43,244 nucleotides of DNA from Candidatus Bathyarchaeota archaeon (GTDB lineage Archaea; Thermoproteota; Bathyarchaeia; 40CM-2-53-6): the NCBI GenBank assembly GCA_005882895.1, contig VBBD01000014.1:1-43244 (forward strand). Reading direction: 5' to 3'. Position 1 is the first letter of the stretch. Each line of letters begins with the position of its first letter. Shown here one piece after another: positions 1 through 43,244 of the stretch. Position numbers and translations under genes: made by a program. The notes under the pieces are model-generated. The model saw only the letters and a program-made list of their open reading frames with translations. It made no database searches and was not told where the DNA came from.

Positions 1-666
1 AGAGTACTTTATGTCTCCATGGAATATCAATACTGGAGAGTTCCCTAGCTCGTATTGGCTTCGGATCTGGGAACCATCGATCCCTGGACGAAACATCTTC
101 TCGTCAGTTCCGTCCGGAATTACGATAGTTCTTGAGGCTTCTACTCCCATTGAAATGAGAACGCTTCTCATTCTATCAGTTACAGCTATCACCTTGTTCG
201 CCCGGCGAGCTACGATCTTTTCGACTTCGACAATCAATCGAGCCATTACAGGCGATTCGTATCGAGCGATGTCAGAGTATAGATCTGTGAAGTCAACGAA
301 AACCGGCGTCTTAGTAATGGCTCCAGCAACTATGCCGGCAAGACCTGCGACTACGTTCCAGCAATGAATAGTTGATCGACGATTCTTCGAGCAAAGACGT
401 GTGAGGTAGAGAGAGCTGACTGCAACGTGCATGGCTCTGACAATGATTCTGGCCCTTGAGTACAGAAGTCGAGCGAGACCTGGAAATCTTCGAACCCTAA
501 TTCCGTCATATGTGAATGTCTTGAAAGGGCGAGGAATGTCACTTGGAGTCAACAGATTGGCGCGAACGCCCTCCTTTCCTAGTACGATTCCTAACCTGTA
601 AAGTCTGAGATTCGCCCTGGCAGGCGGTGGAAACTCTCCTTCAACGACTAGGAATGAATTTCTCAC
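1..666 (-). CDS. GT4-family glycosyltransferase (GT-B fold), C-terminus cut by window edge
   Basis: An open frame of 222 codons starts at GTG 666 and runs off the left edge. The upstream frame has no other usable start, and a purine-rich GAGAGGG lies about 10 nt before the GTG. The protein begins with a hydrophobic strand and VEGEFPPPARANLRLYRLG, the usual opening of GT4 enzymes. Near residues 165-210 it shows the typical linker pattern VIAVTDRMRSVLISMGV and VIPDGTDEKMFRP, which joins the acceptor domain to the nucleotide-sugar domain. The catalytic C-terminal half (EX7E motif) is outside the window. It follows the radical SAM gene by 47 bp on the same strand, so both probably belong to one surface-glycan operon. 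The family is clear. The sugar and acceptor are unknown. Confidence 0.85.
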   Translation of the reverse strand, partial: MRNSFLVVEGEFPPPARANLRLYRLGIVLGKEGVRANLLTPSDIPRPFKTFTYDGIRVRRFPGLARLLYSRARIIVRAMHVAVSSLYLTRLCSKNRRSTIHCWNVVAGLAGIVAGAITKTPVFVDFTDLYSDIARYESPVMARLIVEVEKIVARRANKVIAVTDRMRSVLISMGVEASRTIVIPDGTDEKMFRPGIDGSQIRSQYELGNSPVLIFHGDIKYS

Positions 667-713
667 GTTTCGTAACCCTCTCGCCGCATCAGAAGAGTGT
701 GCGATCTTAAAGA

Positions 714-2189
714 TCAGAGCGTTCCGCGAAGATGGCTAAGAGTCTTGCGAATAGAGTATCTGACACTCCCTGCTTTTATTATCCTCCCAATCCTGCGGGG
801 ATGCTTGATTTCCTTGAACAATGCGTTCCTGTACCATTCCTTCAACGCTAACCTATGCAGATCCTCGATATCTCCCTTTGAGAGGTCAGGATAGTTTAGG
901 ACAGCGTAGTTCGCGCCGTCGTACTGAGTCCAATCGTCCGTCGCAAGCCACCCGTTCTGCTTTGCCTGTTCGTAGAAAGGCGTCCCAGGGAACGGAGTCG
1001 CTATTGAAAACTGGACGCTGTCCGTATCAAGCTTCTTCGAGAACTCTATTGTTTTCAAAATGTCCTCTCTTTTGTCACCTGGAAGTCCAATGATGAACGT
1101 GGAATGAGACCATATTCCGTACTTTCGCAGCCACTTGACGAATTGCTTCACTTTTTCTATCTTCATGAAGGTCTTGTGTATTCCGTCGAGCGTGGCAGTA
1201 CTCGCAGTCTCCACTCCAAACTTTATGCCCGCACATCCGCTGTTAGACATGAGTCTGATAGTTTCTTCGTCTATTGTTATATCGCCCATTGCGGTCCAAG
1301 GTAAGTCAAGCTGGCTTTCTCTGATCACGCGGCTCATTTCTCGAAGCCGACTCTTGTCCACTGAGAATGTGTCATCATCGAAATACACTTGCTTTGCCCC
1401 CAACTCGTCCTTTGCATAGGACATTTCATCGACTATTTTTTGCGGGTCCCGCCGACGGTACAATGGAGAATCCTGATTCATCACACGAATCGGCATGCAG
1501 AAAGAGCACTTGTAAGGGCAGCCAAGGGACGTGAGCATCTGAACGCAAGGGCGCCCTGCTATTTCGAAATCATGATACAGCTCAATTGGATAATCCTTCC
1601 GGTCCGGATAGGGCATTTCGTCTAGGTTAAACTTCTGAACAGAAGGTCGCTTGACTAATATTTCATCTCCTTTGCGAAATGCAACCCCAGCAAGGTCGTC
1701 AATAGACGTCGACGAGCCCTTTTCCAATTCCTTGGCAAGAGCGAGAAGTGAGAACTCATATTCTCCCAACAATGCGTAGTCTATGACTCCGTGTTGTTTC
1801 AATGTCTCTGAAGCCAGCGATGTGATGTGGCCTCCGGCGACTGCAATTTTGCAATCAACTTGCCGACGGATTTCCCCGAGAAGGGGAATTGTTAGAGGGA
1901 ACGAAATTGTAGGGATGTCGACGACGAGAAGGTCAGGTTTCGACGAGACTATTTTTGAGACGAACTCTTTTTTGTCCATGTCGAATGCGCAAGCGTCGAT
2001 TCCTACTGATTCTATTCCATTCTGTTTCAGAATGGAAAGGCCATACCCTTCAAGGAATGGATAGGGAAGATAATGTTCCTTCATGCCAGGAGAAACAAAC
2101 ATGCTGAAGCTCCACCTGCTCCCCGCCTGAATGAAATGCCTGTGGTGGTCGTCGTAGTAGGCTGGCGGGTTTGCAAGAACGACCTTCAT
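714..2189 (-). CDS. B12-binding-domain radical SAM protein
   Basis: This 491-aa protein has a B12-binding-like Rossmann domain (about residues 1-150, starting MKVVLANPP). A radical SAM core follows, with the cluster motif CPYKCSFC (Cx3Cx2C) near residue 225. Downstream strands are typical of the family (YFDDDTF, GIKFGVET, FIIGLPGD). Such proteins bind a 4Fe-4S cluster and SAM, often with cobalamin, and carry out methylations or rearrangements of lipids and cofactors. The C-terminal ~100 residues are basic. It lies between a GT2 and a GT4 gene on the same strand, so a role in modifying a lipid carrier or glycan is a fair inference. The substrate cannot be told. ATG at 2189 is the natural start because the B12 fold begins there. 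Confidence 0.9.
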   Translation of the reverse strand: MKVVLANPPAYYDDHHRHFIQAGSRWSFSMFVSPGMKEHYLPYPFLEGYGLSILKQNGIESVGIDACAFDMDKKEFVSKIVSSKPDLLVVDIPTISFPLTIPLLGEIRRQVDCKIAVAGGHITSLASETLKQHGVIDYALLGEYEFSLLALAKELEKGSSTSIDDLAGVAFRKGDEILVKRPSVQKFNLDEMPYPDRKDYPIELYHDFEIAGRPCVQMLTSLGCPYKCSFCMPIRVMNQDSPLYRRRDPQKIVDEMSYAKDELGAKQVYFDDDTFSVDKSRLREMSRVIRESQLDLPWTAMGDITIDEETIRLMSNSGCAGIKFGVETASTATLDGIHKTFMKIEKVKQFVKWLRKYGIWSHSTFIIGLPGDKREDILKTIEFSKKLDTDSVQFSIATPFPGTPFYEQAKQNGWLATDDWTQYDGANYAVLNYPDLSKGDIEDLHRLALKEWYRNALFKEIKHPRRIGRIIKAGSVRYSIRKTLSHLRGTL

Positions 2190-2316
2190 GACTTCATCAG
2201 CTCTTCAGCGAGTAAGTTTTTCTCAGCTTCTGGCTGGGGATATTAAAGATATTCAGGGTCTTTTCTGGCTGCGTGCCAGAGTACTTTTTGTGGACGAACG
2301 GGAGGTGGAAGTGCCG

Positions 2317-3150
2317 TCACCATCGGATGATTGGTTGGTAAGATTCCTCAAGTATGCGCATATTACGCTGGTACCAACGACTTATCCTAAGTCGGTAGCA
2401 AATCCCGAGAAGATCGATTAACATTCGGAAAACCTGCCTCGCACTAAATGTTGCCGTAAGTTCAATTTCGACAGGAAGTTCTCTTATTCGCAAGTTGAGC
2501 AGTGAAGCGACGGCAAGGAACTCAGCATCGAAAGCGTACCTCTTTACCGATAGAAGCGGAAGCACTCTGTATAGTACAGTGCTCCGTGCTGCCTTGAACC
2601 CAGCTTGTGTGTCACTAGCCCTAACTCCTGTCAACAATCTTTCCAAGATATTGTAGCCCAAGCTCAAGAACCTCCGAATAGGAGGAGTACGAACTGAAGA
2701 CGATGGATGGCGCTTGGATCCTATCACGATGTCGGCCCCATCGAGGGCTTGAACGTACGCTCTAAGATCCTTAGCATGAATCTCAGAGTCGCTGTCCACT
2801 AGGAATGTTATTTCACCTCGCGCATGAAGAAATCCCTCCTTTAGAGCGTATCCTTTGCCCTGATTCCGGTCGTAGCCAACCACTTTCACTCTTTCTCCTG
2901 AGAGGTTTCGCGCGACCTTTCCGGTCCCGTCCAGGCTTCCATCATCGACGACAATAATCTCAATGTCTTGGTAGGCAGTCTCGAACTGCTTTTTCATGTC
3001 ACTTACGCTAGCGCCAATACAGCCGGCTTCGTTGTATGCTGGCATTATTACTGAGATTTTGCCCTCCGCGAATCCGTCGACGAGAGCCTCCTCTGGAAGG
3101 GTTCTAGGTTTTCGTGAGATTCGCTCTAGTAACCGCGTTCCTTCAATCAT
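2317..3150 (-). CDS. GT2 glycosyltransferase, dolichyl-phosphate glucose/mannose synthase-like
   Basis: This 277-aa cytoplasmic GT-A enzyme has the nucleotide-binding start KISVIMPAYNEAGCIG (from about residue 30), VVDDGSLDGT, and the metal-binding acidic motif DSDSEI near residue 120. GSKRHPSSS, and RRFLSLGYN with a later aromatic/basic region, resemble Alg5/DPM1-like enzymes that charge polyprenyl or dolichyl phosphate with a sugar. The last residues (SRWYQRNMRIL) are amphipathic and may contact the membrane. It is followed on the same strand by the radical SAM and GT4 genes. About 40 bp upstream ends a polytopic membrane protein that could use the lipid-linked sugar. The sugar specificity is not visible. 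Confidence 0.88.
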   Translation of the reverse strand: MIEGTRLLERISRKPRTLPEEALVDGFAEGKISVIMPAYNEAGCIGASVSDMKKQFETAYQDIEIIVVDDGSLDGTGKVARNLSGERVKVVGYDRNQGKGYALKEGFLHARGEITFLVDSDSEIHAKDLRAYVQALDGADIVIGSKRHPSSSVRTPPIRRFLSLGYNILERLLTGVRASDTQAGFKAARSTVLYRVLPLLSVKRYAFDAEFLAVASLLNLRIRELPVEIELTATFSARQVFRMLIDLLGICYRLRISRWYQRNMRILEESYQPIIRW

Positions 3151-3192
3151 CTTTGTGAAATCGTTCTCATGAAGTTGGATAAAGCATACTGA

Positions 3193-4749
3193 TTAGTTTC
3201 GAAAGACGTACAACGCCAAATCTCCTAGTTGGTATTCCGGAGCGAAACCATTAGGCACGTAGGGCTGGTCGTGCCATCCAAACCCATTGATCCACCATAT
3301 CAACAGAACATTGGAATACCCGTCTGAGTTCGCCATCTCCACTCCCACCAGAGGATTGGAGTATCCATAATTGATCAAATGCGCACTTGTCGATAGATAT
3401 GCTCGGGCCCAGCCGTAGATGGCCTGATGAGTGATCAATACTGTCTGTGGACCCATTCTGGAGGCCGCAGACTCAAGCAGCGCTTTCAGATTACCAAGAT
3501 CAGACATTGGCACCGTATCCTGCGCCATTGACGTGGGCAGCAGGCCCGGAAAGGCGGTATAGTACACCATTGCGCGTTCCGCGGGGAGTGCGATGTAGAG
3601 GACCGCTGAGACGATGAGAACCGTGGCGAAGATTGGCAGTATTCGTTGTGCCCTTCCGACCCACCGAATCGATGGTCGGGTCATTGTGGCTAACTTGGCG
3701 AGCCCTGCCGCCGCGTAAATACAAAGTGGTATGTCTAGGAGTAGGGACCATCGGTAACTCTCCACGATAGGTCCGAAGAATGGCAGAAGGGCCAGGCTTA
3801 TAATTCCTAGGCAGAAGATTGACCAGGTTTTCAGGTCGAAGTTCGGCACACTCCTGAGCCCGAGAAGTATTAGTGGTGTCAACGCGAGGTAGGCGTATCC
3901 TAGGAATCCAATGCTGGAAGCCAGGCTAGAGAAGGTGGGGAGAGGTGACTGTATCCGTACTGGTCCGTTTCCAAGGACTGCAAGACTCGCATAGGCAATT
4001 GAGAAGAAGAGGAATCCACCGGGCAAACCGATCTTGAGCATTTCATAGAACTCGGTTCTTTGTCGCTTCGTCAGAGCCATCAACGTTCTGGACCCGATCA
4101 AAACCAACGCGATCACCCCGGTCAACTGGTCCGAGGCGACTGCTAGAACTGTCAGAATAGACAACAATGCCTGCTTCCGAGGCGTTTTCCAATCTTCGAG
4201 AAGTGGCAGACTTAGGAGAATGAACGTTAGTCCGAGCATGTTTCGATAAAGGTCCCAGCTGATCCGCAAGGTGACGAAGTAGAGAGAAGTCAGCAGAGCA
4301 CCTCCGAGCGCCTGTTTTTCGGGCCATTTGAGCCCTGTTCGTATGAATCTGAACAAAGCCCAGATCATGCCCCCGTAGAGAATTGGACCCATGACCTTGA
4401 AAATCCAAACAGGATTAACTCGCGTCAAGAGATAGGCGGGGATCGATAACATGTACATCAGTGGTGCTGTCCCAAGTACTGTTACCCATCCTGTTTTTCC
4501 CGCCGCCCAGTCTAGTGTGGTTGGGACGTAGAATGCGATGGTGTCCCATCCTATGGGGTAGGGACCGACGAGGATCTCGGGTATGGTTCGTATGAAGAGC
4601 GGTATCAGAAACGCTGCAAGGGCGAACCGGTAGGATCTAACGATCTTTCCCAGCCCTTCAGGGACCCTACTGATCTTTTCCCGACCAAAACTAAGAATGC
4701 TTTTCTCGACCCCCAGGGGTGGTCGATTTTCCCGCGCCGCGCCCTTCAC
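3193..4749 (-). CDS. Polytopic membrane protein, GT-C glycosyltransferase-like
   Basis: The protein has about ten hydrophobic segments. A lumenal-type loop after the first helix contains PYPIGWDTIAFYVP, whose acidic residue resembles the catalytic loop of GT-C enzymes that use lipid-linked sugars. The C-terminal ~130 residues form an extracytoplasmic soluble domain (YGWARAYLSTSAHLI, then ...PNGFAPEYQLGDLALYVF). I choose the GTG at 4749 (518 aa), not the ATG at 4806. The GTG overlaps the TGA of the preceding gene as GTGA, a classic coupled junction, while the ATG would overlap that gene by 61 bp. The first ~14 codons lie inside a dispersed repeat (copy A1). Transfer of a sugar to or from a dolichol-type lipid is inferred from family resemblance and neighbours. 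Confidence 0.75.
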   Translation of the reverse strand: MKGAARENRPPLGVEKSILSFGREKISRVPEGLGKIVRSYRFALAAFLIPLFIRTIPEILVGPYPIGWDTIAFYVPTTLDWAAGKTGWVTVLGTAPLMYMLSIPAYLLTRVNPVWIFKVMGPILYGGMIWALFRFIRTGLKWPEKQALGGALLTSLYFVTLRISWDLYRNMLGLTFILLSLPLLEDWKTPRKQALLSILTVLAVASDQLTGVIALVLIGSRTLMALTKRQRTEFYEMLKIGLPGGFLFFSIAYASLAVLGNGPVRIQSPLPTFSSLASSIGFLGYAYLALTPLILLGLRSVPNFDLKTWSIFCLGIISLALLPFFGPIVESYRWSLLLDIPLCIYAAAGLAKLATMTRPSIRWVGRAQRILPIFATVLIVSAVLYIALPAERAMVYYTAFPGLLPTSMAQDTVPMSDLGNLKALLESAASRMGPQTVLITHQAIYGWARAYLSTSAHLINYGYSNPLVGVEMANSDGYSNVLLIWWINGFGWHDQPYVPNGFAPEYQLGDLALYVFRN

Positions 4750-4750
4750 G
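4708..4750 (-). repeat. Dispersed repeat A, copy 1 (inside a gene start)
   Basis: The plus strand reads GACCCCCAGGGGTGG, then CGATTTTCCCGCGCC, then GCCCTTCACG. The same string recurs near 9929 and 17086 with few changes. In minus orientation this copy supplies the GTG start and the first codons of the membrane protein. It contains the short palindrome CCCCAGGGG. Confidence 0.8.
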
Positions 4751-5159
4751 AGAATCCAACTATTCCGAGGCCTATTGCCCTGCAGAAGCCCTGTTCGTAC
4801 CGCCATGAGTAGGCGGAAACATTACCCCACTTCACCGCTAGTTCGCTTGCCCTAGCGGCCAGTACTCTTCCCTTACCTAGGACTTTTCCCATACCTGTTT
4901 CCAGTGCCTGCGCTAGCTTCGCTAGTATCCGCACCAACGTCTCCGTCATCCGTCCGCTTCGCACTTTGTCCACCCATCGTATGGTCAGGTCCACCAATCC
5001 TCTCTCCATCCGATCCAACGCTCCATACCAAACCCGCCTTCTCAACCCGCGAGTCTTTATTCCGATCAAAACCTCGCGTGTGATAGGCCGCTCCAGCAAT
5101 TTTCTCGAAAAAGAGTCTGGGACCGAAGCTCGGCTTCCAGAAGAACCTACTATCACCAT
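4746..5159 (-). CDS. Uncharacterised basic helical protein
   Basis: This 137-aa protein is not one I can assign to a family. It is rich in Arg, Lys, Leu and Val. The core, VWYGALDRMERGLVDLTI followed by SGRMTETLVRILAKLAQ, reads as two or more amphipathic helices, and no membrane segment is clear. The codon pattern looks coding. Its TGA overlaps the GTG of the GT-C-like gene (GTGA), which supports co-translation with the glycan operon. The last dozen residues reach the edge of repeat A. The role may be structural or regulatory for the glycosylation proteins, but that is a guess from context only. Confidence 0.65.
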   Translation of the reverse strand: MVIVGSSGSRASVPDSFSRKLLERPITREVLIGIKTRGLRRRVWYGALDRMERGLVDLTIRWVDKVRSGRMTETLVRILAKLAQALETGMGKVLGKGRVLAARASELAVKWGNVSAYSWRYEQGFCRAIGLGIVGFS

Positions 5160-5299
5160 AACCTTCTGAGACGCCCTTAGAGCGAGCGCTCAACCTTGTT
5201 CGCATATAATTCATTTGCGAATTAATCCAGTTAGAGAAACTGGAAAAAACACACACGCTCATCATAAGGCAAAAGAGCGGCAAGGGAACAAAGAGAGAG

Positions 5300-5530
5300 A
5301 ATTCCCCGATTTTGTGCCCTGTTTTCGATTCTGTCGGATATACCGTTGTTTGCTCGTGAATCGTTCGGGAGTGTCCCTTGATGTACCGTTAGTGTGACTT
5401 TTCACTTGAGCCCAGATTTCGCCCTGAATCCCCTGTCTCGCCCGTTATCCCCACCAGACAGGAAATTTTCTCCGGAAAAGGGGAGGGGGGGTCTAAGTGA
5501 TCGCGTCCCACGACGCAGGAGCGGTTGAGG
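5300..5530 (+). repeat. Dispersed repeat B, copy 1
   Basis: This non-coding stretch ends in the conserved core of family B: CGCCCGTTATCC, CCAGACAGGAAATTTT, a run of seven Gs, then TCTAAGTGATCGCG and CGACGCAGGAGCGGTT (about 5439-5526). The upstream part is more diverged from the other copies. It fills the gap between the 3' end of the membrane GT2 gene and the start of the glycan operon. No ORF is supported in it. Confidence 0.8.
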
Positions 5531-5545
5531 GAAACGGTTACCAGC

Positions 5546-6658
5546 TCAAGATCCAGCGACAGTCCTGTACCTGTGAGGCATGTGCCTCAAGCGTCCCGCA
5601 TTCTTCGTCCGCCATGCGTGTCTCACGTACCTGACAAATCCGAACGGTGGCAGAACGATGCTCTGGAAGAACGCGTAGAGCGGATACAATAGCAACCATC
5701 TTGATCGGTATCGCCAACCAACCACAAGATTCAACGGCCAATACAAGACGAACAGCAAGCCCAAGATGTACCAGTGTCGAATCGAGTCAAACCAGCGGAG
5801 ACCGAGAAGCCCCCAGATGATCACGCTTCCATAGAACAGCCACAGTGGGCTTGAAAGGTTCTTGTCAAAATTCACAATCCCCAATCTGAAAGATCCGGCC
5901 CACCATCCGATCCGCTGTTTGAACCAGCCCGCAAAACTTGATGGGACTTCTGTCGAGACAGTGAAGTCTAGGTGGCAGACCCTGCCAACCGTCTTCCCCT
6001 GCCGGCCAATCTCAATATCTCCACCATAGAAGAACGTCGTATGATTATCCATCACGAGTCTCATAGTCTCCGTACTGCCCACAATACAAGCGCCGCTAGT
6101 CAGCCAAGGCCTGAAATTCCGAGTCCGCATCGCCAGGTAGTACTCGATCCTCTGCAGCTTCGCCATCGACGAGTCGCTAGAACTAGGCATCACGTTCACA
6201 GAAGCAAGATCATATCCCGCCCCGTCAATCGCGGCGCACGCTCTACCCAGGTCCTGTTGCGGCACGGTATCGCCATCAAGGAACACCAAGTACCTTGTTG
6301 ATACGAGAGGCAGAGCTTCCTGCAGGAGAATGAGCTGCGGGTTGAGAGCTAGCCGGAGAACCTGCCACGGAGACTCAGGACTCTCTTTGATCCGAATAAC
6401 CCTGTAGCCATCCTGCTCCATCTCCCCTGCAAACTTTTCCATCTCACCGTTGGAGGTGCTGATACAGAGAATCGTCCGTTCTTTGATAGAATCCGTGAAT
6501 GTCTTGTTCTTGAAATATCTCGGCGAGTTATAGAGAGGAACCAACACCGTGTAGTCTTGAATACACTCACCCGGCAGATTAAGCGGCTTTCTGGCGTAGG
6601 AGAGGAGTATCTGGAGGTCTATCAAACTCAATGGGAAGAGAGGTGACCCTAGCAGCAA
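5546..6658 (-). CDS. Membrane GT2 glycosyltransferase
   Basis: This 370-aa protein has a GT-A domain with LVPLYNSPRYF, the acidic motif DGDTV near residue 150, and the acceptor-site motif QRIGWWAGS (QxxRW-like) near residue 250. Two or three C-terminal helices follow (WLFYGSVIIWGLLGL, WYILGLLFVLYWPLNLVV). This layout matches processive or membrane-anchored GT2 enzymes such as hyaluronan or cellulose synthase-like proteins. The start is probably the TTG at 6658. The frame stays open upstream (TFHRLLL-like codons), but no ATG or GTG is in frame. A TTTAAA box at about 6697 suits a short-leader promoter. The N-terminal helix of longer relatives is missing or very short. The product is unknown. 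Confidence 0.8.
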   Translation of the reverse strand: MLLGSPLFPLSLIDLQILLSYARKPLNLPGECIQDYTVLVPLYNSPRYFKNKTFTDSIKERTILCISTSNGEMEKFAGEMEQDGYRVIRIKESPESPWQVLRLALNPQLILLQEALPLVSTRYLVFLDGDTVPQQDLGRACAAIDGAGYDLASVNVMPSSSDSSMAKLQRIEYYLAMRTRNFRPWLTSGACIVGSTETMRLVMDNHTTFFYGGDIEIGRQGKTVGRVCHLDFTVSTEVPSSFAGWFKQRIGWWAGSFRLGIVNFDKNLSSPLWLFYGSVIIWGLLGLRWFDSIRHWYILGLLFVLYWPLNLVVGWRYRSRWLLLYPLYAFFQSIVLPPFGFVRYVRHAWRTKNAGRLRHMPHRYRTVAGS

Positions 6659-6879
6659 ACGGTGGAATGCCTGTTCGGGCTCCCAGTCAGAGCCGTTTAA
6701 AGCCTGTTGCGTCCCCTCGCACCGAAAATAGAGATTTCAATCTCTAGCCATCCACATACTCCTAAGACCAGCGACTCGCCACGTTCACCCAAACATAATC
6801 TATGGACTAGCTCGAATCCTGCCCAAGCCGTGGATCGTACGTCTCCGATTCCCTCTGACCGAACTGGGACAAAAGCCCG

Positions 6880-6899
6880 AGCTTCTGAATTAAGAAGCT
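6880..6899. repeat. Inverted repeat, possible hairpin
   Basis: AGCTTCT, a six-base spacer and AGAAGCT form a perfect 7-bp stem. It lies between the 3' end of the PPOX-like gene and the start region of the membrane GT2. It may act as a terminator or operator, but no T-tract follows on either strand. Confidence 0.4.
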
Positions 6900-6922
6900 G
6901 CCAAAACTGAGAAACCGAAAGA

Positions 6923-7402
6923 TCAGAAGAGGAAGTTTACGAGTGTTCTGTGCATTCGCGGCGCCTTCCACGCGTGAGCGATCCTGGGCCTTACCCTGAA
7001 CACGATCTGGTGTTTTTCGTTGGACCAGTCAGGCTTGTACGCATATTTTCGAACATACTCCGCGTTCAACAGCTTCAACATCCTCAGACCCTTCTCCCTC
7101 TCAACAGTCCCCTCGACGATGACAGTGTCCATGCCGTCCTGAACGTGAAAGACAATACGCGGATTGCCGGCCAGGTTTCGAGCCTTCTGAGAACCGGGAT
7201 CAGTCTCGAAATAGAAACTGTTCTTCTTCCAGATGCCCCAGACAGGAACCGCATGCTGCTTCCCCTCCCTGCTCTAGGTGGATATCCAGTACACCTTCTC
7301 CCTCAACAATTTCTCGCTAGCGTGCTTCCAGGTAATCCATCTCTCCGGCTCGTTCGGAACCTGCCACTGGGCCGGCAGCCGAGGTCTAACTCTACGAGGC
7401 AC
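6923..7402 (-). pseudogene. PPOX-family flavin/F420 protein with in-frame amber codon
   Basis: Reading from GTG 7402 gives a 159-residue frame that matches the split-barrel pyridoxamine-5'-phosphate-oxidase fold: VYWIST, then SREGKQHAVPVWGIW, FETDPGSQKARNLAGNPRIV, VIVEGTVER and a C-terminal KWAP-like region (HAWKAPRMHRTL). The frame holds one TAG, at 7274-7276 (codon 43), between IST and SREG. Relatives carry a single residue here, often Ser, so the length is normal and one base change (TCG to TAG) explains the stop. Downstream ATG 7132 would give only 69 residues without the cofactor strands. It is either a fresh pseudogene, a readthrough gene or a sequence error. Family members reduce or oxidise small molecules with FMN or F420. 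Confidence 0.75.
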
Positions 7403-7539
7403 AAACCATCCCCTAACAACGAGGAGGAAATAAGGAGCTTGCGTCCCGAAGACCGAATGCGAACCTATCCTCTTGAGATCCCCCGAGACCGGACAGCCCT
7501 TCTAGAGATTCGCAGAATCGTCACCCGCTCCCCTGCCGC

Positions 7540-7881
7540 TTGGTAGCGATAGAACTTAGCAAAGCGACCGCATCCCTCATCCTCGATTTGGAAGCTCCAA
7601 GGAGCACTGGAGGCAATCCTAACGTCAAACTGACAATCGGGATAGTTTCCATGTTGGCGGCTTTTCCCCTGTTCTTCCCGTTTGTCACAAGGTATCTTGC
7701 GATCATGCTGTTCTTGTGCGGGTTAATCGTATACTGCAGCGGCTTGATCGAAAACACGAGCTATGCAAGAGCAAGAAAACAGGCCGCCGCCCCGAAAGTG
7801 ACATGCCGAAACTGCAACAGTTTGACCACAGCGACAAGTCAGAGGTGCAACTATTGCGGCGCTAGATTGCAGGAGGACTAG
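7540..7881 (+). CDS. Small membrane protein with C-terminal zinc ribbon
   Basis: This 113-aa protein has two adjacent hydrophobic helices (about residues 32-70: LTIGIVSMLAAFPLFF and LAIMLFLCGLIVYCSG). A cytoplasmic zinc ribbon follows, CRNCNSLTTATSQRCNYCG (CxxC-x11-CxxC). The start is uncertain. TTG 7540 gives the full frame, and ATG 7651 would remove the N-terminal 37 residues. A related architecture recurs at 11743-12168. No close neighbour suggests a pathway, so the function is unknown. Confidence 0.65.
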   Translation: MVAIELSKATASLILDLEAPRSTGGNPNVKLTIGIVSMLAAFPLFFPFVTRYLAIMLFLCGLIVYCSGLIENTSYARARKQAAAPKVTCRNCNSLTTATSQRCNYCGARLQED

Positions 7882-7935
7882 ACAGGTTCAGGCGGGAGCG
7901 ATTTCTTCTCCAAGACGTTAATTCTTCTACGGGAG

Positions 7936-8146
7936 TCAATTACGACTTCGATCTCTGATCCCGATCCCGCCACTTTCTGATCTCTCGCGCTCCATTCCAG
8001 CCTGTTGTTTTGGAGGATTCTCGTAGCCTGTCGGTGGATTCGGAGGCCTCGCGCATCTGCTTTCGTCGCATTGTTTCCTCGAAACCAGCGTCCTTGTGAG
8101 GCTTCTCCCGATCTCTAGGGTCACCCTTTGAGGTGTCGCGTTTCAA
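7936..8146 (-). CDS. Small highly charged protein, coupled to upstream ORF
   Basis: This 68-aa protein is very rich in Arg, Lys, Asp and Glu (KGDPRDREKPHKDAG, later REIRKWRDRDQRSKS) and probably disordered or helical. Its TTG start overlaps the TGA of the preceding small gene (TTGA), the same kind of overlap as the ATGA further upstream. That coupling is the main support for it. It would be the last gene of the DUF5678/aspartyl protease operon. No family is recognised. Confidence 0.4.
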
Positions 8147-8325
8147 TTCTCTGCCTCTTTGTCATGCTCCCGTTCAAGCTCTCTAATGCCCTCTAGGATC
8201 TTCTCCTTGTCTTGGGAGCCCATTCCGCACAACAGGGTTAGTTCTAGTCTGTTGCGGGAACCGTGCTCGGCGATGAACCTGCCCTCTGAATGCTTTTTCC
8301 TGACTCTTTTTGGCAGTGATGTCAT
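8143..8325 (-). CDS. Small charged protein coupled to the aspartyl protease gene
   Basis: This 60-aa protein starts at an ATG that overlaps the TGA of the protease gene (ATGA). The N-terminal half is basic (LPKRVRKKHSEGRF). The C-terminal half is an acidic helix (DKEKILEGIRELEREHDKE). The tight overlap suggests translation from the same message. I do not recognise the family. A role with the protease, for example as partner or inhibitor, is only a contextual idea. Confidence 0.5.
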   Translation of the reverse strand: MTSLPKRVRKKHSEGRFIAEHGSRNRLELTLLCGMGSQDKEKILEGIRELEREHDKEAEN

Positions 8326-8792
8326 TTCCAGAAGTCGAGATAGAACATTTTTCTTTTCGAGTCGACTCGGAAGTCGTGCATATCGGACACATCTTTGAGA
8401 CCGAGGATGGCTGGAACGTTGTCCTTCTCAGCAATGGCGATCCACGCCTTGAGCTCTCGGGATGTTTTCCCTGCTTCATCGTGAAGTCTGAGTCCCGCAC
8501 GCGTTCGACCCGCATCAACCTCGATTTCAGGTGAGATTCCGGAGAGTTTGACGGGAGCAAAATTTTCCACTCCTAAGATCTTCCGGAACTTGCCCGGAAG
8601 GAGAGAAACCACTGCGCCCGTGTCGTATATCATGATGATGGGGTTCGTCCAGCCAGTGTTGGTCTTGAAGGAAGCAAAGACGTTGTAAACATAGCTCCGC
8701 CCGATGTCAAGATCATGAGTTCGTCTGACAGATTCGCCGATCTCTCTTCTAAACTGTGTAATGGAGATGTTGTAGGCGAGTGTCGAGGACAA
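8322..8792 (-). CDS. Retropepsin-like aspartyl protease family protein
   Basis: The protein contains the retroviral-type catalytic triad context IYDTGAVVSLLP (DTGA) and, near its end, the second hallmark AILGLKDVSDMHDFRVD. Together these mark the single-domain prokaryotic retropepsin-like family, which is expected to work as a homodimer. I place the start at TTG 8792 (156 aa, 43-bp overlap with the DUF5678 gene). ATG 8855 would overlap that gene by 107 bp. It sits directly after a DUF5678 gene, a pairing I recall as frequent for these small proteases. Whether it is an active peptidase, and on what substrate, is not known. Confidence 0.8.
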   Translation of the reverse strand: MSSTLAYNISITQFRREIGESVRRTHDLDIGRSYVYNVFASFKTNTGWTNPIIMIYDTGAVVSLLPGKFRKILGVENFAPVKLSGISPEIEVDAGRTRAGLRLHDEAGKTSRELKAWIAIAEKDNVPAILGLKDVSDMHDFRVDSKRKMFYLDFWK

Positions 8793-8988
8793 AGGGTTCC
8801 CCTGAGAGAATGTATCCTGTAACAAAGTCTTTCTTGACTCTTCGAACGGCAGCATCGTATACCTTTCCGAAGTCGCGGCCTGATGCGACTACCTTGCCAT
8901 TCTTTACCGCGATATACCGGCTTGGATATTTCCTCTGGAGTTCGGGATACCGCTGGGTTATCCAGTTGAAATCTTGAGTTACCGCCAT
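8749..8988 (-). CDS. DUF5678-type small protein
   Basis: This 79-aa protein contains WITQRYPELQRKYPSRYIAV followed by KNGKVVASGRDFGKVYDAA, and ends in a strand pair (GYILSGEPFVL). This reproduces the DUF5678 pattern, in which a short domain precedes a coupled retropepsin-like protease. ATG 8988 is a clear start. The downstream protease gene overlaps its 3' end. The function is unknown. The repeated association suggests a partner, substrate or targeting role. Confidence 0.75.
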   Translation of the reverse strand: MAVTQDFNWITQRYPELQRKYPSRYIAVKNGKVVASGRDFGKVYDAAVRRVKKDFVTGYILSGEPFVLDTRLQHLHYTV

Positions 8989-9108
8989 GGTGCGCCACGG
9001 TTTCCTGTGCCCGGCCTCGGCTTAAACTCTTCCGGAGTGTCAGTGTACGAACTCGGGTGAGCTTGTAGAGTTTGCCGCTCATGGACATGCTCTGAAAGCT
9101 CGTTCAGT

Positions 9109-9351
9109 CTACTCGCCTAGGACTTCGCCTGTCATGTTTTCGAACTCTGCGAAGGTGATCTTCGCGGTCTTCCTGCGGGAGAAGGCTTCGCGAAGTCCGG
9201 GTATTTTGACCACTTCGATGCGGCCGTGGTCTGCCTTGTACACCACGTGGTCGCCTGGCTTTAGTCCTGCTTCCTCTCTAACTTCTCTTGGAGGAAACAG
9301 TTCTCCTTTCTGCCCTACTCGACCCGAGGCCTTTGTCGCCAACTCTTTCAC
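9109..9351 (-). CDS. AbrB/SpoVT-type DNA-binding protein (VapB-like antitoxin)
   Basis: This 80-aa protein has a swapped-hairpin AbrB domain: ASGRVGQKGELFPPREVRE, then GLKPGDHVVYKADHGRIEVV. A C-terminal tail (RRKTAKITFAEFENMTGEV) resembles toxin-binding tails of antitoxins. The start is GTG 9351, with an AT-rich TATA-like stretch (9374-9383) shared with the divergent PIN gene. The divergent rather than co-directional layout is unusual for a VapBC pair. It may regulate the DUF5678 operon downstream, the PIN gene, or both. Confidence 0.8.
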   Translation of the reverse strand: MKELATKASGRVGQKGELFPPREVREEAGLKPGDHVVYKADHGRIEVVKIPGLREAFSRRKTAKITFAEFENMTGEVLGE

Positions 9352-9365
9352 CGGAATAAGCTTTA

Positions 9366-9392
9366 TTCACTCGAAAATATAAGCGTTACACG
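9366..9392. promoter_or_regulatory. Divergent promoter between AbrB-like and PIN genes
   Basis: The 46-bp gap holds TTCACTCGAAAATATAAGCG. Its AATATAA core can serve as a TATA box for the minus gene (about 30 bp from GTG 9351) and, less well spaced, for the plus gene at 9398. AbrB binding here would couple both genes. Confidence 0.45.
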
Positions 9393-9397
9393 ACGAA

Positions 9398-9865
9398 TTG
9401 TCATCCACCAGAAGCCTGCTCCTCGACACGACTTACATGCTCCCGGTCTTCGGCATTGATATCGGTGTAGACTCGGCCTCTTCGATCCAAGAAACCCTCA
9501 GCGGGCTTGTGCAGAGGGGAACGGTGCTGTTCATCTCCGACCTTTCCCCCTTCGAAGCCTTCATCAAGTCGTATAGAATCGCGGAGAAGCTGAAGGACGA
9601 GCGAGGCAAGGAAGAGGCTAAGCTCGGGTTTCTCTTTGTAGTAAGGGGAGACTGGGCAACGAAAATCCGCCACGAAGACGATGAGATAATAGAACAAGCG
9701 TTCAAGATCCGGCTCAAACACAACGACCCCTTCGATTGCTTCATATTCGCCACAGCCCAGGCGCGCAAAATTCCCCTAGTCACCGAGGATCGAGCCGCCC
9801 CACAATTCCTCGAAAATGGACAGGTGATGAACTGGGCAGCGCTAAAGAAGAGTCTAAGATCATGA
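9398..9865 (+). CDS. PIN-domain ribonuclease (VapC-like)
   Basis: This 155-aa protein opens with LLLDTTYMLPVFGI, placing the first catalytic Asp at about residue 10. It has SDLSPFEAFI (Glu), KHNDPFDCFIFATA (Asp) and VTEDRAAPQF (last acidic residue), the full PIN quartet. It is probably a metal-dependent endoribonuclease toxin or RNA-processing enzyme. The TTG start at 9398 fits the N-terminal strand. It is divergent from the AbrB gene. A decayed VapB (DUF217-type) lies 0.5 kb downstream on the other strand. A T-rich terminator follows. Confidence 0.85.
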   Translation: MSSTRSLLLDTTYMLPVFGIDIGVDSASSIQETLSGLVQRGTVLFISDLSPFEAFIKSYRIAEKLKDERGKEEAKLGFLFVVRGDWATKIRHEDDEIIEQAFKIRLKHNDPFDCFIFATAQARKIPLVTEDRAAPQFLENGQVMNWAALKKSLRS

Positions 9866-9880
9866 CCCCGGGCGTTCTCC

Positions 9881-9927
9881 TGTAACTTTTCTTTTTTCTA
9901 AAACAATTTTTTCTGTTAACTAAACCA
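9881..9927 (+). terminator. T-rich terminator after the PIN gene
   Basis: Runs of T (AACTTTTCTTTTTTCT, then CAATTTTTTCTG) follow the stop codon by about 20 bp, as expected for archaeal intrinsic termination. The second run plus GTTAACTA is shared with the tract before repeat A copy 3 at about 17070. Confidence 0.6.
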
Positions 9928-9928
9928 T

Positions 9929-9974
9929 GACCCCCAAGGGGGTCCTTTTTTCCCGCGCCCCGCCCTTCGTGAAA
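9929..9974 (-). repeat. Dispersed repeat A, copy 2
   Basis: The plus strand reads GACCCCCAAGGGGGTCC, TTTTTTCCCGCGCCCC, then GCCCTTCGTGAAA. It aligns with copies at 4708 and 17086. The palindrome here is longer (GGACCCCCTTGGGGGTC on the minus strand). Confidence 0.8.
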
Positions 9975-10040
9975 CGCTGAGGATCCCACGTTCAGCGCTC
10001 CTTGCCAGACCCGTCTTCCTTCGTGGCCCGCCCATCGGTG

Positions 10041-10255
10041 GAAATCGCCCATTTTCAGCCCTGATCTCGAATCTGGAGCATGCCGAAAATTTTCGTTAGG
10101 AAACCGCCCGACAATTAAGCGTCTTGTCCCAAAACGAGATCAAGCCCAGACCACGCCCTGATCGGCTTGATTCGCCGATTATCAGTGCCGGACGGAAAAT
10201 ATTCTCTATCAGAGGGGGGGTCCTAGCGACTCGACCTCGAGACGCAAGAGTGGTT
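10041..10255 (+). repeat. Dispersed repeat B, copy 2
   Basis: It begins GAAATCGCCCATTTTCAGCC and ends with the family core (10173-10255): CGCCGATTATCAGTGCC, a G7 run, TCCTAGCGACTCGACC and GACGCAAGAGTGG. Together with repeat A and the following 100 bp it fills the gene-free stretch 9866-10354. Nothing else is recognised in that stretch. Confidence 0.8.
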
Positions 10256-10354
10256 TGTCCAGCTGTTCCGTGGCGCTAGTGGTTTGCTGAAGGGCTCTTC
10301 GATCAGCCGGCAAAAGGCGGACGATTACCCCATCCTGCACCAAACCATGGCCAT

Positions 10355-10586
10355 CTAGAACTGTGCAGTTCTGAGGCGGATCTTACCGCGCCTCTCCAAG
10401 ACCTTCTCGACCGCAGAAGCAAGTTCCTCGTCAGGAGAAAAGAAGAGGACATGGTCCAAGAGGTTCCCCGCATCTTTCTTCCGGGTGAGTCGGAGGATGA
10501 ACCTTGGCGAACGATTCGTCCTTGCCATTGGTCCGGGCTAGAGCCTTGTAAGCTTCCTCGGATATAGTCAGGGTCTTACGCGTCAT
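10355..10586 (-). pseudogene. Frameshifted VapB-type (DUF217/UPF0330-like) antitoxin
   Basis: From ATG 10586 the frame reads MTRKTLTISEEAYKALAR and DESFAKV, the DNA-binding start of DUF217 antitoxins. It then breaks. After a one-base shift at about 10497-10503 it continues ILRLTRKKDAGNLLDHV and EKVLERRGKIRLRT to TAG 10355. Both halves together give a normal ~76-residue antitoxin, so one inserted base explains the break. It is a recent pseudogene or a sequence error. No intact toxin lies directly next to it. Confidence 0.7.
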
Positions 10587-10643
10587 AGCCCAGATAAGCG
10601 TACGTTCGTGTATAATTCCATGCCGGCTCTCCGAGATGGGAGT

Positions 10644-11060
10644 TCATGATCTGCGAAGCCTTCCAGACAGTCTCGATAAGATATTCCTAAGCTTCTGTCT
10701 CAACCGGTAGACCAAGCCCTCTTCCGTTGGCCTGAACGTTTCCGTTGAAAGAATCATTCCAAGCTCTCTCCTATAGCCGCGCAATTTCGCATACAAGACC
10801 AGAGCAGCAATACTGAGCAGGCCAGTCGAGCCTAAGACTATCGCGGCCGAGGCTCCCGCTTGAAGCGAACTAATAAGATATGACCGGAAATAGCGGTTGT
10901 GCACGTACTCCTCGTAGATCCACAGGGCCAGCAGCAGGTTGAGCAGGGCCTGGAGAGGAATGAGGATCCTTGCGAACCGGGGAATCTTCGCCCGTCTGTC
11001 AGGGATCTTCAAGACGGACGTACCATAATCTTCCTGGCTGGTAAACTTGGCCCCTGACAA
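10644..11060 (-). CDS. Two-helix membrane protein, local paralogue family (member 1)
   Basis: This 138-aa protein has helix 1 (ILIPLQALLNLLLALW), a short outer loop with IYEEYVHNRYFRSYL, helix 2 (AIVLGSTGLLSIAALVLYA) and a basic C-terminal tail. The loop motif EEYxxNxYxxxY and the helix spacing recur in three other genes here (11114-11614, 14258-14566, 17153-17488). It lies 54 bp after its closest relative and may be co-transcribed with it. The function is unknown. Confidence 0.7.
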   Translation of the reverse strand: MSGAKFTSQEDYGTSVLKIPDRRAKIPRFARILIPLQALLNLLLALWIYEEYVHNRYFRSYLISSLQAGASAAIVLGSTGLLSIAALVLYAKLRGYRRELGMILSTETFRPTEEGLVYRLRQKLRNILSRLSGRLRRS

Positions 11061-11113
11061 GCATCAGGCCGACTCTCGGACGTTGCCCAGGACAGCTCGC
11101 TTGGCGGATTACT

Positions 11114-11614
11114 CTAATTGGACCCTTGTTCTTCCGGCCTATATCTAGGATCGACTCGTCTTAGAGTCGGCATCGGGCCACCCGTCCCGGAGTTCATGAT
11201 CGGTGTGGTTTTCCGTATCATCTCGATAACGTGTTGTTCCGCACCCGCATCAACCCGTCCACCAATCCTGCCTCCATCAGTCCCAACCTTCTCGCTTGAA
11301 AGAATCCCTTCAAGCTCCCTCCTTGTCCTTCGCAGCTTCGCGTACAGAGCCACAGCAACGAGTGTGAACAAGCCGATTGAGATCAGGACCGTCGCGGTGA
11401 AGGAGACCCCTTGCAGGTTGACGTTAAGGTAGGCCTGGAGATATGAGTTGTTCAGATATTCCTCATAGATCCAGAAAGACATGAACAAGATAACGAGAAA
11501 CTGAACGAGGATGAGGACCTTTGCGAACCCGGGAATACTCTTCCAGACAGAAACATCGTATTCTTCGCGGCTCGTAATCCTACTCGATCCCGAGGAGTCC
11601 AGACTCGCCCTCAC
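11114..11614 (-). CDS. Two-helix membrane protein, local paralogue family (member 2)
   Basis: This 166-aa protein has the same plan as the next gene downstream. A hydrophilic N-terminus contains SREEYDVSVWK, matching SQEDYGTSVLK in member 1. Helix 1 is LILVQFLVILFMSFW, the loop IYEEYLNNSYLQAYL, and helix 2 LISIGLFTLVAVALYAKL. A cytoplasmic tail with ELEGILSSE parallels ELGMILSTE of member 1. The pair is clearly a duplication. The longer tail (after residue 105) is rich in Gly, Arg and Pro and looks disordered. Confidence 0.72.
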   Translation of the reverse strand: MRASLDSSGSSRITSREEYDVSVWKSIPGFAKVLILVQFLVILFMSFWIYEEYLNNSYLQAYLNVNLQGVSFTATVLISIGLFTLVAVALYAKLRRTRRELEGILSSEKVGTDGGRIGGRVDAGAEQHVIEMIRKTTPIMNSGTGGPMPTLRRVDPRYRPEEQGSN

Positions 11615-11742
11615 TCTGATCTAGAGCGGACCCGTCATATGGGCAACTTGTGCCCAGCGAAAGTGATGAGCGGGTACTCAGTTCTCGCGTTTCCACCACG
11701 TTTAAGAACGCTTCCCGTAAAAGAATAATCTAGGGTTTGAGA

Positions 11743-12168
11743 ATGTCGATGTGTGATCGCTGCGGAACCGCTCTAGCACCTGGTTCCACGTTCTGCCACG
11801 CATGCGGAACGCCCCTGACGATCAGCCCTGCCCTCGCCATGGTTCCGCCAGCAGGCACCCAAAGGGCGATGATCGGGGCAACCCCATTGTGGCAGGCCCT
11901 TGGAGGACTCTTCATGATCATCATCGGAATCGTCGCGCTATCAGTCAGCTCATTCTTCGCGCCCATCGCCGGCATCATCATTCTGATGGGTGTGGTCTTC
12001 CTCATCCTCGGCCTACTGGGCAAACCGCTCTTCACTCAACAAGTGGTGTATCAGACAGCTCCGGCACCTAACGCATACCAAGCAGGTGCTGTGAAGCGCT
12101 GTCCGCAGTGTGGAGCCGAGATCATGTCCGCCGCTCTCATATGCTACAAATGCGGCGCTTCACTATAG
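11743..12168 (+). CDS. Membrane protein with two zinc ribbons
   Basis: About 141 aa from ATG 11743; TTG 11737 and ATG 11749 are alternatives. An N-terminal zinc ribbon (CDRCGTALAPGSTFCHACG) is followed by two helices (LGGLFMIIIGIVALSV and IAGIIILMGVVFLILG) and a C-terminal zinc ribbon (CPQCGAEIMSAALICYKCG). The order ribbon-helices-ribbon puts both metal sites in the cytoplasm. An AT-rich GTAAAAGAATAAT just upstream could be the TATA region of a leaderless message. The function is unknown. Confidence 0.75.
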   Translation: MSMCDRCGTALAPGSTFCHACGTPLTISPALAMVPPAGTQRAMIGATPLWQALGGLFMIIIGIVALSVSSFFAPIAGIIILMGVVFLILGLLGKPLFTQQVVYQTAPAPNAYQAGAVKRCPQCGAEIMSAALICYKCGASL

Positions 12169-12337
12169 ACTTCTGAACGACCGAGAAGGCCACGAACAGA
12201 CTAGAGCCGGTCCCAACGGCCTAGCTCTGAGTTAGAACCAGAACGCCTGCCCTGAAAGTCTGGGCACCCGATCCCCAGAGTAAGTAAGAGAAGCTTACTA
12301 TCGTTCTTAATAATCGATCAGAAATTGACCGGGATTC

Positions 12338-12511
12338 GTGCGATTTCTGTTCTGGATTATCGCACCGCTTCTCGCTGGATTAGCTTCTCTCGCCATGTTC
12401 TCGACAGCTATCTCCACAATCGTTTGGCTGTGCATACTCGGACTTCTAACAGTTCTGGCCATCAGGAGGTACGAGAAGCATAACAAAAATCGCAGGAGGT
12501 GGAACGAGTAG
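12338..12511 (+). CDS. Small two-helix membrane peptide
   Basis: This 57-aa protein starts at GTG 12338. A TGA lies 12 bp upstream in frame, so the start is well bounded. It has two hydrophobic stretches (FWIIAPLLAGLASLAM and TIVWLCILGLLTVLAI) and ends in a very basic tail (RRYEKHNKNRRRWNE). Its TAG is directly followed by the ATG of the next ORF. Within its last codons lies AGGAGGTGG, a strong ribosome-binding site for that ORF. No family is recognised. Confidence 0.55.
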   Translation: MRFLFWIIAPLLAGLASLAMFSTAISTIVWLCILGLLTVLAIRRYEKHNKNRRRWNE

Positions 12512-12631
12512 ATGGAAATCCGGAAAATTTGGATAGTTGTCATAGTACATATACCCCTAGTTGTCTCGGTTGCTCTTGGCATATTGCTACCTTCTATGGG
12601 CTATTGTCCAACTGGAACCTGTAAGAGATAG
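12512..12631 (+). CDS. Small single-helix membrane peptide
   Basis: This 39-aa protein, MEIRKIWIVVIVHIPLVV, has one membrane helix and a short outer end with two cysteines (YCPTGTCKR). It begins immediately after the stop of the previous ORF, with AGGAGGTGG about 10 nt before its ATG. The spacing and ribosome-binding site argue for a real translated pair. Its 3' end overlaps an opposite-strand antitoxin remnant. Confidence 0.5.
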   Translation: MEIRKIWIVVIVHIPLVVSVALGILLPSMGYCPTGTCKR

Positions 12632-12732
12632 TCCCACAGAAAGCGTCGACTCTCGAGGAACATCATTAGCTCGATAACATGCAGTTGGCCTTTGTAGGTT
12701 TCCTCCGATATCGACAGGGTCTTGCTAGCCAT
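12601..12732 (-). pseudogene. Truncated VapB-type (DUF217-like) antitoxin remnant
   Basis: ATG 12732 opens with MASKTLSISEETYK, closely matching the start of the frameshifted antitoxin at 10586 (MTRKTLTISEEAYK). The sequence then loses similarity, and the frame ends after 43 codons. It looks like the 5' end of a second antitoxin gene whose remainder was lost. If expressed it could still bind DNA, but that is speculative. Confidence 0.5.
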
Positions 12733-12848
12733 AGCAAGACATTGTCGCACGCAGGCATGACACTCCTGTCTTAATCGGAGAAAGTGTCCGAAAACCCGAG
12801 CCAAGTTAGGACTTTTCTTATCTAGTAGATCTTATTTCTTCTCCTCCT

Positions 12849-13676
12849 ATGAGACCTGTTCAAATCCAGATATTATCCCGGATAATGATGCCCTTGTTGA
12901 TACTCCAGTTCCTGCTGGGCATGTTCGCCAACCTCTTCGTTTCCTTCTCCACCTCGACCGACCCCAACCCACTAGCAGCAGTCTTCACCGCCGGATCTCC
13001 AGCGTTGATGCTCCATGTAGTCGTCGCGGTAGTCCTGTTCATACTTGCCCTCCTAGTACTCGTCGCAGCCGCCTTTATCCACCGCAGATCTCTGGTAATA
13101 ATTGCGAGCGCAGGCTTCGCATCTAGCGCCCTAGCCTTCTTCTCCGGCATCGCCTTCGTCTACACAGAATACGCAAACAATACGCTATCGTACCTGATGG
13201 CGGTCGGCTTTCTCTTCGGCCTGATAATTTACGGAAACCTCGCTGGCCTAGGAGTCCGAGGGTCCAACCTGGAAAGAGAAGCTGGACCCTCGAACATTGC
13301 CCTATCTCGGCCTCTAGGGCTAACACTGTTGCAATTGATAGCCGGTGGAATCGTCATCTTCGGAGGCATCGCTCTAATCGGCTTCAACCCCGGTATTGTC
13401 AACACTGCACTCGGAGCCATCACCCTTGTTCTAGGGTTGGTCGCATTCCTGTCAGCCTATGCGATCTGGAAGAACAAGACTTGGTCAATCATGACCGCAC
13501 GACTCGTCAACATCGCCATAGTCCTGTTCAGCACTAGCCAGGAGACCTATACGATCGCAACAGCAACAACCGCAAACACCGTCGCAGGCTCGCTTGGAGG
13601 CACAGTTGTCGCCCTCGGCCTATGCATCGGAGTCGTCCTCAATCTGCCCAGCGGAAACCAAACAGGATTTCGCTGA
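12849..13676 (+). CDS. Polytopic membrane protein, unknown
   Basis: This 275-aa protein has about eight hydrophobic segments in two halves. The first half (LMLHVVVAVVLFILALLVLV, later FVYTEYANNTLSYLM) has a His within a helix. The second half starts after a hydrophilic linker at about residue 140 (LRGSNLE-like, ALSRPLGLTLLQLIAGG). TEYANN resembles the EYxxN loop of the small two-helix family nearby, which may be coincidence. ATG 12849 follows a pyrimidine tract without a clear ribosome-binding site, so it is probably leaderless. Confidence 0.72.
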   Translation: MRPVQIQILSRIMMPLLILQFLLGMFANLFVSFSTSTDPNPLAAVFTAGSPALMLHVVVAVVLFILALLVLVAAAFIHRRSLVIIASAGFASSALAFFSGIAFVYTEYANNTLSYLMAVGFLFGLIIYGNLAGLGVRGSNLEREAGPSNIALSRPLGLTLLQLIAGGIVIFGGIALIGFNPGIVNTALGAITLVLGLVAFLSAYAIWKNKTWSIMTARLVNIAIVLFSTSQETYTIATATTANTVAGSLGGTVVALGLCIGVVLNLPSGNQTGFR

Positions 13677-13695
13677 GGCCAACCATTTGTGCGCC

Positions 13696-13857
13696 ATGTC
13701 GAAGCGTTCGAAAACCTCAAAGAACAAGCTTCCAAACTTTACAATAGAAATGTGCCCCATAACGGGCTTTCTTCGATGTTTTAGAACCGAAAGAGGGCGC
13801 GACATGAGCGATATGCCCCGAAACGCCTATAGCCCGCGAAACCAGTCTTCTACATAG
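13696..13857 (+). CDS. Possible small basic protein
   Basis: This 53-aa protein, MSKRSKTSKNKLPNFTIEMC, then GFLRCFRTERGRDMSDMPRN, is basic with two cysteines. The start has no clear signal. The stop (TAG) directly abuts a GTG that opens a further 23-codon basic ORF. It lies at the edge of the GAAA-repeat tract, so base bias could create such frames. Confidence 0.25.
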   Translation: MSKRSKTSKNKLPNFTIEMCPITGFLRCFRTERGRDMSDMPRNAYSPRNQSST

Positions 13858-13929
13858 GTGAAAGACAGGATGCGCAATCCGTTCCGAAGAAAATCCAAGA
13901 AGACCGAAGAAGCACCAAAACAGGCCTAG
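13858..13929 (+). CDS. Possible 23-aa basic peptide
   Basis: The GTG directly follows the TAG of the preceding candidate ORF. The peptide is VKDRMRNPFRRKSKKTEEA plus four residues. Its support is only the junction and the basic composition. Confidence 0.15.
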   Translation: MKDRMRNPFRRKSKKTEEAPKQA

Positions 13930-13984
13930 GCTGATTCTGCAGGAAGATCAACCCTTCCTAAACCGCGAAACGTCATAGGCTATG

Positions 13985-14165
13985 ACCGAAAGGGCAACCG
14001 GGAAAAACAATGCCTCCCGAAATCAAGCCTTGAAAATCACATTTTGAAACAAGTTTCTGAAACCACCCTTTTGAAACCCGGGTCTTTGAAACCATTTTTT
14101 CTGAAACAGCTTTCGTAACCCTAATCCCGAAAACGAATCCCTGAAATCGCCCTCGTTGAAAACAG
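13985..14165. repeat. Degenerate tandem tract, GAAA(C) every ~14 nt
   Basis: GAAA starts at 13988, 14002, 14019, 14032, 14046, 14059, 14073, 14088, 14103, 14129, 14143 and 14158, with a degenerate unit at 14115. Spacing is 12-17, mostly 13-15. The core unit is a pyrimidine run followed by TGAAACC. The period is not a multiple of three, so it is not coding. No CRISPR-like spacers are present. It occupies most of the gene-free stretch 13930-14257. Confidence 0.7.
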
Positions 14166-14257
14166 GTAATCGCGGATTCTCCCAGCCCCCGCCGGGCCTA
14201 CTTGAGTCTCGCAGGCCCTGCGCCGCAATCCGCGCCGGGAACGACTCGCTAAACGAC

Positions 14258-14566
14258 CTAGCCTGGGCTCTTTATCCTGAGTGATTCCAGTATCTTCTCG
14301 TCTTCCGTCTTCTTTTCCGCATACTTTGCTATCGTATATCCCAGTAGTGCTCCCGCGTACAATCCAGCAAGCGTTCCGTTGAGGAGAAAGCTCACCGGTC
14401 CAATGTTCGTCTTCGCCCAGGACTGGAGGAAAAGATTGTTCTCATATTCGAGAGACACCCAAACAAGCAGTGCAAGGATCACCAGCGACTCCACCAACAC
14501 TAGCCACCGAGTTCTCCTTACCAGCCGTTCCTGTCTCAGCTGGTCCAGGCCGACCTGATCACCCAT
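14258..14566 (-). CDS. Two-helix membrane protein, local paralogue family (member 3)
   Basis: This 102-aa protein has helix 1 (LVLVESLVILALLVWV), a loop SLEYENNLFLQSWAKTNIG, helix 2 (FLLNGTLAGLYAGALLGYTIA) and a charged tail. The loop (EYxNNxFLQSW) and FLLNGTLAxxYAG are shared almost word for word with member 4 at 17153-17488. Function is unknown. ATG 14566 is a good start with a short charged N-terminus (DQLRQERLVRRTRW). Confidence 0.72.
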   Translation of the reverse strand: MGDQVGLDQLRQERLVRRTRWLVLVESLVILALLVWVSLEYENNLFLQSWAKTNIGPVSFLLNGTLAGLYAGALLGYTIAKYAEKKTEDEKILESLRIKSPG

Positions 14567-14810
14567 AACCTCCCTCTGATCCGGATCCGGTTATATGTGT
14601 GAAGCGGATCCGGCGCCGAATCCAGCCTCGATTTCGTCTCAGGGATTAGGAATGCGGCCAAGGTTGCTGGCGGGGGGTCTCGAAAAATGGCCGCAAGGGC
14701 CAGACTCGCGAACGCAAACAAAAAACGGGCTGTGGGCGCCCAGGCTAGTGCGCCCTAGCGAAGCCTAGTTCAGAACCCTGCGATACCGGACACGGACGAA
14801 AGAAGCCCCT

Positions 14811-15986
14811 CTAGCGAGGCGCGTTTGCTCCTGAGTGTGGAGCAACCACGACCGTCAGTGTGATTGAGTGTACGAGGGTGCCATCCGTGGCAGTAATCGT
14901 TACACTGTATGTTCCTGGACGAATGTGCGCGGTGACTGTCAACACCGAAGTCACCGACGTGGTCGAGACGGAAACGGGGTTCACATCAAACGAGCTGAAG
15001 AGCCCGGATGGAGCCGAGGCTGAAAGCGTCACATCACCCGTAAAGCCGTTCAAGCCTTGCAAGGTCAAGACCGATGAGCCCGAGTGACCAGGGTGAATTG
15101 TCAGAGAATTCGTATCGGCGGAGAACGAAAAGTCGGACGGCGTCAGCTGAGTTACAGTGATCATCTGAGCTGTGGGCGGTGATGATATCCCTAGGTTATC
15201 TGACACGACCAGTGCTACGGAGAAGGTTCCGACTTCCGTAAGACCAAAGGTGTGGATCATGATTGGTTCAGTAGTCATGTTCGTTATCATCGCTCCCCCG
15301 GCTATAGGGGTCAGGGTCCAGGCGTAATTCACGATCGTTCCACCGACGTTGGCATCGGTGCTTGAGGATCCGTCAAAGGTCACCTTGTCTCCCTGGTTAG
15401 GCGCGGTTGGGGAAAATGTGAATCCGGCGATGGGTAGGATCGGAGGAGTCCCGTAGACCCCGCCGATGTCTGAGTGAGTAATTGTAGCGCCGCTGTTGGC
15501 AATAGTGTCGAGACCGGCCGGGATTGTTAGGAAGCTAAACCCGCTCCCCATAACCTGGTACGTTATAGTGAAGACTAGGCCGGCACCCCCGAAAGCCGCA
15601 CCGGTACCGGATGCAGCGGCCGAGTGGGCTACTCCCGCGCCATCGGTGATCGCGCAGCCTGTTCCTACACCGTTGATACAGTTCGCGACCTGAAATACGG
15701 ATCCGAGAATGTCATTAGCAACGCTGATGCTAACAGGGTTGAGGACAGCAGGATCCGACTTGACACTTACGTCCCAGACGTTGAACGGATCCATGCCCGT
15801 GACGTTAACCTCGTAGGTTAACATACTCCCCACGGCCTGAGCTGGCTGGCTTGACGGAGCCATGAATAGAGCGCCTGCCGCATGGACGGGAAGGGTCTCC
15901 GAGGCCGCCAAAAGCATCGGGAGAATCAGAGAAACCAACATCAGAACCCGCCTGTTAGAACGATGGGAAACAAGAACCGGACTCAT
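14811..15986 (-). CDS. Secreted protein with cohesin-like, PKD and Ig-like domains
   Basis: This 391-aa protein has a signal peptide (LMLVSLILPMLLAASETLPVHA, cleavage near VHAAG). Residues ~38-165 resemble a cohesin-type sandwich (VGSMLTYEVNV, NVWDVSVKSDPAVL). Residues ~190-285 form a PKD domain (GDKVTFDGSSSTD, YAWTLTP, GTFSVALVVSDN). The last ~100 residues form an Ig-like strand-rich domain (PGTYSVTITATDG). No membrane anchor is seen after it, so it is probably released or bound to the S-layer. Cohesin, PKD and Ig modules usually mediate adhesion or scaffolding at the cell surface. A TATA box lies just upstream. Confidence 0.82.
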   Translation of the reverse strand: MSPVLVSHRSNRRVLMLVSLILPMLLAASETLPVHAAGALFMAPSSQPAQAVGSMLTYEVNVTGMDPFNVWDVSVKSDPAVLNPVSISVANDILGSVFQVANCINGVGTGCAITDGAGVAHSAAASGTGAAFGGAGLVFTITYQVMGSGFSFLTIPAGLDTIANSGATITHSDIGGVYGTPPILPIAGFTFSPTAPNQGDKVTFDGSSSTDANVGGTIVNYAWTLTPIAGGAMITNMTTEPIMIHTFGLTEVGTFSVALVVSDNLGISSPPTAQMITVTQLTPSDFSFSADTNSLTIHPGHSGSSVLTLQGLNGFTGDVTLSASAPSGLFSSFDVNPVSVSTTSVTSVLTVTAHIRPGTYSVTITATDGTLVHSITLTVVVAPHSGANAPR

Positions 15987-16003
15987 GGAAAACTATTCCT
16001 CAC

Positions 16004-16018
16004 AGTCGCCGCGATATA
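16004..16018 (-). promoter_or_regulatory. TATA box of the secreted PKD protein gene
   Basis: GCGATATATCGC (palindromic) lies about 22-32 bp before ATG 15986. This is the spacing expected for a leaderless or very short-leader archaeal transcript. Confidence 0.55.
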
Positions 16019-16375
16019 TCGCTCTAATAAACTCTACCGGCCTTGGTTGTTTGAGGGTAGATCTGGATATCCAGGTATCATTCTTGGTATTCCAGAGGTC
16101 GAACGGACAAGCTGCATCTGCACTTCGGTGTTGTTCGAAGGTCTAGACTGAGATTGGCCACATACCTGTCATGGTATGTAGATGGCTCAAGCTCGAATCG
16201 AGACAAGTTCTATTATTACGCTCGGCAAAACTACAACTTGGATCCCAGCCTGTTCTTCAGCCGATAAGCCGGGTCAGGATTGGAAGACCTGGATTTTGGG
16301 TTTACAGTCCTGGGGGTCTGAGATTTAAGGCTCTGGACGCATATTGATCGGGTCTCTTTTTCCTACACTGGAACG

Positions 16376-16389
16376 CCTATTCATATAGT
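16376..16389 (+). promoter_or_regulatory. TATA box of the 16419 gene
   Basis: CTATTCATATAGTG lies about 30-43 bp before ATG 16419 and fits a short-leader archaeal promoter. The rest of the gene-free stretch 15987-16375 shows nothing that I recognise. Confidence 0.5.
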
Positions 16390-16418
16390 GGCTTCGAGGT
16401 CTCTCTGCGCGAGTAACT

Positions 16419-16838
16419 ATGCAATCTCAACAGCAATCTAAGGGCGAGGTAATCGCCGAGATGCGCGGTAAGACCGACAGCTTCAGCATCAAGGACATCA
16501 CTTCTAGCGGCGTAAAGCTGGAGAACAACGACGTAGGCCAGATCACCGGCAAGTACCAGGCCAACTTCATGGAGACTGTCAGTATCAACATGAAAACTGA
16601 CGGTACGAGCGAATGGGAAGGCAAAGGCATACAGATGGCAGGCAAGGACATGGTCGTCGTCACTGGCCACGGCAAGGGCCGCAGGACTACTGACGGAAAC
16701 GTCGCGTTCGAAGGCGAGCAAAAGTTCATGACGCAATCGCCGAGCCTTTCCTGGCTCAACAACACCAAGGGCTGGATCGAGGGAACAGCCAACCAGTCTG
16801 ACCAGACGTTCACCGCCAAAGTCTACGCCAAGAAGTAG
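16419..16838 (+). CDS. Uncharacterised beta-barrel-like small protein
   Basis: This 139-aa protein has alternating strand patterns (GEVIAEMRGKTDSFSIKDI, GQITGKYQANFMETVSINM, MVVVTGHGKGRRTTDG, KGWIEGTANQSDQTFTAKVY). They suggest a lipocalin- or DUF3224-like barrel. It has no signal peptide or membrane helix. Its clean TATA box and T-tract terminator show a monocistronic gene. The exact family is not certain and no ligand can be inferred. Confidence 0.7.
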   Translation: MQSQQQSKGEVIAEMRGKTDSFSIKDITSSGVKLENNDVGQITGKYQANFMETVSINMKTDGTSEWEGKGIQMAGKDMVVVTGHGKGRRTTDGNVAFEGEQKFMTQSPSLSWLNNTKGWIEGTANQSDQTFTAKVYAKK

Positions 16839-16855
16839 AAAACGTCAGATTAATC

Positions 16856-16872
16856 ATCCAATCTTCTCTTTT
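16856..16872 (+). terminator. T-tract terminator
   Basis: AATCTTCTCTTTTTCTTC begins about 18 bp after the stop of the barrel-like gene and fits archaeal intrinsic termination on the plus strand. Further T-tracts at 17012-17072 may be backups. Confidence 0.5.
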
Positions 16873-17085
16873 TCTTCGCCTTCAAAGGCCCGTTATCACG
16901 CTCAACTGCCGCGCCTAGAGGACAAACCATACTTTCTTACGGGAAAAAGGGAGACGCCAATTCCCCAGTTACACCTTCTCCGCAAGCTACTCATTCCTGA
17001 TCACCCCGTTTCATCTTTTCTCTAACTATTTTTCCCATAACCTTTCTTTTTCTTCCAACTATTTTTTTTCTGCTAACTATTAGGT

Positions 17086-17130
17086 GACCCCCAGGGGTGG
17101 CCGATTTTCCCGCGCCCCGCCCTTCACGAA
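17086..17130 (-). repeat. Dispersed repeat A, copy 3
   Basis: The plus strand reads GACCCCCAGGGGTGGCCG, then ATTTTCCCGCGCCCC, then GCCCTTCACGAAAA. It is nearly identical to copy 1. The preceding TTTTTTTTCTGCTAACTA is shared with copy 2. On the minus strand the unit could encode only a short frame before tandem stops (TAATAG). It sits between convergent genes. Confidence 0.8.
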
Positions 17131-17152
17131 AACGAGGTTCCGCAAGCCCTAG

Positions 17153-17488
17153 TCACTGCGCTTCCACGCTTACCGCCACCTGCTCCCTCTTCCTAACCCT
17201 CTGACCGGCTGCGTCCGGCGGCCGCCTAAGAAACACGGCTACCAGTATCCCTGCATAGAACGTTGCAAGCGTCCCGTTCAAAAGAAACCCGAACCCGCCC
17301 AGGTTCGCGCCCGCCCACGCCTGGAAATACTGGTTGTGATTGTAATCCTCAGCCACCGCCACCAACAAGAGAAAAATCACCACAGACTGGACGCCGGCCA
17401 CGATCCTCGCCCGCCTCGCCGCCCTCCGCGCCCGAAGCCCGGCGATACTGATCTCCTCCGCCATACCCAATAACATATGATAATCCAA
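17153..17488 (-). CDS. Two-helix membrane protein, local paralogue family (member 4)
   Basis: Up to 111 aa; ATG 17488, 17476 or 17464 are all in frame. An Arg-rich helix (LRARRAARRARIV) precedes helix 1 (GVQSVVIFLLLVAVAE). The outer loop is DYNHNQYFQAWAGANLGG and helix 2 is FLLNGTLATFYAGILVAVFL, ending in a charged tail. The loop and FLLNGTLA are nearly the same as in member 3. The shared DYxxNxYFQAW-type loop defines the family. Confidence 0.72.
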   Translation of the reverse strand: MDYHMLLGMAEEISIAGLRARRAARRARIVAGVQSVVIFLLLVAVAEDYNHNQYFQAWAGANLGGFGFLLNGTLATFYAGILVAVFLRRPPDAAGQRVRKREQVAVSVEAQ

Positions 17489-17510
17489 GCTATATTCGTA
17501 GAGGAAGAGA

Positions 17511-17735
17511 GAAATCGCCCAGAATCAGCCCTGATCTTGAAAATGGGAGGGGGTTCCTTGATTTCCCTCTAACCGCTCGGGATGTACCGATGAAGTCCCA
17601 TTATCCGCCCTGGCATCCAAGCCCAGTCTAAACCCTGAATCACGAGACTTGCCCATTATCCCTGCCAGACAGCAAATGACCTCTCCAGACCGGGGGGGTC
17701 TAAGCGACTCGACCTCGCGACGCAAGAGCGGTTCT
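17511..17735 (+). repeat. Dispersed repeat B, copy 3 (full length)
   Basis: It starts AAATCGCCCAGAATCAGCCC and ends with the core GCCCATTATCCCTGCCAGAC, a G7 run, TCTAAGCGACTCGACC and GACGCAAGAGCGGTT. It aligns along its full ~220 bp with copy 5 (28025-28242, opposite orientation). Internal short motifs of the type GCCCATTATC recur about four times. The rest of 17736-18082 holds nothing recognisable. Confidence 0.85.
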
Positions 17736-18082
17736 GGGAGTCTCTCAGTTTCGAAGCCAACACTGTTCAAGGTTGTGTTAGGATCGAACACAATGTAAAC
17801 GCGCCGCCCAAATAGTTCCGGTCAACAATTTACGGTTGGCGCAACACGGCGTTGAAGAGGAAAATCGTGCCTGCCGGAAACATCGCTCCTATTTTTTTCG
17901 GGCTCGCACCACAACCTGTTGACCCCCTTTCAACAGCCGTGTCCCAATAACCCCGTAAGAGAAGACAATCCGGCCCTGCGCAAAAATAACCTACATTATT
18001 TCCGAAAAACAGTACAATAGAATAACGCTGCCAGCACCGCACGCGTTTCGCTGCCACCTTTGACGTTAAGCTAGGCTCATAG

Positions 18083-18244
18083 TTACTTGCTCCATTTCTT
18101 CCGGTTCTCACTCAGCCACTCTGGAATGATCACGGCTCTCAAGAGCTCTTGGACAGTCGCACCCCGCTGCGACGCCTCCTTCGCAATCGTATGATAAGTC
18201 TCAGTCTCAAGAGTCTGCATAAACTTCTTGTTATTACGCGGCAC
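18083..18244 (-). CDS. Small ribbon-helix-helix-like regulator
   Basis: This 53-aa protein starts at GTG 18244: a short strand-like N-terminus (KKFMQTLETETYHTIAKEA), then two helices (GATVQELLRAVIIPEWLSE). This resembles small archaeal RHH/Arc-type DNA-binding proteins. The frame stays open upstream to 18358, but those codons give a Trp- and Ser-rich stretch that looks non-coding. Targets are unknown. It lies 358 bp from the next gene, which is on the opposite strand; nothing is recognised in that gap. Confidence 0.6.
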   Translation of the reverse strand: MPRNNKKFMQTLETETYHTIAKEASQRGATVQELLRAVIIPEWLSENRKKWSK

Positions 18245-18602
18245 TTCTCTCCCACTGCTCCAAGCCCAATAGTCCACTCGAGCATTCTTGTAAAAGTTTG
18301 GGCCAAACACCAGGACCAACCACGAGAACGACCATGTCGACCCAACACAAGAATCCAAGAACGGGCGTCAAATCGGATTGAAGATCTGACTCGCTCAGGG
18401 AGATGTCGCCCAGAAACGAAAGTGTCGAGTCCGAAAAAGCGTCAGGCAAACCCACCGAGCGGTCTCGATTAACATGATTCACGCAAGCAGTAGACGTATC
18501 GAAATCCGCCATATCCTCTTACCTTGCCGTAGCATTGTAACCTATTCGCAATATTCTAGGTTTCAGCGCATTCTTTATCAGCACTATCCGAAAGCGCACG
18601 CC

Positions 18603-19514
18603 ATGCAACGAAGAAAAATCGCAGTAGCATGTCTATCCCTACTCTTGGTAGGACTAGCAATGACAACCACCAACATCAACAAGGCACATGCCTTCACCAG
18701 CGGACACAATTCGGTCACAATCAGCAACGTACTTACCGGCTTCGTATCTCCAACCGGCGTAGGATCCGGAACCGTCGCTCAGGCAGGCACAAGCATTTCC
18801 GTAATCGCGGTCGTGCAAGCCAGCATTCCGCAGCCCGTCTCACCTACGACCACATACACACGGAACATCACTATCGGCTTCAAAGGCGACTGGATGCCCG
18901 TCTACCAGAACGCCAGTATCATCCAACTGACAGCCGGCCAAATCAGCTCCGTGACTCTATCCATCGCTCTCCCGTCGGCAGGGTCAGTTAGCCAAGGGCA
19001 CACTTGGACCGTGGAAATATGGGATGGTCCCGCCACAGGCACCGTCGCGAGTTGCACTTCAGGCGACGCGGAAAACTACGCCACATCGGGCACTCCCAAG
19101 TCTTGCTTCTCCCTTGCAAGCGGGACACTCAGCATCCTTACTGGCGACCAATACTCGGCAGCGCAAGCTCGAAACGCAGCCAATAACATACTGAGTACCC
19201 TCACTGTGGGCGGTTTCCCCATCCTATCCAACTCGGCCGCAGAGGCTCAGGTGGCTCAGGCAAACTCTGAGCTTAGTCTCGGGGACCAGAGCTGGTCAAG
19301 CGGTGACTTCGGAGGAGCTAAAACTCACTACCAGAACGCTCAGAACGATGCTAATGCAGCGCTCGCTACCCAGGTAAACCTTGGAGGCGGCGCGACCAAC
19401 GCAAGCATCGTAAGCACCATCCTCTCCGGCACTGGAATCGCCCTATTCGGCATCGGTGGACTACTAGCCGGGATTGGCGGATTCTTCTACCTGCGACGCA
19501 AACCGAAAGCATAA
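18603..19514 (+). CDS. Secreted, C-terminally anchored surface protein
   Basis: 303 aa from ATG 18603, which directly precedes a signal peptide (RRKIAVACLSLLLVGLAM, cleavage near AHAF). A strand-rich Ser/Thr/Gly region (~30-200) contains a Cys pair. It is followed by a helical region with NSELSLGDQSWSSGDFGG, resembling a tetratricopeptide-like pair. The end is a membrane helix (GIALFGIGGLLAGIGGFFYL) and RRKPKA, typical of archaeal surface proteins. Upstream in-frame codons lack signal-peptide logic, so I reject a longer start. The function is unknown. Confidence 0.75.
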   Translation: MQRRKIAVACLSLLLVGLAMTTTNINKAHAFTSGHNSVTISNVLTGFVSPTGVGSGTVAQAGTSISVIAVVQASIPQPVSPTTTYTRNITIGFKGDWMPVYQNASIIQLTAGQISSVTLSIALPSAGSVSQGHTWTVEIWDGPATGTVASCTSGDAENYATSGTPKSCFSLASGTLSILTGDQYSAAQARNAANNILSTLTVGGFPILSNSAAEAQVAQANSELSLGDQSWSSGDFGGAKTHYQNAQNDANAALATQVNLGGGATNASIVSTILSGTGIALFGIGGLLAGIGGFFYLRRKPKA

Positions 19515-19661
19515 ACTCCCAATCGCCCCGTTCTTTTCCACGGGGAATCGTTTTCTTTATGGAAAAATTTCATGCAAATCCTAGGAGTTCAGATCCACAT
19601 ATCTGAAAAACCGGACCCCAGATTCTTGTCGGACGAGAGGCGTTGAATCCTGCCGTGTAGC

Positions 19662-19695
19662 CTCCACGCTAGAGAATGTCGACTCTAGCGTGGAG
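19662..19695. repeat. Perfect 13-bp inverted repeat
   Basis: CTCCACGCTAGAG, an 8-base loop and CTCTAGCGTGGAG form a strong hairpin or a dyad operator. The half-site TCCACGCTAG recurs at 21328 and, with one change, at 22102. It lies 120 bp before the membrane/winged-helix gene. The rest of 19515-19816 shows nothing else. Confidence 0.65.
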
Positions 19696-19816
19696 CGTCT
19701 ACAGGTCAAAGGACTTGGCCGAAACCAAAACAGTTACGGGAGACCTATGCGCGCCCGACCCCGAATGCAGGCAACGGGACCTCGATCGATTCTAGGTTCC
19801 GGACTCTCAAAGACTA

Positions 19817-21281
19817 GTGAAAGACAACGGAGACTTCAGGCCAGAACTCAAACCAGAAGCTGCTCCAGAGAATCGATCTGCCAACCTTTATCGCTGGGCT
19901 AGTCGCCGGCTTCCTCGCTCTGGGCAGCGAGCCCTGGTGGACTCTCACAAGCCCGACAAACAGCCACATCCTGTCGATCCAAGTCTCTCCGTTCTATCTT
20001 CAGATCGCCGCGACCGGAATACCCGCAACCACTCCAGTCGCGTCCATACTAGGCGCGCTCACCCGCGTCCTGCTCATCCTATCCTCTCTCGCCCTGGCGA
20101 CAACCTCGCTTCGACCCACCATCTGGTGGCGTCCCCTAGCCACTTGGCTTAGTCTCGCGAGCCTTTCTGAACTCTTCTTCAGCCTTTTTCTCCTCGTCCA
20201 CACCGGTCAGACAGCCTTACTCACAGCCTACGGCACAAACCCGCCTACAAGCGGAACAATATCGTATCCTGCGAGAATCGTGGGGACCGATCTCAACACA
20301 TACCTCAATCCTTCTATCGCCGCGACGTTCAACCTAGACTTCTACCTCGGGCTACTAAGCCTCACAATCGCCGGAGCAAGTACACTCTTCAAGATGCTTC
20401 AAGAGCGAGGACTATTAGCCGCCGGGATCCCCGGCGTCAAGGAATTCTTTCTCTCACCCCCATACCGACACGTATGGCTATCCTCAAGCGACAGAGATCT
20501 GAACCCTCTAAGTCGAGACCCTGAAAACACAACAGACGACCAGCTACTCGACTCGTTCGGAAAGATCTATCAAGCGGTCCAGCCTGGGGGAATAATCAGC
20601 ATCATCCTCCCCCAATGGGCGTCCACCGTAAGCGACCGGTTCCAGAAACTCCTCACCTGGACGGGGTTCGCCATCGAGGATGCAGGAACTATCTACCGAG
20701 CTCCGGGCAAGCCGGAGACGCAGCTGCGATTCAGAAAGCCCCTCGTCCCCCTTGAACCTGGCCAGGAAGAACCTGAAACGATGTCCGTGCTTAGCCAAGC
20801 CATTGAGACTGAATCCTCTTTCCCCGACACTCCTCCGCAGCTGACTGTCACTTCCCCAGCAGACTGGGCTCCGAGCAAGATGACGAAACAAGAGAGAGCC
20901 ATGCTGAGATTAGCCATCTCCATAGTCTCAAAACGAAGAGAACCAGTGCCCTATCGAGAACTCCTAAACCAGGTCTACATGGAACTAGTCGAGAGGAAGG
21001 TAGAGTTTGACTCGGCCAGACAGATAGAATCAACCCTCCTCAAACATATTGGACGAGAGCTTTCCTTGGCCGAAGAGCCCGATGGGCAGGGTATCAAAGG
21101 TGTCAAGACATGGAGTCTCGGAGAAGAGGATCTGACTCCAGAGCATGAGAGAAGCCCGTCGATTTTCAGGAAGCTTTCATCTCATCGTCCTAAAGTGCCT
21201 CCAGTCATGCGGTTGTTGAAGAAGTGGCAGAGGAAGCCGAGGCAGAAGTATAGGCCTAGAGTGCAGCGAGAAGAGGAATAG
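19817..21281 (+). CDS. Membrane protein with methyltransferase-like and winged-helix-like C-terminal domains; 5' end frame-disrupted
   Basis: The frame ending at 21281 is open from 19821 but has no ATG, GTG or TTG until GTG 20280. The codons before 20280 still encode convincing membrane helices (TFIAGLVAGFLALG, VLLILSSLALATT, LFFSLFLLVHTG). A GTG at 19817 in another frame opens VKDNGDFRPELKPEAAPE. So a one-base shift near 19860-19875, or a non-standard start such as CTG 19860, is likely. After four helices comes a Rossmann-like piece (AVQPGGIISIILP, FQKLLTWTGFAIEDAG) recalling the C-terminal half of SAM methyltransferases. Then comes a winged-helix-like domain (RAMLRLAISIVSKRREPVPY) and a basic tail. 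It may be a membrane-bound regulator. It is flanked by shared inverted repeats. Confidence 0.6.
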
Positions 21282-21317
21282 TTTCTCCTGCATACTCGCT
21301 AGCTATACTGGGTGCTA

Positions 21318-21338
21318 CCGTGGAGCGTCCACGCTAGG
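21318..21338. repeat. Inverted repeat sharing the TCCACGCTAG half-site
   Basis: CCGTGGAGCGTCCACGCTAG contains GTGGA-GCG-TCCAC and the half-site seen at 19663. It lies between the membrane/winged-helix gene and the secreted protein at 21394, so it could be an operator for the latter. Confidence 0.45.
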
Positions 21339-21393
21339 AACGTGTGGCTTATCGTTCGCCTGATTCCCTTAGCCGAACTGAAGTCTTAGAAAA

Positions 21394-21912
21394 ATGAGCA
21401 GTCTAAGAGTTAGAATAACTCAGCTGACGAACAAGAAAGTTCCGATACTTGCGCTCGCTGTCGTGGCTATGCTTGGAATGGTCGCCGGCGTCCTCGCAGC
21501 TAATCTCGCCATAACCCCAACCACGAACACCGGTGAGATCGGCACCTACCACACGAGTACAGGCACCATGACAATAGTTGACGATGGCTTGGGAGTAGTG
21601 GCCAACTCAGGAGCTGCTTCTGCCGCTGCAACATTTCCCGCGAACGGCCTCAACAACAACGTCAACAACGCTCTTACCGGGGGAGATTGGTTCGACAAAA
21701 TCACGTTTACTGATACCGCCACCGATAGCACAGTCCATACGGCGACCGTCAGCATTCGGAACGGGGCAGGCACGACCGGGTCTTTAGTCGTTTCCACGAC
21801 TTTCACTCTTACTGGGCCCGGCGCTGCGAGCACTGGCACCATCAGCGCATATATCGACACAGGTGTCACATCGTTAACGTCTCCGGTCACAGTGTACGTC
21901 ACCATAAGTTAG
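21394..21912 (+). CDS. Secreted/anchored strand-rich surface protein
   Basis: This 172-aa protein has a basic N-terminus, then one hydrophobic helix (VPILALAVVAMLGMVAGVLA) that may be a signal peptide or anchor. The rest is Thr/Ala/Gly-rich with alternating strands (STGTMTIVDDGLGVVAN, TATVSIRNGAG, PVTVYVTIS), like pilin or camelysin/TasA-type beta proteins. There is no membrane helix at the end. A similar plan appears at 22382-22903. Function is unknown; surface filament or matrix is possible. Confidence 0.72.
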   Translation: MSSLRVRITQLTNKKVPILALAVVAMLGMVAGVLAANLAITPTTNTGEIGTYHTSTGTMTIVDDGLGVVANSGAASAAATFPANGLNNNVNNALTGGDWFDKITFTDTATDSTVHTATVSIRNGAGTTGSLVVSTTFTLTGPGAASTGTISAYIDTGVTSLTSPVTVYVTIS

Positions 21913-22040
21913 ACCAGTTTCCTCCAACCCCGATTTTGCGGGGGGGGGGCACGCAAGTCCCTCATTTTTTCTTCGAAAGCGCCCAATCGCGAGACTGCGG
22001 ACTATCTCCAAAACCCAAGGAGCCAAGCCCATTGCGGCCA

Positions 22041-22250
22041 AACTCGCTCATTATCAGCTCCGATTCAAGATCCGAACACGCACATCCAGAACAAGGGCTT
22101 TTCCACGCTGGAAACGTGGATAATCCTCGGCCGATCCAAGCCCGGACCCAGCCCTGATCAGCCCATCTCGCCTATTATCAGTGCCAGATGGCGAACGATT
22201 CTAGAAAGGGGGGTCTTAGTGACTGCGTCTCGCGTCGCATGTCTGGGAGC
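22041..22250 (+). repeat. Dispersed repeat B, copy 4
   Basis: It begins near ACTCGCTCATTATCAGCTCC and ends with the diverged core CGCCTATTATCAGTGCCAG, a G6 run, TCTTAGTGACTGCG and GCGTCGCAT. It includes TCCACGCTGG / CCACG...CGTGG at 22102-22120. It fills most of the gap 21913-22381. Confidence 0.75.
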
Positions 22251-22381
22251 TCGAGTAGCCCATTCCAATGCGACCTCCTTGCCCGCCTCGGACTCGTTAA
22301 TCAGAACTGTTACTCGGATTTGATGGCCAAAGGGACTCAAAACTCAAACAGGCTCCAAAACACTCAAGCGGATGCAAGGAA

Positions 22382-22903
22382 ATGATCAAGGCTTCGAATA
22401 TCTACGATCGACTTCGACGGACGTTAACCTGGTACGTCTTGGGCAAGGTAGTGCTCGCCCTCCTCGTCATAGCCGTTTCAGCCACGTCCATCGTCGTCAC
22501 TACGACCACATACCAAGCCGAGGTTGGCGGTGAACTAAACGTCACAAACAGTCTCGTTGCCGTCGACAAGGGTTTTTTCGTGGCTAGTTCCAACGCCACC
22601 GCCACAGCGACTTCTTGTAGCAGCCCGACCGTCTTTGGACTTGGCACAGTTGCAAACACCATGATCACAACCCAGCACATTGTCTATGATGTTGCAGTAA
22701 ACGAAACTCTGACAGCGAGCTTCAACACTTGCTACAAAGCAATTCTCATCGTAACTCCAAACGGCGGCACGGCGACGTCTTACGGGCCAGTATTCATGAA
22801 CAGCACAGCCTTGATTCTCACAACGTTTCGAATAGATTGTGAGTTTGACATCGGAGCAAGTGCCCCAGCTTCTCCCTACTCGTTCCAGCTGACTGTTCAG
22901 TAA
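22382..22903 (+). CDS. Secreted/anchored surface protein with cysteines
   Basis: This 173-aa protein has a basic N-terminus (RLRRTLTWYVLGK) and one hydrophobic helix (VVLALLVIAVSATSIVV), followed by a strand-rich exterior with several cysteines (ATSCSSP, NTCYKAILIV, RIDCEFDIG) that may form disulphides. The plan resembles the 21394 gene, with low residue similarity. ATG 22382 follows the preceding TGA-rich region. The function is unknown. Confidence 0.7.
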   Translation: MIKASNIYDRLRRTLTWYVLGKVVLALLVIAVSATSIVVTTTTYQAEVGGELNVTNSLVAVDKGFFVASSNATATATSCSSPTVFGLGTVANTMITTQHIVYDVAVNETLTASFNTCYKAILIVTPNGGTATSYGPVFMNSTALILTTFRIDCEFDIGASAPASPYSFQLTVQ

Positions 22904-22939
22904 CTTGGTCACGGGATAATACTTAGATTATCGACATCT

Positions 22940-24202
22940 CTATTCCAAGGCTTTGGGAAGTCTAGCTAAAAGGGAAGATGAGTCGACGTATCCGGTCTTC
23001 TCGGTTTTCAACCAGAGCTTCCGTCCGAGGACAAGGACAGAGACTAGACCTACAAAGTTTGCGACTGAGAGCAAGGTCGCGTACGGATACGTTGCTAGTA
23101 TTAGCGTGAAATATGATACTATGCCCGTTTTCGCTTGGGCAACCACGACTGTCAGGAGGGTTCCGAAGTAGAAGATGTTCAATGCTCCCATCACAACTAG
23201 AAGAGGCAGGAGTTCAGCGACGGGTATACCGATATGGCCTATGCCCAAAGCTAGAAGGGCCCAACCTACGAAGGCAAGGATTGCCATTATGGGACTCATC
23301 ATTAGCACTTCCATATCAAATGCCTTCAAGGGTGACATAGACCTCCAGGCGTCCCAGTGTTTCAATCCCGTCTGAATGTTTCCTCCACTCCACCTGATGC
23401 GTTGCTTCAGCAAGGTCTTGACCTTCGCCGGCATTTCCTGCCAGCTCTCAACAGGAGCCAGCTTCGTCGGAATACTTGCTCTCGCGAACCTGACCGCTAG
23501 CTCCGCGTCCTCCACGATAGAGTTCGGGTCCCAGAGTCCCACTCTCTCCAGGGCGGTTCGTCGGAAGAAAGTGTTCGAGCCAGAGAAGGCGACGAACAGT
23601 TTCAGTGCATACTTCCCATCGTTCGCCAATCTGTACAGAAATGTCTCGTAGGCCGCAAGTCTCGCAACAATGCTTTCTTGCAGGTTGAGCGTCCGATGGA
23701 AGCCGTGCACGGCTCCGACCTTCGGGTCGTTGAAGTAGCGCAATGCTTTGGTAATGGCCAGTGGTTCTGGAATATCATCGGCGTCGAATGTGACAATGAC
23801 CTCTCCAGTCGACTTGTTGAATCCAAAGTTCAACGCGTCTCCCTTTCCAATGCTTGCATCTCTGTGGAAGACTTTGATCCATGGATGACTACGGGCGAAA
23901 TTATTGCAGATTTCGAGGGTCTGGTCTTTAGATCCGTCTTCAACAACAACTACCTCGAGATTCTCTCTGGGATAGTCCAGCTTAGTAAGCGCGTCAAGTA
24001 ATCTTCCGACAACCTTCTCTTCATTCTTCACAGGGACGAGGATCGAGACATTTGGTGGATCCCAGTCGTCTCCGGGTTCTTCCGCGGCAAACCCGTGCTT
24101 CTTGTACCGCCATACACCTACCATGATTATTGGTGTAGCGTACGCAAAGTAAGCGAGGAAGATTATTGTTAGCGCGAGAACGAATCCGTCTGCAAAATTC
24201 AT
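22940..24202 (-). CDS. Processive-type membrane GT2 glycosyltransferase
   Basis: This 420-aa protein has an N-terminal helix (FVLALTIIFLAYFAYAT), a GT-A domain with VSILVPVKNEEKVV, VVEDGSKDQT, the metal motif TFDADDIPE, the catalytic NSIVEDAELAVR and QRIRWSGG (QxxRW), and then three or more C-terminal helices. This is the cellulose/hyaluronan/poly-GlcNAc synthase layout, which polymerises and exports sugar chains. The gene is divergent from a GT-C-like gene, with a 75-bp gap holding TATA-like boxes for both directions. Together they may build a surface polysaccharide or glycolipid. Confidence 0.88.
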   Translation of the reverse strand: MNFADGFVLALTIIFLAYFAYATPIIMVGVWRYKKHGFAAEEPGDDWDPPNVSILVPVKNEEKVVGRLLDALTKLDYPRENLEVVVVEDGSKDQTLEICNNFARSHPWIKVFHRDASIGKGDALNFGFNKSTGEVIVTFDADDIPEPLAITKALRYFNDPKVGAVHGFHRTLNLQESIVARLAAYETFLYRLANDGKYALKLFVAFSGSNTFFRRTALERVGLWDPNSIVEDAELAVRFARASIPTKLAPVESWQEMPAKVKTLLKQRIRWSGGNIQTGLKHWDAWRSMSPLKAFDMEVLMMSPIMAILAFVGWALLALGIGHIGIPVAELLPLLVVMGALNIFYFGTLLTVVVAQAKTGIVSYFTLILATYPYATLLSVANFVGLVSVLVLGRKLWLKTEKTGYVDSSSLLARLPKALE

Positions 24203-24219
24203 TGTGCGTGCCCTAGACT

Positions 24220-24255
24220 CATCTTAAGGTTCTGGATTGAAAGCTATTTAGCATC
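24220..24255. promoter_or_regulatory. Divergent promoters between GT2 and GT-C genes
   Basis: AGCTATTTAGCATC at about 24241 lies 25-37 bp before ATG 24278. CCTTAAGATG on the minus strand lies about 20-30 bp before ATG 24202. Both spacings fit TATA boxes of short-leader transcripts. Confidence 0.4.
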
Positions 24256-24277
24256 TTAGAACGCGCTCGACTAGACG

Positions 24278-25597
24278 ATGCTTGAGTCTCTAAAACTACT
24301 CTGGCACAGGGGTTTTGCCACGCTCGACGGTCTAGTTAACAAGTATTCGCCGTTGATTCTCTGCGGGTTGCTTGCGCTAACGACTTTCCAAAAGCTCACA
24401 TTGATTCTTCACGCAGACGGCGGGGGAGATCTCTTGGGCGCCGATATTCCGAAAAGCATGATGCTGATGGCTGGGCAGAATCCTTACTCGTCCAACCCTT
24501 GGGCTTCTCCGTACCCGCCCTTTCTACTCGCAATGGTAGGAAGCATCATCAGGGTAACATCAGGCAGCATAATGCTCACACCAGCTACAATCGGTCTGAT
24601 TTCCCGAAACGTTCGGATGGCAGGTCTCCTCGCAGATGCCATTGTCGCACTCCTAGTTTTCCTCGCCCTACGGGCCAGGAGGGTTTCGGGTCTCTCGGCT
24701 CTTGTCCCTTCAGCCCTTTTGTTGACTCTTCCGTCGATAAGTCTCTCTCCCTACTACTGGTTCAACAGCGACGTCTTTGGATACCCGATTCTCGCCGGGT
24801 CCGTTCTCGCGTTAATCGCTGGCCGCTACTTTGTGGGCTCTTCACTCCTTGCTACCTCAACGATCTTCAAGATTCACCCAATTCTGGCGATTCCCTTGGT
24901 ACTCGTTTGGCTGGTTAGGAGGAGCGGATTCCCGAAATCGCTTCCAACTGTCATTACAACAGGATCGATTCTTGTGCTCGGCTTGGTGGTGCCAGTCATC
25001 TTGCCCGGGTATCTTGAATCTGTTCTAGGCTTCAATCTATCTTCTGGGTTCGGAGGCGGAACATCGAGTTTTACAATGATGAACTTGCTCTACGCAATAT
25101 TTCCGTCCCTTTTTCATCTCTCCCTGCCCACGATCGTCGAGAATCAAGTTTGGTTGGCTGCGACGGCATCACTTTTTGTGGCCGCGCTTGGTATTGTGTG
25201 GTCCAGAGCTCGAGAGCTTAGTCCGGCTGACATTGTAGCAATTGGATTACTAGTATGGCTCATTCCACTCCGTCAGATCTACACGCACTACTTAGTCTGG
25301 GCTGTCGTTCCATTTCTGATGCGCGGTCGTCTCCGTCAGACCCTGATCGTTGGATCGCTCCTAGAGCTCGCGAACACTATGTCTTCGTGGTCGTGGGATC
25401 TTCCGCCGGACCCCTTTCCGGTGCTGTCTACCGCGTATGGATTCTTCGCCACAAGTCTGGTCTACCTCTGCGTCAGTGTTACAGCTCTTGTTTTCATAGT
25501 GAGAGAAATAGGTGTTAGACAGCAGTTCGCCGTGAGACTTGTTAATGGTTCCATGCAGCTTGAGAGACATCTGGTACCGGTAATCGTATCAGCTTGA
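24278..25597 (+). CDS. GT-C (GT87/DUF2029-like) membrane mannosyltransferase-like protein
   Basis: This 439-aa protein has about ten helices. Between the first helices the loop has ADGGGDLLGADIPKS and NPYSSNPWASPYPPF. The acidic residues and YPPF motif mark DUF2029/GT87 polyprenyl-phosphate-mannose-dependent transferases. Near the end, RQIYTHYLVWAVVPFL is a typical aromatic/His-containing helix of this family. It would add a mannose-type sugar to a lipid or glycan on the outer face. The divergent GT2 upstream fits a shared pathway. A T-tract follows about 120 bp after the stop. Confidence 0.82.
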   Translation: MLESLKLLWHRGFATLDGLVNKYSPLILCGLLALTTFQKLTLILHADGGGDLLGADIPKSMMLMAGQNPYSSNPWASPYPPFLLAMVGSIIRVTSGSIMLTPATIGLISRNVRMAGLLADAIVALLVFLALRARRVSGLSALVPSALLLTLPSISLSPYYWFNSDVFGYPILAGSVLALIAGRYFVGSSLLATSTIFKIHPILAIPLVLVWLVRRSGFPKSLPTVITTGSILVLGLVVPVILPGYLESVLGFNLSSGFGGGTSSFTMMNLLYAIFPSLFHLSLPTIVENQVWLAATASLFVAALGIVWSRARELSPADIVAIGLLVWLIPLRQIYTHYLVWAVVPFLMRGRLRQTLIVGSLLELANTMSSWSWDLPPDPFPVLSTAYGFFATSLVYLCVSVTALVFIVREIGVRQQFAVRLVNGSMQLERHLVPVIVSA

Positions 25598-25717
25598 GCC
25601 AGGATTAGGCTACGATAGGAGCGCTACTTTCTCGTCCTCTCTGTGCTTTGGAGGGATTATGCGGGGGTTTTTCCATCTCGAAAATAGACATCTGGGTGAG
25701 TGAGTGCTTGCGTGATT

Positions 25718-25731
25718 CTCTTTTTTTTGAC
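25718..25731 (+). terminator. T-tract terminator
   Basis: ATTCTCTTTTTTTTGAC lies after the GT-C gene and immediately before a strong TATA box. An eight-T run is the likely termination signal. Confidence 0.45.
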
Positions 25732-25744
25732 TATTTATATACAA
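25732..25744 (+). promoter_or_regulatory. Strong TATA box, distant from the next ORF
   Basis: CTATTTATATACAATT is the best TATA-like box in this part. Transcription should start near 25764, about 140 bp before the small ORF at 25904. That is a long leader for an archaeon, so an untranslated RNA may lie in between. Confidence 0.55.
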
Positions 25745-25903
25745 TTCACACGTTCTAGCATTGAAAAATTGAGTCGGACGCGTTCAACCCGACGGTTAGC
25801 TGCAAGTTGCTGTAGATATCCGTAGTCTCCCCTGAGTAGGATTTAGCGATTTCCGTCAAGAATCGTCAATCTCAGTGCTTCTTCTAAAATATTCCAACCG
25901 AAA

Positions 25904-26086
25904 ATGGGCAAAATGATGATCTCCCTGAGCGATCAGGCGGAGAATCTAGTGCGCCACGAAGTCGAAAAAGTCTACCACGGTCGTGTTGGAGGCCTCTCGA
26001 TATTTTTCGAGCAGATCCTCCGGGACTACTTCCAAGGCAACGGCAAGCCTTCGAAGGCTGTCCGGATGAAGAACGGTAGAGCCTAA
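25904..26086 (+). CDS. Small CopG/RHH-like protein
   Basis: Up to 60 aa. The strand MMISLSDQAENLVRHEVEK is followed by helices (GGLSIFFEQILRDYFQGNG), a pattern like ribbon-helix-helix or related small archaeal regulators. A basic tail ends it. ATG 25913 or 25916 may be the true start, because TAAAATATTCC at about 25884 would place transcription start there (leaderless). There is no partner gene on the same strand. Confidence 0.6.
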   Translation: MGKMMISLSDQAENLVRHEVEKVYHGRVGGLSIFFEQILRDYFQGNGKPSKAVRMKNGRA

Positions 26087-26191
26087 CCACCGCTTGCACA
26101 TCAAAGGTCCGAGACGGACTGCACTGGACGTCAGATGTATTGTAAATGCGGATGATCCAACAGAAAGAGGGCCAGTTCTTGCCAACCCATT

Positions 26192-26656
26192 CTATGGTCT
26201 CAAGCCTCTAGACCGAATCTCTAGCGCTCTTACAAAGCTAGGAAGTTCCTCGACGCTGCGGATTTCTGCTCTAGCGAGGCCACGGATCTTCCGCCACATC
26301 TGGTTGTCGGCCCGGATTCCGCGGTGTGATAGCTCCTGGTAGAGCCATGTTCCAAGCTCTGCTCCTTCTCTGTCGAAATCAGTTAGTACGATTGCGCGCT
26401 TGGATCCGTCTAGCCGTTCTATGAATCTGAGTCTTGGTTCGCCTGTGGCTTTGAGGCAGTGGATGGTTCCTTTTATTCCGAGTTTTCTTAGGGCAGCTTC
26501 GTCTCTTCTTCCCTCGACTATGATTGGTACTCCGGCGTCAGACTGTTCATGCAAATCCTGGAAGATCCGAGTCGCTCTCTCCATCTTTCGAGTGTAGAGG
26601 TCTGTCCGCGGGTTTCGAATGTGTGCGGGGTATCCTCGTCTGATCGGAGCTACCAC
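26192..26656 (-). CDS. TOPRIM-domain protein (UPF0292 / small primase-like)
   Basis: This 154-aa protein has the TOPRIM Glu in PIIVEGRRDEAALRKLG and the DxD in IVLTDFDREGAELG. It has no other domain except C-terminal helices. This is the UPF0292-type family of small primase/RNase M5-like proteins, which probably bind Mg and act on nucleic acid. GTG 26656 is 9 nt after the tyrS stop, so it is probably co-expressed with tyrS. An internal ATG (26584, MERATRIF) is a shorter alternative. The role is not firmly known. Confidence 0.82.
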   Translation of the reverse strand: MVAPIRRGYPAHIRNPRTDLYTRKMERATRIFQDLHEQSDAGVPIIVEGRRDEAALRKLGIKGTIHCLKATGEPRLRFIERLDGSKRAIVLTDFDREGAELGTWLYQELSHRGIRADNQMWRKIRGLARAEIRSVEELPSFVRALEIRSRGLRP

Positions 26657-26666
26657 AATCGTGTGA

Positions 26667-27784
26667 TTACCTCGTCTCTAACCTCTGCATCTGTGCCAGG
26701 GGTTCGGGGTGCTTATCGAAATACTCTCTTACTCCTCTAAGGAGGTCGGCTAGTATTCTTGCCATGTTGGCTTTGAGATCTTGTGGGTGGATCTCTCCGG
26801 TCTTGTAAGCTTCTTCGAGTTCTTTGTAGGTGGAGAATTTCAGATCTCCTCCGTATTTCTGGTCCCTATCCAATGTGACAGGATTGTTTGCCCGGAAGGC
26901 CAGGAGGCGGTAGTATTCGATTACCGGGTTTTCCTCGACTATTTTGGGTGGGCAGTATGCTTTGCGCAGTTTGTCCTCAATGATTTCAGGGGAGTCGTGG
27001 AGTAATATCGTGTTTTCAGGTTTGCTCTTCGACATCTTAGCCGCAATCACACTGCTCAGTTTAGGATCCTCATCGTAGCTTCCCTTGTCGGATCTCTGTA
27101 TGCCAGCCAGGCCCATTAGCATAGGGGTGTGAAGTGCAACAGGTTTTTCCCATCGGAGCTTGTCGCCGGCCTCTCGTGCTAGTACGTGTGCTTTTCTCTG
27201 GTCTATTCCTGCACATGCTACGTCTAGGTTCATTTCGAATATGTCGGCGGCTTGCATGCACGGATAGAATAGGCTGGCTGTTTCGACGTCTTGGGTTTTC
27301 ATGTCGCGGCCCATGATGGGCAGTGATCGCATCGCCCGTTGGGCTGTGGTAGTTTTGGCGATTCTGATGACTCTTTCCCAGTAGTTGGGTTTGCTGGCGA
27401 GTTCTGAGGCCCAAACGTATTCGACCTTATCCTCTGTGAGTCCAAGTGCCGTGAAGCAGTGTTTGAAGTATTCACCCGCTGTTTCGATCTTTTCCATGTC
27501 GCCGCCATACTTGTTGTTGATCATGCTGTGCCAGTCTGCGAGGAATATGATGAAGTGGAATCCTGCTTGGACCATGTCTTTGATTTTCGCACCGCAGACG
27601 AGTCCTGTGCCGATATGCATCATTCCAGGCAGCCGTGCTAGCTAGGCTGCTTTCCGGAGCATTCGAAGCCCCAGTACGCGCGAGGCTTCTTCTTCTGTTC
27701 TAGGACGCGTTGCAGTTCTGCGGGCTGGATGATCTCTACAGTTCCCTTTGTTACTAGTTCGAGGCGTTGCTCCTGGTTCATCAT
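26667..27784 (-). CDS. tyrS: Tyrosyl-tRNA synthetase, interrupted by a 29-nt insertion
   Basis: Exon-like part 1 runs from ATG 27784 (GGAGGAC just upstream) to about 27653: MMNQEQRLELV ... KPRAYWGFECSG. Part 2 runs from 27623 to 26667: MMHIGTGLVCGAKIKDMV, FLADWHS, the specificity region YPCMQAADIFEMNLDVACAG, and the KMSKS loop AAKMSKSKPENT. Between them, 29 nt break the frame and add an in-frame TAG. Joining the parts gives 362 aa, the usual archaeal TyrRS length, and the seamless motif GFECSGMMHIGTG. The enzyme charges tRNA-Tyr. An essential, otherwise perfect gene argues against decay. Starting at ATG 27623 would delete most of the ATP-binding fold. The TOPRIM gene follows by 9 nt. Confidence 0.85.
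27624..27652 (-). other. 29-nt intervening sequence in tyrS (candidate archaeal mRNA intron)
   Basis: In the coding sense it reads AAGCAGCCTAGCTAG, then CACGGCTGCCTGGA. It contains the 6-bp hairpin GCAGCC/GGCTGC with a 10-nt loop and a TAG in the upstream frame. Its ends share GGAA with the flanks, so the exact borders can shift by up to 4 nt. Upstream AUGC pairs with downstream GCAU, and UCC pairs with GGA. This gives a helix-bulge-helix-bulge-helix layout that places both joining points in bulges, though bulge sizes differ from the strict 3-4-3 form. Alternatives are translational bypass (GGA to GGA) or an assembly artefact. Confidence 0.6.
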
Positions 27785-28024
27785 GTCCTCCGAGTTTCCG
27801 CTTTGGCTGGTTTGGTACTAAAAGCCTCTATTCTGTGGGTCGAGTTTGGAGCGGGCTTTGCCTGCAGCCCTGTAGGGGGTGTCTGTCGCCCGCGTCACTA
27901 ACACCCAAGCCTCACTGTGAAGATCTCTGTCTTCCCTCAGCCCGGCTCTCTCGAGGCAGGCGTCTAGCAACCCGCTCCAACACATAGCTGGGAGCGTTTT
28001 GTTCTTAATTGTTCCAGGTAGGGC

Positions 28025-28242
28025 ACTTGTGCGTCGTGAGGTCGAGTCGCTTAGACCCCCCCTTTCCGGAGAAAATTTCCTGTCTGGCGTGGATTCTGGG
28101 CGAGTCTCATGATTCAGGGCTTGTACTGGGCTTGGATGCTGGGGCGGATAATGGGATTTCATCGGGTGCATCCCGAACGGTTGGAGGGAAATCTGGGGAC
28201 CCCCTCTCATTTTCAAGATCAGGGCTGATAATAGGCGATTTC
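28025..28242 (-). repeat. Dispersed repeat B, copy 5 (full length)
   Basis: In minus orientation it begins AAATCGCCTATTATCAGCCC, ends with a G7 run, TCTAAGCGACTCGACC and ACGACGCAC, and aligns with copy 3 over its full length. It fills much of 27785-28523 between tyrS and rps19. A partial unit (CGCCCATAATCAGCCC, minus strand) lies at about 28467-28483. No gene is supported in this gap. Confidence 0.85.
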
Positions 28243-28523
28243 CATTCTGTCCTCTTTCCCGAAACATGGTCTTGCGTCACGGCAGCTTCAACGCGATCTG
28301 GGTCATTTTTTCCACGACCCGTTTCCTGTCCGAACCAGATTTGCGCTGGTTTCTTTGAGACGGGCATGTTATCGGCTTGTCTAGCCTCTTTCGATCCCCG
28401 TGGATTCCCCTGGCGATTAACGTGAAAGATGGCGAGTCTGGAAATCGCTGGCTTAGATTTGGAATTAGGGCTGATTATGGGCGAATTCGTGCCTAACTAT
28501 GGCTGGGTGTGTGATCGAGGGTG

Positions 28524-28934
28524 TTACTTCAGAGGCACGTACATGCTTGAACGGGATGCGCCGATGCCCGGTGTTCCATGGACAACTTTCTGATTGGTGA
28601 TTGCGAACTCTCCGAGGAAGTGTCCGATCATCTCGGCTTTGATCTCGATAGCGACAAACTCCTTGCCGGAGTGCAAATGCAAAGTTAACCCCAGCATCTC
28701 AGGTATGATGATCATATCCCTAGCGTGAGTCTTGACGGGCTCAGCCTTTCCTCCACCATTACCATTCTCTCTTCGCGATTGGCGAATGTGCTCGAGCAAG
28801 GTCCGCTGGTCGTTGGTCAAGCCTTTGAGCAGAGATCTCCGCTGGCGAGATGGAAGTAACTTGATGAACTCGTCCATTGACATCTGCTTTACCTCTTCCA
28901 TGTTGTGCCCGCGATAGGTGAACTGTCTAGGCAT
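28524..28934 (-). CDS. rps19: 30S ribosomal protein uS19
   Basis: This 136-aa protein has the archaeal N-terminal extension (FTYRGHNMEEVKQM, LLPSRQRRSLL) and the conserved core KTHARDMIIIPEMLGL, HSGKEFVAIEIKAEMIGHF and GEFAITNQKVVHGTPG. It binds the head of the small subunit. It is the last gene of the ribosomal cluster here. In many archaea rpl22 and rps3 follow, but here a repeat and tyrS follow instead. Confidence 0.97.
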   Translation of the reverse strand: MPRQFTYRGHNMEEVKQMSMDEFIKLLPSRQRRSLLKGLTNDQRTLLEHIRQSRRENGNGGGKAEPVKTHARDMIIIPEMLGLTLHLHSGKEFVAIEIKAEMIGHFLGEFAITNQKVVHGTPGIGASRSSMYVPLK

Positions 28935-28992
28935 CGAATATCCTCCAGTTCGGTAGTCGTGTTCTTGTAATTAACATTGGGCTGGTCAATGT

Positions 28993-29718
28993 CTATCGCG
29001 CGCTTCTTCTCTTTGCCCTTCCGGTCTGGCGTGCTGCAATGTTCCCAACTTTCCGACCTGGTGAAGTCCAGCGTCCCACTGTTGTAGGTTTGCCCGCGTG
29101 CTTGTGTCTTCCCCCACCGTGAGGATGGGACGCCGCGATCATTGCCTGTCCCTTAACAACAGGCCATTTTCGTCCCCTTGCTCGCTGCAAGAACCAGCGC
29201 GGCCCTGCCTTCATGAAGGGCTTCTCAGTTCGCCCAGCACCGGCCACGACACCTATCATTGCTCGACAATTATCGTTCACATGAATCGTCTTACCCGAGG
29301 GCATGCGCAGCTCCGTGCCAATCGGAGTATGCGAGACAACTGTAGCAAATGAGCCGGATGAACGGGCCATCGTTCCACCATCACCGTGTCTTAGTTCGAT
29401 ATTGCATATCATGGTCCCTTCAGGCATTTTTCCAAGGGTTTTGATGTTACCGATTTCGGCGGGGACTTCCGATCCGAAGAGGAGCTTTTGTCCGACTGCA
29501 ATTCCTTCTGGAGCTGGGATGTAGATTTCTCCCGCTCCCTCCACCTTCAATAATGCTAGGGGTGCTCCCCGAGCCATCTCATGCAAGAGATCCTTGACAT
29601 AGCCCGAAGAGTGCCCGTCCACGCTGTTGTATCCGACCGAGTGGATTCTCCGGTGCGTTGGCGCTTTGAATATGAAATAGCCACGACCACGCCTCTGAAC
29701 GAGAATATTCTTACCCAT
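28993..29718 (-). CDS. rpl2: 50S ribosomal protein uL2
   Basis: This 241-aa protein starts MGKNILVQRRGRGYFIF and contains the peptidyl-transferase-proximal motif MIAASHPHGGGRHKHAG, with the conserved His before a Gly-rich stretch. The GNIAARQTGRAKRR tail is typical of archaeal uL2. It binds 23S rRNA and supports subunit joining. It lies 11 bp after rpl23 in the ribosomal operon. Confidence 0.97.
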   Translation of the reverse strand: MGKNILVQRRGRGYFIFKAPTHRRIHSVGYNSVDGHSSGYVKDLLHEMARGAPLALLKVEGAGEIYIPAPEGIAVGQKLLFGSEVPAEIGNIKTLGKMPEGTMICNIELRHGDGGTMARSSGSFATVVSHTPIGTELRMPSGKTIHVNDNCRAMIGVVAGAGRTEKPFMKAGPRWFLQRARGRKWPVVKGQAMIAASHPHGGGRHKHAGKPTTVGRWTSPGRKVGNIAARQTGRAKRRSAR

Positions 29719-29729
29719 TCAGGATACCC

Positions 29730-29999
29730 CTACAGTATTCCCAGTTTCACGGCCAGCTCTGAGGCCTTTGATTCTGGCCCCAGTCTGACATACGCCTTCT
29801 TCTTGCCCTCCGGGGTCACAAGAGTGTGAACTTGGTCAACCTTGACTTCGTAGAGTTCCTCGACGGCTTTCCAAATGTCTCGTTTTGACGCGTTGCCATG
29901 AACGATGAATACGATCTTGTTTTCTGTCTCGATCAGCTTGACGGTGTCCTCAGACATCATGGGGTAGGTAATGACTAGTTCGGTGGAGACTCGGGTCAT
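29730..29999 (-). CDS. rpl23: 50S ribosomal protein uL23
   Basis: This 89-aa archaeal-length uL23 has ITYPMMSEDTVKLIETENK, FIVHGNASKRDIWKAVEELY and VRLGPESKASELAVKLG. It sits at the polypeptide exit tunnel and helps dock SRP and chaperones. The ATG follows the rpl4 stop without a gap (TAGATG), indicating coupling. Confidence 0.96.
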   Translation of the reverse strand: MTRVSTELVITYPMMSEDTVKLIETENKIVFIVHGNASKRDIWKAVEELYEVKVDQVHTLVTPEGKKKAYVRLGPESKASELAVKLGIL

Positions 30000-30770
30000 C
30001 TATCGTAGCCAGCTCCTGTCGGACAGAGTTTTGATCGCTGACTCCGTCCAGATTGCCAATCGTCCCGGATGAGTTCCGGGAGCTAACGCTTCGACGCTCA
30101 AGTCCTTAACCCGGACAACGTCTACGCCTTCAAAGTTCTCGAAGGCTCTCTGAGCCCCCTGGTACTCACTAACCACAAGAAGTGGTCCAACCGAATGCTT
30201 TCGGTTCTTTCCCCTTATCCTTTTACTCTTCTTTACCCTGTCAATGTCGTCCCACACTCCGATTGCCGAGAGGAAAGTTTTCGCGGCGGAGGATTTCGCG
30301 AACTTCTCCACTTCATCTGTCACGACTAGTGGGAGCTCGATATCCTCATCGAACTTGTGCCCTCGCTCTCGAACAAGGTCCTTCGATCCTGTGGCCGCTA
30401 TGGCCGAATCCAATGCAATACGTCGCTCTTTCCTGTTCATTGATTTTGCGGTTCGCTTCGAGGTGACGGGTGGGAAGGCCATTCGCCCTCCCATAGTTCC
30501 CGGGGCAAAGGCGGCTGTGCCGGAGAGCGGCCCATGTCCGCCGACTCGCGGAACTCTTGAGATTCCCCTGCCTACCCCGAAAGACTCAGCTGTGGTGCGT
30601 TTCCCAGCCATCGGGTTACGTCCCTGAGCCTGGAACCGATGAGATTGCTGCGCTACAACAGCTTTAGTGATGATATCCCTTCTATAAACCGCAGTGAATA
30701 CTGATGGCAATGAAAGCTCGCCGGTGGCTTTTCCATCTGCTCCGAAAATCTTCACGTTGCGTTCGCTCAA
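30000..30770 (-). CDS. rpl4: 50S ribosomal protein uL4
   Basis: This 256-aa protein has SVFTAVYRRDIITKAV near the N-terminus and a loop rich in Arg and Gly (MAGKRTTAESFGVGRGISRV, then GHGPLSGTAAF) that reaches into the exit tunnel. The archaeal/eukaryotic core follows (NRKERRIALDSAIAATG, GVWDDIDRVKKSKRIRGKNR). It is placed 4 bp after rpl3 and joined to rpl23. Confidence 0.96.
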   Translation of the reverse strand: MSERNVKIFGADGKATGELSLPSVFTAVYRRDIITKAVVAQQSHRFQAQGRNPMAGKRTTAESFGVGRGISRVPRVGGHGPLSGTAAFAPGTMGGRMAFPPVTSKRTAKSMNRKERRIALDSAIAATGSKDLVRERGHKFDEDIELPLVVTDEVEKFAKSSAAKTFLSAIGVWDDIDRVKKSKRIRGKNRKHSVGPLLVVSEYQGAQRAFENFEGVDVVRVKDLSVEALAPGTHPGRLAIWTESAIKTLSDRSWLR

Positions 30771-30774
30771 GGTT

Positions 30775-31779
30775 CTATGCCCCCTGCTTTGATGCCAGGC
30801 TGATCATTTCCATCTTTGGAGGCTCGCCCGAGACTCGCCCTCGTGCTGGTGTTCTAAGAGCGACTAGCCTGTTTGCCGGTCCTGGAATCGTTCCCCTCAA
30901 TAGGGTGAATTCCGTCTTGATTGGTCCATAGTGAAGGAATCCTCCTTTCGGTGTGACATCTGCTCCATTGTCTCCAATCTTCAGAATCTGTTTGTTATAC
31001 TCAGTTCGCTGAGCGAAACCCATCTGACCTGCTCTAGGTACCGAATACATGACGTAGTGTGGATGCCACGGACCGATAGAGCCGACTCCGCGGACAGTCT
31101 TTCTCGATTTGTGTTTGAGTTTCTTTATTCCCCAGCGCTTCACAGGGCCCTGAATGCCCTTTCCCTTCGTGATCCCAATAACGTCCACGTCCATTCCTTC
31201 TTTGAAAACATCTGCAACTTTCACTTCCTTACCCAGCAGCTTCTTCGCGAACTCCAACTGATCCTTCACAGTCCCTCCATCGATCTTTACCTCCATAAGG
31301 TCAGGTTTCTTCTTTCCTATCTTGGCTAGGCGAGGTTGGCTCGCGGCGATGGCCCGCACTTCCACAACTCTTTCCTTTGCGGACTCGAGTTTTTCCCAGC
31401 CTTTGTTGTCGTCAAATTTCTCGGGGACCTTGATTCTGCGTCCGAGGTCCTTTGACGGTTCTGGAGCCCATACTTCGCCCGATGTCCTGAGGCCCCCGTT
31501 GAATCTCTCATAGAACCTTAACCCTGTCACCAATAATGGAGGGGTCTCAACCACGGTGACTGGTAGAGTAACTTCTTTTCCGTAGTTTAGTGATCCTTGT
31601 CGATTGTCAACTATGGTAACGTGGCTTGTTCCGGCCTTGAAGCCCGCGAAGGCGAGGAGTTTCGGTGCTCCCTCGTATTCTGGCCAGAAGCGGATGCGAG
31701 GAGCCCAGTGGGAAGATCTCCCGCGAGGCAGGTAGGCGAGTGATCCTCTTCTTGGTGCACTATACTTCCTATGACCCAT
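30775..31779 (-). CDS. rpl3: 50S ribosomal protein uL3
   Basis: This 334-aa archaeal/eukaryotic-type uL3 starts GHRKYSAPRRGSLAYLPRG. It has FAGFKAGTSHV, VDVIGITKGKGIQGPVKRWG, and the loop RKTVRGVGSIGPWHPHYVMY, which approaches the peptidyl-transferase centre. Its ATG follows directly after the stop of the SPOUT methyltransferase gene, so both are coupled. Confidence 0.97.
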   Translation of the reverse strand: MGHRKYSAPRRGSLAYLPRGRSSHWAPRIRFWPEYEGAPKLLAFAGFKAGTSHVTIVDNRQGSLNYGKEVTLPVTVVETPPLLVTGLRFYERFNGGLRTSGEVWAPEPSKDLGRRIKVPEKFDDNKGWEKLESAKERVVEVRAIAASQPRLAKIGKKKPDLMEVKIDGGTVKDQLEFAKKLLGKEVKVADVFKEGMDVDVIGITKGKGIQGPVKRWGIKKLKHKSRKTVRGVGSIGPWHPHYVMYSVPRAGQMGFAQRTEYNKQILKIGDNGADVTPKGGFLHYGPIKTEFTLLRGTIPGPANRLVALRTPARGRVSGEPPKMEMISLASKQGA

Positions 31780-32634
31780 CTACTTCCCCTCCAAAACGTT
31801 GAGTACGGCCAGGGAGCCCCACAGTGCTTCTTCGGTTCTGATAGTCTCAACCCCTTGGCCTGGAATGGTGTTCAGGTTGAAGTCCATCGCATTCGAGACA
31901 TTCATGCCGGACCGGGCAAGAATCTCCGGGATCCCCTCGTTCGGTGAGCCGAATACTATCAGTGGGTGCCTAGCTGACTTCCACTTCGTGGTTAGGTCTG
32001 GCGTGATCTCGCGTACATCCGTGCCCTTCCGGGAAGTGGATATGGTCAAGTCGAATTTCCTGCTCCGTACTATTTCTGGTAGTGAGACGTTCCCACGAGC
32101 CACCCTGAACCCCCAATATATGGTTAACCTGCTCGGCTCAATGATTTCTCCCTCGAGTTCAGGCAAGTCCTTCGTTAATCGAATGGTCATTCTCTCCGAG
32201 GTTAGCAACTTTGACCTTACACGAACCAAATTGCGGAAACCAGCTTCGATCATCGAGGATGATCCCGATTGCACGACTACGCCTTCCCGCAATAGACCCG
32301 GGCTCGGGTTTTGCTTGTCAGGGTGGTTAGGCGTTCGCAAGGGCGGTAGGGTGCCGGCATACCGTAGATCAGGGTCCATCTTGAAGAGCAGCCTCCTCAG
32401 GTACTGCGGCGTCTCAATGTAAGTCAGCATCTTCTCGATTAGGCTTGCTTCTCGATCTACTTCTGGCCCAGGCCTATCGCGGTAGATGATTACCTCTTCC
32501 ACCCGGAAGGTCGCTAGCGCCCTCGAGACAAACCCTAGACGGGCTGTCTTTTCTCGCAGATGAGGTATGTCTAATGTCAACGTGGCTGGTAGTGCAACGG
32601 AGACGATTCGGGATCGCCGTGCCGGTTGGGTCAT
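31780..32634 (-). CDS. SPOUT-fold RNA methyltransferase (COG2106 family)
   Basis: This 284-aa protein starts with SRIVSVALPATLTLDIPHL and has VEEVIIYRD and the insert MDPDLRYAGTLPPLRTPNHP. The C-terminal knot region contains HPLIVFGSPNEGIPEIL and NTIPGQGVETIRTEEAL, the SAM-binding trefoil knot. Families of this type lie in front of rpl3 in many archaea and are predicted to methylate rRNA (a uridine N3 role is annotated for some). It is the first gene of the ribosomal operon. A CTTATC box about 26 bp upstream suits a short-leader promoter. Confidence 0.9.
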   Translation of the reverse strand: MTQPARRSRIVSVALPATLTLDIPHLREKTARLGFVSRALATFRVEEVIIYRDRPGPEVDREASLIEKMLTYIETPQYLRRLLFKMDPDLRYAGTLPPLRTPNHPDKQNPSPGLLREGVVVQSGSSSMIEAGFRNLVRVRSKLLTSERMTIRLTKDLPELEGEIIEPSRLTIYWGFRVARGNVSLPEIVRSRKFDLTISTSRKGTDVREITPDLTTKWKSARHPLIVFGSPNEGIPEILARSGMNVSNAMDFNLNTIPGQGVETIRTEEALWGSLAVLNVLEGK

Positions 32635-32654
32635 GGCTGTTCACGAGTAGTGGG

Positions 32655-32703
32655 AAAGATAAGCTGGTTGGACGCTTTCAAAAAGACTGCGAACATTTAG
32701 AAA
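32655..32703. promoter_or_regulatory. Divergent promoters for the ribosomal operon and PGI/PMI
   Basis: The 90-bp gap has GCTTATCTT on the minus strand at about 32657-32666, and CATTTAGAAATC on the plus strand at about 32692. Each lies 23-33 bp before its start codon, as in leaderless archaeal genes. Confidence 0.45.
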
Positions 32704-32724
32704 TCTAACTTCGAATCATCGAGC

Positions 32725-33771
32725 ATGCCTACTGTTCTCGACAATCAGAAAGCAATCAGTCTGCGCGACACGAAGGACATGCTCGGCGCAGTTGAGAGAT
32801 TCCCAGAATTCATCAGCAACCAATTATCCGCACGGCCCCCCATCAGAAAAAGTTCCCGAGGCTCCGTCTTTCGTAACATAGTCTTCATGGGCATGGGCGG
32901 GTCTGCATCAGCTGGAGACTTGACTCTGGACTGGCTCAACAACAAGATCTCCGTCCCAGCTATTGTTCACCAGGATCCGGCCCTTCCTAGGTTCGTTGGG
33001 CCTGATACTCTTTTCGTCACTCTTAGCTATTCAGGAGAGACGCATGAGACACTCACGGCGTTCCGAGAAGCAAGAAAACGCGGCTCCAATCTAGTCGCAG
33101 TCGGAACGGGGGGCAAGTTGCAAAAGCTATCCGGAGAAATGGGCGTTCCCTTTCTCGCCGTTCGTCCAGCCCCAGCCCCTCGAGCCGCACTGGGTCAAAT
33201 GGTTGTTGCAACTGCTTTTGCGCTTCACCGCTATGGAATAATTCAGGACCCCAAGACTGAGATCGAGTTAGCAACCCGAGAGCTCGGTCGGCTTAGGAAT
33301 CGAATCCAAAGAACTGTTCCTTTCGCAGAAAACCCTGCGAAACGCCTTGCAGCAGCATTGAAAGATCATCTCCCGGTAATCTATACCTCTCAAAGAATGG
33401 CTAGTGTGGCTAGGCGATTCAAAAATCAGCTTGCCGAGAATAGCAAGATGGTCGCAAAATATGCCCTTTTGCCTGAGGGAGGGCACAACGAGGTGGAAGC
33501 ATGGTCCAATCAACCTTTTCCTCTGGCACCAATTCTCATTCGGGACTATTCTGAATCTGAGTTCGAACAGACTATGTTCCAGTCCTTCAGATCGACTATT
33601 ACCAAGGCGAGCCGAACCACGCCAGCGCAAGTGCGTTTGAACGCGCGCACCCATCTAGGCGGGTTGTTACTGCCAGTTCTTTACTCAGATTTCGTATCAG
33701 TGTATCTTGCTTTTCTGAAGGGCCTCGATCCTACCGATACCCCTTGGATTCGGCTCTTTAGAAAAGAATAG
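32725..33771 (+). CDS. Bifunctional phosphoglucose/phosphomannose isomerase
   Basis: This 348-aa protein has two SIS domains. IVFMGMGGSASAGDLTLDW and FVTLSYSGETHETLTAF bind the sugar phosphate. LPEGGHNEVEAW carries the catalytic Glu/His region typical of archaeal PGI/PMI, and the C-terminal YLAFLKGLDPTDTPWI closes the family pattern. The enzyme interconverts glucose-6-P or mannose-6-P with fructose-6-P and so feeds sugar nucleotides to the glycosyltransferases of this window. It is monocistronic and divergent from the ribosomal operon. Confidence 0.92.
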   Translation: MPTVLDNQKAISLRDTKDMLGAVERFPEFISNQLSARPPIRKSSRGSVFRNIVFMGMGGSASAGDLTLDWLNNKISVPAIVHQDPALPRFVGPDTLFVTLSYSGETHETLTAFREARKRGSNLVAVGTGGKLQKLSGEMGVPFLAVRPAPAPRAALGQMVVATAFALHRYGIIQDPKTEIELATRELGRLRNRIQRTVPFAENPAKRLAAALKDHLPVIYTSQRMASVARRFKNQLAENSKMVAKYALLPEGGHNEVEAWSNQPFPLAPILIRDYSESEFEQTMFQSFRSTITKASRTTPAQVRLNARTHLGGLLLPVLYSDFVSVYLAFLKGLDPTDTPWIRLFRKE

Positions 33772-33835
33772 GCGGACTCTTTCCAGTCACATTCCATTGC
33801 ACGTCAGGGTCTGGGTTTGAGAGTGTTGAAGTCGG

Positions 33836-35323
33836 TCACCCTTTAGCAACCCCTATGGGAGTCATCCGCACAACCTTTTGGCCGATTCCCAACTGGTGAC
33901 TGACCTCGACGACCCTGTCGACATCCTTGTATGCGCCCGGAGCTTCTTCGGCCAACACCTCCATGCTGGCAGCCCGAATAACTATGCCCTGACTCTCCAG
34001 ACTCTTCTTGAGGTCTCCTCCAAACCACTTGCGTTTAGCACCGGATCGGCTCATGAATCGGCCTGCTCCGTGTGCAGTTGTTCCGAAGCTTAGTTCCATT
34101 GCTCTGGGAGTTCCAATTAGGACCCAGCTGCTCGTACCCATGCTTCCTGGAATCAGAACTGGCTGTCCTACATCTCTGTACTCCACCGGAATATCGTGGT
34201 GGCCGGGTGGAAATGAGCGAGTTGCGCCTTTCCGATGAACAGTTACCTTCCTTGTTTCCCCGTCAATAGCGTGGGATTCGACTTTTGCTACGTTGTGGGC
34301 GACGTCGTAGACGATCTTCATGTCGAGAGAATCGGCCGGCCGCTGGAACACTTTCGAGAATGCTTCTCTCGCCCAGTGGGTTATCATTTGCCGGTTGACA
34401 AAGGCGAAGTTGCAGGCGGCCGACATTGCAGGGATGTAGTCCTCAGCCTCCGGACTTTTGCTCGGACAAGCTGCCAGTTCCCGGTCAGGGAGCTTGATGT
34501 TGTACTTGTTGATCGCGCGCTCCATTACGCGCAGATAGTCACTGCACGTCTGGTGACCGTACCCTCTGCTCCCAGTGTGGATCAAAACTAGAATCTGCCC
34601 TTCTTTATGGATGCCGAGGCGTTCTGCGACGCGCTTATCGAAGATCTTGTCTGCTCGCTCAATCTCGATGAAATGGTTTCCGCTGCCTAGGCTGCCAAGT
34701 TGCGGAGCCCCACGGGACTTCGCACTGTTCGAAACCTTGGAAGGGTCAGCAGCTTCCATGCATCCCTCTTCCTCAATCGTCTTCGGGTCTTCCGGCCAGG
34801 CATAGCCATGGTCAACTGCCCAATCCAGCCCATCAGTAACGGCGCGATCCAGTTCTGTGATGCTGAGTTTGACTTGGCCTCGGCTTCCAAGTCCGGAAGG
34901 TATGAAGTTGAAAATAGTATCCACAAGCTTGGGGAGAACTGGACGCACATCTTCCTCGGAGAGGTTCGTCCGGATCAGTCTGACTCCGCAGTTTATGTCG
35001 TAACCTACTCCACCAGGGCTGATCAGTCCCTCGTCATAGTCAGTGGCTGCTACGCCGCCAATCGGAAAGCCGTACCCTTCGTGTCCATCTGGCATGGTGA
35101 TTGCGTATTTGCAAATCCCGTCGAGGTGCGCGACGTTTACGCACTGCTGGATGGTCCGATCGGTTCTCATCTTGGAGAGAAGGTCTTCGTCGGCGTAGAT
35201 TCTCGCAGGGACTTTCATTCCCGACTGGAAGTCTCTTGGGACCTCCCATACGTTAGGCTCAATTTGTGTCAGGGGAATCTGTGTGCTTGAACGGTTGACG
35301 AGATCGGACCCTTGGTGGCTCAT
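33836..35323 (-). CDS. rtcB: RtcB tRNA-splicing ligase
   Basis: About 495 aa from ATG 35323; ATG 35347 adds eight residues. The 2Mn active site is complete: GGVGYDINCGVRLIRT (Cys and Asp), GSLGSGNHFIEIE, HTGSRGYGHQ, KIVYDVAHN and the guanylylated His in GTTAHGAGRFMSR. RtcB joins the 2',3'-cyclic phosphate and 5'-OH ends left by the splicing endonuclease, using GTP. GCTTATAGG at about 35366 is a likely TATA box and favours the downstream ATG. The archease gene lies 105 bp upstream, and an intron-rich tRNA gene is next to that. There is no intein. Confidence 0.96.
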   Translation of the reverse strand: MSHQGSDLVNRSSTQIPLTQIEPNVWEVPRDFQSGMKVPARIYADEDLLSKMRTDRTIQQCVNVAHLDGICKYAITMPDGHEGYGFPIGGVAATDYDEGLISPGGVGYDINCGVRLIRTNLSEEDVRPVLPKLVDTIFNFIPSGLGSRGQVKLSITELDRAVTDGLDWAVDHGYAWPEDPKTIEEEGCMEAADPSKVSNSAKSRGAPQLGSLGSGNHFIEIERADKIFDKRVAERLGIHKEGQILVLIHTGSRGYGHQTCSDYLRVMERAINKYNIKLPDRELAACPSKSPEAEDYIPAMSAACNFAFVNRQMITHWAREAFSKVFQRPADSLDMKIVYDVAHNVAKVESHAIDGETRKVTVHRKGATRSFPPGHHDIPVEYRDVGQPVLIPGSMGTSSWVLIGTPRAMELSFGTTAHGAGRFMSRSGAKRKWFGGDLKKSLESQGIVIRAASMEVLAEEAPGAYKDVDRVVEVSHQLGIGQKVVRMTPIGVAKG

Positions 35324-35451
35324 TGTGTTTCTTCGCTGGGGGTGCATCCTGAATAGCTACCTATAAGCATGGCTGGCACAATAAGGAAAGCAGGACTAGG
35401 TGAGTATTGTGGAAACTCGGACTTCACTCACATATGATATGATATGTTATG

Positions 35452-35889
35452 CTACAGGTCCAGTAGAAATCTGACCGTCACTTTTCCCGGATGCTTTTCT
35501 ATTTCCATCAAGTGATATGTTATTCCTTTTACCTCGACTTTCCCGCTATGTCTTGTGCGATCGTAAAGCTCTCCACTTGCCCTACCCTTGAGCCTAAATT
35601 CGCCTCGAGCTGGGATGATCGATGTTACGGTAAAGCTTCCGAGGGCGAGCTGCTTGACTTCAAACAGAAGTAAGAGCTCTTCAAGATAATTGTAGAGGAG
35701 TTCTTTTTCGTCATGACCAACAGTTTGGATTTCCTCCCTGGTCCTGGGGTGTACGCTCTTAGTGTCCAACATTGTCTCGAATAAGGCTAGACCTGCCTGA
35801 GAGAACGCCTCCTCAAGGGTATCCCCCCAAGCTTCCACCAGGGCGTCTGTTACATGTTCGAGAAAACTGTATCCTCCAGATATTCCCAA
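35452..35889 (-). CDS. Archease, RtcB cofactor
   Basis: This 145-aa protein has the N-terminal YSFLEHVTDALVEAWGDTLEE with the metal-binding Asp, YNYLEELLLLFEVKQL in the middle, and the acidic C-terminal end RFLLDL, all archease marks. Archease speeds GTP-dependent guanylylation of RtcB and lets it turn over. It precedes rtcB on the same strand, a known pairing. It diverges from the tRNA-Ser gene, with a 94-bp gap. Confidence 0.94.
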   Translation of the reverse strand: MGISGGYSFLEHVTDALVEAWGDTLEEAFSQAGLALFETMLDTKSVHPRTREEIQTVGHDEKELLYNYLEELLLLFEVKQLALGSFTVTSIIPARGEFRLKGRASGELYDRTRHSGKVEVKGITYHLMEIEKHPGKVTVRFLLDL

Positions 35890-35929
35890 GGATTTTTCGA
35901 CTCAGTCTTTTTCTGTGTTCTTTTAGAAC

Positions 35930-35942
35930 TGCTTATTAGGTG
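35930..35942 (+). promoter_or_regulatory. TATA box of the tRNA-Ser gene
   Basis: TGCTTATTAGGTG lies about 45 bp before the mature 5' end of the tRNA and would give a short 5' leader for RNase P to remove. Confidence 0.4.
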
Positions 35943-35991
35943 ACTTCCTTTGCGTCTGATTCGACCTGAAGGCGGGCTGACGCGCCGGGAT

Positions 35992-36026
35992 AATGCAAGC
36001 GTCCAGTTGGTTTCTTGCATCCCGTT
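35992..36026 (+). other. tRNA-Ser intron 1 (between positions 8 and 9)
   Basis: The 35-nt intron contains the perfect hairpin ATGCAAG/CTTGCAT. Exon CGGG pairs with intron CCCG as the 4-bp central helix. The 3-nt bulges are AUA and UUG, and the predicted cuts after the second base of each restore GCCGGGAU-GGCC. This is a strict bulge-helix-bulge with a 2-bp outer helix. The border can shift by 1 nt (35991-36025). Confidence 0.88.
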
Positions 36027-36040
36027 GGCCGAGTGGATTA

Positions 36041-36060
36041 ACCCGCTGATGTGGGTCTAA
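36041..36060 (+). other. tRNA-Ser intron 2 (D-loop)
   Basis: The insert is about 20 nt (ACCCGCTGATGTGGGTCTAA) with stem ACCCGC/GTGGGT and a TGAT loop. Exon UGGA can pair with intron UCUA, but the bulges are not exactly 3 nt, so this is a relaxed motif. The TAA repeat at both ends leaves the border open by 1 nt or so. Confidence 0.75.
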
Positions 36061-36068
36061 AGGCGCAG

Positions 36069-36093
36069 ATCTTCCAGAGATGTGAGAGCGTTG
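36069..36093 (+). other. tRNA-Ser intron 3 (anticodon stem, 29/30)
   Basis: The 25-nt insert splits the 5' strand of the anticodon stem (CAG / GC). Exon GCGC pairs with intron GCGU. The bulges are AGA and UGG, and cuts after their second bases give exactly the CAGGC stem. An inner TCTT/GAGA helix closes the intron. Confidence 0.85.
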
Positions 36094-36162
36094 GCCTTGA
36101 GAGCCTGTGGCCCGTTAGGGCCGCGTGGGTTCGAATCCCACTCCCGGCGCCAAATAATACAG

Positions 36163-36312
36163 TTAGGCCGCCGTATTAGCAACGGCGGGCTGGGGACAAG
36201 AGGCGATATGAACTGTGTACTTGTCCAATCTTACGTGGTCGTGACATCTAGGGCATTCTAGGGTCTTCATTTCGGTTCGAACGTTCCTGCCCTTCCAATT
36301 TCCTCCTCGCAT
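36163..36312 (-). CDS. Small C2HC-type zinc-finger protein
   Basis: This 49-aa protein contains LECPRCHDHVRLDKYTVH followed by IASC, giving CxxC plus His and Cys as likely zinc ligands. The N-terminal part is basic (RGGNWKGRNVRTEMK). ATG 36312 is used. An internal ATG (MKTLECPRC) is possible. It lies just after the tRNA-Ser gene on the opposite strand. Such short zinc fingers often bind nucleic acid, but no target is known. The stretch 36313-36492 shows nothing else. Confidence 0.55.
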   Translation of the reverse strand: MRGGNWKGRNVRTEMKTLECPRCHDHVRLDKYTVHIASCPQPAVANTAA

Positions 36313-36492
36313 TTGTTATTCTTACACCTCTATTTTGCCATTGTACTGGCTTGCTGGCCCGTGTTGGAGACTGCATTGTCCAGCCTACATGGACAGGTCG
36401 CTAGACCCGATATAAGGACTCTTTCACCGAGGGTATGATCTCGCAGTGATATTGAAACTCTCCTTCGGGATATTCGGGCTAAGGGCATCGTC

Positions 36493-37278
36493 CTATCGAT
36501 AGTATTCGGGGGCCCGCTTGGCTACGAAAGCACTGGACCCTTCTCGAAAGTCCTTGCTAGTGATCGTTCTAAGGAGTTCAGTGTAAGCCGTCTTTAGTTT
36601 TGTTTTTGAGAGATCCGTCTTCCTGATCCGTTTGAAGCTGGAATTGGAAATGGGAGACACGCGCATTATCTCTCGAATAGTCTTCTCCAACGTCGGAACG
36701 AGTTCCTGTTTTGGAACCGAGTGGCTGACCAGGCCATAGTTCCTTGCTTCGTCTGCAGCAAGAGCTGTCCCGGAAAGGTTCATCTCAACAAGCCTTCTTC
36801 CATTCATGAGATATGGTCCGATTACTCCGGACATGCAGCAAAGGGCCCCGACTCGTCCACCTGAGAAGGCAAAAGTCGCTTCTGTCGAGGCAATGACTAT
36901 GTCGGAGGCGAGTGCAATTTCCGCACCTGCGCCGTAGGCCGGCCCATCGACTAACGATATGATCGGTTTTTCGCATTTGAAGAGTTGGTCCCAGAATGGT
37001 TTCACTAGTCCGTAAACGAATTCTTTCGCTTCCGCTCTAGACTCGAACCCTCCGACCTCTCTTATGTCAAGACCTGCCGAGAAGGCCTTTCCGGCGCCGG
37101 TTATCTCGACAACACGCGCATTGCTGTCTCTCGTAGCGAGATCTAACGCCGTCCTCATATCGCGGAACATCCCCTTAGAGAGGGCGTTAAGGACGTGAGG
37201 ACGGTTCATTTGGATACGAGCGAGGTGATCCGCGACTGTGTATTCGACATTTTCGAGCGCTTTGCCGACAGCTCGCAT
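36493..37278 (-). CDS. Enoyl-CoA hydratase/isomerase family protein
   Basis: This 261-aa crotonase-fold protein has an oxyanion-hole region KAFSAGLDIREVGGF and the second Gly-rich site GPAYGAGAEIALASDIVIA. The usual catalytic Glu positions are not obvious. The segment after the second site reads FSGGRVGALCCMSG instead of the common PEIxLG. It therefore may be an isomerase, hydrolase or other crotonase rather than a true hydratase. The C-terminal helices (TELLRTITSKDFREGSSAF) are normal. It is monocistronic, and the neighbours give no pathway. Confidence 0.85.
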   Translation of the reverse strand: MRAVGKALENVEYTVADHLARIQMNRPHVLNALSKGMFRDMRTALDLATRDSNARVVEITGAGKAFSAGLDIREVGGFESRAEAKEFVYGLVKPFWDQLFKCEKPIISLVDGPAYGAGAEIALASDIVIASTEATFAFSGGRVGALCCMSGVIGPYLMNGRRLVEMNLSGTALAADEARNYGLVSHSVPKQELVPTLEKTIREIMRVSPISNSSFKRIRKTDLSKTKLKTAYTELLRTITSKDFREGSSAFVAKRAPEYYR

Positions 37279-37370
37279 ACGAGACGGTGTCGATAACTGG
37301 AGAGTAATTTGGCTTTGTGTCGCTGGTTCGAGAACCTTTTTGAAGCGCCACGGGAAGAAACCGATTATCG

Positions 37371-38192
37371 GTGCACATTATTCTGATTAATCTCCCTTAC
37401 AACTCAAACCAGAAACTCAAGACAGTTCTTGACCGGGTCAACAATCACGAATACTTACAGAGCCTTTGGGATTGCATTAACACAAACGCGGTCCGAAGGC
37501 TCGGACTCTCAGATCATGGGAGAGTTCACTTCGCGATCGTCTCGAACATAGGTTTGAAGATTCTTCGAAACTTGATCGAGGCTGGTGTTGAGCCCAGCAT
37601 CGTCACGGATCATAAGCTGTCCAATGATGATGCTGAGGTTGTTGTCTTTCTCGGGTCCGTATTGCATGACCTAGGTATGGTTGCTCACAGAGAAAACCAT
37701 CAAATATTCAGCGTTTCTCTTGCGGCCCAAATTATTCCTGATCTACTAGCGGGAGTGTACACTGACAAGGAGAGGGCAATTGTTACTGCAGAGGCCCTTC
37801 ACACGATCTATGCTCACGAATCCGAGATTCAGCAATTTACGATTGAGGCTGGAGTTGTGAGAGTCGCTGACGCGCTCGACATGAAAGAAGGCCGTGCTAG
37901 GATTCCGTTCACGGCGGGGAAGAAAGACATTCACGCGCTCTCAGCCATGTCTATTCGGGACGTGAAAATCCGAAAAAGCAAACAGAAACCTGTAATCGTT
38001 GAAATCAGCATGTACAATGAATCTGGGATTTTCCAGGTCGACCAGTTACTGAAAAAGAAGATACTCGGAACGAAGATTGAGGGCTTCATCGAGGTTGTTG
38101 CCCAAGTCGAGAATGAGCAAAGAAAAACCGTACTCACAAGATACACGCTCGGCGCACCTGACACGTCGACTCCAAAGGTTAGCATCGAGTAG
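37371..38192 (+). CDS. HD-domain metal-dependent phosphohydrolase
   Basis: This 273-aa protein has HD-fold ligands in LGLSDHGRVHFAIVSNIG, SVLHDLGMVAHRENHQ (the HD pair) and AGVVRVADALDMKEGRAR (the last Asp). Beyond about residue 190 there is a strand-rich C-terminal domain (VKIRKSKQKPVIVEISMY). The family hydrolyses phosphates of nucleotides or nucleic acids. The start GTG 37371 gives a short N-terminal stretch before the helix. The gene is divergent from the enoyl-CoA hydratase gene. The substrate is unknown. Confidence 0.85.
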   Translation: MHIILINLPYNSNQKLKTVLDRVNNHEYLQSLWDCINTNAVRRLGLSDHGRVHFAIVSNIGLKILRNLIEAGVEPSIVTDHKLSNDDAEVVVFLGSVLHDLGMVAHRENHQIFSVSLAAQIIPDLLAGVYTDKERAIVTAEALHTIYAHESEIQQFTIEAGVVRVADALDMKEGRARIPFTAGKKDIHALSAMSIRDVKIRKSKQKPVIVEISMYNESGIFQVDQLLKKKILGTKIEGFIEVVAQVENEQRKTVLTRYTLGAPDTSTPKVSIE

Positions 38193-38248
38193 CTAGGATC
38201 GTCTGGCGAGCTTTCTATCTAGGGATCCTACCCTTCGCGAATTCGAGT

Positions 38249-38542
38249 TTAGGCCGACTCTACTTTGGCCAGCTTTCCATATCTTCCAACGTTTAGCTGG
38301 AGCTCTCCCCTAAACGAGTCAACATATCCGTTTTCGATTTGAATAGTGTCGTTAACAGCCACCTTTGTTATGTTTTCATTCCACAAAGTGACCTTCACCG
38401 TTCCGGACTCGTCTTGAAGTGTTGCACTGGCAACTTGTCCAGGTCCGAACTTCGTTTGCACATCTCGGGGGGTCTCCATGTCAACGATCTTCCCAGCGAC
38501 GTCAACTCGTCGCATTCCGGGCTTTAGTTCCGCGATTTTCAA
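38249..38542 (-). CDS. OB-fold single-stranded nucleic-acid-binding protein
   Basis: This 97-aa single OB domain, KIAELKPGMRRVDVAGKIVD, SATLQDESGTVKVTLWNENI and VNDTIQIENGYVDSFRGELQ, matches the N-terminal domain of crenarchaeal SSB/RPA-like proteins. It lacks the acidic C-terminal tail. It directly follows the TRAM/RGG gene (3-bp gap), so both nucleic-acid binders are probably expressed together. Confidence 0.88.
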   Translation of the reverse strand: MKIAELKPGMRRVDVAGKIVDMETPRDVQTKFGPGQVASATLQDESGTVKVTLWNENITKVAVNDTIQIENGYVDSFRGELQLNVGRYGKLAKVESA

Positions 38543-38545
38543 TTG

Positions 38546-38923
38546 CTATTCTCCTGTTACGACTTCTCCGGTCGCGAAGTTGCCCCTTACCGAGGTTATT
38601 CTAACTTTCACCTGGTCTCCCTGGTTGGTGCCGGGTACGAAGACGACGAAGTTGTTGATTCTCGCTATTCCGTCTCCGCGCTTCCCGACGGAATCTATAG
38701 TGACGTCGACTTCCTGACCTTCTTCGACTGGTGCTGGTCCGCGGTTTCTGTCCTGCCCGCGGTCATATCCACGATCATACCCTCGGCCGCCTCCTCCCCC
38801 GCCGCCACGGCCGTAGCTTCCCCCTCCTCCGCCTCTGCCATAACCTCCGCCACTGCCTCCTCCGCCGCTCCTAGAGTAGCCTCCTTTTCTGCCGTAACTT
38901 CTTCTCGGTCTCTCTTCTCCCAT
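38546..38923 (-). CDS. TRAM-domain protein with Gly/Arg-rich N-terminus
   Basis: This 125-aa protein has residues ~10-65 of low complexity, rich in Gly, Tyr, Arg and Asp (GGYGRGGGG-type and YDRGYDRG repeats). A TRAM domain follows (EEGQEVDVTIDSVGKRGDG, ARINNFVVFVPGTNQGDQV). Archaeal TRAM proteins bind RNA and act as RNA chaperones, with cold-shock roles in some species. The RGG-like part should add unspecific RNA binding or condensation. A TTATAT box near 39080 would create a ~130-nt leader. The OB-fold gene follows by 3 bp. Confidence 0.9.
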   Translation of the reverse strand: MGEERPRRSYGRKGGYSRSGGGGSGGGYGRGGGGGSYGRGGGGGGGRGYDRGYDRGQDRNRGPAPVEEGQEVDVTIDSVGKRGDGIARINNFVVFVPGTNQGDQVKVRITSVRGNFATGEVVTGE

Positions 38924-39075
38924 TTTTCTTGCAATCCTTTGTGTTTGTTAAGGAGTCTGAACCGTTCTTGGGTCAACAAGAAAAAGATTGCTGCAAGCAA
39001 GAACTTGCGAGGAAACGATTCTCATTCTGACCGGCCGGTCCAAAGACGCCTTCTTGAGGGGTTTTTCGTTTGGTC

Positions 39076-39088
39076 ATGATATAAGACT
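39076..39088 (-). promoter_or_regulatory. TATA box, probable TRAM/OB promoter with long leader
   Basis: On the minus strand AAGTCTTATATCATG places transcription start near 39055, about 130 nt before ATG 38923. Nothing else is on this strand in between except a doubtful 34-codon frame. Confidence 0.45.
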
Positions 39089-39092
39089 TGAC

Positions 39093-41597
39093 CTATGCGA
39101 GGATTTCGACCTTGAATTCCAGGCTCGGCTCCTTGAGCGGGTTGGAACTGGAGGGGGAGCGTTCTAGGTCCATGGAATTGGCTTTGAGCGTTCTGAGAAT
39201 GGTCTCCTCATTGTCCTTTAGAAGGTGAAGGTGCTCCGCTCCGGTTGTTATCACGATCTTTTTGATATTCGAACCGAGCGAGAGACCCTTTGAGGATTTT
39301 TCCCGACGAGCGTCGGCGATGAGATCCAAGAGTAACTTACCATCACGGATCGAAGCGTCGTCAACGGTCTCGTGAGGTTCAGGCCAATTCTCTCGGTGCA
39401 CGCTTCCTGTCTTCCCTAACGAGAACTTATGATAGATGGCCTCCGACATGTGAGGGCAGATCGGTGCCAGGAGTTTATCGACTGTTAACAGGGCTTCTTT
39501 GAGACAGTACTGTGTCGCCTTCAGATCAGCCGGGTCTCTTCCAGGCAGCAATCTGTATTTGATTGCTTCCAGGTAGTCGTCGGCAAGCGCGTGCCAAGTG
39601 AATTTCCTTATCGCTTCTATCGCTGTATTGAACTGGAATGTTTCAAAGGCGTCGGATACGTCGTTCGTAAGTTTCTGCAGGCTCGCTAGGAGCCACCGAT
39701 CAATGAGTGGGAGGTTGGTAGGCTTTTTCGAAGGAAGGGGATCTTTCGTGTTCGCGAGAATAAACCTAGTTACGTTCCAGAGCTTGGTAAGGAATTTTTT
39801 CCCGTATTCGAGTTCGTTCCAGCGGAAGGGGATGTCGTAGCCGGTTGATCCCCCTGCTGCCGCCCATTGCCGCAGCGCGTCTGCTCCGACTTTCTTGATA
39901 GCCTCGTCTGCTTCTACATAATTTCCAAAGGATTTGTGCATCATCCGCCCGTCGGTGCCCTTCACCATGCCGTTGATGAGAAGGGCCTTGTAGGGCGCTG
40001 TTCCGAACAGTGCGAGACTTCTAACAAGGAGATAGTAATCCCATGTTCGAACGATATCCAGCCCGTTTGGCTGAAGGTCGGCTGGAAAAAGTTGCTTGAA
40101 TAAGTCTGACCTGCTCGGCCACCCAGCATGGATAGCAGCTGTTATTGATGAGTCCATCCAAGTATCGAGAACGTCCTTTTCACCTCGAAATTCGCGACCC
40201 CCGCATTTGGGACAGGTGTTCTCAGGCGCTTTGTCCTTTCTTGGATCCACTGGGAGGTCTCTTTCGTCTGGGATAATCGTCGACTCGCATTTCGTGCAAT
40301 ACCATACAGGTATCGGTGTGGCGAAGATTCTTTGTCTGGAGATTACCCAGTCCCAGTCGAGAGACTCAGCCCAATCGATGAGTCTTTGCTTAGCAAAGGG
40401 CGGAACCCAGTCTAGCTTTCCGGCCTGTTCCACAACTTTCTGTGTCAGGTCTCGGGTCTTCATGAACCACTGAGGTCTTGAGATGATTTCGACAGGGGTC
40501 TGACATCGCCAGCATGTTCCAATATTCTGCTGTGTCGTTTCCGTCTTGTTGATTAGTCCAGTGCCTTGAAGTTCCGCAGCTATTTTCTTTCTCGCTTCCT
40601 CGGCTTTGAGACCCTTGAACCGGGAATCGTCAACTGATAATCTGCCGTTTTCCGTTAACGCCTTAATGATTGGCAGATGGTATTTCTTTTGCCATCTTAC
40701 GTCCGTCTTGTCGCCGAAGGTGCAGATCATTACGGCTCCAGTGCCATAGCGGGGATCTACTTCGTCGTCGGATATTATGCGGGCTTTCTGCCCGAAGATG
40801 GGGACCGTAATGGACTTCCCAACCGCCGTCTTGTACTTGTCGTCCTTCGGATTTACTGCTATTCCGACGCAGGCGGCGAGAAGCTCGGGGCGCGTAGACG
40901 CGATCTCGATGCCGTCATCCGGGTCTCCGAACCTCATGTAGTACAGCGTTCCCTTGCGTTCTTGGTACACTACTTCTGCTTCTGCTATCGCCGTCTCGTC
41001 GCGGGGACACCAGTTTACGGGGTGCTCGCCGCGGTAGAGGTACCCTGATTTGTAAAGTTCGAGGAAGGAGAGTTGAGTGAGCTTGTAGTACGAAGGGTCC
41101 ATCGTCTTGTATTCAAGTGCCCAGTCGGAGGATATTCCAAGCAGATTCATCGATTGTTTCATTTTGGCGATGTATTCGCCTGTTAGTTTGCGACACATTT
41201 CAACGAACTGTTCAGGCGGCACATCGTTCTTGCGGATCTTGAACGTTTGTTCGACTCTAACCTCCGTCGGCAGCCCATGGCAGTCCCAGCCCTGGGGAAA
41301 ATGCACATTGAACCCCTTCATCCGTTTGTAGCGCGCCACGAAATCGATGTAGCACCAATTCAGGGCGTTCCCCACGTGAAAGTCACCGCTGGGATATGGT
41401 GGTGGCGTGTCGATACTGTACGTCTTGCGCGATTTGTCTTGTGGATCAAAGTGGTAGATGTCCCGCTGGTTCCAATACTCCCGCCAAGTGGCCTCCTCGG
41501 TAGCGGGCTCGTAGTTTTTGTTTAGAGTGTAATTGGGGGTAGACCTTGAGTGATTCTTAGAAGAATCTTCAGATCCCTTGATGTCTGAACGGCTCAA
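39093..41597 (-). CDS. valS: Valyl-tRNA synthetase
   Basis: This 834-aa protein has the ATP site PYPSGDFHVGNALNW (HVGN form of HIGH), the tryptophan-rich WGDCHGLPTE-type start of the catalytic core, the editing domain (IEIASTRPELLAACVGIAVN) and zinc-like Cys pairs (WYCTKCES, NTCPKCGG). In the KMSKS loop the sequence is DGRMMHKSFGNYVEADE, so the first Lys is Met and the first Ser is His. The anticodon-binding helices follow. The first ~25 residues are a Ser-rich extension. It is monocistronic, with the CPBP protease 36 bp upstream. Confidence 0.95.
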   Translation of the reverse strand: MSRSDIKGSEDSSKNHSRSTPNYTLNKNYEPATEEATWREYWNQRDIYHFDPQDKSRKTYSIDTPPPYPSGDFHVGNALNWCYIDFVARYKRMKGFNVHFPQGWDCHGLPTEVRVEQTFKIRKNDVPPEQFVEMCRKLTGEYIAKMKQSMNLLGISSDWALEYKTMDPSYYKLTQLSFLELYKSGYLYRGEHPVNWCPRDETAIAEAEVVYQERKGTLYYMRFGDPDDGIEIASTRPELLAACVGIAVNPKDDKYKTAVGKSITVPIFGQKARIISDDEVDPRYGTGAVMICTFGDKTDVRWQKKYHLPIIKALTENGRLSVDDSRFKGLKAEEARKKIAAELQGTGLINKTETTQQNIGTCWRCQTPVEIISRPQWFMKTRDLTQKVVEQAGKLDWVPPFAKQRLIDWAESLDWDWVISRQRIFATPIPVWYCTKCESTIIPDERDLPVDPRKDKAPENTCPKCGGREFRGEKDVLDTWMDSSITAAIHAGWPSRSDLFKQLFPADLQPNGLDIVRTWDYYLLVRSLALFGTAPYKALLINGMVKGTDGRMMHKSFGNYVEADEAIKKVGADALRQWAAAGGSTGYDIPFRWNELEYGKKFLTKLWNVTRFILANTKDPLPSKKPTNLPLIDRWLLASLQKLTNDVSDAFETFQFNTAIEAIRKFTWHALADDYLEAIKYRLLPGRDPADLKATQYCLKEALLTVDKLLAPICPHMSEAIYHKFSLGKTGSVHRENWPEPHETVDDASIRDGKLLLDLIADARREKSSKGLSLGSNIKKIVITTGAEHLHLLKDNEETILRTLKANSMDLERSPSSSNPLKEPSLEFKVEILA

Positions 41598-41633
41598 ATT
41601 CGGTTCTTTCGAACTTGGCGGTGATGCAAGCTC

Positions 41634-42740
41634 CTACGCCTGGATAGGGAGGGCTTCTGGTTCTGGTGTCTTATAAGTCGTTGGACTTGGGCGAGGAGTA
41701 ATTCTTCTTACCACCCAACCTATCGCAACTAGTAACGATAAGGCTCCAACTATTAGTGATGTCAGAACGAAAAGGAAAGGGAGAAGCGAAAAGGGTCCAC
41801 CGAAAGTAGAGCCCCCCACGAGAGAGATTTCAAAATAGAAATCAAAGAACCAGTGCAAGAGAATCGCCGCGTAGGCACCATAAGCAACAAACACGATGGC
41901 AATGACAAAGCCGGATATGGCCGCTGTAACAACCTTCCCCACACCCCAGTTTGTCCCGCCACCGGACTCAATGTGGGCAAGACCAAACAATACCGACGAG
42001 ATTACAATGAAGATCCACTCCAGCCAGTGGATCCCTCGCCACCCGTTCGTGGCAAAGGTGGGATATCCCGTCTTACGTTTTGCGCGTTCGGGTGAGAGCA
42101 AAGATAGTCCGGTGATCGAGAGAAACTTCGATGTGGAAGGGCCCTGATTCGTTATGAGTCTCCTCCAAAAGATTCTAATCGGGATTACAAGGCCTAGGGG
42201 GGTAATTATTCGGTAGGCAAGTTCTTCGCCGACGGGGGCGTATGCGAGCCCGGCAAAGAGTCGCGCCTGTGTCGGACATTGGTTGATTGTAGGATCGCAC
42301 AGTGATCCTGGTGGAATGCCTCCTAGTTCTAGAATTGAGGTTACGATCAAAACGACAACATAGAGCCCGCAGGAGATTAATGGCATTGCAACTAACCAGT
42401 TTGAGGAGCTGGTAATTCGTCCAGCTTTCGACAACTTTTTCAGACTCGAGAAGAATTCATCTCTCGACCTTAACCCTGCAGCGAAACAAGTGGCGAATAT
42501 CAAGATGCAAACCGAGGTTAGGAGCCATAGACTAACGGGCACATGAAATGCGGTGTCCCGTGAGTAAATGTAGAAAGCCCCTAAGGCAGGGCGGCCGCTG
42601 GAACTCATCAGGTCGCTAGCTAGTTGGGTTGAGGTGACTAATGCAGACGCCATTCCCATTGCTACTATGTAGGTAAGAAAAACGAAGAACGCCGCTATGG
42701 TAGATATCCAGCCAAGAACTGCCCGTGAGGTTGGACTCAT
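41634..42740 (-). CDS. CPBP/CAAX-type intramembrane metalloprotease
   Basis: This 368-aa protein has about eight helices and the three family motifs: PVGEELAYRI (EExxxR), SSVLFGLAHIE (FxxxH) and LLHWFFDFYF (HxxxD-like). These motifs give the glutamyl-type or metal-bound membrane protease of the CAAX/Rce1 group. Substrates may be membrane proteins or peptides. A helix-rich N-terminal half (~150 residues) before the catalytic core is longer than in minimal members. MAT lies 12 bp upstream on the same strand. Confidence 0.88.
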   Translation of the reverse strand: MSPTSRAVLGWISTIAAFFVFLTYIVAMGMASALVTSTQLASDLMSSSGRPALGAFYIYSRDTAFHVPVSLWLLTSVCILIFATCFAAGLRSRDEFFSSLKKLSKAGRITSSSNWLVAMPLISCGLYVVVLIVTSILELGGIPPGSLCDPTINQCPTQARLFAGLAYAPVGEELAYRIITPLGLVIPIRIFWRRLITNQGPSTSKFLSITGLSLLSPERAKRKTGYPTFATNGWRGIHWLEWIFIVISSVLFGLAHIESGGGTNWGVGKVVTAAISGFVIAIVFVAYGAYAAILLHWFFDFYFEISLVGGSTFGGPFSLLPFLFVLTSLIVGALSLLVAIGWVVRRITPRPSPTTYKTPEPEALPIQA

Positions 42741-42752
42741 GGGCTTGTTTGA

Positions 42753-43244
42753 CTAGCAGACTGGTATTTTGCCTTCGGTCAGGCGTTTGGTGAAGTCGTT
42801 AATGTTGTTTAGGTCGGACTTTGCAATCTCTGAGGCGGCTTTGGAGACTTGCTTCAGTTCTACTCCTCTGTCGAGGATGAGCTCCACCCCTGCAACTTTG
42901 GGTTCATTGATCGGCCTTCCGATTTGGCTGAGAAGCCAGACGTAGACTTCTCTTACGCCCGGGACTTTTTGATGGACGTGTTGGGCGATTTCGTAGGTTA
43001 GAAGGTTGTAGATCTTTCCGACGTGGCTGACCGGGTTTTTGCCGGCTGCTGCTTCCGAGCAGGTTGGACGGTTGAGTGGTATGACGCCGTTGACTCGATT
43101 TCCTCGGCCTACTTGTCCACCGTCGCCATCGTCAGCTGAGGTTCCGAGAACGGTGAGGTATATTCCTCCCATGCCTCGTCCCCTCTTGTCCAGAGTATTG
43201 ATGTCAACATTCACGCCGTCGAACTTGACCCTCGACTTGACGAA
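42753..43244 (-). CDS. mat: Archaeal S-adenosylmethionine synthetase, N-terminus cut by window edge
   Basis: The C-terminal 163 codons of archaeal MAT are present; the frame is open to the right edge (FVKSRVKFDG precedes VNVDINTLD). Family signatures include GGIYLTVLGTSADDGDGGQ, VNGVIPLNRPTCSEAAAG and NPVSHVGKIYN, which bind ATP phosphates and metals. The enzyme makes SAM from methionine and ATP, the donor for the radical SAM and SPOUT enzymes in this window. The GTG at 43214 is internal, not a start. Confidence 0.95.
   Translation of the reverse strand, partial: FVKSRVKFDGVNVDINTLDKRGRGMGGIYLTVLGTSADDGDGGQVGRGNRVNGVIPLNRPTCSEAAAGKNPVSHVGKIYNLLTYEIAQHVHQKVPGVREVYVWLLSQIGRPINEPKVAGVELILDRGVELKQVSKAASEIAKSDLNNINDFTKRLTEGKIPVC

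Follow-up and report, generated by a model that had tools for sequence, protein, structure and literature searches.

The tyrosyl-tRNA synthetase (TyrRS) gene of the Candidatus Bathyarchaeota archaeon examined here is split by a 29-nt insert that in all likelihood is a bulge-helix-bulge (BHB) intron of the pre-mRNA, one that would be removed by the tRNA-splicing endonuclease and rejoined by RtcB. An initial annotation of the same DNA had proposed an mRNA intron, and this reading was supported by comparison with relatives, by the BHB fold, by a consistent cut rule and by the splicing machinery that the genome encodes; cutting and joining in the cell are what we infer from these sequences. The gene, tyrS, is very probably a new host for a known kind of intron, which until now had been reported from essentially one archaeal protein gene.

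The interrupted tyrS gene and its relatives

The window, i.e. the whole 43,244-nt stretch of DNA that was analysed, carries tyrS on the minus strand at 27784-26667, and the frame is broken by the insert at 27651-27623. The upstream part reads MMNQEQRLELVTKGTVEIIQPAELQRVLEQKKKPRAYWGFECSG and then leaves the frame. The first frame runs MMNQEQRL...AYWGFECSG and continues through K Q P S to a TAG stop; MMHIGTGLVCG... resumes in the other frame. The gene is made up of three parts:

27652..27784, minus strand: tyrS exon 1, encoding M(M)NQEQRL...AYWGFECSG and ending with the A of the split Met codon; in close relatives the aligned start is the second ATG, 27781-27779
27623..27651, minus strand: tyrS intron (predicted), 29 nt, AGCAGCCTAGCTAGCACGGCTGCCTGGAA; inserts at this site in 33 of the 256 class genomes
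26667..27622, minus strand: tyrS exon 2, (A)TG ATG CAT ATC GGC ... to stop; Pfam tRNA-synt_1b, NCBIfam tyrosine--tRNA ligase

When the 29 nt were taken out, GFECSG was joined to MMHIGTG in a protein of 362 aa from the first ATG (27784), and the reconstruction offered in the initial annotation thus held up on translation. Counted from the second ATG (27781), which is the one aligned in close relatives, the joined TyrRS has 361 aa; this protein matched a solved TyrRS structure over nearly its full length (residues 2-357 of the query; 2cyc chain A, E 1.9e-87). The downstream 318 aa, starting MMHIGTG, were identified as a tyrosine--tRNA ligase by both Pfam and NCBIfam. The predicted joined 30-mer across the junction is TGCTCCGGAATGATGCATATCGGCACAGGA and the predicted joined peptide is GFECSGMMHIGTGLVCGAK. 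GGAA stands at both ends of the insert, as had been remarked earlier, so that in the window sequence alone several registers give one product; the intron ends were set at 27651-27623 because the sequences of relatives point there.

Pairwise divergence of exon 1 (129 nt, 8 close genomes) was 6.0%, 4.7% and 28.5% at codon positions 1, 2 and 3, respectively; by this measure exon 1 is under purifying selection. The genome that contains the window consists of 92 contigs and is 86.6% complete, with 4.02% contamination. The search for a second tyrS that had been suggested at the outset found none in its 1.97 Mb, a figure to be read with that completeness, since another copy could sit in the missing part.

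Inserts at the identical tyrS codon were found in 33 of the 256 Bathyarchaeia genomes searched (34 copies), spanning seven family codes (f1, f2, f4, f5, f9, f21 and f25), and the earlier claim of an insert that breaks the tyrS frame was borne out by this recurrence. The inserts were 19-53 nt long and differed widely in sequence. Among the 30 tabulated copies, insert length modulo 3 was 2, 0 and 1 in 18, 7 and 5 cases, respectively; these mixed lengths mean that precise removal, and not one frameshift, is needed. A frameshift or sequencing error was ruled out by the mixed lengths together with the conservation of the insert.

The same codons were uninterrupted in 62 genomes of the class; the remaining class genomes, chiefly of family f11, matched neither pattern and belong to neither count. 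Seven genomes with a TyrRS 86-90% identical to that of the window carried a 29-nt insert at the same codon, and two genomes with a 65% identical TyrRS carried a 22-nt insert there. There was no tyrS insert in one further Bathyarchaeota genome (L010) or in one Odinarchaeia genome. Twelve tyrS loci were gathered, eleven of which were aligned.

A DNA pattern detected the insert in 28 of the 256 class genomes, with 0 matches to the reversed control pattern. G059 and a further, truncated tyrS copy in G065 came from a looser pattern, which also hit unrelated sequence in some genomes and whose backward control gave matches in five. Four more genomes (G050, G079, G080 and G221) were added by a covariance model, which gave no convincing site outside tyrS in the 256 genomes at E <= 0.01 with stricter filters on. 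Its weak matches in G069 and G223 proved to be other sequence and were dismissed by eye. The second tyrS-like copy of G065 (contig C4:17000-17500) is truncated, and its 19-nt insert still fits a BHB.

Across the phylum, a pattern that assumes the class's own codons matched in 9 of 398 evenly sampled genomes, all in the class; restriction of the tyrS intron to the class has weak evidence from this result. A quick protein tree had 31 rows, of which 21 carried the intron, 9 lacked it and 1 was an outgroup. At least 4 intron changes were needed on it, compared with 8.0 when the labels were shuffled, and the well-supported branches force 2 changes. Either an ancient origin followed by losses or a few gains would fit this tree.

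Predicted bulge-helix-bulge fold and cut site, and the splicing machinery

The inserts share a predicted fold, a BHB with a 4-bp central helix formed between exon and intron, 3-nt bulges and a covarying inner stem. Its elements in the window are as follows:

27654..27657, minus strand: central helix, 5' strand CCGG (exon 1)
27625..27628, minus strand: central helix, 3' strand CUGG (intron 3' end)
27651..27653, minus strand: 5' bulge AAA, predicted cut 27652/27651
27622..27624, minus strand: 3' bulge AAU, predicted cut 27623/27622
27645..27650, minus strand: inner (intron) stem, 5' arm GCAGCC
27629..27634, minus strand: inner (intron) stem, 3' arm GGCUGC
27659..27662, minus strand: outer (exon) helix, 5' arm AUGC
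27615..27618, minus strand: outer (exon) helix, 3' arm GCAU

Two elements described in the initial annotation are present: a 6-bp hairpin, formed by 27650-27645 and 27634-27629, and the exon pairing of AUGC at 27662-27659 to GCAU at 27618-27615. The BHB-like fold of that annotation was likewise supported, except that the central helix is better drawn as CCGG/CUGG (27657-27654 with 27628-27625) than as UCC/GGA; the TAG that it saw in the insert is real but is not conserved among relatives. Conservation of the insert and covariation of its helices, for which relatives were to be inspected, were both seen (33 of 256 genomes).

The named BHB structure comprises 350 cells over 25 distinct inserts, and 96.9% of them were paired, compared with 25-47% when the partners were slid by 1-3 columns. 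The covariation score was 0.485 (0.277 in shuffles, with 0 of 500 as high) and there were 56 double-change cells, compared with 19.1 in shuffles. Pair counting used five measures, two of which were not above the shuffles: pairs with a double change numbered 6 (4.5 in shuffles, at least this many in 85 of 500), and there were 14 further pair types (14.8 in shuffles, at least this many in 490 of 500). RNAalifold, unaided, returned 13 pairs, 12 of which lay within the named structure. Of 27 distinct inserts, 26 combined an inner stem of 4 bp or more with three or four of the four central pairs at the exact register, compared with 2 of 2000 letter-shuffled inserts; one of the 27 has an inner stem of just 3 bp, followed by a mismatch.

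Among the 25 distinct inserts, 5 had an unpaired G.A as the innermost central pair and 2 had A.C as the outermost exon pair; some of the predicted tyrS BHBs are relaxed BHBs. The exon helix also couples silent positions, the third base of GAR with the third base of CAY in the flanking Glu and His codons. With kinship ignored, the association between these bases had a Fisher p of 0.0024 in the 25 intron-bearing sequences versus 0.61 in the 62 intronless ones. Of the BHB elements, the minimum-energy fold of the window sequence contained only the inner hairpin; other pairings displaced the central and outer helices, and the fold was no more stable than shuffles (z -0.48). Single-sequence folding is uninformative as a test of the BHB.

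According to PMC2738675, the predicted cuts in the cbf5 intron fall between the second and third bulge residues. A cut between bulge residues 2 and 3 gave Gly-Met or Gly-Leu in all 34 tyrS copies (30 of the 30 tabulated and 4 more, all 4 with Leu). Registers one to three bases upstream gave Ile or Val in 11 of 30 copies, downstream registers gave a stop, Lys, Gln or Thr in 26 of 30, and every alternative register tried failed in at least 11 of 30. The residue at this site in the 62 intronless sequences was Leu in 42, Met in 10, Phe in 8 and Pro in 2, with no Ile or Val. In a close relative, G013, the last intron base is changed, a change that is silent under the cut rule; the next register upstream would give Leu in this genome, which is also tolerated.

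Two genes of the endonuclease family (PF01974) were found in the window's genome. One was closest to 3p1z chain B (E 1.8e-43), with the alignment running through the conserved His and Lys stretches, and the other was more diverged. The pair is as one would expect for a hetero-oligomeric (alpha-beta)2 enzyme, its subunit roles and assembly being predicted from the two genes; PMC2738675 links the hetero-oligomeric form of the enzyme to relaxed BHBs and to the mRNA intron. The presence of rtcB and archease in the same region, as stated in the initial annotation, was confirmed in the window by PF01139 and PF01951, respectively, about 6-8 kb from tyrS:

33839..35347, minus strand: rtcB, RNA ligase; PF01139, E 1.1e-169
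35455..35889, minus strand: archease; PF01951, E 1.3e-39

Archease serves as a helper of RtcB. The triple-intron tRNA also attributed to this region did not materialise: ARAGORN, run also in its intron mode, gave one tRNA-Gly(TCC) at 22057-22146, and Rfam gave no tRNA. The Gly (TCC) gene at 22057-22146 is the sole tRNA gene found in the window, by tools that may overlook unusual archaeal introns.

In the proposed mechanism, CCGG of exon 1 would pair with CUGG at the 3' end of the intron, with 3-nt bulges flanking this helix on opposite strands, the short intron hairpin on one side of it and the exon-exon helix on the other. A two-gene, (alpha-beta)2-like endonuclease would cut both bulges between residues 2 and 3, and RtcB with archease would then ligate 27652 to 27622 to give an intact TyrRS message.

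Interrupted cbf5 and mtnA genes and known archaeal introns

The cbf5 gene of the window's genome has a 23-nt insert in GTL-D-P (contig C69, ~29175-29200), at the published cbf5 intron site, which follows the first letter of the catalytic Asp codon (PMC2738675). A simple text pattern applied to cbf5 in 31 class genomes found an insert of 17-34 nt in 17 and an intronless gene in 7, with 7 unmatched; in all 17, GGTLDPxVTG was restored when the join was placed at that published site, after the first letter of the Asp codon. The cbf5 intron is described just for Desulfurococcales and Sulfolobales in the available text of PMC2738675; an insert at its site is seen here in 17 Bathyarchaeia genomes.

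In G029 (L132:3326-4337), THC and NAG of a third interrupted gene, mtnA (S-methyl-5-thioribose-1-phosphate isomerase by NCBIfam), are separated by a 25-nt insert. This one clean further case surfaced when all open reading frames (ORFs) of the near-complete G029 were compared with the fetched part of G059. Protein matches to mtnA were split at THC/NAG in 7 of 61 genomes, from three families. The inserts were read in all seven; they were 22-25 nt long, with four of four central pairs and an inner stem of 5-8 bp, and the same cut rule gave the joined THCNAGA in each. The window genome's own mtnA is intact.

When G029 and part of G059 were scanned for a BHB combined with an ORF, 89 candidates were frame-consistent, compared with 92 and 79 in the two wrong-frame controls. 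The mtnA insert was among the 89, and the tyrS insert lay outside the limits of the scan (exon 1 <60 codons). Nor did a second round of homology search, directed at terminal exons, reveal any further clear case. Since the scan gave no excess over its controls, BHB introns of this kind are probably few per genome.

The introns of tyrS, cbf5 and mtnA all interrupt highly conserved motifs. Those interrupted in tyrS and mtnA we take to be catalytic. For cbf5, the interrupted motif is catalytic according to PMC2738675. Such placement, where precise deletion alone is tolerated, may help to explain why the introns persist.

The closest known system is the cbf5 pre-mRNA intron of Crenarchaeota, described as 16 to 44 bp long with a BHB or relaxed BHB at its borders (Yokobori 2009, PMC2738675, citing Watanabe 2002). 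The predicted tyrS intron resembles it, as far as that text goes, in being short, in its BHB borders, in the position of the predicted cut, after the second bulge residue, in the link to a hetero-oligomeric endonuclease, in interrupting a catalytic codon and in being lost in some lineages. It differs in gene and site (just before the HIGH-type motif) and in class, and the tyrS intron is so far known from genome sequence. By location, in a different gene, it is not a homologue of the crenarchaeal cbf5 intron.

Archaeal tRNA introns with a BHB motif (PMC6379350) share the structural plan and presumably the enzymes, as far as the available text describes them; in tyrS, by contrast, the exons are mRNA, so that the exon bases of the BHB also encode protein. 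A known mRNA leader that is cut by the splicing endonuclease is likewise an mRNA substrate, but it is untranslated and no frame is restored. Putative 12-bp introns that arose in an archaeal virus during infection, with splicing not demonstrated (Peng et al., via PMC2738675), are also short inserts in archaeal protein genes.

Archaeal pre-mRNA introns were described as confined to cbf5 in the available text of PMC4810243 (2016), and the usual example of a spliced intron in an archaeal protein-coding gene has, since 2002, been cbf5 (PMC4810243, 2016; PMC7714728, 2020). The portions available of PMC12397907, PMC13149111 and PMC6379350 name no archaeal protein gene besides cbf5. Among the open-licence literature matches listed, represented by titles and the starts of abstracts, with subscription papers and preprints mostly outside and mtnA not covered, there was no report of a tyrS intron or of mRNA introns in Bathyarchaeia.

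If tyrS is a second, broadly conserved case and mtnA a third, archaeal mRNA splicing by the tRNA machinery would be a recurring feature, and gene callers would label such core genes as truncated or frameshifted. With its gains or losses of the insert, its compensatory changes and its exon codons that also serve as structure, this evolutionary series provides a testbed for ideas on intron persistence.

Alternative explanations

Within the BHB-intron reading, removal could be conditional, acting as a switch that ties TyrRS output to tRNA-splicing activity. A removable insert has been kept in an essential-type gene across several families, and cbf5 and mtnA are also interrupted; however, the intron is patchily absent and many relatives manage without it, and such a switch seems doubtful. 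We would give a similarly small chance to the broader proposal that a few mRNA introns are maintained across the class in the core genes tyrS, cbf5 and mtnA, each inside the most conserved motif of its gene, and that splicing by the tRNA endonuclease and RtcB gates the production of TyrRS, Cbf5 and MtnA, so that enzymes of translation and RNA modification would be made in step with tRNA-splicing capacity.

Translational bypassing, in which the ribosome would leave at the GGA before the insert and land on the GGA at its end with the RNA uncut, is very improbable as an account of the insert. Phage T4 gene 60 provides an example of such a bypass, with matched take-off and landing codons, and the tyrS window resembles it in its short gap, its hairpin and the GGA at both borders. 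The window and 13 others of the 27 distinct sequences have GGA at both ends with a hairpin between, and bypassing would not demand a constant insert length. In 13 of the 27 distinct inserts, however, the 3' end is CCAGAAU or similar and the landing GGA is absent, and in 7 of the 30 copies, all with CCAG ends and no GGA landing codon, a stop follows right after the take-off GGA. Moreover, bypassing needs no exon-intron helix, 3-nt bulges or exon-exon covariation, all of which are conserved among the tyrS inserts.

Even less probable is a TyrRS made in two pieces, with exon 1 giving a short peptide and translation restarting at AUGAUG, so that the pieces assemble or the longer one acts alone. 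Exon 2 does open with AUGAUG in the window and in most close relatives, and it holds an ORF of 318 aa. Against this, 11 of the 13 distinct copies with a CCAG end read AAUAAUG, AGUAAUG or UGUAAUG, without the first AUG. Exon 1 encodes the conserved YWGFE.SG, aligned to the solved TyrRS, a stretch that we take to be part of the active site, and TyrRS is a single chain in the intronless relatives. The covarying BHB would also be left unexplained.

An assembly error, contamination or a decaying pseudogene is the least credible explanation, to which the fragmentation, incompleteness and contamination of the genome noted above lend some colour, but it is already contradicted by the same-site inserts in 33 genomes, and is further opposed by the lack of another tyrS in the genome searched, by the compensatory variation in the insert and by the change of 4.7-6.0% at codon positions 1 and 2 of exon 1 versus 28.5% at position 3.
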